Shown piece by piece: positions 1-64,000 of a stretch of 64,000 bases of DNA. How positions within the stretch are numbered: position 1 is the first letter of the stretch; the number at the start of each line of letters is the position of its first letter. Under the pieces are notes generated by a model. That model was not told the DNA's origin and searched no databases. It saw only the letters and a program-made list of their open reading frames with translations. This DNA comes from Halobellus sp. LT62 (lineage in GTDB: Archaea > Halobacteriota > Halobacteria > Halobacteriales > Haloferacaceae), in contig NZ_JAYEZO010000002.1 of assembly GCF_037031285.1 (NCBI RefSeq), positions 372,001 through 436,000 on the forward strand, read 5' to 3'. The translations under genes were made by a program, and so were the position numbers.

Positions 1-1
1 G

Positions 2-451
2 ACGGATATGAACTCGCTGACGGTCGACGCCCACGCCGAGGCTATCGCCGCCGTGGCTCGCGGGGACGACGCGGTCGTCACCGACGCGGGCGACGTCAGC
101 GAGTCACGTTTCGGGCGTCGCGTTCGCGAGGGCGTCGCGTCGCGCTCGCGCTCGGACTCTCTCCCGCTCGACGTCCACGCCAAACACGGCGCTGACGAGA
201 CGTACCCGCTGGTCGCGGCCGCGTCGGTCGTCGCGAAGGTCCACCGCGACGCCGAGATCGACGCGCTCGCCGAGGAGTACGCCGAGTACGGGCCGCTCGG
301 CAGCGGCTATCCGAGCGATCCGACGACACGGGATTTTCTCCGCCGGTACGTCGCCGAGACGGGGGAGTTGCCCGCCTGCGCTCGCGCGTCGTGGTCGACG
401 TCGACAGACGTGCTCGCGGCGGCAGAACAGTCGGCGCTGTCGGAGTTTTGA
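2..451 (+). CDS. rnhB: Ribonuclease HII, C-terminal part (cut by window edge)
   Basis: RNase HII cleaves the RNA strand of RNA-DNA hybrids and removes misincorporated ribonucleotides. About 149 residues of the C-terminal portion are visible. The reading frame is open to the left edge, so the true start and the first catalytic acidic residues lie outside the window. Recognisable parts are the KHGADE segment, the AAASVVAKVHRD helix typical of RNase HII (active-site Asp at the end) and GSGYPSDP just after it. The gene ends at a TGA and is followed by a gene on the opposite strand, so it is the last gene of its unit. The family assignment is firm. Confidence 0.93.
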   Translation, partial: TDMNSLTVDAHAEAIAAVARGDDAVVTDAGDVSESRFGRRVREGVASRSRSDSLPLDVHAKHGADETYPLVAAASVVAKVHRDAEIDALAEEYAEYGPLGSGYPSDPTTRDFLRRYVAETGELPACARASWSTSTDVLAAAEQSALSEF

Positions 452-491
452 AGCGAGGATCCAGCGGGCGAAGCGCACGCGACAGACCTGA

Positions 492-743
492 CTACTGCAT
501 CGAGTCGAGGGAGACGAACGATCCCTCTTCGGCGGAGATCCACGTCGTCTGTCGCGCTTCCGGCTCCGTCTCAACGGGATAGATCGTACACTCGTCGGCA
601 TCGCCCTCGTACGTCTCGACGCGGGCGACGAGGACCTGTTCGCGGTCGTGCTCGTCAGTCTCGGTGTCGCCAGCGAGTGCGTCGGCAGCGGTGCCGTTTT
701 CGTCGGACGGGCGGTCAGTGGGGAGATCAGTGTCGATGGGCAT
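492..743 (-). CDS. DUF7511 family haloarchaeal small protein
   Basis: An 83-residue acidic protein with no signal peptide or membrane segment. The C-terminal half (AxVETYEGDADECTIYPV ... TTWISAEEGSFVSLDSM) matches the pattern I know from the haloarchaeal DUF7511 family, whose function is unknown. The N-terminal 35 residues are low-complexity Asp/Thr-rich. A candidate TATA box (tatttaaat) lies at 825-833 on the opposite side of the spacer, which would give a leader of about 55 nt. The 744-922 spacer holds nothing else that I can see. It converges on rnhB and stands alone. Confidence 0.75.
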   Translation of the reverse strand: MPIDTDLPTDRPSDENGTAADALAGDTETDEHDREQVLVARVETYEGDADECTIYPVETEPEARQTTWISAEEGSFVSLDSMQ

Positions 744-922
744 TGTGTGTCTCGTTTCCTCCGTTTCCGACGGAGAGTCGGTGATAGTTGTCGCCCAGTA
801 CAGTTCGGAGTTGTCGCGGTATCGTATTTAAATGGTCGCCTATTCTTGTAGGGTGAGATTCGGCGACGAGGAGGCGTCTGTGGCGTCGTCAGCGACGGAG
901 TGGGCGTGAAAATCCGGTTCTC

Positions 923-2533
923 TCAGCGGTCCACCGTCGTCAGCGCCCGCAGGATGTCTCCGTACGCCGGGCGAGTGACGAGCACCCCGACGAGGACGCC
1001 GAGGATGGTGAAGATAGCGAAGCCCTGCAGGTCGCCGAGCGAGAGGATCGCCAGCGGCGACATCGCGATGATCGTCGTCGCCGCCGCGGCCCCGATCACC
1101 CAGAACGCCTTCCGGAAGCGCGACTGGAAGACGCGTCTGGAATCGATCTGGCCCTCGGCCATCACCTCGTCGGCGATGATGATGAGGTCGTCGACCCCGG
1201 TACCGATGACCGCGATGAACCCGGCGATGACCGAGAGGTCCAGCGGGTAGCCGATCCCGGCGGCGAATCCGAGGAGGATCACGACCTCCGAGAGCGCGGT
1301 CACGACCATCGGCGCGGCGACGCGGATGTCGCGGTAGCGGAAGAACACGGTTCCGCTGACGGCGAGCACGGCGATGATTCCGGTGATGAGTGAGTTGGTG
1401 CGGAAGTCCGCCCCTTGACTCGGCGAGATGTACGAGGTCGTTCCGCCGCTCTCACTGGAGAAGTCGAGCTGTGCGGGGAGCGCACCGGCGCGGAGATTGA
1501 TCGAGACTTCCTGCGATTCCGAGACGTTCGTCGTCTGGAGTTGGAAGACCGGGTTCTGCGCCCATTCGCCGCTTCGCATACTGTCGGCCAGTCCGGGGCT
1601 CATCCCGAAGGCGTTCGTCACCTCGCCGTTGACGACGAGAAGGAGACACGGCTCGGTGCTGTTCGGGTTGCGCTCGTAGTCGCAGCGCGTTCCGCCGGAC
1701 TGCGCGAGGCCGGAATCCCGCATCGACTGTTGGAAGTCGGGTGCGACCGACTCGGAGACCGTAACGGGAACGTACGCGCCGCCGCCGTCGCTCTCTTGGG
1801 CGGTACCGATGCTTTGGAAGTCCTCCTGCTGGAGGACGACGTCGCGGTTGTAGTCGCTGCCGTTCTCAGCCGGGTAGTACGCCTCGATCACGACCGTCCC
1901 GCGCTCGCCGACGAGATCGCGAACCTGCGAGGTGTCCTGATTCGGGACCTCGACGAGGATGTAGTTCTCCCCTTGGGCGGTCGTCACCTGCTGGACCGTC
2001 CCGCCGGAGAGTCCGGCCTCGTTGATCTTGTTCTCGAGGATGCGGACGACCTCCTGTCGCGTCGTCTCAGTGACGCCCTCTCGGGTGCTCTCGTAGTCGT
2101 ACCCGGCCGCATCGAGCGCCGCTTCGAGGTCGTCGGTGCCGACGCCCTCGGCGGTCACTTCGACGGTACTCGTCGGCCCCTGCGAACCGGGCTGTGCGGT
2201 CGACTGACCGCTCTGTGTGCTGATTCGGGCGATCACGTCGGTCGGGCCGGCCCCGTCGAGTTCCTCGGCGACGTTCTGTTCGACCGTCCGCGGCTCGTCG
2301 CCGCCGAAGTCGACTTCCTCGGCTGTCACGCCGACGAGCGGCGCGCGGACGCGGGTGCCGCCGGATAGTTCGAGTCCGTACTGGAGGTTGGTGATTCCGG
2401 GCTCGGCGGCAGTGTTTCCGCCGCCCTCGCCGCCGTCGTCGGCCCCGAGCGTCGGTGAGAACAGCGCGAACCCGGAGATGAGGATGAACACGACGAGAAG
2501 GAGGACTCGCCAGTTGTCCCGGACGTCGATCAT
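923..2533 (-). CDS. secD: Protein-export membrane protein SecD
   Basis: A 536-residue SecD subunit of the SecDF complex, which uses the ion gradient to assist Sec-dependent protein export at the cytoplasmic membrane. One N-terminal transmembrane segment (about residues 8-27) is followed by a large extracytoplasmic domain, with LELSGGTRV near the start and repeated SecD-type folds. Five further membrane segments lie from about residue 385 to the end. The conserved GVDDLIIIADE motif is in the fourth one. Its ATG overlaps the secF stop by one base (TAATG), so translation is probably coupled. The secF-secD order is normal for haloarchaea. It is longer in the external domain than SecF, as expected. 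Confidence 0.95.
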   Translation of the reverse strand: MIDVRDNWRVLLLVVFILISGFALFSPTLGADDGGEGGGNTAAEPGITNLQYGLELSGGTRVRAPLVGVTAEEVDFGGDEPRTVEQNVAEELDGAGPTDVIARISTQSGQSTAQPGSQGPTSTVEVTAEGVGTDDLEAALDAAGYDYESTREGVTETTRQEVVRILENKINEAGLSGGTVQQVTTAQGENYILVEVPNQDTSQVRDLVGERGTVVIEAYYPAENGSDYNRDVVLQQEDFQSIGTAQESDGGGAYVPVTVSESVAPDFQQSMRDSGLAQSGGTRCDYERNPNSTEPCLLLVVNGEVTNAFGMSPGLADSMRSGEWAQNPVFQLQTTNVSESQEVSINLRAGALPAQLDFSSESGGTTSYISPSQGADFRTNSLITGIIAVLAVSGTVFFRYRDIRVAAPMVVTALSEVVILLGFAAGIGYPLDLSVIAGFIAVIGTGVDDLIIIADEVMAEGQIDSRRVFQSRFRKAFWVIGAAAATTIIAMSPLAILSLGDLQGFAIFTILGVLVGVLVTRPAYGDILRALTTVDR

Positions 2534-3420
2534 TACTGGTTCACCCCCTCGAACTTGTACCAGCGAAGCAGACTCAAGTTAAGCAGGTACGTGTTCATCA
2601 GGTCGGTCGCCAGTCCGAAGACGAGCACCGTCCCGATCGCGGCGAGCAACTGAATTCCGAACAGCGTCGCCGTGATCGTCATCACGATCATCGCGACGAT
2701 CGACGTCAGCGTCATCGTCACACCGGTCCGCATCGCCCGATATGTCGATTCGTAGAAGTCACCCGAGCGACGGAGGATGTGATTATTGAGGAGGATGTCC
2801 GAGTCGACGGAGTACCCGATGAGCATCAAGAGCGCGGCGACCGTCCCGAGCGAGAGTTTGATCCCGAGCACGTTCATCAGCGCCAACGGGATCATAATGT
2901 CCGAAAACGCGGAGATGACGACGGCGATCGACGGGACGAACACGCGGAACATCGCGAAGACGAGCACGCTCATCCCGAGGAATGCGACCGCGAGTCCGCC
3001 GAGTGCGAGCGTCTGGGTGTCCCCACCGAAGTTGGCTGAGACAGTCGAAATGGACCGTACGTCGAGTCCCGCGTCTTCGGCCTGCTGCTCTAACTCGGAC
3101 GCTTGGACCGCGTCTGAGCCCGGATCGGACTGGAACGTCACGACGTAGACGTTCTGGGCGGGAACGGATCGAATGGACTCCGGCTCCGCGGAGAAGGCGG
3201 TTCGGATCTGCTGTTCGGCCTCCGACTGCGGGCCGTCGATCGCGACCTGTACCTCCGTTCCGCCGGTGAAATCGATGCCTTGGTTCACCGGCGAACCCGT
3301 CATCACGTACCACCCTCCGATGATGAGGAGCGCCACCGCCAAGACGGCCAACGGAATCGCCGCCAACTGGCGGTTCGTGTACCGGGTGTAGTCGACCTCC
3401 GGTACCGTAAACTCGACCAT
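2533..3420 (-). CDS. secF: Protein-export membrane protein SecF
   Basis: A 295-residue SecF partner of SecD. I chose the ATG giving MVEFTVPEVDYTRY because the longer frame upstream is Arg-rich and unlike the family, and because a TATA-like element lies 28 nt ahead of this ATG. The features are an N-terminal membrane segment (about 20-40), an external loop with the GIDFTGGTEV signature of SecF, then five membrane segments including GYSVDSDILLNN. It is the first gene of a two-gene operon with secD. Confidence 0.95.
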   Translation of the reverse strand: MVEFTVPEVDYTRYTNRQLAAIPLAVLAVALLIIGGWYVMTGSPVNQGIDFTGGTEVQVAIDGPQSEAEQQIRTAFSAEPESIRSVPAQNVYVVTFQSDPGSDAVQASELEQQAEDAGLDVRSISTVSANFGGDTQTLALGGLAVAFLGMSVLVFAMFRVFVPSIAVVISAFSDIMIPLALMNVLGIKLSLGTVAALLMLIGYSVDSDILLNNHILRRSGDFYESTYRAMRTGVTMTLTSIVAMIVMTITATLFGIQLLAAIGTVLVFGLATDLMNTYLLNLSLLRWYKFEGVNQ

Positions 3421-3443
3421 AATTGCCGGTGGAGAGCGCCGCC

Positions 3444-3452
3444 GAATAAGCC
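3444..3452 (-). promoter_or_regulatory. Probable TATA box of secF-secD
   Basis: On the minus strand this reads ggcttattc, centred 28 nt before the secF ATG. That is the spacing expected for an archaeal leaderless transcript. No Shine-Dalgarno sequence is seen before the ATG. Confidence 0.55.
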
Positions 3453-3555
3453 TTCTCATCGGTCGACAGGGGCTGCACGCTCGGTTTGGAACCACTTGCC
3501 GGGACCCGACGGAGTCGGTGGCGGTGAGGGCAACGCGTCGAGAACGCCGAGCGCG

Positions 3556-6500
3556 CTATTTCTCTTCGACGACGTCTGCCTCCTCGAGGCTAATTGTCCC
3601 GGTGGGCCGGTCGCTCCCGTCGAAGATATACCGTTCGTCCTCGGTCTCGATGACGATCGCGTTCGCTCCGAATTCGCTGGTCTCGTCTCCGATCGAGACG
3701 GCTATCCCGGCACGGTCTCCCATCGTCTCACCGAGGAACTGGGCGTCGGCTCCCGCGAGGTCGGTGAGCTCCGCTTCGTCTACCGGGCCGTAGAACAGGT
3801 ACGCGGCACCCGCCTCCGTGTTCCCGATATCGCTGTCGGGGACCCCGACGAGAAGTCCGTCGAGCCCGCTTGACGTGGCCTCTAGCCCGCCCGACGAAGC
3901 GTTGTTACGGCTGACGACCCAGCCGGGGCGCTCGTCGATCGACAGTCGCGCCGAGCGATCGGGGAGGGGCTGTACCGGTTCCGCGAAGTCCTCCGGTCGG
4001 TCCTCGACGCGGAAGAGCCCCCAGAGACCGGCTTCTAACCGACGACGCATCTTCATCCCTTGGTAGATGAAGTCGCCGGTCTCGTTCCGGAGACCGCCGG
4101 CTCTCCCTTGCGGCTCGATCCGAAGCATTTTCCCCGGACTGATGGAGTTTTCGACGCCGATACGGGGCGTTTGGGGAACGCGACGGAACCGGTTCCACAG
4201 GTGGCCTGCGATGTGGATCGAGACGCCCCGTGGTCCACCAGACGCCTGACTCACCTGAAACTGCACGGGGTCGTCGAGGTAGGCGTTCAAGACGGGAGTC
4301 GCCGGATCGCCGTGGATATCCGAGCTGTAGACGAGGTGCTCCGCCGGGTTCTCATCGAACCGCCTACTGAACGGTTCGGCCCGGTTGTTGACGCCGACGT
4401 ACCCCTGGTCTTCGGCGTCGCCGATTTGGTTACACGGCGTGTTCGGATCTTGGTCGGGATCGTCGTCGTTCCTCGGAACGACGCACGATCCGTCGGGGTT
4501 GACGACGTACCGTTTGTCGCTTATCGAGAGCGAGAACTGCCGGTAATCGGACCCGTTCGGATCCTTGACCATTACGTCCGACCCGACACTGACCGGTTCG
4601 GCCGTCCGTGAATCGAGCCACGTCGATCCCTCGGGTTCGATGTACAGATTGCCGGACGCCCCGTGGTGATGGGTGCCTCGCGGATCGGCCATATCCCACA
4701 GCACGCACCCCTCTAGGTTGCGTTCGGCGTACCAGCGGTAGGTAATCGACTCGCCGGGTGCGATCGTCTGATCGTAATTGAACCCCACCGTCGCCCCGTC
4801 TGATCCGTTCACGTCGTACGTGAGCCGCTGGGGATGTAACGAAATTCGGTTCGAGCGCTCCCACGGCTTATTCGTACGCATTTCGGGATCTGCGTGTGCG
4901 TCGTCGGGCGTTTCGGGCAGCTCGTTCGTGAGGGTGACCTCGACGCAGTCGCCCGCGTTCGTGTGAATAGCGAGCGGTTCGGCCGGACGATCTCCCGACC
5001 GGATTTCCTCGACGTGCTCGTCGATCGCGTAGACGATTCCGTGGGGGTCGTGATCGCCGTAGTCGTTGAACTCGATCTCGTTCTGGAATGCGGTGACATC
5101 GTAGCTTCTGACCGGCGCGCCGTCGGGACAGGGATCGCCGGGATTCGGCGCTTTGGGTGGGGCCGCTCCGATCTGGTCGTTCCGTCGTGCGTCGTGGTCC
5201 GCCGGACGACTTCGGTCAGCGTTGTCATCGTAGCGGAGCTTCGCCTTGTGACCCAGTTCCGTCCACCGCCCGTCGAACGGGGCCGGGTGGCCCATCTCTC
5301 GAAGGTCGTCATCGCCGATACTCGGTTCGGGCGATTCGCGGTCTGGGAGCGGCTGGAGGTGATTCACTTCGCCACCCCACGAACGGAGGAGTCCCCACAT
5401 CCCATCCCAGAGGTCGTCCATAACCGCCGAGCCGTAGAGGTAATCGCGGACCGGCAGGCCGTTCGGGTTGTCTCTTCTCGCGAAGTCGGTCTCCTCTCGA
5501 GCGCGGAACGTAAACGCTTCGGAGGGACCGATGACCTGCGACGTCGAGTCGGCGGGATCGAATCCGTCGGGGTTGGGAAGGAGGCCGTGCGTCGTGAAGT
5601 TGTGCTGCTCCTCGTGGTTCCCGTTCACGAGCCGGATTCGAACCGGGTCGTCCTCGTACATCTCACAGACCGGTGTCGACGGATCGCCGTGCACGGCGGA
5701 GCTGTGAACGTACGCCGCGTCCTCGTCGTCGCGGTGGTAGTACGGGGCGTTTCGGTAATTGATCGCCATCGTTCCGGCGTTGAGCGCGTGCTGGGTGTCG
5801 GGATTGACGAACTCGTCGGTCGTCCCTCGCTCGACGAGGGGCGCGAAGTCGTGATACAACAGCGTGAACTCTCGGAAGTCCTCGCCGTTCGGGTCCTCGA
5901 TCATCGCCTGTGTCCCGCTCCGGATCTCGTCGCCGGTGTGCGGATCGAGCCAGCGCGACTCCTCCGGTTCGACGATCAAACTGGCGAACGTGCCGTGCAT
6001 TCCCTCCCCGGTAGCCGTCATATGGTCGTGGAAGAAGACGGCCCCTTCCTCGTCTGCGTACCAGCGGTAGGTCCCCTCCTCGCCGGGATCGACGCCTTGG
6101 CTGTAGTTGTAGCCGACCGCCGTCGAATCGGAGCCGAGCACGTCGTACCCGACGAAGTGAACGTGGTTGGACACCTCTCCGGCGGGCTCGCCCGGAAGCA
6201 GGGCGTCCTCGGTCAACTCGTTTTTGAACGTGATCTGTACCGCGTCCCCGACGTTCGCGCGGATGACGAGCGGTTCGGGATTTATGTCGCCGTTCCGAAC
6301 CGCCTCTGCGTCCTCTTCGAGGACGAACACGCGCCCTCGGGGGTCGTGGTCGCCGGCGTCGTTGTACACGACGTCTGCCGGCAGTGCGACGATCGTGTAC
6401 TCCCGGACCGGCGCGTCGTCGTCGACGACGGGATCGACGTACGGTGCGCCCGGAACGAGCGCGTCGAACGCCTCCTGCTCGGCCTCGTTGGGCGCTCGAT

Positions 6501-8685
6501 TCCATGGATTTCCGGGCGACATACTCGGCGCGTTCGGCTGAAGCTCGCCCTCGTCGACGAGCGTATCGAGGACTTCGATCCACCCGAGGTCGTCCGCGTC
6601 GGTCGGAATTTCCGGAGGGTTGTCCGGTAACGGCTGCAGATCGGGACGCTGCTTGTCGTGAACCCGCATAACGGCGTTCATCCCTTCCGTGTAATGCGGG
6701 AACAAGTGACAGTGAAACAGGTAGTCGCCAGCGCTCCCGTGGACGTATCCCGCGCCGACGGAGAACGCCTCCTCGAACGTCATATCCGGACGTGTCGTGC
6801 GCTCGCCGGCCCCAGCGATGAGATACTGTGGATAGGTCGCCCCCGGGCCGATCGTCTGTGAATCGATGGTGTCGGAGTCCAATCGTCCCTCGACCTCCTT
6901 CAGGCGGTGACCGTGGAGGTGGTGGACGTGATTCTCCTCGAGGTTCGCGCCGATCGGAACGAACTTGATCGGATCGCCCTTGTACGCGGGGAACGCGTTG
7001 TCCCCGAATCCGGGGTCGCCGTGGACCCACGAACTGTAGAACGCCTCGGTCGGTTGGTCCGCCAGACCGACACGCTCGCTCGTCTTCTCGGCGCGGTAGT
7101 TGATCCCGTGGGTGGTCTGAGGGACTCCCTCCACGTGGTCGACCTCCCCTTCGTTGAACGGGAAATCCCGTTCGGGAACAACGTCGCCGGGGTCGTGATA
7201 TATCGGGACGAACTCGCGGTAGTCGGGAGCGTCGGGAGCGTGGATGTCCGCTTTCGTTCCGCTTCGGAGCGTGCCGCCGGTCACCGGATCGGTCCACGTG
7301 TAATTCCGGGGCTCGACGAGTATCGCGCCGAACAGTCCTCGGGCGAGCGCATTGGTTTCCTCCGGGTTTCCCTGCGGGTCGCTGTCCCACGCGTGGGCGG
7401 TCCCGTCCGCGAAGTAGAACGCGCCTTCGTTGTCGGCGTGTATTCGGTACGACGTCGATCCCCCCGCGGGGACCGTCGTGTCCGGGTTCCGTCCGACAGC
7501 CATTCCGTCCGACGTGTTCAGGTCATACGGCAGTCCCGTCGGATGGATCGAAGCCGGGCGATCGAGATCGTTGACGAACTCGATGTTGAGTATGTCGCCG
7601 TGGTTCGCTCTGAGGACGAGCGGTTCGATCACCGAGACGTCCGCCGGCTCCTCGTAGGACCCTTCGGCCGCTCGGACGGCCTCGATGTTCTCTTCGAGGA
7701 CGTACATCGCGCCGTTGGGCTGGTGCAGTCCGAACGTGTTGTACGGGATGTCGACGTCGATCGCGTGGACGGTGAAGTTCCGAACCTGCGGTTCGCCGTC
7801 GTTGTGACGACATTGCTCGGCGTAGAACCCGAGCCTGAACGCGGCGGAGTCGGTCTGGATTCGGTTGCCGACGGTTTTCGGTACCTCCCATTCGAAACGG
7901 ATGTGCTGGGTCTCTGAGTTCGAAAAGCAGTGTCGGTCCGTCGCCCCTCGGTCGCCGTCGAGGGGGACACGGCGATCGAGCGCGTCCAGCACCTCCCTTA
8001 ACGTTCCGGAGATGATCTCTTCTCCGTCCTCGTACACCGCTCGGGCGGATATCACTTCGGGGAGTTCACCCACTCCCGTAACGTCCTCGCCTTCGGCCGC
8101 TACTTCCGCCTCAGTCTGGCCGTTCTCGTCGTTCTCGAGGAGTTCGCCCGTCAGCCAGACGAATCCGGGGTTATCGAACAGGTGGAGACTGAACGAGACG
8201 GATCCGCTATCGCCGGGTTTCACGTCGTCGAATTCGAGGACGGGTGGGCGGCCGCCGCCGTCGTCGAAAAGCTTCGAGAGGTCCGCGAACTGACCGCGGA
8301 AGGACGCCTCGACATCGGCCTGTTCGTCCCGGTCGAGTGCGTCGTAGTAGACGCCGTAACGCTCCCGTGCGATCTCATCGCGCGTTTCGATCTCGTCCTG
8401 TTCGTCATCGTCGTTTTCGTCCGGATACGCGTCGACGGGCTCTCCGTTGTAGATCTCCTGCCAGTCGACTTTCATATCGAACTCACCCGCTACGAGCGTG
8501 CTCTGCGTCGTCTCCGTATCGCTGAACATCGACCACGTCTGGCCGCTGGTGACCGCACCGATCCCGGTCGCGCCGAACGCAGCGAGGATGTGGCGTCGTG
8601 TGAGGTTTATCTCGGTCGATAGGTTCGTATTCGTCCCGCTATGCGTCTCGTCACCGCTGTCGAGATCGTCTGAATCGTGCTTCAT
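3556..8685 (-). CDS. Giant Tat-exported multicopper oxidase with TasA-like N-terminus and FG-GAP-like tail
   Basis: This 1709-residue protein is far longer than usual multicopper oxidases (about 450-650). The twin Arg is at 30-31, before a hydrophobic stretch ending near residue 48. Residues 50-300 (FSDTETTQSTLVAGEFD, DVKPGDSGSV, DNPGFVWL, CFSNSETQH, GFYAEQCRHND) follow the haloarchaeal SipW-substrate/TasA-like pattern. Three tandem cupredoxin-pair modules follow, at about 300-690, 755-1115 and 1190-1575. Module 1 ends with HVHHLHGH (586-593) and HCHLFPHYTEGM (658-669), a full set of type 1 and type 3 ligands. Module 2 starts with HVH (841-843) and HDH (886-888). The other copies have lost most ligands. 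Residues 1605-1635 (GLDGLLVGVPDSDIGN...) resemble one FG-GAP repeat. It probably oxidises a metal or organic substrate outside the cell. The substrate is unknown. No C-terminal anchor is visible. Confidence 0.85.
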   Translation of the reverse strand: MKHDSDDLDSGDETHSGTNTNLSTEINLTRRHILAAFGATGIGAVTSGQTWSMFSDTETTQSTLVAGEFDMKVDWQEIYNGEPVDAYPDENDDDEQDEIETRDEIARERYGVYYDALDRDEQADVEASFRGQFADLSKLFDDGGGRPPVLEFDDVKPGDSGSVSFSLHLFDNPGFVWLTGELLENDENGQTEAEVAAEGEDVTGVGELPEVISARAVYEDGEEIISGTLREVLDALDRRVPLDGDRGATDRHCFSNSETQHIRFEWEVPKTVGNRIQTDSAAFRLGFYAEQCRHNDGEPQVRNFTVHAIDVDIPYNTFGLHQPNGAMYVLEENIEAVRAAEGSYEEPADVSVIEPLVLRANHGDILNIEFVNDLDRPASIHPTGLPYDLNTSDGMAVGRNPDTTVPAGGSTSYRIHADNEGAFYFADGTAHAWDSDPQGNPEETNALARGLFGAILVEPRNYTWTDPVTGGTLRSGTKADIHAPDAPDYREFVPIYHDPGDVVPERDFPFNEGEVDHVEGVPQTTHGINYRAEKTSERVGLADQPTEAFYSSWVHGDPGFGDNAFPAYKGDPIKFVPIGANLEENHVHHLHGHRLKEVEGRLDSDTIDSQTIGPGATYPQYLIAGAGERTTRPDMTFEEAFSVGAGYVHGSAGDYLFHCHLFPHYTEGMNAVMRVHDKQRPDLQPLPDNPPEIPTDADDLGWIEVLDTLVDEGELQPNAPSMSPGNPWNRAPNEAEQEAFDALVPGAPYVDPVVDDDAPVREYTIVALPADVVYNDAGDHDPRGRVFVLEEDAEAVRNGDINPEPLVIRANVGDAVQITFKNELTEDALLPGEPAGEVSNHVHFVGYDVLGSDSTAVGYNYSQGVDPGEEGTYRWYADEEGAVFFHDHMTATGEGMHGTFASLIVEPEESRWLDPHTGDEIRSGTQAMIEDPNGEDFREFTLLYHDFAPLVERGTTDEFVNPDTQHALNAGTMAINYRNAPYYHRDDEDAAYVHSSAVHGDPSTPVCEMYEDDPVRIRLVNGNHEEQHNFTTHGLLPNPDGFDPADSTSQVIGPSEAFTFRAREETDFARRDNPNGLPVRDYLYGSAVMDDLWDGMWGLLRSWGGEVNHLQPLPDRESPEPSIGDDDLREMGHPAPFDGRWTELGHKAKLRYDDNADRSRPADHDARRNDQIGAAPPKAPNPGDPCPDGAPVRSYDVTAFQNEIEFNDYGDHDPHGIVYAIDEHVEEIRSGDRPAEPLAIHTNAGDCVEVTLTNELPETPDDAHADPEMRTNKPWERSNRISLHPQRLTYDVNGSDGATVGFNYDQTIAPGESITYRWYAERNLEGCVLWDMADPRGTHHHGASGNLYIEPEGSTWLDSRTAEPVSVGSDVMVKDPNGSDYRQFSLSISDKRYVVNPDGSCVVPRNDDDPDQDPNTPCNQIGDAEDQGYVGVNNRAEPFSRRFDENPAEHLVYSSDIHGDPATPVLNAYLDDPVQFQVSQASGGPRGVSIHIAGHLWNRFRRVPQTPRIGVENSISPGKMLRIEPQGRAGGLRNETGDFIYQGMKMRRRLEAGLWGLFRVEDRPEDFAEPVQPLPDRSARLSIDERPGWVVSRNNASSGGLEATSSGLDGLLVGVPDSDIGNTEAGAAYLFYGPVDEAELTDLAGADAQFLGETMGDRAGIAVSIGDETSEFGANAIVIETEDERYIFDGSDRPTGTISLEEADVVEEK

Positions 8686-9062
8686 ACTGTGTTCCCTTCG
8701 ATGTCACCGCTGCAGGCTCTCGCCCGAAACACCGTCTTCAGTCCCGCCGTCGAACGGGACGAGGCCCCCGTTCGCGCGAAGTCACCCGAGCTATCAGCGC
8801 CGTCCGAGTGGTCTACCCGGACTGAAAGCGGCTATGACCGGTTTCCGGAGGAGTCGGTATTGTTACCAGTTCCCTTCGAAACGGCAAAAAATGCTAACGA
8901 AACGATAGAAACGTAAAATCAGACGGTAACAACGTTTTAATGAGCGAATAGCTGTCGCTCTCCTCACGTCATTCGATCGATACTCAGCCCGAGCGAACAG
9001 TGCCGCGAGAGACGAGCGAGGCGTCGGACGGGAAGTGCAATCGTTACGGATCTCTCAGGGCG
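8686..9062. promoter_or_regulatory. 377-bp upstream region of the multicopper oxidase
   Basis: There is no convincing gene here. The half nearest DUF5812 (about 8855-8950) is clearly AT-richer than its surroundings and should hold the oxidase promoter. An 8-bp inverted repeat, ttgttacc at 8860-8867 and ggtaacaa at 8925-8932, brackets an AT-rich stretch containing tacgttt-like TATA candidates. It could be a regulator site, but the long spacing makes this uncertain. If transcription starts there, the mRNA has a leader of about 200 nt. Confidence 0.35.
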
Positions 9063-9593
9063 TCACGGCATATACCGCACCGAAAGCACGCCCGGCGACG
9101 ACCGCACTTCGACGCGGTTCACGCCGAGACGCGCCGCCCGCGAGAGCAACTGTTCCTCGTCGTCGAGGACGTCGTCGACGGCGGCTTCGGTGTCGTCTTC
9201 CGGGACGGTAATCACGTGGATCTCGCCCGTTCCGGCGCGTTCTTCGAGCGCGAGTCCGCCGACCTCCTGATCTGCAGCGAGCTCTTTCGAGTGAGTTGTC
9301 GGCGGTTCGTCGCTCCGATCGATCGACAGCGATCGACGCGACGACGTTTCGACGAGCTGATAGGAGACGTTCAGCGGCGGGTCGGGGGCGACGACGCCCT
9401 CGACGACGTCGGCGCGTTCGACCCCCGGGTTCGAAGAGAGCGTGTGCACTTGGCCGCTCTCGACGTTTTTCAACACCGCGGAGTCGGACTCGGCGGCGGT
9501 CACGAGGAACGTCCCTTCGATCACTCCCTCGTCGTCGGATTCGGTAGCGACGCCCTGATTCGGTCTATCGAGGTCGCGATCGGCGTCAGTCAT
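9063..9593 (-). CDS. DUF5812 family protein
   Basis: A 176-residue acidic, soluble protein that matches the haloarchaeal DUF5812 pattern: GTFLVTAAESDSAVLKNVES near the start, THSKELAADQEVG and EIHVITVP in the middle, and RVEVRSSPGVLSVRYMP at the C-terminus. The ATG is preceded by a 67-bp gap to the stop of the next gene upstream, so the two may be co-transcribed. The function is unknown. No catalytic motif is evident. Confidence 0.8.
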   Translation of the reverse strand: MTDADRDLDRPNQGVATESDDEGVIEGTFLVTAAESDSAVLKNVESGQVHTLSSNPGVERADVVEGVVAPDPPLNVSYQLVETSSRRSLSIDRSDEPPTTHSKELAADQEVGGLALEERAGTGEIHVITVPEDDTEAAVDDVLDDEEQLLSRAARLGVNRVEVRSSPGVLSVRYMP

Positions 9594-9660
9594 TGCCCCG
9601 TGTAGTCGGTCAGCGCACTTGCGGGTTTCGTCTGATCGTCGCCCGAACGGAGTCGAACCT

Positions 9661-10194
9661 TCAGCCGAAGATACGGTGCGCGAGGGCGACGAGAGCCGCT
9701 CCGGCGAGCGGCACGCTCCAAGAGAGCACGGGCGGAACCGCGTACAGCGCCGCGATAACCGGCGCGAAGGCCCCGCTCGGGGTCGGACGCGTCACGGTTT
9801 CGCCGTCCAGTGCGAACGTCTCCGGCATCGACGCGACGAGGCCGAGATACAGCGAGAGGAGGAAGACGAACCCGGCCACAGAGAGCGCCGCTTCGTGCCG
9901 TGTGGAACTCTCTTCGCCGCGTCGACGGCGGCGGGCGACGATCAGTACGGGAGCGATCGCCGGGAGCACCACGAGGAGCCCCACTACGATGTAGAACGCG
10001 CGCGAGAGCGTGAGCGAACCACCCGGGACGGCGGCGCTCTGACCGATCAGGACGACGACGGCGATGCCGACGAGCAGCGTGATCAGGCCGATCGCGAGCG
10101 CGCTTGCGACGACGTAGCACTTGAACAGCCGCGATTCGCTGGAACGCAGCGCGTAGGGGAACGCCCCGAAGACGCCGTCGTACCCGGATGCCAT
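9661..10194 (-). CDS. Four-helix membrane protein of unknown function
   Basis: A 177-residue integral membrane protein, starting at MASGYDGVFGAFPYAL. An in-frame upstream ATG ten codons earlier is less likely, because this start sits at the family-like FGAFPYA N-terminus. Hydrophobic segments lie at about 25-50, 62-83, 98-117 and 135-175. A cluster of five Arg follows the second segment and should face the cytoplasm. I do not recognise a named family. It is divergent from pgi, with 114 bp between the starts. DUF5812 lies downstream in the same direction. Confidence 0.65.
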   Translation of the reverse strand: MASGYDGVFGAFPYALRSSESRLFKCYVVASALAIGLITLLVGIAVVVLIGQSAAVPGGSLTLSRAFYIVVGLLVVLPAIAPVLIVARRRRRGEESSTRHEAALSVAGFVFLLSLYLGLVASMPETFALDGETVTRPTPSGAFAPVIAALYAVPPVLSWSVPLAGAALVALAHRIFG

Positions 10195-10308
10195 CGGACC
10201 GATTTGGACCCGCGGCGATTTCAACTACGCGGTTGTCGGCCGCTCCGGAGCCGTCACGGCCGTCGCCAGACCGACCGGTTTTTCGTCCGGGACGGTCGTT
10301 GAGGACGT

Positions 10309-11601
10309 ATGTACGTCGACCTCGGCAGCGCGCTCGACGCGACGCCCGGCGTTTCCCGGGAGTCGCTGGAGCGACTGGACGAACAGGTGGCGGTCGCTCA
10401 CGAACGGATACAGACCGGCCGCGACGACCACGAACACGGCTACGAGGCGCTGAACCTCCCCTCAACGGTCGATCTCGACGCTATCCGCGCCGCCGTCGAG
10501 CCGTTCTCTGACGTGGAAGCCATCCTGACCGTCGGCATCGGCGGGAGCGCGCTCGGCGCGGCCACCTTCGCCGACGCGCTCGCGGGGCCGGACGACCCCG
10601 ACGCGTACTTCCTCGACAACGTCGATCCCGCGCACGTCTCGCGGCTCCTCGCTTCGCTTCCGCTCGATCGGACGGTCGTGAACGTGGTCTCTCGCTCGGG
10701 GACAACGGCAGAAACGCTGGCGAACTTCCTCGTCGTCCGCGAGGCGATGGCCGACGCCGGCGTCGACTGGACCGAGCAGACGTTCGTGACGACCGGCGAG
10801 TCGGGCAATCTCAGCTCGCTCGCGGCGAAACACGATCTCCCGTCGCTCGCGGTTCCCGACGGCGTTCCGGGGCGATTCTCGGCGCTCTCGACGGTCGGAC
10901 TCGCCGCCGCGGCGATTCAGGGCCACGACCTCGATGCGATCCGGGCGGGCGCGAGCGAGGCGGTGACGGGGCTCTCCGGCTCGCTGTTCGAGACGCCCGC
11001 GTACGCCTACGGCGCGACGACCTACGCGCTGGCGAACCGCGGTGCGGTGACCAACGCGATGATGCCGTACGCCGAGCGGCTGGAGACGTTCGCCGAGTGG
11101 TTTTCCCAACTATGGGCCGAAAGCCTCGGAAAGGACGGCCTCGGGCAGACGCCGGCGCGGGCGCTCGGCGCGACCGACCAGCACTCACAGCTCCAACTGT
11201 ACCGCGCGGGTCCCCGGGACAAGCTCGTCACGCTGGTCCGACCACGGGAGTACGCCGATCGATCGATTCCCGAGACTGACCTCGACGGGCTGGCGTACCT
11301 CGGCGGCTCCTCGCTCGGCGACCTGCTCGACGCCGAGTTCGAGGCGACGGAGGCGAGCCTCGTCGAGTCGGGCGTGCCCGCGATCCGCGTCGAGATCGAC
11401 GCCGTGGACGAGCGGAGCCTCGGCTCGCTGCTCTACGAGATGGAGGCCGCCTGCGTGCTGTACGGCGAGCTCGCGGCGGTCTCGACGTTCACCCAGCCCG
11501 CGGTCGAGTGGGGGAAGCGCGCGGCTCGCGGGCTGCTCGGCGGCGGCGACTTCGCGGAGGCCGATGCGGTCGACGAGCGGACGAGCCTCGTCGTCGAGTA
11601 G
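10309..11601 (+). CDS. pgi: Glucose-6-phosphate isomerase
   Basis: A 430-residue phosphoglucose isomerase, which interconverts glucose 6-phosphate and fructose 6-phosphate in the cytoplasm. Motifs seen: GIGGSALG, SRSGTTAET (phosphate-binding SIS loop), GVPGRFSALSTVG, and the catalytic QHSQLQLYR segment. The length is that of the archaeal/bacterial short PGI type. In haloarchaea it mainly serves gluconeogenesis and polymer synthesis. A weak TATA-like stretch (ggtttttcg, about 10277-10285) is 28 nt ahead of the ATG, which fits a leaderless transcript. Confidence 0.95.
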   Translation: MYVDLGSALDATPGVSRESLERLDEQVAVAHERIQTGRDDHEHGYEALNLPSTVDLDAIRAAVEPFSDVEAILTVGIGGSALGAATFADALAGPDDPDAYFLDNVDPAHVSRLLASLPLDRTVVNVVSRSGTTAETLANFLVVREAMADAGVDWTEQTFVTTGESGNLSSLAAKHDLPSLAVPDGVPGRFSALSTVGLAAAAIQGHDLDAIRAGASEAVTGLSGSLFETPAYAYGATTYALANRGAVTNAMMPYAERLETFAEWFSQLWAESLGKDGLGQTPARALGATDQHSQLQLYRAGPRDKLVTLVRPREYADRSIPETDLDGLAYLGGSSLGDLLDAEFEATEASLVESGVPAIRVEIDAVDERSLGSLLYEMEAACVLYGELAAVSTFTQPAVEWGKRAARGLLGGGDFAEADAVDERTSLVVE

Positions 11602-12012
11602 TCGCGGTTGCAGTTGATGGCTTACAGTCGGCACCCGCATCGGTGACGTCGTCGGAACGTCTGCCACGTTCCGGTCGTCACCGACAATCCCGTGTCGCTG
11701 TGCCGAACAACCGCAGCACGACACGGGGCTATCGTCAGATCACGGGGACGCTGGTCCCGCCCTCGTATATAAACACTCGCCGTCGTTTGAGCAGGCGACG
11801 GCGACGGGCGATCATCACTTGCCAGCGGTTCGCCGCAACTTCTTTATCCAAGTCCCACGTGTGTCAACGCAACACGAGTGCTGAGGGTACTCGTGATGGT
11901 GAGCCGTGCTTATCCGATCCGAAGTTGGCAAGGGTTAAATGGCTCCCATCCGAACCGGGCTGTAGTATCCCGTGAGAATTTCTTCCCCAACCGACACCCA
12001 CCGCACTCAGAT
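11602..12012 (+). promoter_or_regulatory. 411-bp leader/promoter region of the RNA polymerase operon
   Basis: No gene is seen. The clearest TATA box is gtatataaac at 11765-11774, which would leave a leader of about 215 nt. Weaker candidates are tctttatcc (11842-11850), gcttatcc (11909-11916) and gggttaaat (11932-11940). A 7-bp hairpin, cacgagt/actcgtg, lies between about 11873 and 11895. The region also holds the palindrome annotated at 11689-11727. Which promoter drives rpoH cannot be decided by eye. Confidence 0.5.
11689..11727. repeat. 39-bp palindrome, uninterrupted relative of the outer element at 49885-50007
   Basis: Perfect 9-bp arms cccgtgtcg/cgacacggg enclose ctgtgccgaacaaccgcagca. 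The reverse complement matches, at about 36 of 39 positions, the sequence obtained at 49885-50007 when the 81-82 bp TTTGCAA palindrome is removed from it. It lies between pgi and the strongest TATA box of the RNA polymerase leader. Confidence 0.7.
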
Positions 12013-12240
12013 ATGGTAGACGTAAGCCAACACGAGCTCGTCCCGGAGCACACGCTCATCGATGAGGAAGAGGTCGAGTCGATGCTGACGCAGTACGACG
12101 TCAAGCGCGCGGAACTTCCGAAGATCAAACGGAAGGACCCCGCGATGCCCGACGACGCGGAAGTCGGCGACGTCGTCAAGATCGTCCGCGACTCGCGAAC
12201 GACAGACAAAGCCGTCTCATACCGACTGGTGATCGAATGA
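12013..12240 (+). CDS. rpoH: DNA-directed RNA polymerase subunit H
   Basis: A 75-residue archaeal RpoH (equivalent to the C-terminal domain of eukaryotic Rpb5). It binds subunit A at the jaw. I chose the ATG giving [15 protein letters not shown] because family members begin with the equivalent VPEH segment. The longer in-frame upstream extension is not family-like. The C-terminus carries IKRKDPA and the invariant-looking [20 protein letters not shown]. Its TGA overlaps the rpoB'' ATG by 4 bp (ATGA). It is the first gene of the polymerase operon. Confidence 0.96.
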
Positions 12241-13805
12241 ATCGAGAGGACCGACGCGTCGTTTCGAGAGAGTACTTCTCCGAGGAGCGACTGGCAGAGC
12301 ATCACTTCCGCTCGTTTAACAACTTCCTCGAGCGCGGAATGCAGGACGTCGTCACCGAGAAAGAACGTATCGAGACAGATATCGGCGACAAAGAGGGCGA
12401 AGAGCCCGTCTACGTCGAACTCGGCGACGTCCGCATCGAAACGCCTCGCGTCCGCGAGGCCGACGGGTCCGAAGAGCTGTTGTTCCCCCAGGAAGCCCGC
12501 CTCCGCAACATCACCTACGCCGCGCCGGTGTTTATGGAGATGTCCATCGTCCGCGGCGGCGAGGAAGAAGAGGAGATAGTCGTCGACACGACCGAGACCA
12601 AGGTCGGCCGGATGCCGATTATGGTCGGCTCGACGAAGTGCAACATCGCCGGCCTCACCGAGGAGGAACTGATCGAAATCGGCGAGGACCCCGTCGACCC
12701 CGGCGGCTACTTCATCGTCAACGGCTCCGAGCGCGTGCTGATGACGTCGGAGGACCTCGCGCCGAACAAGATCCTCGCCGAGTACGACTCCAAATACGGC
12801 GACGAGATCCAAGTGGCGAAGACGTTCTCCCAGCGCCGTGGCTACCGCGCGCTCGTTCTCTGTGAACGCAACCGCGAGGGGCTGCTCGAAGTCTCGTTCC
12901 CCTCGGTATCGGGCAGCGTGAACTTCGTGACGCTCGTCCGCGCGCTCGGACTCGAATCCGACGAGGAGATCGTCCACCGGGTGAGCGACGACCCCGAGAT
13001 CGTGAAGTTCATGCTCGAAAATCTGGAGGAAGCGGACGTCCAGACCGAGCAGCAGGCGATCGAGGTCCTCGGTGAACGCGTCGCGGGCGGCCAAGGCAAG
13101 AACTACCAGCTGAAGCGGGCGAACTACGTCATCGACCGCTACCTGCTGCCGCACCTCCACGAGGACGGCGTCGAAGACGAAGACGTCCGAATCAACAAGG
13201 CGTACTACCTCTGCCGGATGGCCGAGGCGTGCTTCGAGCTCGCCTTGAACCGACGGGAGTCCGACGACAAGGACCACTACGCCAACAAGCGGCTGAAGGT
13301 CTCCGGCGACCTGATGAAGGACCTCTTCAGAACGGCGCTGAACAAGCTCGCACGCGACGTGAAGTACCAGCTCGAACGGGCGAACATGCGGAACCGCGAC
13401 CTCACGGTCAGCACCGTGGTCCGCTCCGACGTGCTCACCGAGCGGCTCGAACACCCGATCGCGACGGGTAACTGGGTCGGCGGCCGCTCCGGCGTCTCCC
13501 AGCTCGTCGATCGGACGGACTACATGGGCGTTCTCTCGCACCTGCGTCGGCTCCGCAGCCCGCTGTCGCGGAGTCAGCCGCACTTCGAGGCGCGCGACCT
13601 GCACGCGACCCAGTGGGGTCGAATCTGCCCCTCCGAGACCCCCGAGGGACCGAACTGCGGACTGGTGAAGAACTTCGCGCAGGCGATGGAGCTCTCACAG
13701 AACATCGAGGACGAACAGTCGCTCAAGCGCGAACTGGCGTCGATGGGCGTCGAAGGAATTCCCGGTATCGAGGGACCGGCAGCCGGCACACCCGCGGACG
13801 ACTAA
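12237..13805 (+). CDS. rpoB2: DNA-directed RNA polymerase subunit B'' (N-terminal half of B)
   Basis: A 522-residue subunit that corresponds to the N-terminal half of the second-largest polymerase subunit. Landmarks are [19 protein letters not shown] at the start (RPB2 protrusion), [23 protein letters not shown], and [19 protein letters not shown] near the end (fork region). It is split from B' as in other haloarchaea and methanogens. The stop is 4 bp before the rpoB' ATG. No intein is present. Confidence 0.97.
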
Positions 13806-13809
13806 AACG

Positions 13810-15639
13810 ATGGCTCAGGCACAACGAGAGGCGAAAGTCTACGTCAACGGCAGTCTGGTCGGGACGCACCCCGATCCCGAACAGCTCGCAGAACAGATCC
13901 GAGAGGCGCGGCGTCGCGGCGACGTCAGCGAGATGGTGAACGTCTCGGTGAAAGAGCGCACCCGCGAGGTCATCGTCAACGCCGACTCCGGCCGCGCGCG
14001 CCGACCGCTCATCGTCGTCGAGAACGGCGAGCCGCTCCTCGGCGACGAGGAGATCGAAGCGGTCACCGAGGGCTCCCTAGAGTTCGAGGATCTCGTCGAC
14101 CGCGGCTACGTCGAGTTCATCGACGCCGAGGAAGAAGAAGACATCTACGTCGCCGTCGACGAGGACGAAATCAGCGACGAGCACACCCATCTCGAGATCG
14201 ACCCGCAGCTGATCTTCGGGATCGGCGCGGGGATGATCCCGTACCCCGAGCACAACGCCTCCCCGCGGATTACGATGGGTGCGGGGATGATGAAGCAGTC
14301 GCTCGGAATCCCGGCGGCGAACTACCGCATCCGTCCCGACACGCGACAGCACCTGCTGCACTACCCGCAGCTGTCGATGGTCAAGACGCAGACCACCGAA
14401 CAGATCGGGTTCGACGAGCGCCCGGCGGCGCAGAACTTCGTCGTCGCCGTGATGTCGTATGAGGGGTTCAACATCGAGGACGCGCTCGTGATGAACCAGG
14501 GCTCCGTCGACCGCGCGATGGCCCGCTCGCACTTCTTCCGGACGTACGAGGGCGAAGAGCGCCGATATCCCGGTGGTCAGGAGGACCGCTTCGAGATGCC
14601 GAGCCAAGACGTCCGCGGTGCGCGCGGGGAAGACGCGTACACGCACCTCGACGAGGACGGCCTCGTCAATCCCGAAACCCGAGTCGACGAGAACTCGGTT
14701 CTCCTCGGGAAGACCTCGCCGCCCAGATTCCTCGAAGAGCCCGACGATATGGGCGGGCTCTCCCCGCAGAAGCGTCGGGAGACCTCCGTCACGATGCGCT
14801 CGGGCGAATCGGGCGTCGTCGACACCGTCACCCTGATGGAAGGCGAGGACGGCTCCAAACTGGCGAAGGTGTCGGTGCGCGACCAGCGGATCCCGGAACT
14901 CGGCGACAAGTTCGCGTCTCGACACGGTCAGAAGGGCGTTGTCGGCCACTTGGCTCCCCAAGAAGACATGCCCTTCACCGAGGAGGGGCTCGTCCCCGAC
15001 CTCGTGTTGAACCCGCACGCGCTCCCCTCGCGGATGACGGTCGGCCACGTGCTGGAGATGCTCGGCGGGAAGGTCGGCGCGCTCGAAGGACGTCGCGTCG
15101 ACGGCACCGCCTTCCAAGGCGAATCCGAGGACGAACTCCGCGGCGCGCTCGAAGACCACGGGTTCAAATCCTCCGGCAAGGAGGTGATGTACTCCGGCGT
15201 CACCGGCGAGAAGATCGACGCCGAGATCTTCGTCGGGACGATTTTCTACCACAAGCTGTATCATATGGTGAGCAACAAGCTGCACGCCCGTTCGCGCGGG
15301 CCGGTGCAGGTGCTCACCCGTCAGCCCACCGAGGGGCGCGCCCGCGAGGGCGGCCTCCGACTGGGCGAGATGGAGCGCGACACCGTCATCGGCCACGGGG
15401 CCGCGATGGTGTTGCAGGAACGCCTGCTCGACTCCTCCGACAAGGAGACGGTGTACATCTCCGCGGAGACGGGGATGGTCGCCGTCGAGGACCGCGGACA
15501 GCGCCGAATCTACGACCCCGTCACCGGCGACGAGGACGACATCCACGAGATCGAGATCAGCTACGCGTTCAAGCTGCTGCTCGATGAGATGATCGCGCTC
15601 GGCATCCGACCACGGCTGGACCTCCAAGACGCGGTCTGA
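13810..15639 (+). CDS. rpoB1: DNA-directed RNA polymerase subunit B' (C-terminal half of B)
   Basis: A 609-residue C-terminal half of subunit B. It holds the hybrid-binding domain and wall. Motifs include [17 protein letters not shown] (about residue 217), [15 protein letters not shown] (about 368, nucleic-acid contacts), [15 protein letters not shown] and [11 protein letters not shown] (about 510). Together with the preceding gene it makes one bacterial-type beta-like subunit. It starts 4 bp after rpoB'' and ends 22 bp before rpoA'. No frameshift or intein was found. Confidence 0.97.
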
Positions 15640-15661
15640 CCACTCACAACCCACTCACACA

Positions 15662-18595
15662 ATGTCAATGCAGACACCCAAAGAGATCGGTGCCATCCAG
15701 TTCGGGCTGATGGACCCGGAGACGTACCGAGACATGTCCGCGACGAAGATCATCACCGCGGACACGTACGACGACGACGGTTACCCAATCGATATGGGGC
15801 TGATGGATCCCCGACTCGGAGTCATCGACCCCGGGCTCGAGTGCCGGACCTGCGGGTCGCACTCGGGATCGTGTAACGGGCACTTCGGCCACATCGAACT
15901 GGCCGCACCCGTCATCCACGTCGGTTTCACCAAGCTCATTCGACGACTGCTTCGCTCGACGTGTCGGGAGTGCGGTCGGCTCTCGCTGACGCCGGAGGAG
16001 CAAGACGAGTTCCGCGACGGCCTGCAGCGTAACGAGGAACTCGGCGAGGACTGGACAGACGTGCTCAAGGCCGCCGTCCGACAGGCGCGGAAGGCGAGCC
16101 GCTGTCCGCACTGCAGCGCACCGCAGCACGACATCAAACACGAGAAGCCGACCACCTACTACGAGGTCCAAGACGTCCTCGCGGGCGATTACTCCGAGCA
16201 GATCGCCTCGGCGATGCAGCCCGACCCCGACGACGAGGACGACAGCGGCGTCTCCCCGAGCGAGCTCGCCGAGGACTCCGGACTCGACCTCAGCCGCGTG
16301 AACGACATCCTCTCGGGCGAGTTCCGCCCCGTCGGCGAGGACCGAAAGAAGCTGGAGAAGGCCCTCGATGTCGACCTCACCGAGGAGGACATGAACAAGC
16401 TCATGCCCTCGGACATCCGCGACTGGTTCGAGGACATCCCCGACGAGGACATCGAAACGCTCGGAATCGACCCCAGCCGGTCGCGACCCGAGTGGATGAT
16501 CCTCACTGTCCTGCCAGTCCCGCCGGTCACCGCGCGGCCGTCGATCACGCTGGACAACGGCCAGCGCTCCGAGGACGACCTCACGCACAAGCTCGTCGAC
16601 ATCATCCGCATCAACCAGCGGTTTATGGAGAACCGCGAGGCCGGCGCGCCGCAGCTGATCATCGAGGACCTCTGGGAGCTGCTGCAGTACCACGTTACCA
16701 CCTTCGTCGACAACGAGATCTCGGGCACGCCGCCGGCGCGACACCGCTCCGGTCGCCCGCTGAAGACGCTCTCACAGCGCCTGAAGGGCAAGGAGGGTCG
16801 CTTCCGCGGTTCGCTGTCCGGAAAGCGCGTGAACTTCTCCGCGCGGACCGTCATCTCGCCGGACCCGACGCTCTCGCTCAACGAGGTCGGCGTCCCAGAG
16901 CGCGTCGCCCGCGAGATGACCCAGACGATGAACGTCTCCGAGCGGAACCTCGGCCGCGCCCAGCAGTACGTCCGGAACGGCCCCGAGGGCCACCCGGGCG
17001 CGAACTACGTCAAGCGTCCCGACGGTCGCCGACTGAAGGTGACCGAGAAGAACTGCGAGGAGCTCGCAGAGAAGATCGACGTCGGCTGGGAGGTCAACCG
17101 GCACCTGATCGATGGCGACATCGTGATCTTCAACCGGCAGCCGTCGCTGCACCGGATGTCGATTATGGCCCACGAGGTCGTCGTGATGCCGTATAAGACA
17201 TTCAGACTCAACACCGTCGTCTGCCCGCCGTACAACGCCGACTTCGACGGCGACGAGATGAATATGCACGCGCTGCAGACCGAGGAGTCGCGGGCGGAGG
17301 CCCGCGTCCTGATGCGCGTCCAAGAGCAGCTTCTGAGCCCGCGCTTCGGTGAGAACATCATCGGCGCGATTCAGGACCACATCTCGGGCACGTACCTGCT
17401 GACCAACGGCAATCCCGAATTCACCGAGACGCAGGCGCTGGACCTGCTGCGGGCGACGAGCATCGACACGCTCCCCGAGCCCGCCGGCGAGGACGGAAAC
17501 GAGCCCTACTGGACGGGTCAGCAGCTCTTCAGCGAACTTCTCCCCAACGATCTCAATCTGGAGTTCACGTCCTCGGCCGGCGACGACGTGGTGATCGAAG
17601 ACGGACAGCTCATTTCGGGCACCATCGACGAGGACGCCGTCGGCGCGTTCGGCGGCGAGGTCGTCGACACGCTCGCGAAGGTGCACTCGAAGACGCGCGC
17701 TCGCGTGTTCGTCAACGAGGTCGCGTCGCTGGCGATGCGCGCGATCATGCACTTCGGGTTCTCGATCGGGATCGACGACGAGTCGATCCCCGGCGAGGCC
17801 AACGAGCAGGTCGACGAGGCCATCGCGAGCGCCTACGACCGCGTCCAAGAGCTCATCGAGATCTACGAGGCCGGCGAGCTGGAATCGCTCCCGGGTCGGA
17901 CGGTCGACGAGACGCTCGAAATGAAGATTATGCAGCAGCTCGGCAAGGCCCGCGACTCCGCGGGCGAGATCGCCGAGGACCACTTCGCCGACGACAACCC
18001 GGCGGTCGTGATGGCACGCTCCGGCGCGCGTGGGTCGATGCTGAACCTCACGCAGATGGCCGGCTGCGTCGGCCAACAGGCGGTTCGCGGCGAGCGGATC
18101 AACCGCGGCTACGAGGGCCGCACGCTCAGCCACTATCAGCCGAACGACCTCTCGGCGGAGGCGCACGGCTTCGTCGAGAACAGTTACCGCGGCGGCCTCA
18201 CCCCCCGGGAGTTCTTCTTCCACGCGATGGGCGGCCGCGAGGGGCTGGTCGACACTGCGGTCCGGACGTCGAAGTCCGGGTACCTGCAGCGTCGGCTGAT
18301 CAACGCCCTCTCCGAGTTGGAAGCGCAGTACGACGGCACCGTCCGCGACACGTCGGGGACGGTCGTCCAGTTCGAGTTCGGTGAGGACGGCACCTCTCCG
18401 GTGAAGGTCTCCTCCTCGGAGGACAACCCGATCGACGTCGAGAACGTCGCCGATCGCATCCTCGACGCCGAGTTCAGTTCCGAAGAGGAAAAGGCGGAGT
18501 TCCTTGGTCGCAAGGAGCTCCCGACGAACATCTCCGAGTACGCCGGTCCGGGGCTTGACAAGGCAGGAAGTCTGGAGGTGGAGTCCGATGACTGA
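15662..18595 (+). CDS. rpoA1: DNA-directed RNA polymerase subunit A' (N-terminal part of A)
   Basis: A 977-residue large catalytic subunit. The N-terminal clamp has zinc ligands in [17 protein letters not shown] (about 61-77). A second zinc-type CREC ... CPHC pair is near 105-150. The catalytic Mg-binding loop [12 protein letters not shown] is near residue 525. Between about 180 and 270 there is an acidic, helix-turn-helix-like insert ([19 protein letters not shown]) of the haloarchaeal type. The start is at [10 protein letters not shown], 22 bp after rpoB'. The stop overlaps rpoA'' by 8 bp. Confidence 0.97.
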
Positions 18596-19832
18596 GGAGT
18601 ACGAGCACGTCGACGACGACATCGAGGCGATCGTTCAGGACCACAACCTGCCGGAGAGCCTCACACATCGCATCTACGAGACGATCGAAGACCGCGGCGG
18701 CGTCGACCTCGAACAGGCCGACGAGATCGCCCAAGCGATCTCCTCGCGCTACGAGGACTCCCGCGTCGAGGCGCACGACCCCGTCGGCACGGTCTCGGCG
18801 CAGTCGATCGGTGAGCCCGGAACGCAGATGACGATGAACACGTTCCACTACGCGGGCGTCGCCGAGATCGACGTCACACAGGGGCTTCCCAGACTGATCG
18901 AGCTGGTCGACGCGCGGAAGACGCCCGACACGCCGATGATGACGGTCCACCTCGAAGACGAGTACGCCGAGAACCGCGAGCGCGCCCACGAGGTCGTCTG
19001 GCAGATGGAGGCGACGAAGATCCTCGCGCTCGGCGACATCTCGACGAACGTCGCGGATATGATCGTCCAGATCGACCTCAACGAGGACACGCTCGCCGAG
19101 CGGTGGCCGACCGTCGACAGCGTCGACACCGTCGCCCAAGAGATCACCGAGACGATCGAAGACGCCCTCGGCGTCGACACGCGGCGATCGGAGACGCTCA
19201 TCGAGTTCGGTCCCGACCAGCCCAGCTACCGGCGGCTGCTCCAGCTCGTCGAGGAGCTGCGAGACATCGTGTTCAAGGGCTTAGAGGACATCTCCCGCGT
19301 CGTCATCCGCAAGGAGGACAACGAGAAGACCGACGGCGAGGAGTTCGTGCTCTACACCGAGGGATCGGCCTTCGGCGACGTGCTCTCGATCGAGGGCGTC
19401 GACGCCACGCGCACGACGAGTAACAACATCCACGAGGTCTACCGCAACCTCGGCGTCGAGGCCGCCCGCGAGACCATCATTAACGAGACGATGGAGACGC
19501 TGAGAGAGCAGGGCCTCGACGACGTGAACATCCGTCACCTGATGCTCGTCGCCGACATTATGACGAACCGCGGCGAGATCGAATCGATCGGTCGTCACGG
19601 CATCTCCGGCTCGAAGGACTCCGTGCTCGCCCGCGCCGCGTTCGAGGTCACGGTCAACCACCTGCTCGACGCCGCAGTCCACGGCGAGGAGGACGACCTC
19701 GACGGCGTCATCGAGAACGTCATCGTCGGCAAGCCTGTCTCGATCGGGACCGGCGACGTCGACCTCCGGATGGGGTCGATCGAGGCCGACGGCGGCACAG
19801 CCGACATCGAACTCGAACCCTCGGACGACTGA
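18588..19832 (+). CDS. rpoA2: DNA-directed RNA polymerase subunit A'' (C-terminal part of A)
   Basis: A 414-residue C-terminal part of the largest subunit, with the trigger loop and cleft. The segment [30 protein letters not shown] (written here as [17 protein letters not shown] then [13 protein letters not shown]) is the trigger-loop region. [21 protein letters not shown] lies near residue 320. The ATG giving [11 protein letters not shown] was chosen because it overlaps the A' stop by 8 bp, the usual haloarchaeal arrangement. The longer frame only translates the end of A' in another frame. nusA begins 3 bp after the stop. Confidence 0.96.
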
Positions 19833-19835
19833 GCG

Positions 19836-20258
19836 ATGCGGATCACCCTGTCGGACGAGGCGCGCCGGTTCATCGCTCGCTTTGAGGACGAGACGGGCGC
19901 GACGGCCCGCGACTGCCTCGTCTTCGAGGAGCGGGTCGTCATCCTCGTCGCCGCGGGGGAGATGGGCTCGGCGATCGGCCCCGGCGGGAAGCACGTCCGC
20001 GCGGTCGAGGAATCAATCGGGCGCGACGTCGAACTCGTCGAGGACGCCGACACCCCGTCGGCCTTCGTCGAGAGCGCGCTCGCCCCGGCGGCGGTCCGGC
20101 ACGTCACGCTCTCCGAGCAGGGCGGCGAGCGGATCGCCTACGCCGAGGTCCCCGACGCCGACCGCGGCGTCGCCATCGGCTCCGGCGGGAAGAACATCGA
20201 GACCGCGAGGACGCTCGCCGAGCGGCACTACGAGATCGACGACATTCAGTTGACGTAG
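19836..20258 (+). CDS. nusA: NusA-like KH-domain transcription factor
   Basis: A 140-residue archaeal NusA made only of two KH RNA-binding domains, without the bacterial N-terminal and S1 domains. The two GxxG loops are visible: GSAIGPGGKHVR (about residue 46) and GVAIGSGGKNIE (about 110). It probably binds nascent RNA and acts in elongation or termination with the polymerase encoded just upstream. It starts 3 bp after rpoA'' and appears to be the last gene of the polymerase operon, because a perfect hairpin follows. Confidence 0.93.
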   Translation: MRITLSDEARRFIARFEDETGATARDCLVFEERVVILVAAGEMGSAIGPGGKHVRAVEESIGRDVELVEDADTPSAFVESALAPAAVRHVTLSEQGGERIAYAEVPDADRGVAIGSGGKNIETARTLAERHYEIDDIQLT

Positions 20259-20267
20259 CCGCTCGAT

Positions 20268-20311
20268 CGGTCTCCGGAGCGTCGTCGAAAGAGACGACGC
20301 TCCGGAGACCG
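20268..20311 (+). terminator. Perfect 19-bp hairpin after the RNA polymerase operon
   Basis: A 19-nt left arm (20268-20286, begins cggtctccggagc) is exactly complementary to the right arm (20293-20311), with a gaaaga loop. It begins 10 bp after the nusA stop. A T5 tract follows at about 20353. Classical archaeal terminators depend on T tracts rather than hairpins, so this could instead protect the mRNA 3' end or be a dispersed palindrome. Confidence 0.5.
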
Positions 20312-20381
20312 CGAGCCGTTCCCACTTCCGCTCTCGCGGCCGCACCCCACACTTTTTGCGTTCGTCGCTGTCTGTCCGGCC

Positions 20382-21311
20382 GTGCTTTCCGAACTGTTGG
20401 CCCCGGCGCTCGCGGGGGTGGGTCAGCTCGTCCCGCCCGGACCGTTCGAGGGGATCGTCACCGAGCCGTACGCCGACCTCGCTCGCGGCGTGCTCGGGTT
20501 CGCCGTCGCCGCGGCGGTGACGTACTCGCTGGGCCGGATCGTCGCCGTTCCGCTCATCGTTCGCGTCGTGGCCGCGCGAAACCGGAACAACCCGACGATC
20601 ACGTCGGCGACGCGGACGTACGTTCACGTGCTCGTGCTCGTGCTCGCGGGGCTCGTCGGCATCGCGGGGGCAGGGCTGTGGTCGCTCCTGACGAATCTCT
20701 CGATCGTCATCGCCGCGCTGACGCTGGTCGTCGGCGCGGCGAGTCAGGACGTCGTCGGCTCGCTCACGAGCGGGCTGTTTCTGGTCTCTGATCCGGATTT
20801 CAACGTCGGCGACTGGATCGCTTGGCCGGGCGGCGAGGGGTTCGTCGAGGAGATCGACTTCCGCGTGACGAGAGTCCGAACGCTGAACAACGAGACGATC
20901 ACCGTGCCGAACACCGAACTGACCGCGAACGCGCTCACGCGACCGTACGGGCGCGACCGATACCGCGCCGTCGAGAGCTTCGAAATCGGCTACGACGACG
21001 ACATCGAACTGGCGCTTCGCGAACTCGTCGAGGTCGCTCGCGACGACGACCGCGTGCTGGCGGATCCGAGTCCGACTGCGACGCTCGAGGAGTTGGGACC
21101 GGGCTCGGTCCGGATTCGCGCGGAGTTCTGGATCGACGACCCGATGGACGCGGACTTGGTGACGCTCAGATCGGACTTCCGCCGGCGCGTGAAAGCCAGA
21201 TTCGACGAGATCGACGTGACGCTCGGGCCGCCGGCCGGGCGCGAACTCAGCGGGTCGGTCTCCGTCGACGTCGAGAAGCGGAGTGCGACCGACGAGCGCG
21301 ACGAACGGTGA
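20382..21311 (+). CDS. mscS: Small-conductance mechanosensitive ion channel (MscS family)
   Basis: A 309-residue channel for release of solutes on hypo-osmotic shock. Three membrane helices lie at about 27-50, 70-95 and 100-125. The pore-lining third helix (VVGAASQDVVGSLTSGLF) is followed by the MscS beta domain (DPDFNVGDWIAWPGGEGFVEEI ... TVPNTEL). A soluble alpha-beta C-terminal domain follows. The start is a GTG at 20382, with no ATG close by. It sits between nusA and rpsL, interrupting the classical str cluster. It is likely to have its own promoter downstream of the nusA hairpin. Confidence 0.88.
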   Translation: MLSELLAPALAGVGQLVPPGPFEGIVTEPYADLARGVLGFAVAAAVTYSLGRIVAVPLIVRVVAARNRNNPTITSATRTYVHVLVLVLAGLVGIAGAGLWSLLTNLSIVIAALTLVVGAASQDVVGSLTSGLFLVSDPDFNVGDWIAWPGGEGFVEEIDFRVTRVRTLNNETITVPNTELTANALTRPYGRDRYRAVESFEIGYDDDIELALRELVEVARDDDRVLADPSPTATLEELGPGSVRIRAEFWIDDPMDADLVTLRSDFRRRVKARFDEIDVTLGPPAGRELSGSVSVDVEKRSATDERDER

Positions 21312-21459
21312 ACGGGGGCGAAACGACCGGCTCTCAGCGCCGTTCGGGGGCTCTCCTTCGTCGAGCGGGCGTATCCCAAATCGAAACGACGGCCTCAGAT
21401 CCGTCCTTAGGGGGCGCTAATCCGACCTGCGCCCGTTTCGTCGGGTCAGAAAAGGGAGG

Positions 21460-21467
21460 CTTAAGTA
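21460..21467 (+). promoter_or_regulatory. Probable TATA box of rpsL-rpsG
   Basis: The sequence cttaagta is centred 29 nt before the rpsL ATG. This suggests a leaderless or near-leaderless mRNA and a promoter separate from the polymerase operon. Confidence 0.6.
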
Positions 21468-21492
21468 GCTCCGTGGGGAAATTCGGGTCACT

Positions 21493-21921
21493 ATGGCGAA
21501 CGGCAAATACGCCGCGCGGAAACTCAAGCAGGACCGGCAGAAGCGACGCTGGTCCGACTCGGAGTACGCGCGACGCGAGCGCGGTCTCGGCGCAAAGTCC
21601 GACCCGCTCGAGGGTGCCCCGCAGGGTCGCGGGATCGTCCTCGAGAAGGTCGGTATCGAAGCGAAGCAGCCCAACTCGGCCATCCGAAAGTGCGTCCGGG
21701 TGCAGCTCATCAAGAACGGGAAGCAGGTCACCGCGTTCTGTCCCGGCGACGGCGCGATCTCCTTCATCGACGAGCACGACGAGGTCACGATCTCGGGGAT
21801 CGGCGGCGCGAAGGGTCGCGCGATGGGCGACCTCTCCGGCGTGAACTACAAAGTCGAGAAGGTCAACGGCGTCTCGATGATCGAACTGGTCCGCGGTAAC
21901 GCAGAGAAACCGGTGCGCTAA
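21493..21921 (+). CDS. rpsL: 30S ribosomal protein S12
   Basis: A 142-residue uS12 of the decoding centre. Motifs are [21 protein letters not shown] (here [12 protein letters not shown] and VQLIKNGKQ) and the EKVNGVSM end. It carries the archaeal/eukaryal N-terminal extension [15 protein letters not shown]. The stop is followed one base later by the rps7 ATG, so the two are co-translated. This is the first gene of the str-type unit. Confidence 0.97.
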
Positions 21922-21922
21922 G

Positions 21923-22537
21923 ATGTCCGAAAGCGAAGCCCCCGAACCCGACGCTCCCGCAGACAGCGAAGAGGCCGAGACGAACGCCCAACTGTTCGGC
22001 GTCTGGGACGTCACCGAGATCGAGTACGCTGATCCCTCGACGGAGCGCTACATCAACGTCACGCCCATCGCGCACACGATGGGTCGTCACGCCGGAAAGC
22101 AGTTCCAGAAGTCCGAAATCAGCATCGTCGAGCGTCTCGTCAATCGGCTGATGCAGACCGAGGAGAACACGGGCCACAAGCAGAAGACGATGAAGATCGT
22201 CAAGGAGGCCTTCGAGATCGTCCACGAGCGCACCGAGGAGAACCCGGTGCAGGTGCTCGTCCGCGCGGTCGAGAACGCCGCCCCCCGAGAGGAGACCGTC
22301 CGCCTGAAGTACGGCGGCATCTCCGTCCCGCAGGCCGTCGACGTCGCGCCGCAGCGTCGCGTTGACCAAGCGCTGAAATTCATCGCCGAGGGGACCCAGC
22401 GCGGCTCCTACAAGAAGCCCCAGAGCGCCGCTGAAGCGCTCTCGCAGGTGCTCATCGGCGCGGCCGACTACGACGTTCAGTCGTACGCCATCGGCCAGAA
22501 AGAAGAGTCCGAGCGCGTCGCCGAAGCGGCCCGGTAG
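21923..22537 (+). CDS. rpsG: 30S ribosomal protein S7
   Basis: A 204-residue uS7, which initiates assembly of the 30S head. Landmarks: YINVTPIAHTMGRHAGKQF, NPVQVLVRAVENAAPREE, KYGGISVPQAVDVAPQRRVD and the KEESERVAEAAR C-terminus. The first 30 residues are an acidic haloarchaeal extension. It lies one base after rpsL. EF-2 would normally follow, but here a cold-shock gene and DUF5781 are inserted first. Confidence 0.97.
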   Translation: MSESEAPEPDAPADSEEAETNAQLFGVWDVTEIEYADPSTERYINVTPIAHTMGRHAGKQFQKSEISIVERLVNRLMQTEENTGHKQKTMKIVKEAFEIVHERTEENPVQVLVRAVENAAPREETVRLKYGGISVPQAVDVAPQRRVDQALKFIAEGTQRGSYKKPQSAAEALSQVLIGAADYDVQSYAIGQKEESERVAEAAR

Positions 22538-22835
22538 ACCGTTCGACCGACTCTCGTCTCTACTCGGATTTCGTTTTCTGCGTCGGCAACGCAGCGACTG
22601 CAACACGGTACGACGGTTCTGTTGTAACTTCTCGTTCGGACGGACTCGGTCGTGAAACTGTCGTTCTGTAGCTGTGCGAATGTATCTCGTAGCGTTTGCA
22701 ACTGATCGCTCGTCCGATCGCACGACTGCGTGCGATCGAGTGAAGGCTTGCAAACGCTACGATCGTAGCACGGGGAGTCGTGGTACCTCGACCCTCGCAA
22801 GGGTTATCCCTCACTCAACCCTCCGTTTGGTTGTA
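22538..22835. other. 298-bp spacer with a palindromic element and the cspA promoter
   Basis: The distal part (22560-22687) has no gene and only scattered short inverted repeats. The proximal part carries the palindromic element at 22688-22761. It also has a TATA-like ggttatcc at 22802-22809, 30 nt before the cold-shock gene, consistent with a leaderless transcript. Confidence 0.5.
22688..22761. repeat. TTTGCAA nested palindrome, copy 1
   Basis: The outer arms are cgtagcgtttgcaa and ttgcaaacgctacg, with one extra base pair context on each side. The inner arms are cgatcgcacg and cgtgcgatcg around a 4-nt actg loop. It ends 75 bp before the cold-shock gene. It belongs to the family with copies at 24076, 32582 (partial), 32951 and 49903. 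Confidence 0.8.
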
Positions 22836-23042
22836 ATGGCAAACGGTAAGGTTGATTTCTTCAACGACACAGGCGGCTACGGTTTCATTTCGACTGACGA
22901 CGGCGACCTCGACGACGACGAAGACGTGTTCTTCCACATGGAAGATGTCGGCGGCGAAGACCTCACGGAAGGTACTGAGGTCGAGTTCGACATCGAGTCC
23001 TCGCCCAAGGGGCCTCGCGCGACGAACGTCGTCCGGCAGTAA
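22836..23042 (+). CDS. cspA: Cold-shock domain protein
   Basis: A 68-residue CspA-type OB-fold protein that binds single-stranded nucleic acid and acts as an RNA chaperone. It contains the RNP1 motif GYGFIS and an RNP2-like DVFFHMED, and it ends PKGPRATNVV as in the family. An acidic loop DDGDLDDDED between the motifs is a haloarchaeal feature. The start is at MANGKVDFFND. The gene has its own TATA box and a terminator-like hairpin, so it is monocistronic. Confidence 0.93.
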   Translation: MANGKVDFFNDTGGYGFISTDDGDLDDDEDVFFHMEDVGGEDLTEGTEVEFDIESSPKGPRATNVVRQ

Positions 23043-23053
23043 CACCGAGACAC

Positions 23054-23091
23054 CTGTCGCTCACAGCGACAGACGACACTCTCGATTTTTT
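23054..23091 (+). terminator. Hairpin plus T tract after cspA
   Basis: The stem ctgtcgc/gcgacag (23054-23060 and 23066-23072) is followed by a run of six T at 23086-23091. The T run alone is a plausible archaeal termination signal for the cold-shock transcript. Confidence 0.55.
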
Positions 23092-23237
23092 AGACGATTA
23101 CGCGTTCGAGCTGACGCTATCTGTACATCTGTACTGAGCGATTGATACTGTAAAATTATCAACAGCCCCCGGTTTCAACTGAAGCGGTACGACAGCGTTC
23201 GATCCGTCGACCGCAATACGATACGACAGCGACTGGT

Positions 23238-24002
23238 TCAGTCCGCGGCGACGTCGCCGCCGGATTCGCCGACGACGTACGCCCGCGTGGCGTCGACGAG
23301 CGCCTTCCGATACTCGCTGTCGGTGGGGTCGTCACCGAGCGAGCGGAAGCGCCGCTTGAACGCGTCGAGGTCGATGTCCGGGGCGTCGTCGGCGGCGGCG
23401 TGGGCCAGATCGTAGATGCGGTGGTCGCGGTCGACGACGTCGTGCCGCTCGACGAGGCCGAGCGCGAAGGCGGCGTTGACGGCCGTAATCTCGGGATCGG
23501 ATCCGGCGGTGACGCGTCTGGAGTCGGGCCACGGTGCGGGCTCCGAGCGCGCCGCGACCGCCCGCGCGAGTTCGGATTCGAGGAAGGCGATCAGCTTCGC
23601 GGGCGGCGTCACGGCGAGGGTGATGTCGTCGGCGTAGATGTCCTTCATGTGGTTCGCGATCTGATAGCAGTGCGCGACTTTCCGTCGCTCGACCGACTCG
23701 CCGGACAGCGCCAGAAAGAGCGCCTCCTCGGTCTGGAGGTGATGGGAGACGTGCCCCTCCTCGTTCCTGGCCATATGGGCGAGCTCGTGGACGATCAGCT
23801 CGCGGGCCATCGCGCTCGTCGCCGCCTGTCGGGAGATGTTCAGGACGTGGTAGCCCTCGTAGTGGGCCGCCCACGTCCGCTCGTCGGGATCCGTTCGAAC
23901 GTCGACGTACACCGGCAGATCGAGGTCGCACTCGGTCTCGAAGATGTCGGCCGCGCCGAGAAACGGGCCGGCCGGGACGTCGCCGCGCACTCGCAAGTCC
24001 AT
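23238..24002 (-). CDS. DUF5781 family protein with HExxH motif
   Basis: A 254-residue protein that matches the haloarchaeal DUF5781 pattern (HVLNISRQAATSAMARELI, KVAHCYQIANHMKDIYADDI). The start is at MDLRVRGDVPAGPF, because homologues begin with this segment. A longer in-frame start at 24032 is less likely. The sequence HELAHMARNEEGHVSHH contains HExxH with further His downstream, as in zinc metallopeptidases, but I know of no demonstrated activity. No signal peptide or membrane helix is seen. It converges on cspA, and a palindromic element lies upstream of it. Confidence 0.8.
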   Translation of the reverse strand: MDLRVRGDVPAGPFLGAADIFETECDLDLPVYVDVRTDPDERTWAAHYEGYHVLNISRQAATSAMARELIVHELAHMARNEEGHVSHHLQTEEALFLALSGESVERRKVAHCYQIANHMKDIYADDITLAVTPPAKLIAFLESELARAVAARSEPAPWPDSRRVTAGSDPEITAVNAAFALGLVERHDVVDRDHRIYDLAHAAADDAPDIDLDAFKRRFRSLGDDPTDSEYRKALVDATRAYVVGESGGDVAAD

Positions 24003-24075
24003 GCGTACCGTTCGCACGTGATCACCGAACAAGACTCTTGCCCCCGTTGGAGGCGGTTCTCGTGAGTTTGCTATA

Positions 24076-24142
24076 GTAACGTTTGCAACTGATTACTCAT
24101 CTGACCGCGTGCGACGGATGAGCGGTCAGTTACAAACGCTAC
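24076..24142. repeat. TTTGCAA nested palindrome, copy 2
   Basis: The outer arms are gtaacgtttgcaactga and tcagttacaaacgctac, with mismatches. The inner part (ctgaccgcgtgcgacggatgagcgg) has diverged from the cgatcgcacg core seen in the other copies. It is 125 bp upstream of the EF-2 gene, in the divergent spacer with DUF5781. Confidence 0.7.
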
Positions 24143-24267
24143 ATACGGGGCGTGTCTCACCGCCGTGGTAATCCGAAGCATACCTGCGCAGCGACCGCCG
24201 TAGCGGGCGATTTCGCCATCGACAAAACACTACCCTTTTGACCCTCCTGCCGGTACTGGCTCGTATA

Positions 24268-26457
24268 ATGGGCCGACGAAAGAAGATCGTACAAGAGTGT
24301 GAGCAACTGATGGACAAACCGGAGCAGATCCGGAACATCGCCATCGCGGCTCACGTCGATCACGGGAAGACGACGCTGACGGACAACCTCCTCGCGGGGG
24401 CGGGTATGATCGCCGACGAGGGCGAGGCGACCCGTCTGATGATGGACACCGAAGAGGACGAGCAGGAGCGCGGGATCACCATCGACGCGGCTAACGTTTC
24501 GATGACCCACGAGTACGAGGACAAAAACCACCTCATCAACCTCATCGACACGCCCGGCCACGTCGACTTCGGTGGCGACGTGACCCGCGCGATGCGCGCC
24601 GTCGACGGTGCGCTCGTCGTCGTCGACGCCGTCGAGGGCGCGATGCCGCAGACCGAGACGGTCGTTCGGCAGGCGCTGCGGGAGGGCGTCAAGCCCGCGC
24701 TGTTCATCAACAAGGTCGACCGACTCATCTCCGAACTCCAAGAGGGTCCCGAGGAGATGCAAGAGCGGCTGATGGACGTCATCGGAGACGTCAACGAACT
24801 CATCCGCGGGATGACCGAGGATCGAGACGACATCGACGACTGGACGGTCTCCGTCGAGGGCGGCACCGTCGCGTTCGGATCCGCCCTCTACAAGTGGGGC
24901 GTCTCCGCGCCGTCGATGGTCCGCACGGGCATCGGCTTCCCCGAGATCATCGAGATGGAGCGCAACGACCAGCGGCTCGAACTCCACGAGCAGACGCCGC
25001 TGTCGGACGTCGTGCTCGATATGGTCGCCGAGCACTTCCCGAACCCGCTCGACGCCCAGCCCCGCCGTATCCCGCGCGTCTGGCGCGGCGACGACGAGTC
25101 CGAGCTCGCGCGCCAGATGCGCGAGGTCGACGACGACGGCGAGGTCGTCTTCATGGTGACGGACATCTCGATGGACCCCCACGCGGGCGAGATCGCCACC
25201 GGGCGACTGTTCAGCGGGACGATCAAGCAGGGCCAAGAGCTGTACGTCTCCGGGACGGCCGGAAAGAACCGCGTGCAGTCGGTCGGGATCTTCATGGGCG
25301 GCGAGCGCGAGGAGCTCGACCGCGGCGTCCCCGCCGGGAACATCGCGGCCGTCACTGGCCTTCGTGACGCCATCGCCGGTTCGACCGTCTCCTCCGTGGA
25401 GATGACGCCGTTCGAGTCGATCGAGCACATCTCCGAGCCGGTCATCACGAAGTCCGTCGAGGCGGAGAACATGGACGACCTGCCGAAGCTCATCGAGACG
25501 CTCCAGCAGGTCGCGAAGGAGGACCCGACGATCCGCGTCGAGATTAACGAGGACACCGGCGAGCACCTGATCAGCGGGCAGGGCGAACTGCACCTCGAGG
25601 TCATCACCCAGCGTATCCAGAAGAATCAGGGGATTCCGGTTCAGACCGGTGAACCGATCGTCGTCTACCGCGAGGCCCCACAGCAGGCCTCCCGCGAGGT
25701 CGAGGGTGTCTCGCCGAACCGCCACAACAAGTTCTACATCACCGTCGAACCCCTCTCGGAGGATATCGTCGACGCGATCAAGCTCGGCGAGGTCTCGATG
25801 GATATGCCCGAACTGGAGCGCCGCGAGGCGCTGCAGGAGGCCGGGATGGACAAAGACACCTCCCAAGAGGTCGAGCACATCCACGGCACCAACATCCTCA
25901 TCGACGACACGAAGGGTATCCAGCACCTCAACGAGACGATGGAGCTCGTCATCGAGGGTCTCGACGAGGCGCTCGACGACGGTCCGCTGGCCAACGAGCC
26001 AGTGCAGGGGGCGCTGCTCCGCCTGCACGACGCGAAGCTCCACGAGGACACCATCCACCGCGGTCCGGCGCAGGTTATTCCTGCAGTTCGGGACGCCGTT
26101 CACCGCGCGCTCATCGACGCCGACATCAAGCTGCTCGAACCCATCCAGAACGTCCGCATCGACGTTCCGTCCGAACACATGGGTTCGGCGTCCGGCGAGA
26201 TTCAGGGTCGTCGCGGCCGCGTCGACGACATGTTCCAAGAGGGCGACCTGATGGTCATCGAGGGCATCGCGCCCGTCGAAGAGATGATCGGCTTCTCCTC
26301 GGACATCCGCTCGGCGACCGAGGGTCGCGCGTCGTGGAACACCGAGAACGCCGGTTTCCGCGTGCTCGTGGACAACCTCCAGCGCGAGAAGATTATGGAG
26401 ATCCGCGAGCGCAAAGGGATGAAGCTCGAACTCCCGAGCTCGGTCGACCAGTTCTAA
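24268..26457 (+). CDS. fusA: Translation elongation factor EF-2
   Basis: A 729-residue GTPase that drives translocation on the ribosome. Motifs: AHVDHGKTT (P-loop, about residue 27), [13 protein letters not shown] and NKVDR. Near residue 600 is the diphthamide loop TIHRGPAQ, whose His is modified in archaea. The ATG giving [15 protein letters not shown] was chosen, because homologues start MGRRKKI. An in-frame ATG ten codons upstream would add an unrelated hydrophobic stretch. The gene stands alone between the cold-shock/DUF5781 insertion and the histidine kinase. Confidence 0.97.
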
Positions 26458-26631
26458 CTCGGTCGACGCTCCCGTTCGCACCGACTCCGAAACCTGTCGG
26501 CCCGCCGTTTTGCGGTTCGGTTGTTCCGTTCTGACGGAATCGCCGCGAGTCCCTCGTCTCTCAGCCTGTGATTCTCTGCTCCGATACTGGGGCCAGTACC
26601 TTCAAGCGATCGTCACCCTTGGCTCGCACCT

Positions 26632-27756
26632 ATGCAAACGCAATTACTCTCTCTTCTCGATCGGATCGGCTTCGGATCGCCGCCGGAGTCGGTGCGCTCA
26701 CACGGCGGATCGCCGGTCCGGATCGTCGCCAGTGCCGTCGTTTCGCTGACCGGCCTCGCGCTGTTAGTCCCGAACCTCTTTCCGCTCCTCGAGGGCAGCG
26801 GGGCGTTTGCAGTCGTGCTCGGTCTCCTCGGTGCGGTCGTTTCAGTCGGCCTCGTCGTCGTCGGCGGGCTGTTGTACACCAGCGGGTTCAGCGACACGAA
26901 CGCCGTTCGCATCGCGGCTTGGAACGTCCTCGGTGTCGTCGTCTTGGGAAGCGTGATGTTCGCGCACGCCGTCGCACAGAACCGCCTCTCCGGTGGGATC
27001 GCCCCCTCGATGTTCACCGTCGGCAATCTGCTCGCGATCGGCGCGGCCGCGCACGTCATCATCGGCGTGTACGACGCCCGGCGGGTCCGCGCGGAACAAC
27101 TCGCTCGCGAACGGCGTCGGACGGCGGTGCTGAACCGAGTGCTCAGACATAACCTCCGCAACGAGGCGCAGGTGCTCGCCGGGCATGCCGACATCGTCGC
27201 CGACATCCCCGACGACGCGCAGCTCCGGCGCTCGGCCGGCGTGCTGAAACGCAGCGCCGACACCGTCGGCAGTCTCGCGGAGGGCGCGAAGACGATCACG
27301 CGCGAGCGCGACAGAGCGCCCGACGAATACGAGCCGGCGGATCCGACGGCCGTGTTCGAGGAGGCCGTCGAGCGCGCGCGAGACCGGTATCCTGACGTCG
27401 CGTTCGATTTCGACGCGCCGGACGAGATCGACGCGACAGTCCGCGCCAGCGACGGGCTCCGCACGGCGCTGAACGAGTTGCTCGAAAACGCCGCCGAGCA
27501 CGGCGAATCGCCGGTCGACGCGTCCGTTCGTGTCCTCCCGCAGACGATCGAGCTGTCCGTCACCGACCACGGCGACGGTATCCCCACCCACGAGCGCGAC
27601 GTCGTCGTCGGCGACGCCGACATCACGCAGCTGACGCACGGAAGCGGACTGGGGCTGTGGGTCGCAAAGACCGTAGCTGACACGCACCGCGGTTCGCTGT
27701 CGTTCTCAGACGCACCCGAGTCGACGACGGTCACGCTATCGCTTCCGCGGGCGTAG
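26632..27756 (+). CDS. Membrane sensor histidine kinase
   Basis: A 374-residue kinase. About four membrane helices lie in residues 27-145 with very short loops, so there is no large external sensor domain. The phospho-acceptor helix is LNRVLRHNLRNEAQVLAGHAD (His near residue 170), of the haloarchaeal HxLRNE type. The ATPase domain has NELLENAAEHGE (N box), DHGDGIP (G1) and GSGLGLWV (G2). No receiver or output regulator is next to it, so its partner is unknown. It could sense the membrane state or bind a small ligand. Confidence 0.88.
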   Translation: MQTQLLSLLDRIGFGSPPESVRSHGGSPVRIVASAVVSLTGLALLVPNLFPLLEGSGAFAVVLGLLGAVVSVGLVVVGGLLYTSGFSDTNAVRIAAWNVLGVVVLGSVMFAHAVAQNRLSGGIAPSMFTVGNLLAIGAAAHVIIGVYDARRVRAEQLARERRRTAVLNRVLRHNLRNEAQVLAGHADIVADIPDDAQLRRSAGVLKRSADTVGSLAEGAKTITRERDRAPDEYEPADPTAVFEEAVERARDRYPDVAFDFDAPDEIDATVRASDGLRTALNELLENAAEHGESPVDASVRVLPQTIELSVTDHGDGIPTHERDVVVGDADITQLTHGSGLGLWVAKTVADTHRGSLSFSDAPESTTVTLSLPRA

Positions 27757-27848
27757 GTGCGATCCCGTCACTCTCGGCGTGGCCGCACTTCTCCCGACTG
27801 CACGGTGCCCCGCCTTTTCGTCATCGGCAACGCGTGCCATCGACGAAG

Positions 27849-27858
27849 GCTTATATCG
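27849..27858 (+). promoter_or_regulatory. TATA box of the leader ORF-ACT-hom operon
   Basis: The element gcttatatcg lies 28 nt before the ATG at 27881. The first ATG on the transcript would therefore be that of the 40-codon ORF and not the ACT-domain gene. Confidence 0.65.
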
Positions 27859-27880
27859 GTCCGGCAGTTGACGTTGGAGT

Positions 27881-28003
27881 ATGTGTACGAAATCGATCTC
27901 ACGGTCGCGCTCCCGGCGGACGGGACGGGGCCACCGAGTCGCCGCCTCGCGGATCGAGGGGGTTCGTGAGGAACCGGAGCGCGCGGGAGTGACGTATCTG
28001 TGA
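27881..28003 (+). CDS. 40-residue leaderless ORF overlapping the ACT-domain gene
   Basis: A short ORF with ATG 28-30 nt after a good TATA box. It ends in TGA, which overlaps the GTG start of the next gene by four bases (GTGA). The peptide begins MCTKSISRSRSRRTGR and ends RAGVTYL. It is Arg/Ser-rich and basic, unlike the acidic neighbours. The terminal overlap suggests translational coupling, so it may be a leader peptide or a small protein. I recognise no family. Three Thr codons do not by themselves prove amino-acid attenuation. Confidence 0.4.
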   Translation: MCTKSISRSRSRRTGRGHRVAASRIEGVREEPERAGVTYL

Positions 28004-28608
28004 CCCCCGCACTCGGATCCGACTCTGAGACGGAGCGTGCGGACGACGCGGAGCGGAGCGGGCGATCCCGCGGCGATATCGACGACGCCGACCGCGAGCC
28101 CCAGCCGCACACCATTCGGCTCGAACTCGCGGACGAACCGGGGCAGCTTCTGGCCGCTCTCGAACCGATCTCGGAGAACGGTGGGAACCTGCTGTCGATC
28201 TTCCACGAGCGGGGGAACGTCACCCCGCGGGGTCGAATCCCCGTCGAGGTCGACGTCGAGGCCACGCCGGACCGTTTCGAGGCGATCGTCGCGGCGCTCC
28301 GCGAGGGCGGACTCAACGTCGTGCAGGCGGGCGCGGAACACTACGCCGAGGAGGTCGTCGTGCTCCTCGTCGGCCACCTTGTCGACACCGACCTCTCCGA
28401 TACGCTCCGTCGGGTCGAAGGGAACCCCGCGACCTCGATCGCGGACTTCTCGCTGAACGCGCCCGAGGGTCGTAACGACACCTCGAGCGCGCGCCTGCGC
28501 ATCGCGACACGCGCGGGCGAGACGACGGCGGCGCTGGAACTCGTTCGCGAGATCGCATCGGAGAAGGACCTCCACGTCGTTGAACCGCTCGCGGGAGGTG
28601 CGCTATGA
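28000..28608 (+). CDS. ACT-domain amino-acid-binding regulator adjoining homoserine dehydrogenase
   Basis: A 202-residue protein with two ACT-type halves. The first (about 35-115) begins HTIRLELADEPGQLLAALEPI, a textbook ACT ligand-binding start. The second covers about 115-200. The N-terminal 34 residues are a low-complexity acidic extension. The start is GTG at 28000, because no ATG lies in frame near the domain. Its stop overlaps the hom ATG by 4 bp, so it is most likely an allosteric or feedback partner of homoserine dehydrogenase, which itself lacks an ACT domain here. Confidence 0.85.
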   Translation: MTPALGSDSETERADDAERSGRSRGDIDDADREPQPHTIRLELADEPGQLLAALEPISENGGNLLSIFHERGNVTPRGRIPVEVDVEATPDRFEAIVAALREGGLNVVQAGAEHYAEEVVVLLVGHLVDTDLSDTLRRVEGNPATSIADFSLNAPEGRNDTSSARLRIATRAGETTAALELVREIASEKDLHVVEPLAGGAL

Positions 28609-29564
28609 GCGACGGAAAGCGACTCGCCGTCCTCGGCGCGGGCGCGGTCGGCAGTTCCGTCGTCGACCTCGCCGCCGAGTACGGCCACGAGGTCGTCGCC
28701 TTCGCGGACTCCTCCGCTGCGGTCGTCGACGCCGACGGCATCGACGCCGCGGCGGCGTTAGAGCGGAAGCAGACCGAGGGAACCGTCGGCGACGCCGACC
28801 CCGACGCGGCGCTTGCCGCCGACTACGACGTGCTCGTCGAGGCGACGCCGACGACGCTCGGGGACGCGGAACCCGGATTTTCGCACCTCAAAACGGCGCT
28901 GGAGCGCGACCGACACGTCGTCCTCGCGAACAAGGGGCCGGTCGCAGAGCGATACGGCGACGTCCGCGCACTGGAGCGTGAGAGCGCTGGAAACGTCCGT
29001 TTCGAGGCCACCGTCGGCGGCGCGATTCCGATCATCTCGACGGTCGAGGACCTTTCGCCCTCGCACGTCACCGCCGCCCGCGGCGTGCTCAACGGCACGG
29101 CGAACTTCATCCTCTCGCGGATGGCCGCCGAGGGTATCGACTACGAGCACGTGCTCGCGGAGGCGCAGGACCTCGGCGTCGCGGAGGCGGACCCGACGTT
29201 CGACGTCGAGGGGACCGACGCGGCGCTGAAGTGTGTCATCCTCGCGAACGTACTCTCGGCGGGCGAGCGGGAGTTCACGCTCTCGGACGCCGAAGTCGAG
29301 GGCATTACGAACGTGCCCGGCAGCGCGCTCGAACTCGCCGCAGAAGACGGACGGACGATCAGACTGGTCGGCGAGGCGACCCGCGACGGTATTCGGGTCG
29401 GGCCGCGACTCATCCCGCAGAACGCCGCGCTCGCGGTGACCGGGACGCGCAACATCGCGCAGTTGGAGACGACGAACGCGGGACAACTGAACCTCAGCGG
29501 TCGCGGTGCGGGCGGTCCTGAGACGGCCTCGGCGGTTCTCGGCGACGTGGGACGGCTCGATTAG
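28605..29564 (+). CDS. hom: Homoserine dehydrogenase
   Basis: A 319-residue enzyme that reduces aspartate semialdehyde to homoserine, the branch point to threonine and methionine. The Rossmann start is LAVLGAGAVGSSVVDLA. LANKGPVA and FEATVGGAIPIIS precede GTANFILSRM and DVEGTDAALKCVILAN, all diagnostic of the family. It is short and lacks the C-terminal ACT domain of bacterial forms. The ACT function is supplied by the preceding overlapping gene. A T5 tract (about 29582-29586) follows the stop and could end transcription. Confidence 0.95.
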   Translation: MSDGKRLAVLGAGAVGSSVVDLAAEYGHEVVAFADSSAAVVDADGIDAAAALERKQTEGTVGDADPDAALAADYDVLVEATPTTLGDAEPGFSHLKTALERDRHVVLANKGPVAERYGDVRALERESAGNVRFEATVGGAIPIISTVEDLSPSHVTAARGVLNGTANFILSRMAAEGIDYEHVLAEAQDLGVAEADPTFDVEGTDAALKCVILANVLSAGEREFTLSDAEVEGITNVPGSALELAAEDGRTIRLVGEATRDGIRVGPRLIPQNAALAVTGTRNIAQLETTNAGQLNLSGRGAGGPETASAVLGDVGRLD

Positions 29565-29655
29565 CGGCGGGGCGGCGGTGATTTTTGCCGTGGATTGCTT
29601 CGATATGCACCGTAATTACTGCCGATTCGACCGTGGTAGATGCTCCCACAAACCG

Positions 29656-29702
29656 CGATACGACGGCGTTTCGGCCGTCTACGTATCGAAATGGTTTTAG
29701 GG
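29656..29702 (+). promoter_or_regulatory. EF-1alpha promoter with imperfect inverted repeat
   Basis: A TATA-like ggttttaggg (29693-29702) is preceded directly by an imperfect inverted repeat, cgatacgacggc (29656-29667) and gccgtctacgtatcg (29674-29688). The repeat covers the position where BRE and upstream activators act. The leader would be about 30 nt. Confidence 0.4.
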
Positions 29703-29753
29703 CTTTCTGGCCAAAGAAGCCGGTACAGAGCGCCTTAGCGCGTGACCCACACT

Positions 29754-31019
29754 ATGAGTGACAAACCGCACCAGAACTTGGCCATTATCGGCCACGTCGA
29801 CCACGGAAAGAGTACGCTGGTCGGGCGACTCCTGTTCGAGACAGGGTCCGTCCCGGAGCACGTAATCGAACAGCACCGAGAAGAAGCCGAAGAGAAGGGC
29901 AAGGGCGGATTCGAGTTCGCCTACGTGATGGACAACCTCGCCGAGGAGCGCGAGCGTGGTGTCACCATCGACATCGCCCACCAGGAGTTCGACACCGACG
30001 AGTACTACTTCACCATCGTCGACTGTCCGGGCCACCGTGACTTCGTCAAGAACATGATCACGGGTGCCTCGCAGGCTGACAACGCGGTCCTCGTCGTCGC
30101 CGCCGACGACGGTGTCGCGCCCCAGACCCGCGAGCACGTCTTCCTCGCCCGCACGCTCGGTATCAACGAGCTCATCATCGGCGTGAACAAGATGGACCTC
30201 GTCGACTACAGCGAGGACACCTACAACGACGTCAAAGAGGAGGTCAATCAGCTCCTCAAGCAGGTTCAGTTCAACTCCGACGACGCACTGTACATCCCGA
30301 TCTCGGCTTTCGAGGGCGACAACATCTCCGAAGAGTCCGAGAACACGTCGTGGTACGACGGCCCGACCCTGCTGGAAGCGCTCAACGGCCTGCCGGAGCC
30401 GCAGCCGCCGACGGACGCGCCGCTGCGCCTGCCGATCCAGGACGTTTACACCATCTCCGGTATCGGGACGGTCCCGGTCGGACGTGTCGAGACGGGTACG
30501 ATCAGCCCCGGCGACAACGTCTCCTTCCAGCCGTCGGACGTCGGCGGCGAGGTCAAGACCGTCGAGATGCACCACGAGGAAGTGCCGCAGGCCGGCCCCG
30601 GTGACAACGTCGGGTTCAACGTCCGCGGCATCGGCAAGGACGACATCCGCCGCGGTGACGTCTGTGGCCCCGCCGACGATCCGCCGTCGGTCGCCGAGAC
30701 GTTCAAAGCGCAGATCGTCGTGATGCAGCACCCCTCGGTCATCACCGCGGGCTACACGCCGGTCTTCCACGCCCACACGGCGCAGGTCGCCTGTACGATC
30801 GAGTCGATCGATCAGAAGCTCGACCCCGCCTCGGGTGAGGTCGCGGAGGAGAACCCCGACTTCATCCAGTCCGGCGACGCAGCGGTCGTCACCGTGCGAC
30901 CGCAGAAGCCGCTCAGCATCGAGCCGTCTGGCGAGATCCCCGAGCTCGGGTCCTTCGCTGTCCGCGACATGGGTCAGACCATCGCGGCCGGAAAGGTCCT
31001 CGAGGTCAACGAGCGATAG
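29754..31019 (+). CDS. tuf: Translation elongation factor EF-1 alpha
   Basis: A 421-residue GTPase that delivers aminoacyl-tRNA to the ribosome. [16 protein letters not shown] is the P-loop. [30 protein letters not shown] and NKMDL follow. The archaeal start [19 protein letters not shown] was chosen over an ATG four codons upstream. The TAG stop is followed immediately by the rpsJ ATG with no gap, so the two genes form one unit. No intein is present. Confidence 0.97.
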
Positions 31020-31328
31020 ATGCAGCAGGCACGCGTCCGTCTCGCCGGAACGAGCCCGGACGACCTCGACGACATCTGCGACGATGTCCGCGAGATCGCG
31101 AACAAAACGGGGGTTAACCTCAGCGGACCGATCCCGCTGCCGACGAAGACGCTCGAAGTGCCCGCGCGGAAGTCCCCCGACGGAGAGGGGACGGCCACGT
31201 GGGAGCACTGGGAGATGCGCGTCCACAAGCGTCTCATCGACATCGACGCCGACGAACGCGCGCTCCGGCAGCTGATGCGGATTCAGGTGCCGAACGACGT
31301 CAGCATCGAGATCGTCCTCGAAGACTGA
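31020..31328 (+). CDS. rpsJ: 30S ribosomal protein S10
   Basis: A 102-residue uS10, an anticodon-site-proximal protein of the small subunit head. It shows [17 protein letters not shown] at the start, [18 protein letters not shown] in the loop, [25 protein letters not shown] and [12 protein letters not shown] at the end. It is directly adjacent to the EF-1alpha stop. A small hairpin gcggtc/gaccgc at 31329-31347 begins at the stop codon and may mark the mRNA end. Confidence 0.96.
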
Positions 31329-31509
31329 GCGGTCGACTTCCGACCGCCTGACGCCCCTTTCGCCCCGTTGTCGCGGTCTCACGACCCTACGGGTGTGGCG
31401 CTAAGGCGTCGACGTCACCTCCTGTCGTCGCCTCGCCGTGGTGTGATTCGCACGCACGCGAGGGACGAAGCAGAAGGTACAAATGACGCGCCGCCTTCGA
31501 ACGTAATGC

Positions 31510-31581
31510 GGGCTCGTAGATCAGTGGCAGATCGCTTCCTTCGCAAGGAAGAGGCCCTGGGTTCAAATCCCAGCGAGTCCA
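31510..31581 (+). tRNA. tRNA-Ala (anticodon CGC)
   Basis: A 72-nt cloverleaf. The acceptor is gggctcg/cgagtcc (one G-U) with discriminator A at 31581. The D stem is gatc/gatc. The anticodon stem is cttcc/ggaag around ttcgcaa, giving CGC. The T arm is ctggg-ttcaaat-cccag. CCA is not encoded. It reads GCG codons. Copies of its 3' part lie about 100-155 bp downstream. Confidence 0.95.
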
Positions 31582-31590
31582 CTACTTACT

Positions 31591-31653
31591 CTCGACACCA
31601 TTCCGACGAGCAGTGACTCCGTCAGGAGTCCTGTGAGTACCGTCGGTGTCGAG
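31591..31653. repeat. Structured 63-bp stem-loop after tRNA-Ala
   Basis: The outer arms ctcgacacc (31591-31599) and ggtgtcgag (31645-31653) are perfectly complementary. An inner stem gactcc-gtca-ggagtc occupies 31615-31630. It may be a tRNA transcript terminator or processing structure, or another dispersed palindrome. Confidence 0.5.
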
Positions 31654-31671
31654 TGTAATCGTGCCTGTTTG

Positions 31672-31736
31672 AGCTGGGATTTGAGCAGCGAGCAACGCGA
31701 AGCGTTGCGAGTGAGTTCAACATCCCAGCGAGTCCA
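31672..31736 (+). repeat. Direct and inverted copies of the tRNA-Ala 3' region (att-like)
   Basis: gttcaacatcccagcgagtcca at 31715-31736 repeats the tRNA T arm and 3' acceptor (31561-31581) with one inserted C. gctgggatttga at 31672-31683 is the same region inverted. Between them is a perfect hairpin gcaacgc-gaa-gcgttgc (31692-31708). Integrases commonly use tRNA 3' ends and leave such duplications. No integrase gene is visible in this window. Confidence 0.6.
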
Positions 31737-32113
31737 TCTAACTTTCCCGTCATTTCGAGTTCTTAGATATTCCCGATTCTTAGCCGCTGCACGCGGTATT
31801 TGCAGAAGAGTATCACCTGTAAAAAAACACTGTTTCTAAATGAATTACTAACGATCGGACATTCACGTCACCGCTGTACCCTGATTCGATGACGCCGCGC
31901 GGTACTACTGTCGGATGCGCGGCGGCGGCATCGCCGGCGGGGAATTCTCGACCGAAGTCAGTCACCAGACGAAAGAACGCCCGATGTCCTTCGAATCCAA
32001 AGGAGCCCGCGAGGTGCGAAAACGTGAGTTCGTAATTCGAGAAGCCGATCTCGGCATCGACTACTCACTGGTACAACTACCGATTTGTCTCTCCCGGTGA
32101 ATCCGCGACGCTC

Positions 32114-32278
32114 TCACACCGTTTTCCACGCGCCTCTGATGTCTGTCGGCGACATCTGGGTGTCGTGCGTCTCCCGTGCGTGTTCTTGGACGAATTCGAT
32201 GAGCTGGTTCTCGTCCTCGGATCGAATCATAAAGTCGCAGTCGTATCCTGCTTCTCGACAGGAGATTTCTTTGGCCAT
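32114..32278 (-). CDS. DUF1059 family small protein
   Basis: A 54-residue protein that I translate from the minus strand. It begins MAKEISCREAGYDCDFMIR and continues with EDENQLIEFVQEHARETHD, ending IRGAWKTV. This is the typical whole-length DUF1059 pattern of haloarchaea (two Cys in CREAGYDC, HARETHD). The function is unknown and it is a small soluble protein. It is easily missed because it is under 60 codons and other frames are open across it. It lies in the gene-poor scar after tRNA-Ala. A weak AT-rich promoter may lie at about 32311-32322. Confidence 0.82.
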   Translation of the reverse strand: MAKEISCREAGYDCDFMIRSEDENQLIEFVQEHARETHDTQMSPTDIRGAWKTV

Positions 32279-32581
32279 CGGTTTCGGACCTCCGTGCGGA
32301 GGGATGGGCGAACGCTATTTTGTTATTCACCGAGATGTCCACAATCCGGGAAGCGGGACGTTCGAACGGTGATCCTATCGATCGGTGTGAGTCGGAATTC
32401 TCTCGGGCTACGTGGGCTGTGTCCCTGACTCCTTGCATCTCGAATTCTCGCATAATCGGCGAGGACGCCACCGCGCGTAATTGCGGCTTATCTCTCGGCT
32501 GAGGCGCATAGCGCCGTCCTAGTACCGAATAAGACTGCCTTTCTGGGTGGTTGCACCGCTGCGTGAGAACTGCCGATATCA

Positions 32582-32632
32582 CAGTTACAACTGATTGCCC
32601 GTCCGATCGCACGCTTGGCGTGCGATCGAGAG
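32582..32632. repeat. TTTGCAA nested palindrome, partial copy
   Basis: Only one outer arm (cagttacaactgattgcccg) and the inner hairpin (ccgatcgcacg-cttgg-cgtgcgatcg) are present. The second outer arm with ttgcaaacgctac is missing. It lies directly beside the broken 3' end of the membrane-protein gene at 32640-32883. Confidence 0.65.
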
Positions 32633-32639
32633 CGGCACG

Positions 32640-32883
32640 GATAATTCTCTGTTAACCGACATTGGTAGAGCCCGGTCGCGAGGAGCGGATAAATCGCGAG
32701 GCTGTACGTGAAGGGGTTCACCTCCGACGTGAGCGGCCAGCCGACGTGGTTACCGCGAATGACGTGGCCGATGTGATGGGCCGCCCCCAGCGCCGTCGGC
32801 ATCACGGTGAGCGCGAGGAACACCTCCGTCAGACTGTCGTCGACTGTCGGCAGTTCGTCCGAGAATCGATCTCTGATCGCCAT
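32640..32883 (-). pseudogene. Truncated small membrane-protein gene
   Basis: The frame from ATG at 32883 gives MAIRDRFSDELPTVDDSL, then hydrophobic segments with LALTVMPTALGAAHHIGHVI and NPFTYSLAIYPLLATGLYQC. These look like a real two-or-more-helix membrane protein. From about residue 76 the frame enters Arg/Cys-rich sequence that belongs to the partial palindromic element and has no protein character. The frame formally stays open to 32488. I interpret this as loss of the C-terminal end with the element at the break. I cannot name the family. Confidence 0.5.
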
Positions 32884-33208
32884 AGTCGAGCGTCGTTCTC
32901 AACTGGGATCAGATTTTGACCCATATGTTGGGTCGGTGAACTGATGACGACTATAGTAGCGTTTGCAAGTCTTCACTCACTCGACCGCACGACAGCGTGC
33001 GGTCGGATGAGTAATCAGTTGCAAACGCTACTATAGCTCCCCCGGATAGCATAATCGCATCCGACTGATCCGATTACGAATCTCTCAAAACACCTAGCCC
33101 CATCGCTGTTTATCCTCGATAGTAGCACGTCAAAGATCGATATACAACGCCATTTTTCCACCCGAATACTTATCATATGTGGAACTATCTCCTAAATTAG
33201 ACGTCACA
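32884..33208. other. 325-bp spacer with palindromic element copy 3
   Basis: It contains the full palindrome at 32951-33036, then AT-rich sequence. A TATA-like acttatcat at 33168-33176 lies 37 nt before the start of the Tat-signal gene at 33209. No gene is seen. Confidence 0.45.
32951..33036. repeat. TTTGCAA nested palindrome, copy 3 (86 bp, perfect 18-bp ends)
   Basis: The outer arms ctatagtagcgtttgcaa and ttgcaaacgctactatag are exactly complementary over 18 bp. Inside, the inner hairpin is ccgcac-gacagc-gtgcgg. The best-preserved outer arms of the family are in this copy. Confidence 0.85.
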
Positions 33209-34030
33209 ATGGACAACGAACGGACTACTCGACGAACCCTCATTCGATCCGCAGCAGTCGGCTTGGGACTCGGTGCGCTCGCGACGCCCGCCACCGGACG
33301 CCGATCGAAGGGCGGCAACGGCCGAGGACGCGAGACAGACAACGGCAAAATCTCGCTCGTTGACGGCGACGCGGAGTATCGAATCTACATCGCCGGCGAC
33401 GGGGACGGCGCGGCCGACACCGTCGAGGCGTTTGCGTATCCGAAGGAACCGGTGCTGGCCTCCGAGGACCCTGTGGGCGGGCTATTCGATGCGGGTGACA
33501 TCGAAAAGACGCCGAACGGGCAGACGCTGCATCACACGTTGCGGTTCTTTCAGGGGCTGCTGATTCGGAAAGACCGCGGCAAGCCGTACGTGATGGTACA
33601 TCAGGGTGACGGGCGCTTCGTCTCGAAGGGTCAGTCGATCAACTTCGAGGCGCGGACCACGGAGGAGTTGTGGGCGCTGTTCGAGGGGGCCGGCTTCGAC
33701 CCGGACTTCGCGGCGCTCGAACCGTTCGCGACGCTCGCAGGCGGTCGCTGGCGCGCCTTGGCACGCGACGTCGTGCAGTTCGCCGGCGACCCCGAGACGA
33801 GTCGGTCTATCGCGTGGTCGATCACGCGCGTCGACTTCTACACGCGGGGCGGCGGGCGACCGTCGCCCGAACTCTCGGCGCTGTACGCGATCTATCCGAA
33901 TCTGGACGAAGACGGCCGTCCGACGACCGCGAATCCGCTGGATCCGACGATCAGACCGATGCCCGGACCGACGCGGGAGACCGGACGCGAACTGATCGCT
34001 GACGGACGAGCGAACCTCGGCGGGCAGTAG
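33209..34030 (+). CDS. Tat-signal protein of unknown function
   Basis: A 273-residue protein with a twin-arginine signal (TTRRTLIRSAAVGLGLGALATPATG, here TTRRTLIRSA then AVGLGLGALATPATG), so it is predicted to be exported folded. The start MDNERTTRR was chosen because it places the RR motif at residues 8-9 and because of the TATA box upstream. The mature part is acidic and has no motif I recognise. It contains an EYRIYIAGDGDG stretch and a Trp/Asp-rich centre. There are no Cys for a lipobox. It is a single gene between the decayed region and a convergent membrane-protein gene. Confidence 0.7.
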   Translation: MDNERTTRRTLIRSAAVGLGLGALATPATGRRSKGGNGRGRETDNGKISLVDGDAEYRIYIAGDGDGAADTVEAFAYPKEPVLASEDPVGGLFDAGDIEKTPNGQTLHHTLRFFQGLLIRKDRGKPYVMVHQGDGRFVSKGQSINFEARTTEELWALFEGAGFDPDFAALEPFATLAGGRWRALARDVVQFAGDPETSRSIAWSITRVDFYTRGGGRPSPELSALYAIYPNLDEDGRPTTANPLDPTIRPMPGPTRETGRELIADGRANLGGQ

Positions 34031-34108
34031 CGCCCGTGCGACGTCGACGCGCCGCTGAAAGCTCTGGAAGGTCAGCCTGCGAGCCGCTGCCGATTACGGT
34101 GCCGCTGA

Positions 34109-35047
34109 CTACGGCCGTCCGACGCGGTCGTGTCGCCGCCAGAGGTAGTAGCCGCCGGCCGGGACGGAGAGTATCCAGATCATCGGGAGCAGGACGTTGA
34201 GCAGGTGGACGACGCCGACTACGGCCCACAGCGTGCGGTTCGGCTCCCACTCGACGTCGCTCTCGCCGACGGCGAGCGCGTCGAGGTACAGCGAGAGGCT
34301 GAACATCGGGATGAGCACGACGCCGAGGATCAGTGCGAGGACGAGAACGAACGGGAGCAGCGCGGCGAACGCGGGAACCGTCTCGTAGAGGAAGGCCGCG
34401 TTCTCCTGTACGCCGATGAGCGTGAGGACGATCGGGGCCGACACGAGGATCACGGCGTAGGTCGCGACCGTGAGCGCGACGCCGTAGTACCACCGAGAAA
34501 CGCGCTCGGAACGTACTGGCCCCGCCTCGTTGTCCACGTTCTCGCTGTGCTCGTCGTCGGTGGGTCCTGTTCCGCATTCGACTGGGTTCGTGTCGCTATC
34601 GGACCAACTGTCCCCGTCGCTATCGCACCAACCGTCCCCGTCGCTGTCGTACCAACCGTCCCCGTCGTACACGTCGCTCGCGACGTCGACGGCGGCGTCA
34701 GTGGAGCGCCACCGACGAAGCAGGTACGCCGATCCGACGAAGAGGAGCAGCGGCAAGTCCGCAACCGCGAAGCCCGCGATCGGAACGGCGATGCCGGCGA
34801 GACCCCAGAGCCGATAGTTCGGCGACCACGACTCCGCGCTGCGGGCGACCGCCCGGGCGTCGAAGTACAGCGACACCGCAAAAACGGGGATCAACAGCAT
34901 ACTCACCACGACGAACACGACGGGAAGGAAGTCGAAGGCGGTCGGGGACGCACCGGATTCCAGATCCACCAACTCGATGCCGATCCAGCCGGCGATTTCG
35001 AGCAGCGGAGGGAGGGCGACGCCGACCCACCAATCTGAGTCGACCAT
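34109..35047 (-). CDS. Duplicated membrane protein with Gly-Asp-Trp repeat linker
   Basis: A 312-residue protein of two similar halves. Each has about three membrane helices and shares a pattern: a helix, then SLYFDARAVARS or SLYLDALAVGES, then W-SPNYRLWGLAG or W-EPNRTLWAVVG, then a helix ending YLLRRWR or YYLWRRHD. This points to an internal duplication. Between the halves (about 120-170) is an acidic loop with three 8-residue units of GDGWYDSD type encoded by 24-bp tandem repeats. It resembles calcium-binding Asp-rich repeats. The function is unknown. Confidence 0.65.
   Translation of the reverse strand: MVDSDWWVGVALPPLLEIAGWIGIELVDLESGASPTAFDFLPVVFVVVSMLLIPVFAVSLYFDARAVARSAESWSPNYRLWGLAGIAVPIAGFAVADLPLLLFVGSAYLLRRWRSTDAAVDVASDVYDGDGWYDSDGDGWCDSDGDSWSDSDTNPVECGTGPTDDEHSENVDNEAGPVRSERVSRWYYGVALTVATYAVILVSAPIVLTLIGVQENAAFLYETVPAFAALLPFVLVLALILGVVLIPMFSLSLYLDALAVGESDVEWEPNRTLWAVVGVVHLLNVLLPMIWILSVPAGGYYLWRRHDRVGRP
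34592..34663. repeat. Three tandem 24-bp repeats inside the membrane-protein gene
   Basis: The units are 34592-34615, 34616-34639 and 34640-34663, each of the form gtcgctatcg-accaac-gtcccc. They differ at two to four positions. On the minus strand they encode GDGWYDSD, GDGWCDSD and GDSWSDSD. Confidence 0.85.
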
Positions 35048-35177
35048 ACGCGTCCGGCACGTGCCAGCAGTAGAACCTTTTCGGTCGCGACGACGGAATC
35101 GAACGACCGGCGAACGGAGCGGCCGCTCGCGGATGAGATCTCAAAAAACCGCTCGACGCGGGGTACTCAGGTAACGA

Positions 35178-35483
<306 letters not shown>

Positions 35484-35618
35484 CTACAAGATGGGGATAT
35501 TAAACAGTATCGGGAATTCACCGCGACCGCACGGCAGCGGCGGGTGTGCGTTCTCGATCTCCGCGATACCGGAAGCGCGTCGTCCCGGTGTCGGCGGCCC
35601 CGCTGGGATGCACTCTCC

Positions 35619-37841
35619 TCACCGAACTCGCCGAACGAGCGGCGTCGACGCGCGGACCAGTCTGTCCACCCGGTTCACCGCTTCGTCGGCCTCATCCCGT
35701 TCGACCCCGTCGCCGTACCGCACCCGTTCGTACAGTTCGAGTACCCGGCGGACATCGGTGGCTGTCGTACCGTCTTCGATCGACAACGACTCCACGTACG
35801 CCCGCGGCGTCTCGCCCGGTCGACGCGACCGGTAGCGCCGTTCGAGGACCACTGTGAGACGGCGATGTGCGCGGATCACGTCGGCGTCGGGACCGGCGTC
35901 GGACCGACGTTGGAGCTGGACCGAGAGCAGCCGACCCGCTCGGTTCGCCAGTCCGCTGTGTCGCGCCCCCGCACCGACGCCGACGGCTGCGACGAGGGCG
36001 ACGAGGAGCGTCCGCTGTGACGGCAGCGCCGGAATCGGAATCGATCCGTCCTCCGACGAATTCGGCGTCGGCGCGCCCGCGTTCGGCCCCGCCGGCGCGT
36101 CCGTCGCGTTCGTCGGGTCCGTCGTGGTGATCGCACCGGATGTCGACTCGCTCCCGTCCGTCGCCGCCGTGGTGGTCTCCGAGCCGTCGCCCGGCGTCCG
36201 CGGCGTCGCGTTAGCGTTCGGCAGGTCGACGCCACCGACCCCGTTCTCTCTCGCGTCAGCGATCCGGGCGTCTTCGGCGCGCTCTCTGGGCCCCGACGGC
36301 GTCGGATCGAACCGAACCCACCCGACGTCGGGGAAGTACACCTCGACCCACGCGTGGGAGTTGAGACCGCGGACGACGTAGCTGTCGTTTCCGGCCTCCT
36401 CTCCGGGCGTATAGCCCGTCGCGAAGCGCGCCGGGACGCCCTGCGAGCGGAGCATCACGACCATCGTCGTCGCGTAGTACGTGCAGTAGCCCGCGTCCAT
36501 CTCGAAGAGGAACTCGTCGGCGACGTCGCCGCTCGGAGCGGGCACGTCGAGTGAGTACTCCTTGTTCGATTCGAGGTGCTCTTCGATCGCGACGGCCTTG
36601 TCGTAGGGCGTCGGCGCGTCGCCGGCGATGCCCTCGGAGCGCTCGCGGACTCGATTTGTCGTGCTCGTCGGCAGTTGGAGGTACGTGTCGGTCACCCGAT
36701 CGGGGTAGTCGGTGCCGGCCGCGCGGAGCCGCTCGTTCGACGCGTTCGGCACGCTACTCGTGACCGTGTACTCCTCGCCCGCGAGGAGCGTGGTGTCGGG
36801 CCTGACGGTTCCCTGCGGCGTCACGACCGTCTCGGAGGCGACCTCGCCGTCGATTTCGACGGGTTTCCACGCCGCGGGGAGAACGGATATCGCGCCTTCT
36901 GCGGTCACGGTCTGTTCGAGTTCGTCCGTCGGTCCCGGCGGCCCCCGGAGCCGTCCGTCGTAGGGGCGCACGTTTCCGGTCCGAACCCACCCATCACCCG
37001 TGTAGCGGTCGTACGCGCCGGTCTGCCAGTACGCCGCCTGCGGACTGTCGACGGTGAATCGAACCGCCGGCGAGAGGCGGATGCTGCCGACGACCTCGAT
37101 TTGGTCCTCGGCGTCGACAAGGTTCGCTTCGGCCGTCGGCGAGCCCCGGTCCGGGAGCACCGGCGACCCCGCCGCCCCCGGCAGAACCGAAGCGGTCGCG
37201 GAGACGACGATCATCGCCGCGAGAAGCGCCGTCAGCGCGTCCGCCTGTCGGAACTCGATCCCGTGCCGTTCGACGGTCGCGGCGGCGGTCGTCACGGTCG
37301 CGCCGATGACGCCGACGAGCGTCGTGATCCCGCTCACGTCCCCGGTCAGCACGACGAGAGCGAGCGCGATGCTCCCCGCGACCGCGGCGGCGACGTACCG
37401 TCGCCTGACGGCGAGATACCACGAGAGGAAGACCGGGCCGGGGACGATGGCGACCGCCCACACGCCAGCGCCGACCAAGCGGAGGATCGAGAGCCCCGTC
37501 AACAGCGCGACCGTGTCGGCGACGGCGCGCTCGGGCGTCAACAACTGCGCCTGACTCCGCGGCAGGGCACCGAGATACGCCACCAGTCCCAGCGCGAGCA
37601 GGATCGAGGTGAGGCCGAGTGCGGCGCGGACGCCCACGAACCGCCCGATAACGAGGGCGAGTGCGAGCGCCGCAGCGACGACGACGAGGAACTCGCCGCT
37701 CCTGCCGACGACGTCTGTGACCTCCCACAGGACGCTCGTATAGGACGCCGTCAGCGCGGCGAGCCCGGCGACTGCGAGCACGCGGGCGCTGTCGAGTCCG
37801 CGGATCCGTCCGAGCCACTCGTACCGCTGCTCGCCGGCGCT
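35619..37841 (-). CDS. TgpA-type transglutaminase-like membrane protein
   Basis: A protein of about 740 residues. Six or seven membrane helices fill about 20-215. An external region is followed by the transglutaminase core near 450-520: GYCTYYATTMVVMLRSQGVPARF (Cys), NSHAWVEVYFPDVGW (His) and VRFDPTPSG (Asp), the Cys-His-Asp triad. A Thr/Ser/Pro-rich linker, one more membrane helix and a DUF4129-like C-terminal helix domain follow. The GTG start (37842-37844) overlaps the DUF58 stop by 4 bp, making the third gene of a moxR-DUF58-transglutaminase operon. Probably it cross-links or cleaves cell-surface protein. Confidence 0.85.
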   Translation of the reverse strand, partial: SAGEQRYEWLGRIRGLDSARVLAVAGLAALTASYTSVLWEVTDVVGRSGEFLVVVAAALALALVIGRFVGVRAALGLTSILLALGLVAYLGALPRSQAQLLTPERAVADTVALLTGLSILRLVGAGVWAVAIVPGPVFLSWYLAVRRRYVAAAVAGSIALALVVLTGDVSGITTLVGVIGATVTTAAATVERHGIEFRQADALTALLAAMIVVSATASVLPGAAGSPVLPDRGSPTAEANLVDAEDQIEVVGSIRLSPAVRFTVDSPQAAYWQTGAYDRYTGDGWVRTGNVRPYDGRLRGPPGPTDELEQTVTAEGAISVLPAAWKPVEIDGEVASETVVTPQGTVRPDTTLLAGEEYTVTSSVPNASNERLRAAGTDYPDRVTDTYLQLPTSTTNRVRERSEGIAGDAPTPYDKAVAIEEHLESNKEYSLDVPAPSGDVADEFLFEMDAGYCTYYATTMVVMLRSQGVPARFATGYTPGEEAGNDSYVVRGLNSHAWVEVYFPDVGWVRFDPTPSGPRERAEDARIADARENGVGGVDLPNANATPRTPGDGSETTTAATDGSESTSGAITTTDPTNATDAPAGPNAGAPTPNSSEDGSIPIPALPSQRTLLVALVAAVGVGAGARHSGLANRAGRLLSVQLQRRSDAGPDADVIRAHRRLTVVLERRYRSRRPGETPRAYVESLSIEDGTTATDVRRVLELYERVRYGDGVERDEADEAVNRVDRLVRASTPLVRRVR

Positions 37842-38950
37842 CACGTCCGTCCCTCCTCGCCGCTCGTCGCGGTCCCTCCGCCGCTCGTCACGCTACCTTC
37901 CATCTGCGCCGACGAGTCCGCGCGGTCCGTCACGATCCCTTCGAAGTCGCGAGCGCGCCCGTCGAACCGGACCGCGACAGACTCGTCGTCGGCGAGGATC
38001 CGCACGTCGACCGAGGCCGTCTCCGCTGTCCCGCCCTTCGCGACGGCGAGGTGTTCGAGTAGCGGTCGCGTCCGTCCCGGTGACGCCTCGACGCGGCCGG
38101 ACGGCGTCGCCAGTGCGACCGCCGCGCCGTCGTTGACGAGCGCCAGACACACCGTCGCGGCGGCCGTCGCCATCGCGTCGGTGGGTGTGACTGCAGATGT
38201 GGCCGCGGAGTGACCGACCGCGTCGTTCGATTTCGACGCCGTCTCCGCGGCGACCGTTACCGTCTCGAACTCCGCGTCGCTGGCGAACTCACGGACGACG
38301 AGTTCGCTCCGCTTCGCCGATGACTTCCAGTGTACGTCTCGAAGCGAGTCGCCACTGACGTACTCTCGAAGCGTATCGAACTCGTCTCGTCCGCCGGGCC
38401 GCCGGGTTCGTGCCACCGTCGTTAGCTCGCCACGGATTGCCTCCGGCAGTGATCGAACCGACGGGTACACCGCGACGGTATCTCGGACGTCGATCTCGTA
38501 CGTCCGCCTGAGGAGTCCGAGAACGTCGGTGACGACGACCGACGCGGGGCCGATCTCGTGTCGCCCGCGTCGCCGCCGCACGATCTCGTAGGTGATCGCG
38601 TCGCCGTCGGTCGTCGCGTCCACGACCGCCGTCGACTCGCTGCCACCCGTCTCGCTCTCAATCCCTGATGGCAGCCGGTCTCGAACCGTGATCGGGTACG
38701 GTCTCGACGCCGACAGGTGCACTTCGACCGTACCGATCGTTCCGGGTTCGTCCGGGGACGGCAGTCGCCGTTGGAACTCCGGGGGTTGCGTGCGCCAGAC
38801 CTGCACCACTCCGGCGAGGAGGGCGACCGCTGCCGGGAGGACGACGGCGTCGAGCGTTCGCGGACCAAAGAGCGCCCCGGCCGCGAACGCCCCGATCGCG
38901 ACGCCGAGGACGGCGTACCCGCGCCGCGTCGGTCGGATGGCCGGAGTCAT
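37841..38950 (-). CDS. DUF58 domain-containing protein
   Basis: A 369-residue protein with two N-terminal membrane helices (about 12-50) and a DUF58 region near 200-240 (GRDEFDTLREYVSGDSLRDVHWKSSAKRSELVVREF, here REYVSGDSLRDVHWKSSAKR is the signature). The DUF58 family usually carries a VWA-like fold and works with a MoxR ATPase. The start MTPAIRPTRRGYAVLG was chosen because an upstream in-frame ATG only adds an Arg/Ser-rich stretch overlapping moxR. It ends by overlapping the GTG of the transglutaminase gene. Confidence 0.88.
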   Translation of the reverse strand: MTPAIRPTRRGYAVLGVAIGAFAAGALFGPRTLDAVVLPAAVALLAGVVQVWRTQPPEFQRRLPSPDEPGTIGTVEVHLSASRPYPITVRDRLPSGIESETGGSESTAVVDATTDGDAITYEIVRRRRGRHEIGPASVVVTDVLGLLRRTYEIDVRDTVAVYPSVRSLPEAIRGELTTVARTRRPGGRDEFDTLREYVSGDSLRDVHWKSSAKRSELVVREFASDAEFETVTVAAETASKSNDAVGHSAATSAVTPTDAMATAAATVCLALVNDGAAVALATPSGRVEASPGRTRPLLEHLAVAKGGTAETASVDVRILADDESVAVRFDGRARDFEGIVTDRADSSAQMEGSVTSGGGTATSGEEGRT

Positions 38951-38972
38951 CGGCGTCCGTCGGCGCGCCGCA

Positions 38973-39947
38973 TCACTCCACGGGCACCTCCGCCAACGCG
39001 CGCTCGACGATCGCCGCGCCGTCGGCATCCGTGTCGGTTCGGATGCGGTGACTCAACACCGTCGGGGCCTCGGTCTGGACGTCGTCGGGGGTGACGTACC
39101 CGCGCTCCTCGAAGACCGCCCGCGCTTGGGCGGCCCGGAGAAGGGCGATCGATCCGCGCGGACTCACGCCCAGTCGGGCGTGTTCTCGCGTGTATCCGGC
39201 CAACCGTGACACGTACGCTCGAACGGGTTCGCGGACGGTGGTCCGAGAGACGGTTTCGCGTGCGCGCTTGACGTCCCCGACGGTTGCGACGGAGTCGAGC
39301 GATTCGATCGGGTGTTCGCCGGCGACGCGCCCGAGCAACGTCGTCTCCTCGTCTTCGGTGGGGTAGCCGAGCCGGATCTTCTTCGTGAACCGGTCGATCT
39401 CCGCGACCGGGAGTTCGTACGTCCGACCGGGTTCGACGTCGTTCTGCGTGGCGATCACGGTGAAGGGGTCGGGGACGGCGTGCGTCGCGCCGTCGACGGT
39501 CACCTGCTGCTCGGCCATCACCTCCAAGAGCGCCGCCTGCGTCTTCGGCGGCGCGCGGTTGATCTCGTCGCCGAGGACGACGTTCGCGAACACGGGGCCG
39601 GGCTGGAACTCGAACTCCCGGGTCTTCTCGTTGAACACGCTCACGCCGGTCACGTCCGACGGGAGAAGATCCGGAGTGAACTGGACGCGGTTGAACGAGC
39701 ACTCGAGCGACGTCGCCACCGCGCGCGCGAGCATCGTCTTTCCGACGCCCGGGACGTCTTCCAGCAGGAGATTCCCCCGCGCGAAGACCGTCACGAGGAT
39801 GTGTTCGATCGCGTCGCGGTGCCCGACGATGACGCGCTCGACGTTGTCGACGATCCGCTCGGTCAGTTCCGCCGCGTCATCGATGTCGAGCGGACCGGGC
39901 GACGACTCCGTCGGCGTCGACTCCGAGATAGCGTCTGCATCTGTCAT
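38973..39947 (-). CDS. moxR: MoxR family AAA ATPase
   Basis: A 324-residue AAA+ chaperone-like ATPase. Walker A is EDVPGVGKTMLARA (about residue 78). Walker B is LGDEINRAPPKTQAALLEVM. VIATQNDVEPGRTYELPVAEIDRF follows as sensor 1. The C-terminal helical lid includes SPRGSIALLRAAQARA. It typically folds or activates the partner DUF58/VWA protein encoded 22 bp downstream. It is the first gene of the operon and divergent from mutS across a 196-bp spacer. Confidence 0.93.
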   Translation of the reverse strand: MTDADAISESTPTESSPGPLDIDDAAELTERIVDNVERVIVGHRDAIEHILVTVFARGNLLLEDVPGVGKTMLARAVATSLECSFNRVQFTPDLLPSDVTGVSVFNEKTREFEFQPGPVFANVVLGDEINRAPPKTQAALLEVMAEQQVTVDGATHAVPDPFTVIATQNDVEPGRTYELPVAEIDRFTKKIRLGYPTEDEETTLLGRVAGEHPIESLDSVATVGDVKRARETVSRTTVREPVRAYVSRLAGYTREHARLGVSPRGSIALLRAAQARAVFEERGYVTPDDVQTEAPTVLSHRIRTDTDADGAAIVERALAEVPVE

Positions 39948-40113
39948 AGCTGGGAACCAGTGTGCGCGAGTCGGAGTCTCCGATCACTACTACGCCCCCG
40001 CTCGCGCTCTCACCGGGCTATAGCTTCCGCGTCCACGTAACTCTGCTGGGCACCCGGCCGACGTCGGGGCTGATCAGCCGGCCGGCGTTCAGCGCGATCG
40101 CGTTTCCAGTCCG

Positions 40114-40120
40114 CTTTTGG
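40114..40120 (+). promoter_or_regulatory. Weak TATA-like element of mutS
   Basis: The sequence cttttgg is centred about 27 nt before the chosen mutS ATG. It is GC-flanked and only moderately convincing, but it supports this start over an ATG nine codons upstream. Confidence 0.35.
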
Positions 40121-40143
40121 TCCTCGGCGGCCGTCCGGTAGGT

Positions 40144-43100
40144 ATGGAACGGGCGGAGTCCGAGACGGACGACGAGACGGGGGCGCGCGTCGGCACCGGC
40201 GATACGGACGAGGACGTCGATCCCGACGACGACGCTTCGACGCCCGGCGCGGCTGACGAGTCCGAGCACCGGTCCGAACGCGTCGAAGACGCCGACGACG
40301 CGGGACTCCGTCCCGAGGGCCCCCCGGAGAAGATGCTCGATCGCCGCGAGGAGCTCACGCCGATGCTCTCGCAGTATCTCGATCTCTGTGAGCGCCATCC
40401 GGACGCGATCGTGCTCTTTCAAGTCGGCGACTTCTACGAGGCCTTTTGCGAGGCCGCCGAGACCGTCGCGCGCGTCTGTGAGGTCACGCTCACCCAGCGC
40501 GAGGACTCGACCGGGACCTATCCAATGGCTGGCGTCCCGATCGACAACGCGGCGTCGTACCTCCAGTCGCTGCTCGACGCGGAGTTCCGCGTCGCCGTCG
40601 CCGATCAGGTCGAAGACGCCGAGGAGGCGACCGGGCTGGTCGATCGCGCCGTCACGAACGTCGTCACGCCGGGCACCGTCGTCGACGACGAACTGCTCGA
40701 CCGCGCGAGCGCGACGTACCTCGGGGCGCTCGTCGGCGACGGTGCGGGTGGGGAACCCACCGCAGGCGACGAACGGGCCGCGCTCGCGACGCTCGATGTC
40801 TCGACGGGCGAGTGTCAGGTGACGAGCGCCCCCGGCGACCGGATCCGCGACGAACTCGAACGGCTCGCCCCCGCCGAGTTGCTCGCCGCCCCCGACACCG
40901 ACCTCGACGTCGAGACCGTCGGATTCGAGACGATGACGACTGAACACGAATCGGCCTCGTTCGACCTCGAAACCGCCGAAGAAACGCTCTCGGGCTACCT
41001 CGCGGAGCCGGCGGCCGTGCTCGATTCGCCCGCCGAGCGCCGCGCGATCGGCGCGCTTCTCTCCTACGCCGAGTACACGCAGGGCGACGACGGCGCGCTC
41101 TCGTACGTCTCCCGCGTCCGGCGCTACGACCTCCGCCGGTCGCTCCGCCTCGACGCGACCGCGATGCGAAGTCTAGAACTGTTCGACTCGCGGCACCCCG
41201 GCCGCGGCGAGACGCTGCTTGGGACGGTCGATCACACCGCCTGCGCGCTCGGTCGCCGGAAGCTGGAGGCGTGGCTCCGCCGGCCGCTCGTCGACCGCGA
41301 GCGGATCGAGCGTCGCCACGACGCCGTCGGGGAGCTGCTCGACCGACCGCTCGTCCGCGAGACGCTCTCTGAGCACCTCGAAGACGTCTACGACCTCGAA
41401 CGGCTGGCCGCGCGGGTCGCCAGAGAGCGCGCGAACGCCCGTGACCTCCGTTCGCTGCAGACGACGCTCGCCGTCGTCCCCGACGTCGTCGACGCGCTCG
41501 CCGACGCTGATTCGGCGGCCCTCCGCGACCTCCGCGACTCGCTGGACGAACTCGCTGACGTCCGGGGATTGATCGACCGGGCGATCGTCTCGGATCCGCC
41601 GCAGGAGATCACCGAGGGCGGCGTCATCCGATCCGGGTTCGACGACGAACTCGACGAGGTCCGCGAGACGGAGCGGGAGGGCCGCGAGTGGGTCTCATCA
41701 TTAGAGGCCCGCGAGCGCGAACGAACCGGTATCGACTCTCTCGAAGTGGGATACAACCAGGTCCACGGCTACTACATCGAGGTGACGAACCCGAACCTCG
41801 ATCGCGTCCCCGACGACTACACCCGGCGACAGACGCTGAAGAACGCCGAGCGGTTTTACACGCCAGAACTAAAGCGCCGCGAGGACGAGATCCTCTCCGC
41901 CTCCGATCGCGCCGACTCGCTGGAGTACGAGATCTTCTGCGAGGTGCGCGCCACCGTCGCCGAGGAGACCGACCGCATCCAGTCGCTCGCGGACGCGCTC
42001 GCCCGGCTGGACGTCCTGACGTCGTTCGCCGCCGTCGCGGCGAGTAACCGGTACGTCCGCCCCGAGATGGGCGCGGAGACGCTCCGGATCGAGGAGGGGC
42101 GACACCCGGTCGTCGAGCGAACGCAGGATGAATTCGTCCCCAACGGGGTCGACTTCGGAGCGGGCCACGTCGCGGTCATCACCGGGCCGAACATGAGCGG
42201 GAAATCGACGTATATGCGGCAGGTCGCGCTCATCACGCTGCTCGCGCAGGCCGGCGGGTTCGTGCCCGCCAGCGACGCTGAACTCCCCGTTCTCGACAGC
42301 ATCTTCACGCGCGTCGGCGCGTCCGACGACATCGCCGGCGGCCAGTCGACGTTCATGCGCGAGATGGCGGAGCTGACCGAGATCCTCCACGACGCGACCG
42401 AAGACTCGCTGGTGCTCCTCGACGAGGTCGGCCGCGGCACCTCGACTGCCGACGGGCTCGCGATCGCCCGCGCGACGACGGAGTTCGTCCACGACGAGGT
42501 GGGCGCGACGACGCTCTTTGCGACTCACTACCACGACCTGACCGACCTCGCCGAGTCGCTGCCGAACGCGTTCAATCTGCACTTCACCGTGAGCAAGGAG
42601 GGCGACGCCACCCGCGGGGACGCAGCCGGGGGAAACGACGCTGGCGAGGCCGCGACCGACGCACCGGCCGCGTCGCGGTCGGGCCGGGATTCGGACGTGA
42701 CCTTCCTCCATCGCGTCGCCGAGGGACCTTCCTCCTCCTCGTACGGCATCGAAGTCGCAAAGCTCGCGGGCGTCCCGGACCGGGTCGTCGAACGGGCGAA
42801 CGAGTACCTGCGGGCGTCGGCAGCGCCCGACTCCCCCCAGCCGTCGCCGGAGGCCGGTTCTGATTCGCCGTCCGACCCATCCGACCCATCCGACCCATCC
42901 GAATCGGACAACCGAGGCGACACCCTCGCCGCCTTCGTGGAGGACCTCGAAGACGAGACGGCGCAGGCGAAACACGACGCGGAACGGGCCGACGGCGTCG
43001 ACGACGTCGACGTTCCGGCGACCGACCGATCGACCGACGACGACCACTTGACGGAGGCCGAACGGGCCACCCTCGAGGAACTCCGCGAGGTCGACGTGGC

Positions 43101-43164
43101 GCGGACGACGCCGCTCGAAGCGCTCAACACGCTGGAGGCCCTACGACGCAAACTGAATGAGTGA
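40144..43164 (+). CDS. mutS: DNA mismatch repair protein MutS
   Basis: A 1006-residue mismatch-recognition protein, longer than the usual 850-900. The first 60 residues are an acidic extension. The mismatch-contacting motif VGDFYEAF lies near residue 100. Connector, lever and clamp domains follow. The ATPase has [15 protein letters not shown] (Walker A, about 685), [16 protein letters not shown] and FATHYHDL. Inside and after the ATPase there are two low-complexity inserts: Ala/Gly/Asp-rich near 820-850, and a [12 protein letters not shown] run near 908-920. It overlaps mutL by 8 bp. Confidence 0.95.
42870..42899 (+). repeat. Tandem 9-bp repeats in mutS
   Basis: The unit tccgaccca is repeated three times and followed by a diverged copy (tccgaatcg), encoding SDP triplets. 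It lies in the linker before the C-terminal acidic region of MutS. Confidence 0.8.
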
Positions 43165-44860
43165 GACTCCGGGCTCGGCGTCCGACTCCGCACGCGTGCG
43201 ACGCCTCGACGAGGCGACGGTCGCGAGCGTCGCCGCCGGCGAGGTCGTCACCCGCCCGGCGGACGTCGTCGTCGAACTGGTCGAGAACGCGCTCGACGCG
43301 GGCGCGACGCGGGTGGATGTCGCGGTTGCGGGCGACGGTACCGAGCGAATCCGCGTCGGCGACGACGGCCGAGGTATGAGCCGCGCGGACGCCGAACTCG
43401 CGGTCGAGCGCCACACGACGAGCAAACTCGCGTCCGACGGATCGATCTCGGCGGTCGACACGCTCGGGTTCCGCGGCGAGGCGCTCGGAAGCGTCGCGAC
43501 GGTCGCCGACCTCGAACTCGTGACGAACGACGGCGGCCCGGAGGGGACGCGCGTCGTCGCCGACGGACCGCGCGCGGCGCGGGTCGAACCCGCGGGTCGC
43601 GCTCGCGGCACCACCGTCACCGTCCGCGACCTGTTCGCCGACACGCCCGCGCGCCGGGAGTCGCTCGGGACCGCGCGGACCGAGTTCGCCCGCGTGAGCG
43701 ACGCCGTCTCGCGGTACGCCCTCGTCCGCCCGGGCGTCGCGTTCGCGCTCTCGCACGACGAAACTGCGGTGTTCTCGACGCCCGGGACGGGCGAGTTCGA
43801 CGACGCGCTGCTCGGGGTCTACGACCGCGAGGTCGCCGCGCGCACCCTCGATTTCTATTCGACGCGGGCGCTGGACGCTGATCCCGATGCAGTGGCGGAA
43901 ACCCGCATCGAGGGGTCACTGGTCCAACCGTCGGTCACCCGCGCCCGCCGCGAGCACGTCTACGTCGCCGTCGACGGTCGGCCCGTCCGCAACGACCGCG
44001 TGGCGCGGGCGGTCGTCGACGGCTACGGCGACCTCCTGCCTGACGGACGGACACCGATTGCGGTGCTCTCGCTCGCACTTCCCGAGTCGTGGGCGGACCA
44101 CAACGTCCACCCCAGAAAACGAGAGGTGCGACTCCGGTCGGCCGATGCGGTCGCGAGCGCCGTCGAGGCCGCCGTTCACGACGCGCTGTCCACTGCCGAC
44201 CGCCGCCGGGCCGAGGAGCTGTCGATGGACCTCGGCGACTCCCTCGAACCGCTCTCCGGGTCCGACGCCGACTCGGCGTTCGAGGACGTCATCGTGATCG
44301 GGCAGTACCGCGGGCTGTACCTGCTCTGTGAGCTCGATGGCGACCTCCTGATCGTCGATCAGCACGCGGCGCACGAGCGAGTGAACTACGAGCGGCTCCG
44401 CGAGGCGGTCGACGGGGCGGTCCCGACTGCGGCCATCGACCCGCCCGAGAGCGTCTCGCTGACGCCCGCGCAGTACGCGACGGTCCAGTCCTCGCGCGGA
44501 GACCTCGACGCGCTCGGCTACGACTTCGAACCGTTCGGCGAGACGACGGTCCGCGTCCGTCGCGTGCCCGCGCCGATGGGTCGCGCCGCGGCACCTGAGA
44601 GCGTCCGCGACGCCGCGGACGCGCTCCGAAACGGCGAGTCGCCGGAGGATGGCCGCGAGGACCTCCTGAAGGACCTCGCGTGTCACCCCTCGCTGAAGGC
44701 GGGCGATGCGCTCGACGACGAGGAGGCCGCGGCGCTCGTCGACCGATTGGGAACGTGTGAGAACCCCTCCGCGTGCCCGCACGGCCGCCCGACGGTTCTC
44801 TCGGTCGAGGAGGCGACGCTGGTTCGGGGGTTCGGTCGGCGCGGGACGCGAATGGAGTGA
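43157..44860 (+). CDS. mutL: DNA mismatch repair protein MutL
   Basis: A 567-residue MutL. GHKL ATPase motifs are [24 protein letters not shown] and [13 protein letters not shown]. The C-terminal region contains [12 protein letters not shown], which fits the endonuclease signature DQHA-x2-E-x4-E, and [12 protein letters not shown] (CPHGRP motif) near the end. It is therefore predicted to nick DNA itself, as in organisms without MutH. The ATG overlaps the mutS stop by 8 bp. Confidence 0.95.
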
Positions 44861-44888
44861 ACGAGCTCGAAATCGGCGGGACGCCCGC

Positions 44889-45230
44889 CTACCACTCTTT
44901 GCAGTCGATGCAGACGTGCTCGTCGCCGTCGGACCAGAGCCGATCGACGACCCGCCCGCACGCGGCGCATTCGACGCCCTCGGGACTCCACCGGTACGTC
45001 GACGACGCCGGTTCGACGTCGAGCGCGTCGTCGACTTGTCCGTCGGTGTCGTCACGGTCGGGCTGACCGGCGGTGTCGCCGGCGTCGGCCTGAACGTCGC
45101 TGTCGTCTGCGTCAGCCTGAATACCGCTGTCACATTCTTCGGCCGTGTCAGCAGACTCGTCGGTGGACGTTTCGGTGGACTCGTCGGTGGAAGCCTCGGC
45201 GAACTCGTCCAGTGACCGATCCCGATCCAT
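44889..45230 (-). CDS. Small C-terminal zinc-ribbon protein (DUF7573-like)
   Basis: A 113-residue protein. It begins MDRDRSLDEFAEAS, continues with an extended Asp/Thr/Glu-rich low-complexity linker, and ends STYRWSPEGVECAACGRVVDRLWSDGDEHVCIDCKEW (key parts: CAACG and CIDCKEW). The two CxxC pairs should bind one zinc ion. I recall this N- and C-terminal pattern from haloarchaeal DUF7573 proteins, whose function is unknown. It converges on mutL with 28 bp between the stops and is divergent from the next gene. Confidence 0.75.
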   Translation of the reverse strand: MDRDRSLDEFAEASTDESTETSTDESADTAEECDSGIQADADDSDVQADAGDTAGQPDRDDTDGQVDDALDVEPASSTYRWSPEGVECAACGRVVDRLWSDGDEHVCIDCKEW

Positions 45231-45378
45231 ACGTCCGAGAAGTGACGGCAGCGGCTTAGCCGTGGCGACTTTTCGAGCCGAGGGCGCGACCTTCTTAGCC
45301 GAGTATGCGTCCCGCCGAGAGCGTCGCTCTCCGACGGCATTCCCGCACACACATATACGATGACTTCCAACGGTCAGT

Positions 45379-45609
45379 ATGGTCACGGTCATCGACTTCG
45401 TCGTGCAGTTGCTCACGAGTATCGTCGGCCTCGTCGACATCTTTCTCACGGACGTCGTCCTCGGCGTCGACCCCATCACCGCGATCTCGTTTCTGGTCGG
45501 TGCCGGGCTGACGACCTTCGCGGTCGGCTTCTTCGGCTACCTCGTGTTGGGTGCGCTGGTGAATCTACTGACGGGACTCGGATCGAGCGCACGCGAATCG
45601 ACGCACTAG
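45379..45609 (+). CDS. Small two-helix membrane protein
   Basis: A 76-residue hydrophobic protein with membrane segments at about 3-27 and 36-64. Charged residues are few (Asp at 6, 20, 25 and 32). The TATA-like acatatacga (45351-45360) is about 24 nt before the ATG, supporting expression and a leaderless mRNA. I cannot assign a family or role. It is divergent from the zinc-ribbon gene and convergent with cofE. Confidence 0.65.
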   Translation: MVTVIDFVVQLLTSIVGLVDIFLTDVVLGVDPITAISFLVGAGLTTFAVGFFGYLVLGALVNLLTGLGSSARESTH

Positions 45610-45636
45610 AGACGGTCGATCCACTGGGGAGACCGA

Positions 45637-46392
45637 TCAGCCGCGGTTCGACCACGCGCGGATCGCCCGCCGGACGACGTCGGTCTCGACCTCGCGGAAG
45701 TGGGCGTCGCTCTCGCCGTGGTCGCCCCACTCGAAGTCGCGGACGACGACGACCGGCGTGCCGTCGTCGCCCTCGCCGGCGAGGAGGTTCGCGGCCGCGG
45801 CGAGCTCGTCGGCAACGCTCTCGACGGTGATTCCGAGTTCGCGGCCGTCCCTGTCGGTTTCGCCGCGCCAGTCACGCCCGGGGGCGAGCCCTGCCCAGCC
45901 GATCGCGACGCCGCGTTGGCCGTGACGGAACGGCCGTCCGCACGTGTCGGTGACGACGACGCGGTCGGCGGGCAGGCCCTCGCGGATCCGCGCGGCGCTC
46001 TCGGAGGGGTGCTTCGGCAGCAACAGCAGGTCCGCGCTGGGGACGTTCGAGCGGTCGATTCCGGCGTTGACGCCGATGTGCCCGAATCTGGTCTCGGTGA
46101 GGAGAAACGGGTTTTCTACGAGCACCTCGACGCTCTCTTCGAGGACTGCTTGCACGAACCACGGCGGCGGCCCCTCGTCGGTCTCCGCCGCCCGATTCGA
46201 GACGATCTCGCGGGCCCGCGGTCCGGCCGGGAACTCCGAGCGGTCGGCGGCGCGTCCCTCCGCCTTCGAGACGACCGTCGAGGCGACGCAGACGACATCG
46301 TCGGGACGGAGATCGACGCGCTCGCGGATCAGCGCCGCGAGATCGTGTCCGGGGCGGATCTCCGGGAGGTCGGGGACGGCGAACAGCTCCAT
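45637..46392 (-). CDS. cofE: Coenzyme F420-0:L-glutamate ligase
   Basis: A 251-residue enzyme that adds gamma-linked glutamate to F420-0, in a GTP-dependent step of coenzyme F420 synthesis. Motifs: DLAALIRERVDLRPDDVVCVASTVVSKAEGR at the start (VVSKAEGR binds nucleotide/metal), FGHIGVNAGIDRSN, LPKHPSESAARIREGL and VVTDTCGRPFRHGQRGVAIGWAG. The start MELFAVPDLPEIRPG was chosen, because homologues begin at this segment. The frame upstream is Arg-rich. The gene stands alone. Confidence 0.94.
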   Translation of the reverse strand: MELFAVPDLPEIRPGHDLAALIRERVDLRPDDVVCVASTVVSKAEGRAADRSEFPAGPRAREIVSNRAAETDEGPPPWFVQAVLEESVEVLVENPFLLTETRFGHIGVNAGIDRSNVPSADLLLLPKHPSESAARIREGLPADRVVVTDTCGRPFRHGQRGVAIGWAGLAPGRDWRGETDRDGRELGITVESVADELAAAANLLAGEGDDGTPVVVVRDFEWGDHGESDAHFREVETDVVRRAIRAWSNRG

Positions 46393-46520
46393 AGCGGGGG
46401 CACTGCGCGCGCGGGCAAAAGCGGTCTGGTGCTGGACTCGCCTCCAGTGCTCGAGACCCCGACGAGCCCGCGTCGACCGCACCGAAACACCGTTTTCTCT
46501 CCCGCGCGAACGACGTCACG

Positions 46521-47837
46521 ATGGCGCACGTGGTGACCTGCTTCGTCCGCAACCGGGCGCAGATCCTGCTCGCTCGCCGGAGCGAGGCGGCCGGAACCTA
46601 CCGCGATCGGTGGGGCGGTGTGTCGGGCTACGTCGAAGGCGATCCCGCCGACGCCGAACGCGACGCGCGGCGCGAGCTCCGCGAGGAGGTCGGCCTAACG
46701 GACGCGGATCTCGAACTCGTCCGGAGCGGGGAGGCGCTCGTCGTCGACGACGACGGGCGGTCGTTCACCGTGCACCCGTTTCTCTTCGAGAGCGACACCC
46801 GAACACTGACCACCAACGAGGAGATCGCGGCCGTCGAGTGGGTCGATCCGATCACGATCCGAGACAGAGCGACGGTCCCGCGGCTCTGGGAGACGTGGCG
46901 GCGCGTCGCGCCGACCGTCGAGACGGTTCGCGGGGATCGAACCCACGGCTCGGCGTGGCTCTCGGCCCGCGCGCTCGAAGTGCTCCGGGACGTGGCCACC
47001 GAGGTTGCGAACACCGACGGGGACTGGCAGACGGTCGTCGCCGTCGCTCGCGACCTCCGCGACGCGCGCCCCGAGATGGCCGTCGTCGCCAACCGCGTGA
47101 ACCGCGTGCTCGCGGCGGCCGTTCGGGCGGACTCGACTGATCCTGATCCGGAGACCGTCGTCGACGCCGCTATCTCTGTGCTTTCCGACGCATTCGACGC
47201 CGACGCCGCGGCGGCGGCGACGGCCGCGGAGCGCCTGCGATGCGACGGGGCGGACTCGATCGCGACGATCTCGCGCTCGGGGACCGTCCGCGAGGCGCTC
47301 TCGTTGCTCGACCGCGCCGAACCGGGGCTCTCGGACCTCGTCGTCGCTGAGTCGCGTCCCGAACGCGAGGGCGTCGCGGTCGCCGAGTGGGCCGCCGCCG
47401 AGACCGACGCCGCGGTCACGCTGACGACGGAGGCAGCGCTCCCGACGGCCCTCGACACCCGCGACGTCGACGCCGTCCTCGTCGGCGCGGACTCGGTGCT
47501 CCCGAACGGCGACGCGGTGAACAAGACCGGGACACGCGTGCTCGCGCTCGCCGCGCGGGAGGTCGGCACCCCGCTCTACGCCGTCGCCGCGACGGACAAG
47601 GTGCTGGCGGCGTCGGCGGCGGCGGTGGAAGCGAGCGCGACGGCCCGTTCCGATATCGAGTCGCCGGCAGCGGCCGTGTACGACGGCGACGCCGACGTCG
47701 CCGTCCACGCGCCGACGTTCGAGTTGACGCCCGCGGCGCTCGTCGACGGCGTCGCGACCGAGGCGGGCCTGCTGGACGACGCTGCGGTTCGGGAGGTGGC
47801 AGAAGAACACGCCGCGACCGCCTCTTGGGACGAGTGA
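46521..47837 (+). CDS. Nudix hydrolase fused to eIF-2B alpha-like domain
   Basis: A 438-residue two-domain protein. Residues 1-135 form a Nudix hydrolase with a canonical Nudix box: GYVEGDPADAERDARRELREEVGL. Residues 145-438 match the eIF-2B alpha/ribose-1,5-bisphosphate isomerase superfamily. TISRSGTVREALSLL lies in the middle, and VLVGADSVLPNGDAVNKTGT, the sugar-phosphate-site signature, is near 335. The fusion suggests that a nucleotide-linked pyrophosphate is hydrolysed and the sugar phosphate product isomerised. That is inference. It is one continuous frame without a frameshift. Confidence 0.88.
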   Translation: MAHVVTCFVRNRAQILLARRSEAAGTYRDRWGGVSGYVEGDPADAERDARRELREEVGLTDADLELVRSGEALVVDDDGRSFTVHPFLFESDTRTLTTNEEIAAVEWVDPITIRDRATVPRLWETWRRVAPTVETVRGDRTHGSAWLSARALEVLRDVATEVANTDGDWQTVVAVARDLRDARPEMAVVANRVNRVLAAAVRADSTDPDPETVVDAAISVLSDAFDADAAAAATAAERLRCDGADSIATISRSGTVREALSLLDRAEPGLSDLVVAESRPEREGVAVAEWAAAETDAAVTLTTEAALPTALDTRDVDAVLVGADSVLPNGDAVNKTGTRVLALAAREVGTPLYAVAATDKVLAASAAAVEASATARSDIESPAAAVYDGDADVAVHAPTFELTPAALVDGVATEAGLLDDAAVREVAEEHAATASWDE

Positions 47838-47905
47838 GGCCGTCGATTCCGTCGTCCCAGCGCTCGAAGCGTGGGATACTTCACCCGTGCGGTCCCACTT
47901 TCAAT

Positions 47906-47971
47906 CGGTGGCGATGACGAGGGTTACCCCCACTCAGCCCCTTGTGATGACAGCTTTTCACCGAGCCACCG
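47906..47971 (+). ncRNA. Possible C/D box small RNA
   Basis: A terminal stem cggtggc/gccaccg (47906-47912 and 47965-47971) encloses box C-like gcgatga (47911-47917), D'-like ctca (47933-47936), C' gtgatga (47944-47950) and D-like ccga (47961-47964). The total size is about 54 nt from C to D. The C' box is perfect. D and D' deviate from ctga, and the stem overlaps box C. It lies between convergent genes. Confidence 0.22.
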
Positions 47972-48023
47972 TTACTGTCCGATGACGTGACGCGTCGGTC
48001 GATTCAATCGACGAACTTCAGCT

Positions 48024-48644
48024 TTAGCTGACGAACTTCAGCAAGTCGTCGCGCTTTTGCTCGTGAAAACGCGCCCGAAGCGCCTCGTTCAACGCGTCGA
48101 TGTCGCCGCGCTTGGCGCTGATCGGCGCGATGGTCTCGCGCCACTGCTTCCACGGCGGGTGGAGTCCGAGGCGGTCGCAGAGGTCGTCTAGCCGCTCGTC
48201 GCGGTCGTCGACTTTGTCCATCTTGTTGACGGCGACGACGGTCGGCACGTCCAGTTCCCACAGGAAGTGAAACAGTTCGACGTCGTGGGGGATCTCGTCG
48301 GGGCCGGAGTGCCTGTCGATGATGTCGATCACGCTCTTTCCGTCGACGACCAACACGGCCGCGAGGACGTCGTCGGCGTTCGACTCGATGTAGCGGACGA
48401 TGTCGGTTTTGATCTGCTCGCGGCGCTCCTCGTCAACGCCGGACATGAATCCGAAGCCGGGCAGATCGGTGAACATGAAGTTCTCCGATGTCCAATCGAA
48501 GTGGTTCGGCGACCGCGTCACGCCGGGCTTCCCGCCGGTCGTAAACTTCGAGTGGCCGGTCAACTCCCGCATCAGCGTCGACTTCCCGACGTTCGACCGG
48601 CCGACGAGGACGACCTCCTGACGGTCCGGACGATCTTCGAACAT
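48024..48644 (-). CDS. engB: GTP-binding protein EngB
   Basis: A 206-residue TrmE-Era-like GTPase, in archaea a probable ribosome-assembly factor. Walker A is [16 protein letters not shown] (about residue 17). Switch regions [14 protein letters not shown] and TDLPGFGFM follow. VAVNKMDK is the NKxD motif and PISAKRGD the SAK-like motif. The ATG ([15 protein letters not shown]) is followed closely by the P-loop, as in short haloarchaeal forms. A 13-bp direct repeat (gacgaacttcagc) spans the stop codon region. Confidence 0.93.
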
Positions 48645-48701
48645 AGCCGGAAAACGCCCCGGCGTCGGTTAACGCTGACGTTCAGCGGTGGTCGATACCG
48701 C

Positions 48702-49265
48702 TCACAGGAGCCCCTCTTCGCGCGCTAACAGCACGCCTTCGAGCGTCGCGTCGTTCGGCGTCCCCGAGCGCACGGTGTCGAGCACCTCGTCTACGGGCAC
48801 CGAACGGACCGAGAGAAATTCGTTTTCGTCGAGGTCGCGCTCGACGGGCGTGAGGTCCGTCGCGAAGACGTAACCGCGGTGGTGCCGGAGGACCCCAGTC
48901 GAGCACCAGACTGTCTCGAGGAGCGCGGCGGTTTCCGCGGCGAAGCCGGTCTCCTCGCGGAGTTCGCGCGTTGCGGCTCCGGTGAACGATTCGCCGCGCT
49001 CGACGATTCCCGCGGGAAGCTCCAGCTGTGTCTCGCGAATCGTGGGGCGGTACTGCTCGACGAAGACCAGCGAATCGTCCTCGACGGCAACGACGACGAC
49101 CGCCGTCGCGAGCTCGGCCCAGTAGTAGCGCTTCGTCGACCCGTTCGGCTGCTCGACGAGGTCGTATCCACCGGTGTACCACCCGGTTTCGTACTCCGTC
49201 GCCGATTCGCGGACCGGCCACTCCGGCTCGGGCAACGGCTCGTGTCTGCGTCCGTCGTCGGGCAT
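48702..49265 (-). CDS. Nudix hydrolase (ADP-ribose pyrophosphatase-like)
   Basis: A 187-residue Nudix protein. The Nudix box reads GIVERGESFTGAATRELREETGF. It is preceded by FVEQYRPTIRETQLELPAG, the pattern of ADP-sugar pyrophosphatases. LLETVWCSTGVLRHHRGYVFATDL follows. The start MPDDGRRHEPLPEPEW was chosen. The substrate is probably ADP-ribose or another ADP-sugar, but this cannot be fixed from sequence. It is in the same direction as engB, 57 bp upstream. Confidence 0.88.
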   Translation of the reverse strand: MPDDGRRHEPLPEPEWPVRESATEYETGWYTGGYDLVEQPNGSTKRYYWAELATAVVVVAVEDDSLVFVEQYRPTIRETQLELPAGIVERGESFTGAATRELREETGFAAETAALLETVWCSTGVLRHHRGYVFATDLTPVERDLDENEFLSVRSVPVDEVLDTVRSGTPNDATLEGVLLAREEGLL

Positions 49266-49355
49266 ACGAGCGTGTCCGGTGGGCGTCGGCTTAACCGTGG
49301 TTACTCGCGGCACCGCCCGTCGCCAGCGGTCGCCGCCTGCCCCGTCTCTTCGCCT

Positions 49356-49784
49356 TCACTCCTCGCTTTCGAACCGCGGCCGATAGATCTCCCCGAACGC
49401 CTGTCGTCGGAGGGTTCCGACCGCGGCGTCGCGCTCGTTCTGGTACGTGGCGACGACGACCGCCTCGACGAACGGCGCGACGTGCCAGACCGCGCGGTCG
49501 ACCTCGTCGCTGCCCTTGCGTTCGACATTGTATTCGGGGTGGTCGTCGACCCACGCCTCGAACTCCTCGACCGTCCCGACTGAAACGGCCAGCCGATCGG
49601 CGAAGAGCACGTTTCGGGCCCGCTGGACGACCTCGCTTGTCACTCTCTCGTGATATTCCTCGCGGTCGAACTCCATCGCCTTCGCCGTCTCTCGGACGAC
49701 CTCCTGTGCGGTCGGGCCGACGGCCTCGAAGGCCGCTTCCGCCTCTTCGAGCGTCTCTGGCGACAGCGTTCCCTCGGTTTCCAT
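49356..49784 (-). CDS. DUF5809 family protein
   Basis: A 142-residue soluble acidic protein that matches the haloarchaeal DUF5809 pattern: METEGTLSPETLEEAE, VVRETAKAMEFDREEYHERVTSEVV, VWHVAPFVEAVVVATYQNE and LRRQAFGEIYRP. The start codon is the ATG at 49784. A much longer in-frame extension upstream covers the palindromic elements and is not coding. The function is unknown. An AT-rich gtttatatg (about 49838-49846) could serve as TATA with a leader of about 30 nt. Confidence 0.8.
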   Translation of the reverse strand: METEGTLSPETLEEAEAAFEAVGPTAQEVVRETAKAMEFDREEYHERVTSEVVQRARNVLFADRLAVSVGTVEEFEAWVDDHPEYNVERKGSDEVDRAVWHVAPFVEAVVVATYQNERDAAVGTLRRQAFGEIYRPRFESEE

Positions 49785-49884
49785 ACGCGTGGCTCGGCCG
49801 CTCGCGCACAAACGCTTTCGGTCTTCGATTCGGCGAGGGTTTATATGGGACAACGCGGCCAGATGTCCCGTGACGTAGAAACGG

Positions 49885-50007
49885 CCCCGCGTCGTGCTGC
49901 GGCTCGCCGCGTTTGCAACTGTGTTGCCATCCGATCGCACGTCAGCGTACGATCGATGGCCGCTGACTTGCAAACGCGGCGAGGTTGTTCGGCACAGCGG
50001 CGCGGGG
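49885..50007. repeat. Outer palindrome split by an inserted TTTGCAA palindrome
   Basis: The left remnant is at 49885-49902 (ccccgcgtcgtgctgcgg) and the right remnant at 49984-50007 (gttgttcggcacagcggc...). Joined, they reproduce, as reverse complement, the 39-bp palindrome at 11689-11727 with about three mismatches. The 81-bp element at 49903-49983 lies exactly between them. Confidence 0.75.
49903..49983. repeat. TTTGCAA nested palindrome, copy 5 (inserted copy)
   Basis: The outer arms are ctcgccgcgtttgcaa and ttgcaaacgcggcgag. The inner hairpin is ccgatcgcacg-tcag-cgtacgatcg. The terminal bases (ctcgccg) differ from the gtagcg ends of the other copies and match across the two arms of this copy. 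Confidence 0.85.
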
Positions 50008-50068
50008 ACGGGTCGGAAACGGCGACGGCCCGACCGCGCGTGCCGACTGTTCGCCATCGCTGTCGCAA

Positions 50069-50551
50069 TTAGTCTCGACTTTCGGTGTCGTCCTCGTCAG
50101 CGCTCGATTCGGCGTCTCGATCCGCGCCGTCCCCCTGCCCGAGCATCTCGGCGGTCAGCTCCCGTGCCTCTTCGAGGATCGCCTTCGTCTCCTCGTCGAG
50201 CGTTCCGCTCCCGGCCGCTGCGGCCAACTCTGGATCGATGCCGGTTGAACTCTCGGCGTCGCCGTGTCCGGAGCCGCGGCTGTGATCTCCGCGCCCGTGT
50301 TGGTGATCGTTTCCGCCGTGCCCGTGAGCCTGCGCGGTGTCCTCGAACACCTGCTCGTAATCCGTTTCGTCGGCGAGTTCGGCCACTTCCGGTGCGAGCT
50401 CCGATTCGCCGTGCGTCTCCCAGTCGGGGACGTGTTCGTCCAGCCACGTCTCGTGCTCGTCGCCGTGGACCATCGCGGTGAACGCGAGGTGGTTGGCGAG
50501 ATGCGTCGCGTCCTGCTGGGGGCTCTCACAGACGGGACAGGCGAATCCCAT
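50069..50551 (-). CDS. DUF5810 family protein with N-terminal zinc finger and His-rich tail
   Basis: A 160-residue protein. The N-terminal CPVCESPQQDATHLANHLAFTAM (CxxC then HxxxH) is a C2H2-like zinc finger and fits the haloarchaeal DUF5810 pattern. It continues HETWLDEHVPDW. The middle has a His/Gly/Asp-rich segment (AHGHGGNDHQHGRGDHSRG), possibly metal-binding. The C-terminus (LDEETKAILEEARELTAEML) is helical. The start is ATG at 50551. A longer frame upstream is not coding. rimI lies upstream in the same direction. Confidence 0.8.
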   Translation of the reverse strand: MGFACPVCESPQQDATHLANHLAFTAMVHGDEHETWLDEHVPDWETHGESELAPEVAELADETDYEQVFEDTAQAHGHGGNDHQHGRGDHSRGSGHGDAESSTGIDPELAAAAGSGTLDEETKAILEEARELTAEMLGQGDGADRDAESSADEDDTESRD

Positions 50552-50634
50552 AGCCGCGGGTACGGCGCGGGCGTACAAGTGCGTGTGGTTCCGGCGCTCT
50601 TTCCCGTGCCGAACACTGCACCGACGCCGAGTCG

Positions 50635-51180
50635 CTACACTGTCGAGCGCCACGAATCGACGTCGACGACGAGAATCAGCGCGTCCTCGCCGTCGCCGTA
50701 GTACCTCGATACGCGCCGCGTCGGCTCGAATCCCTCCTCGCGGTACAGCGACCGGGCGGCCTCGTTGCTCTCGCGGACCTCGAGTTTCACGACCGCCGCG
50801 CCGGCGAGCGCGAGGCCGAAGAGCGCCTCGCGAAGGAGTCGTCGGCCGATTCCCTTCCCTCGTGCCTCCGGGCGGACGGCGAGGTCTTTGATGTGACCGA
50901 TGTCGTGGCCGTGATTCGGCATCACGTCGCCGACGACGTACCCGAGGAGCGTCTGCGGACCGTCGACGCCGTCGCCGACGGCGACCAGAAACGCCGGCGC
51001 GTCGAGGACTGATTCGAACGCCACGTAGGGCCACGGCTCCGAAAACGCGGTCCGTTCGATCCGGAGCACGTCGAGCAAGTCCGCGCGGTCGGCGGGGCGA
51101 ACGGTGACCGTCGACGCGCCCGCGTGGTCGGGACCGTCGTGAGACCGTTGGACTTCCTCGTCGCCGGACGTGTCGCTCAC
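50635..51180 (-). CDS. rimI: Ribosomal protein S18-alanine N-acetyltransferase-like protein (GNAT)
   Basis: A 181-residue GNAT acetyltransferase. The acetyl-CoA motif is IKDLAVRPEARGKGIGRRLL. VKLEVRESNEAARSLYREEGFEPTRRVSRYY is typical of the RimI/Ard1 group, the archaeal N-terminal acetyltransferases. The start was taken as GTG at 51180 (VSDTSGDEE), giving an acidic N-terminal extension. The domain itself begins at about residue 22 (TVTVRPADRADL). Archaeal homologues acetylate the N-termini of many proteins. Exact targets are unknown here. Confidence 0.88.
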   Translation of the reverse strand: MSDTSGDEEVQRSHDGPDHAGASTVTVRPADRADLLDVLRIERTAFSEPWPYVAFESVLDAPAFLVAVGDGVDGPQTLLGYVVGDVMPNHGHDIGHIKDLAVRPEARGKGIGRRLLREALFGLALAGAAVVKLEVRESNEAARSLYREEGFEPTRRVSRYYGDGEDALILVVDVDSWRSTV

Positions 51181-51308
51181 GTCCTCGGCTACGAACCTGT
51201 GCGGCAAAAGTCCGCTGGCTCCGCATCGTGGGGGATCGCTCCGGGTCGAGTGCTGTCGCTCGCGTGGTAGCATCAAAAAAATCGTGTGGCCGGATTCGAG
51301 CGGTCCGC

Positions 51309-53285
51309 TCAGTCGTCGGCGGGGGCCGCGCCGCTGCCCTCTTGCTCGTACTGCTCCTTCGTGAGGCGGAGCTTGCCGCCCGCTTCGAGGATGCCGCGCT
51401 CGCGCTCGGAGGCGTCGAGTTCGGCGGTCGCTTCCCAGTCGTCGTTCACGCGGATGACGAACTCGGTCTCGCCGGAGGCGACGGCCTCGGCGACGTCGGT
51501 GACGATCTCGACGTTGTCTCCCTGCTCGATCTTCGCGTAGGTGTCCTCGTCGATCGCCAGCGGGACGATCCCGAAGTTAAACAGGTTCGCCTTGTGGATG
51601 CGGGCGAACGACTGCGCGAGGACGGCCTCGATGCCGAGGAACTGCGGGCACATCGCCGCGTGCTCGCGTGAGGAGCCCTGACCGTAGTTCTCGCCAGCGA
51701 CGAGGACGCCGCCGGGGGAATCGAGCGCGCGCTGTGCGAACGTGTCGTCGACGCGCGAGAGCGTGAACTCCGAGAGCTTCTCGATGTTCGAGCGGTACTT
51801 GAGGATATCCGACGTGGCGGGGATGATGTGGTCCGTCGTGATGTTGTCCTCCATCTTCAGGAGCACCTCGCCCTCGATGTCGGATTCGAGCGGCTCGCCG
51901 ATCGGCGCGGAGCCGATGTTCGGACCCTTGATGAGGTCGTCGTCAACGGCCTCGTCGGGCTCGATGATGTCGGTCTTCGACCCGTCGTACTTCTCGGGCA
52001 GTTCGACGCCGGGGGCTTCGAGGTCGCCGAGCTCCTCGGCGAGATCCCGGGGGTCGACGAGCTCGCCTTTGATCGCCGCGGCGGCGGCGACCTCCGGCGA
52101 GGAGAGGAAGACGGAGTCGTCTTCGATACCCGAGCGGCCCTCGAAGTTGCGGTTGAACGTCCGCACGGAGACGGAGTCCGAGGAGGGGACGTGACCGATG
52201 CCGATACAGGCACCACACGTCGCCTCCGAGAAGTTGACGCCGGCGGCCATCATCTCGGCGGTCCAGCCCTGACGGGCGAGGATCTCCGAGGCCTGCTTCG
52301 AGCCCGGCGCGACGATCATCTCGGTCTTCATGTCCACCTCGCGTCCCTCCAGCATCTTCGCGGCCGGGAGGATGTCCTCGTAGCCGCCGTTCGTACAGGA
52401 ACCGACGATGACTTGCTCGACGGATTCGCCGGCGACCTCGCGGACGGGGACGACTTTGTCGGGCATCGACGGCATCGCCACGAGCGGCTCGATCTCCGAG
52501 AGGTCGATGACGATCTCGTCGGCGTACTCGGCGTCCTCGTCGGGCGAGAGCTCGACGTACTCGTCCTCACGGCCCTGTCGAGCGAGGTAGTCTCGCGTCT
52601 CCTCGTCGGTCGGGAAGATCGAGGAGGTCGCACCGAGCTCTGTGCCCATATTGGTGATCGTCGTCCGTTCGGGCACCGAGAGCGTCTCGACGCCGGGGCC
52701 GGTGTACTCGAAGACCTTGCCGACGCCGCCTTTCACCGAGAGGCGTCGCAGCATCTCGAGGATGACGTCCTTCGCGCTGGACCACTCGGGGAGCTCGCCT
52801 TCGAGTCGGACGTTGACGACTTCCGGCATCTCGACGTAGTACGCGCCGCCGCCCATCGCGACGGAGATGTCCAGTCCACCGGCACCGATCGCGAGCTGAC
52901 CGAGCCCACCGGGCGTCGGCGTGTGGGAGTCCGAGCCGAGCAGCGTCTTCCCGGGCGCGGCGAAGTTCTCCTTGTGGACGTTGTGGCAGATGCCGTTGCC
53001 CGGGCGGGAGAAGTACGCGCCGTAGGTACCCGCTGCCGATCGCAGGAAGCGGTGGTCGTCGGTGTTCTTGAAGTCGAACTGGTACGTCTGGTGGTCGCAG
53101 TACTGCGCCGCCAGTTCGGTCTGCACTTCGTCGAGCTCCAGCGCCTCGAACTGCAGCCACACCATCGTTCCGGTCGTGTCCTGTGCGAGCACTTGGTCGA
53201 TCTCGATCCCGATCTCCTCGCCGGGTTCGAGGTCGCCCTCGACGAGGTGGTCGTCGAGAATCTGTTCCGTGAGCGTCTGTCCCAT
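51309..53285 (-). CDS. acn: Aconitate hydratase (aconitase)
   Basis: A 658-residue single-chain aconitase of the AcnA/mitochondrial-like type, which isomerises citrate to isocitrate in the TCA cycle. Iron-sulphur ligands are seen in IVGSCTNGGYEDI and NFSEATCGACIGIG. The N-terminal LGSDSHTPTPGGLGQLAIGAGGLD (key parts LGSDSHTPT, GGLGQLAIG) is typical. The swivel domain has ENYGQGSSREHAAM. The start MGQTLTEQILDDHL was chosen because a TATA box lies 30 nt ahead of it. It is divergent from the dUTPase-family gene. Confidence 0.95.
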   Translation of the reverse strand: MGQTLTEQILDDHLVEGDLEPGEEIGIEIDQVLAQDTTGTMVWLQFEALELDEVQTELAAQYCDHQTYQFDFKNTDDHRFLRSAAGTYGAYFSRPGNGICHNVHKENFAAPGKTLLGSDSHTPTPGGLGQLAIGAGGLDISVAMGGGAYYVEMPEVVNVRLEGELPEWSSAKDVILEMLRRLSVKGGVGKVFEYTGPGVETLSVPERTTITNMGTELGATSSIFPTDEETRDYLARQGREDEYVELSPDEDAEYADEIVIDLSEIEPLVAMPSMPDKVVPVREVAGESVEQVIVGSCTNGGYEDILPAAKMLEGREVDMKTEMIVAPGSKQASEILARQGWTAEMMAAGVNFSEATCGACIGIGHVPSSDSVSVRTFNRNFEGRSGIEDDSVFLSSPEVAAAAAIKGELVDPRDLAEELGDLEAPGVELPEKYDGSKTDIIEPDEAVDDDLIKGPNIGSAPIGEPLESDIEGEVLLKMEDNITTDHIIPATSDILKYRSNIEKLSEFTLSRVDDTFAQRALDSPGGVLVAGENYGQGSSREHAAMCPQFLGIEAVLAQSFARIHKANLFNFGIVPLAIDEDTYAKIEQGDNVEIVTDVAEAVASGETEFVIRVNDDWEATAELDASERERGILEAGGKLRLTKEQYEQEGSGAAPADD

Positions 53286-53310
53286 AACGTCCGTGGATCG
53301 GCCGTCTACG

Positions 53311-53319
53311 ATTATAAAT
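53311..53319 (-). promoter_or_regulatory. TATA box of acn
   Basis: The minus strand reads atttataat, centred 30 nt before the acn ATG. This is one of the clearest leaderless promoters in the window. The remaining spacer to the next gene (53320-53544) has no gene. It contains cttatacac (53351-53359), a candidate in the other direction. Confidence 0.65.
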
Positions 53320-53544
53320 CCCGCGTGTTTGAGGTCGGAGGTATGTCCCTTATACACATAGTTTGTCCTAATTCGATACGAACAGACACCGTCTCAGTCG
53401 GACGATTTTCGCCGTTCCCTCTGGACCCGTGTGCGTGATTCGACGACGTATTGTGTTGTTCCGACGAGGTCGGGGACGTGGAGAGGTCGCTCTCGAACGC
53501 GCCGAGAGCGACATCACTTTGCGCCCCCGCGTCGGCCATCCGGT

Positions 53545-54024
53545 ATGTTCCGCGCTGGTTCCTTCGTCGCAACGCGCGTCGACCCCGTCGACGACGAGCA
53601 GGTACAGCCGAACGGCGTCGACCTCACCCTCGGTGACGTCCTCGAACAGGTCGAACCCGGACACGTCGGAGTCGACGGAAAGACGGTTGGGGATCGCGAC
53701 CCGGTCGACGACACCGACGGCGTCTTCAGCCTCGATCCCGGCGGATACATCCTCCAGTACGCCGAGACGATCGCGATTCCCGACGGGCATATCGGCTTTC
53801 TCTACCCGCGGTCGACCCTGATGCGCAACTCCTGTATGCTCAATACCGCGGTCTGGGACGCCGGATACGAGGGAAAGGGCGAGGGACTGCTGCAGGTGCA
53901 TCACCCGATTCACCTCGAACGCGGCGCGCGCGTCGCGCAACTTGTGCTCGCGGAGGCCGCTCACGACGAGGTCTACGACGGGTCGTATCAGGGCGAGCGG
54001 GTCGAACGCGGAGACGACGGCTAG
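53545..54024 (+). CDS. dut: dUTPase/dCTP deaminase family protein
   Basis: A 159-residue trimeric dUTPase-fold protein. QPNGVDLTLGDVLEQ is the N-terminal motif shared with dCTP deaminases. GFLYPRSTLMRNSCMLNTAVWDAGYEGKGEG (key parts PRSTLMR and WDAGYEGKGEG) forms the nucleotide site. Haloarchaeal homologues are annotated as deoxyuridine triphosphatase. The family also contains deaminases, and from sequence I favour dUTPase because of its short length and the RSTLMR form. It removes dUTP and keeps uracil out of DNA. A weak TATA-like stretch (catcactttg, 53512-53521) precedes the ATG by 28 nt. Confidence 0.82.
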   Translation: MFRAGSFVATRVDPVDDEQVQPNGVDLTLGDVLEQVEPGHVGVDGKTVGDRDPVDDTDGVFSLDPGGYILQYAETIAIPDGHIGFLYPRSTLMRNSCMLNTAVWDAGYEGKGEGLLQVHHPIHLERGARVAQLVLAEAAHDEVYDGSYQGERVERGDDG

Positions 54025-54097
54025 CTCCCACGACACCCACAATCGAGCGGGGTTACCCAAAGGCACATTTACGACCGTCTCCAAGAACGGCCAACTG

Positions 54098-55327
54098 ATG
54101 TCCCGGAGTCCATCCCTTCCAGATCGCCCTCGTCTGGACTTGGATCCAGAGATGTCGGACGCCGAGCGGTTATCGGCGATCCGCCAGCACTACGAGCGTC
54201 TCGTGACCGTCAACGACGAACTCGACGATCGGCTCTCGGCGGCGACCGATCAGCAGGAGGAACTGCGGGAGGAGGTCGAACAGCTGAAGCGGCGTAACGA
54301 GACGCTGAAGACGTCCTCGCTGTATCTCGCGACCGTCGAAGAACTCACAGACGACGGCATCGTGATCAAGCAGCACGGAAACAACCAAGAGGTACTCACC
54401 GAGGCGTCACCGCACCTCGACAGCGAACTGCAGGCGGGTGACCGCGTCGCGATCAACGACTCCTTCGCCATCCAGCAGCTGCTCGACGACGAGACGGACT
54501 CCCGCGCGCAGGCGATGGAGATCGACGCCTCGCCGTCGATCACCTACGACGACATCGGCGGGATCGACGAGCAGGTTCGGGAGGTCCGCGAGGCCGTCGA
54601 GGACCCGCTGACGAGTCCCGAGATGTTCGAGCAGGTCGGCATTCAGCCGCCGTCGGGCGTGCTGCTCTACGGCCCGCCGGGAACGGGGAAGACGATGCTC
54701 GCGAAGGCCGTCGCCAACGAGACCGACGCGACGTTCATCAAGATGGCCGGTTCCGAGTTGGTTCGAAAGTTCATCGGCGAGGGTGCCCGTCTCGTCCGCG
54801 ACCTCTTCGATCTCGCGGCCGAACGCGAACCGGCGGTCATCTTCATCGACGAAATCGACGCCGTCGCCTCGAAACGGACGGACTCGAAGACCTCCGGCGA
54901 CGCGGAGGTCCAACGGACGATGATGCAGCTGTTATCGGAGATGGACGGCTTCGACGACCGCGGCGACGTCCGCATCATCGCCGCGACCAACCGCTTCGAT
55001 ATGCTCGACGAGGCGATCCTCCGCCCCGGTCGCTTCGACCGCCTCATCGAGGTCCCCAAACCGACCGAAGAGGGCCGCGAGCAGGTCCTCGAGATCCACA
55101 CCCGCGATATGAACGTCGACGACGACGTCGACTTCGAGGAGTTGGCGGCGGCGCTCGAAGACTACTCCGGGGCGGAGATCGCCGCACTGGCGACGGAGGC
55201 GGGGATGTTCGCCATCCGGGACGGCCGCACCGAAATCCGCCGACGCGACTTCGACGACGCCTACGACAAGATCGAAGACGCCGACGAGCAGACGACGATT
55301 CCCGGACCGACGACGTACCAGTACTGA
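54098..55327 (+). CDS. pan: Proteasome-activating nucleotidase PAN
   Basis: A 409-residue AAA+ unfoldase that feeds proteins to the 20S proteasome. It has an N-terminal coiled coil (about 35-85), an OB domain (about 85-150), Walker A YGPPGTGKTMLAKAVANETDATF (key part GPPGTGKT, near residue 190), Walker B FIDEIDAVA, and an arginine finger region in AATNRFDMLDEAILRPGRFDR. The start MSRSPSLPDRPRLDL was chosen because a TATA-like catttacg lies 28 nt before it. The C-terminus is TTYQY, which does not fit the strict HbYX tripeptide. Confidence 0.94.
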   Translation: MSRSPSLPDRPRLDLDPEMSDAERLSAIRQHYERLVTVNDELDDRLSAATDQQEELREEVEQLKRRNETLKTSSLYLATVEELTDDGIVIKQHGNNQEVLTEASPHLDSELQAGDRVAINDSFAIQQLLDDETDSRAQAMEIDASPSITYDDIGGIDEQVREVREAVEDPLTSPEMFEQVGIQPPSGVLLYGPPGTGKTMLAKAVANETDATFIKMAGSELVRKFIGEGARLVRDLFDLAAEREPAVIFIDEIDAVASKRTDSKTSGDAEVQRTMMQLLSEMDGFDDRGDVRIIAATNRFDMLDEAILRPGRFDRLIEVPKPTEEGREQVLEIHTRDMNVDDDVDFEELAAALEDYSGAEIAALATEAGMFAIRDGRTEIRRRDFDDAYDKIEDADEQTTIPGPTTYQY

Positions 55328-55371
55328 GCTGCGTTCGCCGCCGACTCGATACTGGGTCCGATCCGTAACCG

Positions 55372-55378
55372 CTTATTC
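55372..55378 (+). promoter_or_regulatory. TATA box of pdaD
   Basis: The element cttattc lies 25 nt before the pdaD ATG, with no Shine-Dalgarno sequence. This is consistent with a leaderless transcript separate from pan. Confidence 0.5.
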
Positions 55379-55399
55379 GCCGCGCGGTCGTTCTCCATT

Positions 55400-55885
55400 A
55401 TGCACACGATCCGGATCGTTCGCGGCGTGGGCGATGCGCCCACGAAGATGGCCTCCTACGACGCCGCCCTCGCCGACGCGAACGTTCACAACTACAACCT
55501 CGTTCCCGTCTCCTCGGTCATTCCCGCCGACGCGACCGTCGAGGACGTCGACACCGCCCCGAACCTCGGCCCGGCCGGAAACCGCCTCACGGTCGTCGAA
55601 GCCCGATCGACCACCGGCGGCGTCGGCACCGTTTCGGCGGGTCTGGGCTGGACCACCGGCCCGGGTCCGGGGCTGTTTTACGAGGCCTCCGGCGAGGACC
55701 CCGACGCGGTGCGGCGAAGTGTCGAGGTCGGCCTCGCCGCCGGTCGCGACCTCCGCGAGTGGGAGTTCGACGAGCGGGAAGTCACCGTTACGACCGCCGA
55801 GGCCGACGGCGAGGGCTACACGACGGCGGTGACGCTCGCGGTCTACGGCGAGAGTGATTCGATATTCCGCTCCCCGCGAAAGTAG
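55400..55885 (+). CDS. pdaD: Pyruvoyl-dependent arginine decarboxylase
   Basis: A 161-residue proenzyme that self-cleaves to make a pyruvoyl cofactor and converts arginine to agmatine. In archaea the product is used for polyamine synthesis or for agmatidine in tRNA-Ile. The cleavage site is in VPVSSVIP (about residues 37-44; the second Ser becomes the pyruvoyl group). GDAPTKMASYDAALADANVHNYNL precedes it. The later GPGPGLFYEASG and EREVTV segments also match the family. It sits alone after pan. Confidence 0.93.
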   Translation: MHTIRIVRGVGDAPTKMASYDAALADANVHNYNLVPVSSVIPADATVEDVDTAPNLGPAGNRLTVVEARSTTGGVGTVSAGLGWTTGPGPGLFYEASGEDPDAVRRSVEVGLAAGRDLREWEFDEREVTVTTAEADGEGYTTAVTLAVYGESDSIFRSPRK

Positions 55886-55976
55886 GCCGTTACGTCGGTC
55901 TTGCGGATCATCGATGGTTCTGCTGCCGCCGACGGGTTTATACGGCGTGTCCCCCTATTTTCGAGGACATCACGAA

Positions 55977-56357
55977 ATGAATGGAAACAACCCGTACGCG
56001 GGCGCTCCCGGCGTCGTCGACGCGGGCCGTCCCGAGGACGTCGACCTCTCGGACGCACAGGTACGCAGACTCCGTACCGCCGTCGCAGGCATCGTTTCTC
56101 GCACGGAGGCGTACCTTCCCGAGGGCTACGTCGTCGGCTCCGAACTCTCCTACGGTGCGAACGGCCCGCAGGCCACCGTCGCGGTTCGTCCCCCCGCGGG
56201 GCACCCCGTCAGCGCCGGCTTCGCGCCCGACGAGGAGGACCTCGAATCGGGACTCACCGACGAGGACCGCGACGAGGTCGCCCGCGGTCTCGCCGCGAGC
56301 GCGGCGCTTCAAGTGATGAACACCGTCGGCGACGGGCTGACGCCAACCGCGCGGTAG
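55977..56357 (+). CDS. DUF5811 family protein
   Basis: A 126-residue acidic soluble protein that follows the haloarchaeal DUF5811 pattern: MNGNNPYAGAPGVVDAG, EAYLPEGYVVGSEL, GPQATVAVRPPAGHPVSAGFAPD and DEVARGLAASAALQVMNTV. A TATA-like gtttatacg (55936-55944) gives a short leader of about 10 nt. The function is unknown. Confidence 0.8.
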   Translation: MNGNNPYAGAPGVVDAGRPEDVDLSDAQVRRLRTAVAGIVSRTEAYLPEGYVVGSELSYGANGPQATVAVRPPAGHPVSAGFAPDEEDLESGLTDEDRDEVARGLAASAALQVMNTVGDGLTPTAR

Positions 56358-56390
56358 CGTCTCGAATCAGTTCTCGGTTTTCGAGTTCGA

Positions 56391-56633
56391 TCAACTCGAT
56401 GGTCCGCGTCCCCGCAGGCTTCGCTCGGGGCGCGGCGCGTCGACGAACAAGCCGTATCCGAGCAGCAGCGCCGACGGGACACTGCCGAGACCAGCGGCCG
56501 CCGCGAGCGGCATATCGGTGAGGACGCCGCTACCGAGTCCCAAAAGCAGCGGGATCGGCAGTGCCGCCAAGAGGAGATCGTAGCGCGATACGCTCTGAGA
56601 CCCATCCGTGGTTATCGACTCTGTGCGGCTCAT
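56391..56633 (-). CDS. Small two-helix membrane protein
   Basis: An 80-residue protein. A short polar N-terminus (MSRTESITTDGSQSVSRYD) is followed by two hydrophobic segments (about 20-40 and 43-66) and a basic tail with RPERSLRGR. It converges on DUF5811. No named family is recognised. It lies downstream of infB in the same direction, separated from it by a 177-bp spacer in which I see nothing. Confidence 0.55.
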   Translation of the reverse strand: MSRTESITTDGSQSVSRYDLLLAALPIPLLLGLGSGVLTDMPLAAAAGLGSVPSALLLGYGLFVDAPRPERSLRGRGPSS

Positions 56634-56810
56634 AGGTACTCATCTCCGGTTAGAACTACTCGATCTTCAATTGTAAAACTTACTCCGGACAGGCGCACGC
56701 GTTCGCTCGAAGGCGGTGTAACGATAAAACTCAGCTACGCGAATAATATGCGAATACGGCGTGCCTCGGAGGTCGCTCAGCGAGGCGACGACCGACGAGC
56801 CCGCAGCGAG

Positions 56811-58625
56811 CTACTTCCCCCAAAACGGATCGCGCTTCCGGTGCTTGTCGAGGTAGCTCGTCAGCGCCTCCAGTTCGTCGGCGGGGATGTCGTCGGAGAG
56901 CTCCTGTTCGAGGATCTTCGCGTGCTTTTCGGGGAGGTCGATCCACAGCTCGTCGCCCTCGTCGATCTGGCGGCCCACCGTGGGCCCGTCGATGGCGACG
57001 GAGACCCGCGTCCCGGCGCGAGCCTCGGAGACGTCCTCGCCCTGCTCTTGGATCCCCGAGAGCTGGCCGACCCGCGTCGCCTCGTTGCCCTCCCACTTCA
57101 CGACGTTCTGGTTGTTCTTCAGGGTTCCAGAGAGCACCTCGACGCCGACGACGGCCGGGTCCGACTGCCGGAAGACGTGATCTTCGAGGATTCGGAAGCG
57201 ACACGGTCGAACGATCTTATCGAGGACCGTCTCCTGTTGTGCGCGCTCGATCGATTCGACGTGCTCTTCGTACTCCTCTATCAATTGATAAATCACGTCG
57301 TCGTCGAACAGTTTCACGTCGCTCTCGTCGAGTTCGCGCTCGGCGTTCGGGAGCACGTCGACGTTGAAGCCCAAGATTACGCGGTGTTTGTCCTCGTTGG
57401 CGGTCGAAGCGACGGCGATGTCTCGCGGGGCGATGTCGCCGACCTCCGCGCGGAGGATCGGAACCTCGGCCTCCCGCAGCGCGTTGGCCATCGCCTCGAG
57501 GCTCCCGAGCGTGTCGGCCTTGACGACGACGCCCTCCTCCTCGGTCGATACCTGAATCTCGGCGAGCTCGGACTCGACCTCCTCGATCACTTCCGCTATG
57601 TCGCGGTCGCGGACGACGCGGATCGGCGCGCCCGCCATCGCGTCGTCGAGTTCCGGCGCGGCGATCTTGATCCCCGCCGCCGCGCGGACCTCATCGACCT
57701 TGTCGAAGCGTTTCTCGACGCGGATTTCGGCGTTCGGTCGGGGTTGCAGAAGCGCCCGCACCTCGGTCACGATCGGGCCGTCGATCCCGCCGACGACGAT
57801 TTTGTCGTCCGGGCGGACGCTGCCGTCGTAGAGGACGACGTCGACGGTCGCGCCGAAGCCCCGCTCGTCTTTGACTTCCAGCACCGTCCCCGCGCCGGGT
57901 CCGGTGACGTTGACGGCCATCTGCTCTTTCATATATCGCTGCGACAGTCCCATCAGCACGGCGAGCAGATCCGGCACGCCCTCGCTCGTGATCGCCGACA
58001 GCGGGACGACCCCGACGTTCTTGGTGAAGTTCTGGACGCGCCAGTACAGATCCGCCGAGAAGCCTTCATCGGACAAATCGCCGATGATCCGATAGAGGTT
58101 CTCGTCGAGTCGGCTCTTCGCGTTCTGCGATTGCTTCTCGTAGGTCGTCTGAATCGGCATCCCGTCGTTGGGATTCCAGCCCGGCGTCGTGTCGATCTTG
58201 TTGGCGGCGACGACGAACGGGGTTCCCGTCCGCTGGAGGATTTCGAGCGCCTCGATCGTCTGCGGTTGGAAGCCGTCGTTGACGTCGACGACGACGACGG
58301 CGATGTCCGCCAGCGCGCCGCCTCTGGACCGAAGCGTCGTGAACGAGTGGTGCCCGGGCGTGTCGATAAACAGCAGTCCGGGCAGGTCGAAATCCGTCGG
58401 GTCGACGAGGTCGCCCGCCATCTCCGAGACCGTTTCTAACGGGACCGCGGTCGCGCCGATGTGCTGGGTGATCGCACCCGCTTCGCCCTCGCTCACGGCG
58501 GAGCCGCGGATCGTATCGAGCAGCGTCGTCTTGCCGTGGTCGACGTGGCCGAGAACGGCGACAATCGGTGTCCGCAGGGCGTCCGGTTCGGCTGTCGAGG
58601 CGGCGTCGGCGTCGGTGTCAGACAT
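56811..58625 (-). CDS. infB: Translation initiation factor aIF5B (IF-2)
   Basis: A 604-residue GTPase that promotes subunit joining and initiator tRNA placement. The P-loop is [14 protein letters not shown] (about residue 24). [10 protein letters not shown] and AANKIDTT follow. Domain II and the C-terminal domains are complete, with [17 protein letters not shown] near 500. No intein is present, although this family carries one in some archaea. A TATA-like tgatttac on the minus strand (58655-58662) is about 33 nt before the ATG. A ggggtga stretch close to the ATG could act as a Shine-Dalgarno sequence. Confidence 0.96.
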
Positions 58626-58943
58626 AGAGAATCACCCCGGAGAAATTCCTTGTCGTAAATCACTGCTGGACTGTAGTTAAGTCCATCGTCATCCACAGAC
58701 GACGCCGATCGCGTGGGCTTCGGCCGGCTCACGCACGGGCCGCAGGCGACTGTCACGGTTCGGTTCTCTGACGCCACGTTCGTCGATCCGTCGTCGTCGA
58801 CCGCGTCGAGGACCGGATGTTCACACTGTCGGACGTACGTCCGTGAAGCATTTCGGACACTGGGTTCTGATACTCTTCACATAGACACCTCCGACAGAAT
58901 CGGGCCCGTGGCGTTTATGTAATAAGACGCAGTAGCGTGGGGT
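58626..58943. other. 318-bp divergent spacer between infB and the PRC-barrel gene
   Basis: It contains the infB promoter (near 58655) and the PRC-barrel gene TATA box, gtttatgt at 58913-58920, 27 nt before that ATG. On the minus strand there are two Cys-pair-like stretches in different frames (CPKC near 58840-58850 and CGPC near 58735-58745). They may be a frameshifted remnant of a small zinc-ribbon gene, but no intact frame joins them. Confidence 0.4.
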
Positions 58944-59198
58944 ATGCCAGACGAACTCGCTGAGGATCTCTCCGGGAAGGGCGTGATGGGGTCGAACGGT
59001 GCCCAACTCGGCGAGCTGTACAACATCGAGATGAACCTCAAAACGGGCGCTATCGGCGACCTGCTCGTCGCTCCCTACGAGGACGTCAACCCGAGCCAGC
59101 TCGGCTTCGAGACGGACACCGACGAACACGAGCAGATCGTTCGCATCCCCGTTTCGCGCGTACAGGACGTCAGAGACTACATCGTCGTTCAACCGTAA
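58944..59198 (+). CDS. PRC-barrel domain protein
   Basis: An 84-residue single PRC-barrel protein: LSGKGVMGSNGAQLGELYNIEMNLKTGAIGDLLV, in which GKGVMGSNGAQLG is the barrel start. It ends RIPVSRVQDVRDYIVV. The same fold occurs in RimM and in photosynthetic reaction-centre H subunits. In archaea these small proteins are linked to RNA metabolism. It is followed 16 bp later by nob1, so a role in ribosome maturation is likely but inferred. Confidence 0.9.
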   Translation: MPDELAEDLSGKGVMGSNGAQLGELYNIEMNLKTGAIGDLLVAPYEDVNPSQLGFETDTDEHEQIVRIPVSRVQDVRDYIVVQP

Positions 59199-59214
59199 TC
59201 TAAGGCACTGTCCG

Positions 59215-59673
59215 ATGCAGATCCTCGATTCTTCGGCGTTCATCCACGAGTACCACACCACAGACGATATCGCCTCGATCCCGATGGTCCGCGAGGAGTT
59301 GGAGGGCGAGGCGTCGTACCGCTACGACGCCGACGAGGGCTCCGGGATGCACATCCACATTCCCGCCGCGGGCACCGTCGAGAAGATCCAGCGCGCCGCG
59401 GGCGAAACCGGGGACGCGGAGGCGCTTTCCGAGACTGACGTTCGCCTCTTGGCCGCCGCCTTCGAGCTCGACGCGGTCCTCGTCACCGACGACTACGCGA
59501 TGCAGAACGTCGCCGACCACGTCGACATCGACGTGAAGATCATCGCGCGCGAGGGAATCTCCGAGAAGCGCGAGTGGACGTTCCAGTGTCAGGGCTGCGG
59601 CCGCGAGTTCGACGAGCACCGCGACCGCTGTCCGATCTGCGGCACGGAACTGGCGCGGAAGAACCCCGCGTAA
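59215..59673 (+). CDS. nob1: Ribosome maturation endonuclease Nob1
   Basis: A 152-residue PIN-domain nuclease with a C-terminal zinc ribbon. It cleaves the 3' end of pre-16S rRNA. PIN acidic residues are in ILDSSAFIHEY (first Asp), DVRLLAAAFELDAVLVTDDYAMQN (second set). The zinc ribbon is CQGCGREFDEHRDRCPICGTEL. The length fits archaeal Nob1. It is co-transcribed with the PRC-barrel gene and convergent with the CPBP protease gene. Confidence 0.93.
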   Translation: MQILDSSAFIHEYHTTDDIASIPMVREELEGEASYRYDADEGSGMHIHIPAAGTVEKIQRAAGETGDAEALSETDVRLLAAAFELDAVLVTDDYAMQNVADHVDIDVKIIAREGISEKREWTFQCQGCGREFDEHRDRCPICGTELARKNPA

Positions 59674-59708
59674 GCCTGTCGGCGTATCCATTCACCCGAC
59701 CGATTCGG

Positions 59709-60455
59709 TCAGCCGAGTATCCCGGTCGTCGTCGCGTAGAGTCCGACGAACTGGACGGTGTTAAACAAGCCGTGTACGACGGCCGGCACGACGAGGTTCT
59801 CGCTCTTTTCGTAGATCACGCCGAGCGTCCCGCCGAGCACGAGTATCGTCCCGAGCGTCACGAACAGTCCGTCGCCGCTGTACGAGGAGAGGTGCACGGC
59901 GGCGAAGATCGCGCTCGCGGCGACGATCGCGACGCGAGTGCCGTACGCCCGTCGAAACAGGCCTTGGACGATCCCGCGGAAGATCAGCTCCTCGGCCGGG
60001 CCGACGAGAAGCATCGTCACCGGAATCAGATACAGGAAGTAGACCGGCTGACCGCTGCCCTGTTGGGCGATTACGCTGTCGGCCCCCTGATATCCCAAAG
60101 CACTGAGGAGCGCCGACGAGCCGACGTACAGCGCGAGCAACGCGGCGAACCCGATCCCGAGCCACTTCAGATCTCCGCGCGTCGGGCGGCGAACGGGGAC
60201 GAGATCCGACTGATCGGTGACGACGAGGTAGCCGACGCCCGCGACGCCGAAGCCGACGAACTGAAAGGCGCTCCGCAGCGCCAAGCCGAGCGCGCTCTCG
60301 CGAGCGATCCCGGCGGCGTCGATGAGCGGATACGCGAGCGAGACGGCGATCGACGCGAGGAGGACGACGAGCGCGACGACGACGAACGCCCCGCCGAGCG
60401 CGCGGAGATGCGTCCGCGGATCGCCGATCGAGGACGAACGGGCGTCGGAAGCCAT
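59709..60455 (-). CDS. CPBP family intramembrane protease
   Basis: A 248-residue membrane protein with about seven helices. The active-site pattern is GPAEELIFRGIVQGLFRR (EExxxR), followed by AVHLSSY (His) and VVHGLFNTVQF (His, Asn), which together define the CPBP (Rce1-like) metalloprotease family. The start MASDARSSSIGDPRTH was chosen, because an upstream in-frame ATG adds a non-family stretch. The substrate is unknown. It converges on nob1. Confidence 0.9.
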   Translation of the reverse strand: MASDARSSSIGDPRTHLRALGGAFVVVALVVLLASIAVSLAYPLIDAAGIARESALGLALRSAFQFVGFGVAGVGYLVVTDQSDLVPVRRPTRGDLKWLGIGFAALLALYVGSSALLSALGYQGADSVIAQQGSGQPVYFLYLIPVTMLLVGPAEELIFRGIVQGLFRRAYGTRVAIVAASAIFAAVHLSSYSGDGLFVTLGTILVLGGTLGVIYEKSENLVVPAVVHGLFNTVQFVGLYATTTGILG

Positions 60456-60608
60456 TCTTGGACGGTGGTACGGTTTCAGCGCGAATAGGGATACCGATCT
60501 CACTCGTACGCGATAGATTCGGTTCGCGTTGTACGAGAACTTGAACAATGCATCTCTTGGCGTATCCGTGATTAATATTTAATAATGTAGGATGTGTGTC
60601 ATCGGGTT

Positions 60609-60917
60609 ATGAGCGTACTGGACACCCTGCGTCGATGGTGGGAACTCAACGTATGGTTTTTCGGACGACTCCACAGCGTTGCCGACGTGATCGCGGGGAT
60701 TGCGTTCGTGCTTTTGATCCCGCTCGGAGTGCTCCTCTTCCAACGGCCATTGGGACTCACGATACCGCTTCCCGACGGGGCGGCTGCACCGCTGTATTAC
60801 GCCTTCATCGCCGTTGTCGCGGTGTTTGCAGTTGCAGTGCTCCTTCAGACGATCGCCGCCCTTCGTGCGTTCTTTATGAAGGTGCATATCCAGATCCTCG
60901 ATTTCCTCCGTGAGTAA
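60609..60917 (+). CDS. Small membrane protein of unknown function
   Basis: A 102-residue protein with two clear membrane helices (about 25-47 and 62-85). The N-terminus MSVLDTLRRWWELNVWFFGRLHS is amphipathic and Trp-rich. The C-terminus (FFMKVHIQILDFLRE) may lie along the membrane. The ATG at 60609 was chosen over one five codons earlier. I do not recognise a family. A short AT-rich stretch (tattaatatttaat, around 60565-60585) upstream is a good promoter candidate. Confidence 0.6.
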   Translation: MSVLDTLRRWWELNVWFFGRLHSVADVIAGIAFVLLIPLGVLLFQRPLGLTIPLPDGAAAPLYYAFIAVVAVFAVAVLLQTIAALRAFFMKVHIQILDFLRE

Positions 60918-61025
60918 CGGGGAAGAACGGATGCTAAGCGGGATGCACCCGACTGTTTGCGTGACCCTTCCTCATGTCCGCACGCGGGCGATAGATCCTT
61001 TCACGCTGCACCCGTAGCGGTGCGT

Positions 61026-61430
61026 ATGGGTGCCGACTGTCCGGATTGCGGTGTCTCACTCGTAGACGTTCCCGTCCCTGCGGACCTCCGGGGCTTCGCT
61101 CCGGACGAGGGTACCGTGATCTGGTGTTGTCCTCGTTGCCTCCGTACGTTTCCGATCGACGTGACGGATTCGAGAGAGACAGAACGCGACGCCGATCTCC
61201 CCGCGACGGTCCCGGACGGAGACGGCGGAGTCGCGTTGCTGCTTCTCGTGAATCTCCTCGATTCGCTCGCGCTCAACCGCGCGGCGGTCCAGTCGCTCCT
61301 CGACTACGCGGAGGCGTCGGGAACGGACGTTTTTCTCGCGCTCGATCGGCTCGCGGCCGACGACTCCGTCGACGCACGTGTCGATCTGGCGCGTCGTCGC
61401 CGACAGCTCGAATCGATGCTCGATTGCTGA
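61026..61430 (+). CDS. DUF6276 family zinc-ribbon protein
   Basis: A 134-residue protein that starts MGADCPDCGVSLVDVPVPADLRG and continues with CCPRCLRTFP, so two CxxC pairs probably bind zinc. The second half (GGVALLLLVNLLDSLALNRAAVQSLLDYAE ... LALDRLAADDSVD) matches the haloarchaeal DUF6276 pattern. An in-frame ATG 23 codons upstream is not family-like. The function is unknown. Confidence 0.8.
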   Translation: MGADCPDCGVSLVDVPVPADLRGFAPDEGTVIWCCPRCLRTFPIDVTDSRETERDADLPATVPDGDGGVALLLLVNLLDSLALNRAAVQSLLDYAEASGTDVFLALDRLAADDSVDARVDLARRRRQLESMLDC

Positions 61431-61884
61431 TCGGCTGGAAGTGTGTAAAGCGAACAGAGTGTTTCAGTGACAGGTAACCCGAATTGATCAAGACAGCCAC
61501 CTTTTGCTGACTCGGGTGCCTCCGGCGCACCGCTTGTTGCAAAAAGCTGGACCAAAACGTGTCCGACTCCGCCGCCTTCGGCGGCTCCGTCGGGGAACCG
61601 CTCGCTCACTGGGTTCGCTCGCGGATGCTCAACACGCACGCTTATTTATGCAGCTAATTTGTCCCGAATGACCCTGAAATTACGTTTGAGGAACCACTCA
61701 GGATGGCGAGAGATATCGGGCAATCGTCGGAGTTGTTATCCGACGACTGAGTGGCTCGAAGAGCCCGGAAGGTCGCCGGTTTACTCGCCGAAGGCAAGGC
61801 CCAGAGCCGACCGAAGGGAGGCTCGCAGGCTTTTGGTGCAGATTTTACCAGCGAGCCGAAGGCGAGCGCAGTAAAAGGTGCGTT
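61431..61884. other. 454-bp spacer between convergent genes, with inverted degenerate repeats
   Basis: There is no convincing gene. An open frame at 61659-61874 lacks protein character. At 61497-61557 and 61831-61881 are two degenerate copies, in opposite orientation, of a motif that begins ttttggt-cag-tttt and ends aaaaggtg. TATA-like cttatttatg at about 61641-61650 lies between them. It could mark a small mobile remnant or a transcript end region for the two convergent genes. Confidence 0.4.
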
Positions 61885-63135
61885 CTAGACGCCGGTAGAG
61901 TACCGCAGAATCCCGGCGATCCCACCGAACGCGTCGTAGAGCTGTTCGCCCTTCTCGAAATCAGTGGAGATGAACTTGGTCTCGGTGCCGCGCTGTTCGG
62001 CGATTCCCATCAGGTACTCGATCACGTCCTCGCGGTCGGTTTTCTCGGCCTCCTCGCCGCACTCGGTGCAGGTGTGTCCGGGATCGCCGTGTCGGCGGTC
62101 GACGACCTCGTACTCCTCGTGCTCGTTCGGGCACTCGTAGATTACGACGTCCGAGCGGAGGTCCTCCGAGAGGAGCAGTCGGTCGACCGAACCCATCATC
62201 AGGTTCTGTCGGGTGGGGCCGAACCCGTAGGTAGCCTCCTCGCCGGTGTGCAGTTTCTTGAAGAACTCTTCCATCTCGGATTTGTCCTTCATCACCTCTT
62301 GGTCGGCGAGGACCTCTTGAGCGGCGTCGACGAGGTCGTACAGCCCCGACTCGTCCGTGTAGGAGACGTCGAACTTCCCGACGACGATGTCGCCGACCTC
62401 GTGGTGGAGGTAGTCGCCGTCGAGGAACTCGTCTTTCGTCGGCGAGGGACCGCCCACGAGGACGCCGTCCATCTCGTGGCGCTTCGGGACGAACAGGTCG
62501 TTGGCCATCCCGGCGACCTCCTGATAGAAGTTGTCGATCGCTTCGAGCCGGAGGCGGGCGAACCGCTGGGCTGACTGGCCACCCTTCCGCTGCTTGCCGG
62601 GGACGAGCGACGACGCGGACTTGACGGGCTCGACGCGCTTGCCCTTCAGCCAGCCGACGTTCGCCTCGCGGCGGTCGAGGACGATCAGGCCGAACAGGCC
62701 CTTGTCGGTCAGCATATCCTCTAACGGCTCGGTGAGGAAGTCCGAGTCGCAGTGATAGCGGAACGACTGGATCGGCTCGGGCGGACTATCCAGCGCGCGC
62801 GTGACCATCTCGGTCTGGCCGCCGCCGGAGTTGACCGCGCCCGAGAAGAGGACGATGCCGTTGTCCGGGGGGAAGGTGTCGTAGTAGCGGAGCCGGTCTT
62901 TGATCGACGTCAGCGCGTCCTGCACGTTCGTCCGCGTCTGCTTGGACTTGATGTTGGACGCCTCCGAGTGCTCCTGGGTAACGTGGGCGACGACGTCGGA
63001 GATCTGCTTGTCCGGGGGGATGTAGATCGTGACGAGCTGCGTGCCGGAGCCCTCGTACTCTTTGAGCTCCTCGATGACCTTTCGGAACTCGTACTTCCGA
63101 CGGTCCTCGTTCACCTCGTCGGCGTCGGTACTCAT
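61885..63135 (-). CDS. prf1: Peptide chain release factor aRF1
   Basis: A 416-residue class I release factor that recognises all three stop codons. The stop-codon motif NIKS is in EASNIKSKQTR (about residue 63). The catalytic GGQ is in RKGGQSAQRFARLR (about 183). The C-terminal domain carries Cys pairs CPNE ... CTECGE, probably zinc-binding. The length is normal for archaea. The start MSTDADEVNEDRRKYEFRK is preceded by a TATA-like element within an inverted repeat. Confidence 0.96.
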   Translation of the reverse strand: MSTDADEVNEDRRKYEFRKVIEELKEYEGSGTQLVTIYIPPDKQISDVVAHVTQEHSEASNIKSKQTRTNVQDALTSIKDRLRYYDTFPPDNGIVLFSGAVNSGGGQTEMVTRALDSPPEPIQSFRYHCDSDFLTEPLEDMLTDKGLFGLIVLDRREANVGWLKGKRVEPVKSASSLVPGKQRKGGQSAQRFARLRLEAIDNFYQEVAGMANDLFVPKRHEMDGVLVGGPSPTKDEFLDGDYLHHEVGDIVVGKFDVSYTDESGLYDLVDAAQEVLADQEVMKDKSEMEEFFKKLHTGEEATYGFGPTRQNLMMGSVDRLLLSEDLRSDVVIYECPNEHEEYEVVDRRHGDPGHTCTECGEEAEKTDREDVIEYLMGIAEQRGTETKFISTDFEKGEQLYDAFGGIAGILRYSTGV

Positions 63136-63155
63136 TACCCGTACTAGCCGCTCCA

Positions 63156-63172
63156 GCAGGTAAGTAACCTGC
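63156..63172 (-). promoter_or_regulatory. Inverted repeat overlapping the prf1 TATA box
   Basis: The arms gcaggt and acctgc surround aagta (minus strand tactt). The centre is 29 nt before the prf1 ATG, where the TATA box should lie. A regulator binding here would block TBP. Confidence 0.4.
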
Positions 63173-63287
63173 GACTACGGGCGAAACGGTGCGGTCGACG
63201 GGTCGGTCGGGGTCGGTGCGGTCGGCGTCGGGTCGGGGAACGCCGCCGCACGCGCCGATTATCAAACCGCCCGGTTCGCCGGACAGA

Positions 63288-63296
63288 TTTATAAGC
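63288..63296 (+). promoter_or_regulatory. TATA box of the minD-like gene
   Basis: The sequence tttataagc is centred 32 nt before the ATG at 63324. A transcript with a very short or no leader is expected. Confidence 0.65.
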
Positions 63297-63323
63297 TCAA
63301 CGCGGGAGTCACGGAACGAACCT

Positions 63324-64000
63324 ATGGGTCGTGTCTACGCAGTCGTCAGTGCGAAGGGGGGTGTCGGCAAGACGACGACGGCGGCGAACCTCGCCGCCGC
63401 GTTGGCCGCCGCGGGATCGAGCGTCGCCGTCGTCGACGGCGATCTGGGGATGGCGAATCTCGCGAGCGCGCTCGGTGTCTCGCTCGGGGACGCCACGCTC
63501 CACGACGTCCTCGCCGGTGATGCCGACGTCGACGAATCGATTCTCGAGGGGCCGCACGGGCTGGCAGTCGTCCCCGGCTCGCCGGATCTCGACGCGTTCT
63601 CTCGGGCGGATCCGGACGAACTGGACGCCGTCCTCGCTGATCTCACCGAGGAGTACGAGTACGTTGTTCTCGACACCGGTGCGGGCCTCAGCAACGACAC
63701 CGTCGTCCCGATGACGTTCGTCGACGAGGTGCTCTTGGTCTCGACGACGACGCGCGATTCCCTCGGCGACACCGACAAAACGCGCCAAGTCGCCGGACGC
63801 CTCGGCGTCAGCGTCGCGGGCGTCGCGCTCAACCGGGCCGACCGCGAGACGCTCGACCCGGAGTTCGTCAGCGACGTACTCGACGCGGAGATCCTCCAGA
63901 TCGTGCCGGACGCGGCCGTGATTTCGCAGGCCGCCGAAGCGGGCGAACCGCTGACGACGTTCGCACCGGGCAGCGACGCGGCGTCGGCGTACCGCTCGCT
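63324..64000 (+). CDS. minD: MinD/ParA family ATPase (cut by window edge)
   Basis: The first 225 residues of a deviant Walker A ATPase. It begins MGRVYAVVSAKGGVGKTTTA, with the signature KGGVGKT. VVDGDLGMANLASALG is the A' motif and VVLDTGAGLSNDT the switch II/Walker B region. The frame runs off the right edge, so the C-terminus, including any membrane-targeting amphipathic helix, is not seen. Haloarchaea have several MinD paralogues with roles in positioning of motility or surface structures. Which one this is cannot be determined from here. Confidence 0.9.
   Translation, partial: MGRVYAVVSAKGGVGKTTTAANLAAALAAAGSSVAVVDGDLGMANLASALGVSLGDATLHDVLAGDADVDESILEGPHGLAVVPGSPDLDAFSRADPDELDAVLADLTEEYEYVVLDTGAGLSNDTVVPMTFVDEVLLVSTTTRDSLGDTDKTRQVAGRLGVSVAGVALNRADRETLDPEFVSDVLDAEILQIVPDAAVISQAAEAGEPLTTFAPGSDAASAYRS

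Follow-up and report, generated by a model that had tools for sequence, protein, structure and literature searches.

A short palindromic repeat interrupts a member of a predicted pseudoknot RNA gene family in Halobellus

In Haloquadratum walsbyi, SMR-A repeats (about 110 bp, with inverted repeats, up to 54 copies) insert inside the palindromes of PATEs and IS605-type elements, and their mobilisation has been called enigmatic (PMC3119063). The nested insertion that we describe here in Halobellus has its precedent in these repeats. The inserted (inner) element resembles SMR-A in being short and non-coding, in its inverted ends, in its tens of copies and in its insertion inside palindromes (PMC3119063). 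Unlike SMR-A, however, it is about 84 bp rather than 110 bp long, most of its copies lie outside the family of the interrupted (outer) element, and the palindrome interrupted here is predicted to belong to a structured RNA gene and not to a transposon end (PMC3119063). The preference of SMR-A for PATE or IS605 palindromes was not found here; the outer hairpin is probably not an IS605 end. Further, the inner element is a dispersed extragenic palindrome like those of REP/RAYT systems and the GTAG-tagged palindromes, and has GTAG at the foot of its hairpin, but it is longer than these and palindromic through both ends (PMC3733652).

Two other described systems bear on the outer element. Bacterial two-codon minigenes consist of a start codon, one sense codon and a stop, with codon 2 not fixed, as is the case here. 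They are located in the leaders of mRNAs that have a Shine-Dalgarno sequence, and their target is a gene further downstream, whereas the outer element would be a stand-alone pseudoknot RNA that opens, as a predicted leaderless transcript, with its start-codon-stop (PMC8708949). In Haloferax volcanii, sRNAs bind ribosomes and yield no detectable product (PMC12482152). These sRNAs are haloarchaeal, as is the element studied here, and with the minigenes they come closest to its proposed function; the paper describes no start-stop or pseudoknot (PMC12482152).

The window (the whole stretch of DNA that was analysed, 64,000 nt) corresponds to C2:372001-436000 of a 3.23-Mb Halobellus genome. An earlier note on this DNA had described a palindrome inserted inside another palindrome at 49885-50007. 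When the halves 49886-49902 and 49985-50006 were joined, 36 of 39 positions were indeed equal to the reverse complement of 11689-11727; the 81-bp TTTGCAA palindrome (49903-49983) sits between the halves, and one extra G is present at 49984. A genome-wide search recovered composites as well as inner-only and outer-only copies, which excluded a chance pairing of the two. The hairpin of the 39-bp outer palindrome was confirmed, but conservation proved to be wider than the note had described and spans the region between a TATA box at 49840 and a second box, which ends near 50055. The features of the window are as follows.

49840-49846, plus strand: TATA box TTTATAT; its first T is 30 nt ahead of the RTG, a distance shared by 103 of the 123 copies measured.
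49870-49878, plus strand: start-codon-stop GTG ACG TAG and predicted RNA 5′ end; 131 of 133 copies, and 40 of 40 other-family sequences, have a stop as codon 3.
49886-49895, plus strand: 5′ strand of stem P1; covariation in alignments A2 and A3.
49899-49902, plus strand: GCGG, 5′ strand of P2b, with the insertion directly after it; paired in 98.8% of the cells of A3.
49903-49983, no strand: inserted TTTGCAA palindrome, 81 bp, with ends CTCGCC...GGCGAG; absent from the orthologous site of seven relatives.
49989-49995, plus strand: TCGGCAC, 5′ strand of P2a; covaries with box B.
49997-50006, plus strand: 3′ strand of stem P1; covariation.
50040-50055, plus strand: box B, GTGCCGACTGTTCGCC, with the 3′ strand of P2a (50040-50046) and the 3′ strand of P2b (50051-50054); pairs with the loop.
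11620-11773, minus strand: uninterrupted paralogue of the predicted RNA gene; model match with E 3.8e-18; orthologues in at least four relatives.
Parts of this paralogue, minus strand: TATA box from 11773, GTGATCTGA at 11743-11735, hairpin at 11727-11689, box B at 11635-11620.
22692-22757, plus strand: inner palindrome, solo copy.
32959-33028, minus strand: inner palindrome, solo copy with TATAGTA...TACTATA ends.
32585-32636, plus strand: inner palindrome, partial copy; 75% identity over 52 bp.

We compared the composite site with its counterparts in related species, which included Halobellus rufus (G009), H. captivus (G001), H. rarus (G006) and H. salinus (G010). Alignment of the intergenic region between the same two neighbour genes revealed an uninterrupted outer element at the position of the composite in seven of them (G009, G001, G006, G005, G004, G007 and G002). 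The window reads GCTGCGG[CTCGCC...GGCGAG]GTTGTTCGGCAC, and H. captivus reads TCCGCGGTTGTTCGGCAC at the same place. There was no recognisable element at the orthologous intergenic site in G003, G008, G010 and G012, and the R1 model, run on the named loci, returned convincing orthologues of the window site in Halobellus only. We concluded that the composite site is one half of an occupied/empty-site pair, such that the core inference of the earlier note was correct and the empty site that it had suggested looking for exists in related species. Its choice of the empty counterpart was not correct: the copy at 11689 is a paralogue, one of about 40, with orthologues of its own, and was rejected in this role. 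The 31-bp core of the 11689 copy (three mismatches or fewer) matched only itself within the window, with 0.00 matches expected by chance.

The genome contains four composites: that of the window (C2:421885) and three further full-length ones (C1:539145, C1:66162 and C1:1448343), which are 82-83% identical to it. Uninterrupted orthologues were likewise found for C1:539145 (with L251), C1:66162 (with L110) and C1:1448343 (with L123 and L113). Given four composite sites that are empty in relatives, and copies dispersed elsewhere, the proposal that the TTTGCAA palindrome is mobile was borne out. All four composites retain the TATA box, the start-stop, P1, P2a and box B. A pattern search for more interrupted outer elements returned ordinary copies, and the promoter that they share was seen in this way.

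The three composites of C1 have GCGGT[insert]GYTCGG in the loop, against GCGGTTGYTCGG in the orthologue, and the Y base, four nucleotides past the insert, is the base of the own-locus orthologue in each of the three. Junctions vary by one or two bases among the composites, with the extra G at the window site and one T missing elsewhere, and yield no uniform target duplication; the ends of solo inner copies are compatible with TA or with none as target duplication. It is possible, rather than probable, that a single insertion gave rise to one composite, from which gene conversion carried the insert to the three other outer genes. About 40 homologues of these genes could serve as partners, the four inserts share an end variant seen nowhere else in the genus, and they tend to group in a tree of the inner copies that is weak and built on few sites. 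Against such copying, the conversion tracts would be very short, the junction at the window differs, and a separate composite in G008 (C3:9382) has canonical-like ends at the same spot. Further, the agreement of the Y base with the orthologue of each locus favours separate insertions over the copying of one composite.

Inner-only copies number at least about 45 in this genome and over 40 in one relative, and the family is present in 12 of 17 genomes of the genus. Seven of the twenty inner copies sampled in G008 were identical, which suggests recent spread. Across 61 collected copies, the element is about 84 bp long and palindromic, usually with the ends TATAGTA...TACTATA (end sequence, TATAGTAGCGTTTGCAA); it has terminal inverted repeats and is too short to code. 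The ends in the four composites of this genome are CTCRCC...GGYGAG, unlike the usual TATAGTA ends, and within the genus the CTCRCC variant was found on both arms (0-1 mismatch) only there. With this difference between the ends, no direct donor of the composite inserts was recognised. Four of about 49 copies in the genome lie inside an outer hairpin, and 2 of 24 outer elements have an inner copy no more than 300 bp away (p about 0.014). When unpaired inner ends were examined in G000 and G008 for an autonomous parent, none were paired at kilobase distance around a gene.

The two arms of an inner copy often share the same change, for example in L011:1217-1286 and L032:1148-1217 (GCATTTGCAA with TTGCAAATGC; GCGTGTGCAA with TTGCACACGC). 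These matching changes suggest arm-to-arm correction or selection for the hairpin. Length variants were also observed in G008, one of about 30 bp without the middle (C1:837577-837606) and one of about 158 bp (C1:689076-689233).

The solo inner copy L134 is absent from H. rufus, where the boundary is not clean. No clean empty sites were found for the solo copies of the window, and the regions 22571-23235 and 31594-33161 do not align to relatives. The former holds a segment of roughly 570 bp, with a cold-shock-like short ORF and a solo inner palindrome, that is absent from four relatives. The latter, just downstream of tRNA-Ala(CGC) (31510-31582), contains two inner-palindrome copies and is replaced by unrelated sequence in relatives; it is likely an integration hot spot. 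Elsewhere in the window, a region of about 5.6 kb (3459-9055) is absent from the syntenic position in G009, G006, G005 and G004 and is probably an integrated element.

As the outer arms are intact and the insert is itself a hairpin atop the stem, the inner part could also be read not as an insertion but as the loop of the outer hairpin, which would then vary or have expanded. The earlier note had named many outer copies with differing loops of similar length as the contrary outcome, and this was not seen: across 118 distinct outer copies the loop is short and hardly varies, and intermediates do not occur. Together with the solo inner copies and the empty orthologous sites, this makes the variable-loop reading extremely improbable, and we rejected it.

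To return to the outer element, an alignment of its copies with wide flanks displayed a TATA box, followed by a CGCGGCCAG-like stretch and by GTG-NNN-TGA. A short spacer leads from there to the hairpin, and a variable region of about 5-113 nt separates the hairpin from the GTGCCGACTGTTCGCC box. Stem P1 of the hairpin has 10 bp, and box B was located 3′ of the hairpin by one regular expression in 109 of 118 copies. The CGCGGCCAG-like stretch (for example, at 49855-49861 in the window), which lies between the TATA box and the start, is common to nearly all copies and may be an operator or promoter-proximal element of the whole RNA family.

The third codon after the GTG is a stop in all but two of the 133 copies (TGA 124, TAA 4, TAG 3), and in one of the two exceptions TGA comes immediately after. 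In the set of 40 sequences from outside the family, the start is GTG in 33, ATG in 6 and GTA in 1, and the stop is TGA in 39 and TAA in 1; codon 2 is free. At the composite locus and its orthologues, three genomes have TAG as the stop and the rest have TGA. Such exchanges of stop and start are what one would expect where a start-codon-stop is maintained, and we take the unit to be one probably kept by selection, although plain sequence conservation could also produce the pattern. Initiation in Haloferax is mainly leaderless, and leaderless transcripts can have GUG starts (PMC4983044), which makes a leaderless two-codon ORF plausible.

TCGGCAC in the loop of the outer hairpin is the complement of GTGCCGA in box B, and the two strands of this helix (P2a) vary together. 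Some copies combine CCGGCAC with GTGCCGG, and one combines CGACAC with GTGTCGA; other genera combine GCGGCAC with GTGCCGC, ACGGCAC with GTGCCGT, and GCGGAAC with GTTCCGC. In an alignment of 36 sequences, drawn from Halobellus and from further genera of its family, 95.6% of cells held standard pairs, double-sided changes occurred in 10 pairs compared with 5.8 in shuffles, and the covariation score was 0.385 compared with 0.134 (reached in 0 of 500 shuffles). Shuffling ignores kinship; the relatedness of the sequences was accounted for by sliding the structure along the same 36 sequences, which lowered pairing to 34-49%. An independent set of 40 sequences from other families, gathered with a model whose structure held stem P1 only, was paired in 98.0% of cells (score 0.451 compared with 0.154; 0 of 500 shuffles). 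In this set, P2b, a helix of 4 bp (GCGR with YCGC) that adjoins P2a, was paired in 98.8% of cells, and its closing pair was G-U in 32 of the 40 sequences. The G-U pair forms only on the strand of the TATA box, which places the H-type pseudoknot RNA on that strand. Energy folding of the composite, by a method that cannot model pseudoknots, does not return the pseudoknot and prefers another pairing. On the strength of the covariation, we identify the outer element as a predicted structured RNA gene with an H-type pseudoknot (P1, P2a and P2b). It is this, and not the second mobile palindrome of the earlier note, that the hairpin would belong to.

The surroundings of the element were also considered. 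At 26 of 30 loci from other genera, a convergent gene lies just downstream by a crude ORF call, which indicates that the element is usually a stand-alone unit and not a leader; in Halobellus the orientation of the neighbours is mixed. Since the 3′ end is usually 17-80 nt from the stop codon of the convergent gene in other genera, the outer element could act as a DNA or terminator-like hairpin for this neighbour and not as an independent RNA. We regard this as unlikely, because the G-U pairing on one strand only, the TATA box at fixed distance and the conserved start-stop point to a transcript from the opposite strand, and because the neighbours in Halobellus do not keep one orientation. Another reading takes the outer palindrome as one of those that lie near the ends of IS605-type elements and PATEs, attacked by an SMR-A-like repeat as in Haloquadratum. 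The inner element does fit SMR-A in size, copy number and placement (PMC3119063). A positioned TATA box, RTG-NNN-stop and a long-range helix covarying across families would however be unexpected of a transposon end, and the outer element is found at orthologous loci across species, usually alone beside a convergent gene end; we consider this reading improbable.

At least about 38 intact outer elements were found in this genome, and the 12 Halobellus genomes with the element have at least 14-55 copies each among the matches listed; most other genera have fewer. Flanks were clearly alike in related species for about ten of 18 copies sampled from this genome, so many copies appear to have been inherited in place. 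With the R1 model, 94 of the family's 171 genomes had a match. The R2 model detected the element in 207 of 392 genomes sampled across the order, and in 49 of the 95 genera covered. Of 295 genomes sampled across the phylum, 27 matched, and all 27 belong to the order. Haloferax is included (G046, apparently H. marinum); for this genus (g9), the matches listed amount to one or two copies per genome. No Rfam family matched at gathering score, no match was found in plasmid and viral collections, and the open-access literature surveyed held no description of the RNA. The RNA family thus appears to be undescribed. Five genomes of the same genus (G011, G013, G014, G015 and G016) are without the inner family, the outer family and the orthologous site; either they lost all three, or the genus comprises more than one lineage.

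We therefore hold, with high confidence, that a mobile non-coding palindromic repeat has inserted in the apical internal loop of a small structured RNA gene. The palindrome, of the short-mobile-repeat or MITE type, lies between the P2b and P2a strands; it was presumably mobilised by an enzyme acting in trans and is probably tolerated because the loop is permissive. The insert leaves the start, the stop, P1 and P2 untouched and is expected to add a long side hairpin. The predicted RNA has its 5′ end at the GTG that follows the TATA box by 30 nt and carries the two-codon ORF RTG-NNN-stop; its P1 loop would pair with the 3′ box to form P2a and P2b. As to function, our best guess, offered tentatively, is that the RNA engages a ribosome at its 5′ end against the pseudoknot. 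More broadly, and just as tentatively, these genes could form an order-wide class of leaderless RNAs, with a start-codon-stop at the 5′ end and, only a few nucleotides past the stop, a pseudoknot, that capture and hold a ribosome as a trap, sensor or regulator. This class would have been amplified to about 40 genes per Halobellus genome, with the loop as a harmless landing site for the mobile palindrome.

The four natural occupied/empty pairs provide material for the study of enigmatic short mobile repeats. Further, a strongly covarying predicted pseudoknot RNA with no Rfam match is present in about half of the haloarchaeal genomes sampled, and its carriage by Haloferax means that the RNA-seq, ribosome profiling and genetics existing there could test it directly. 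If the two-codon ORF is used, the RNA would be a natural non-coding RNA that engages ribosomes by leaderless initiation, which would bear on the unexplained sRNAs of Haloferax volcanii.
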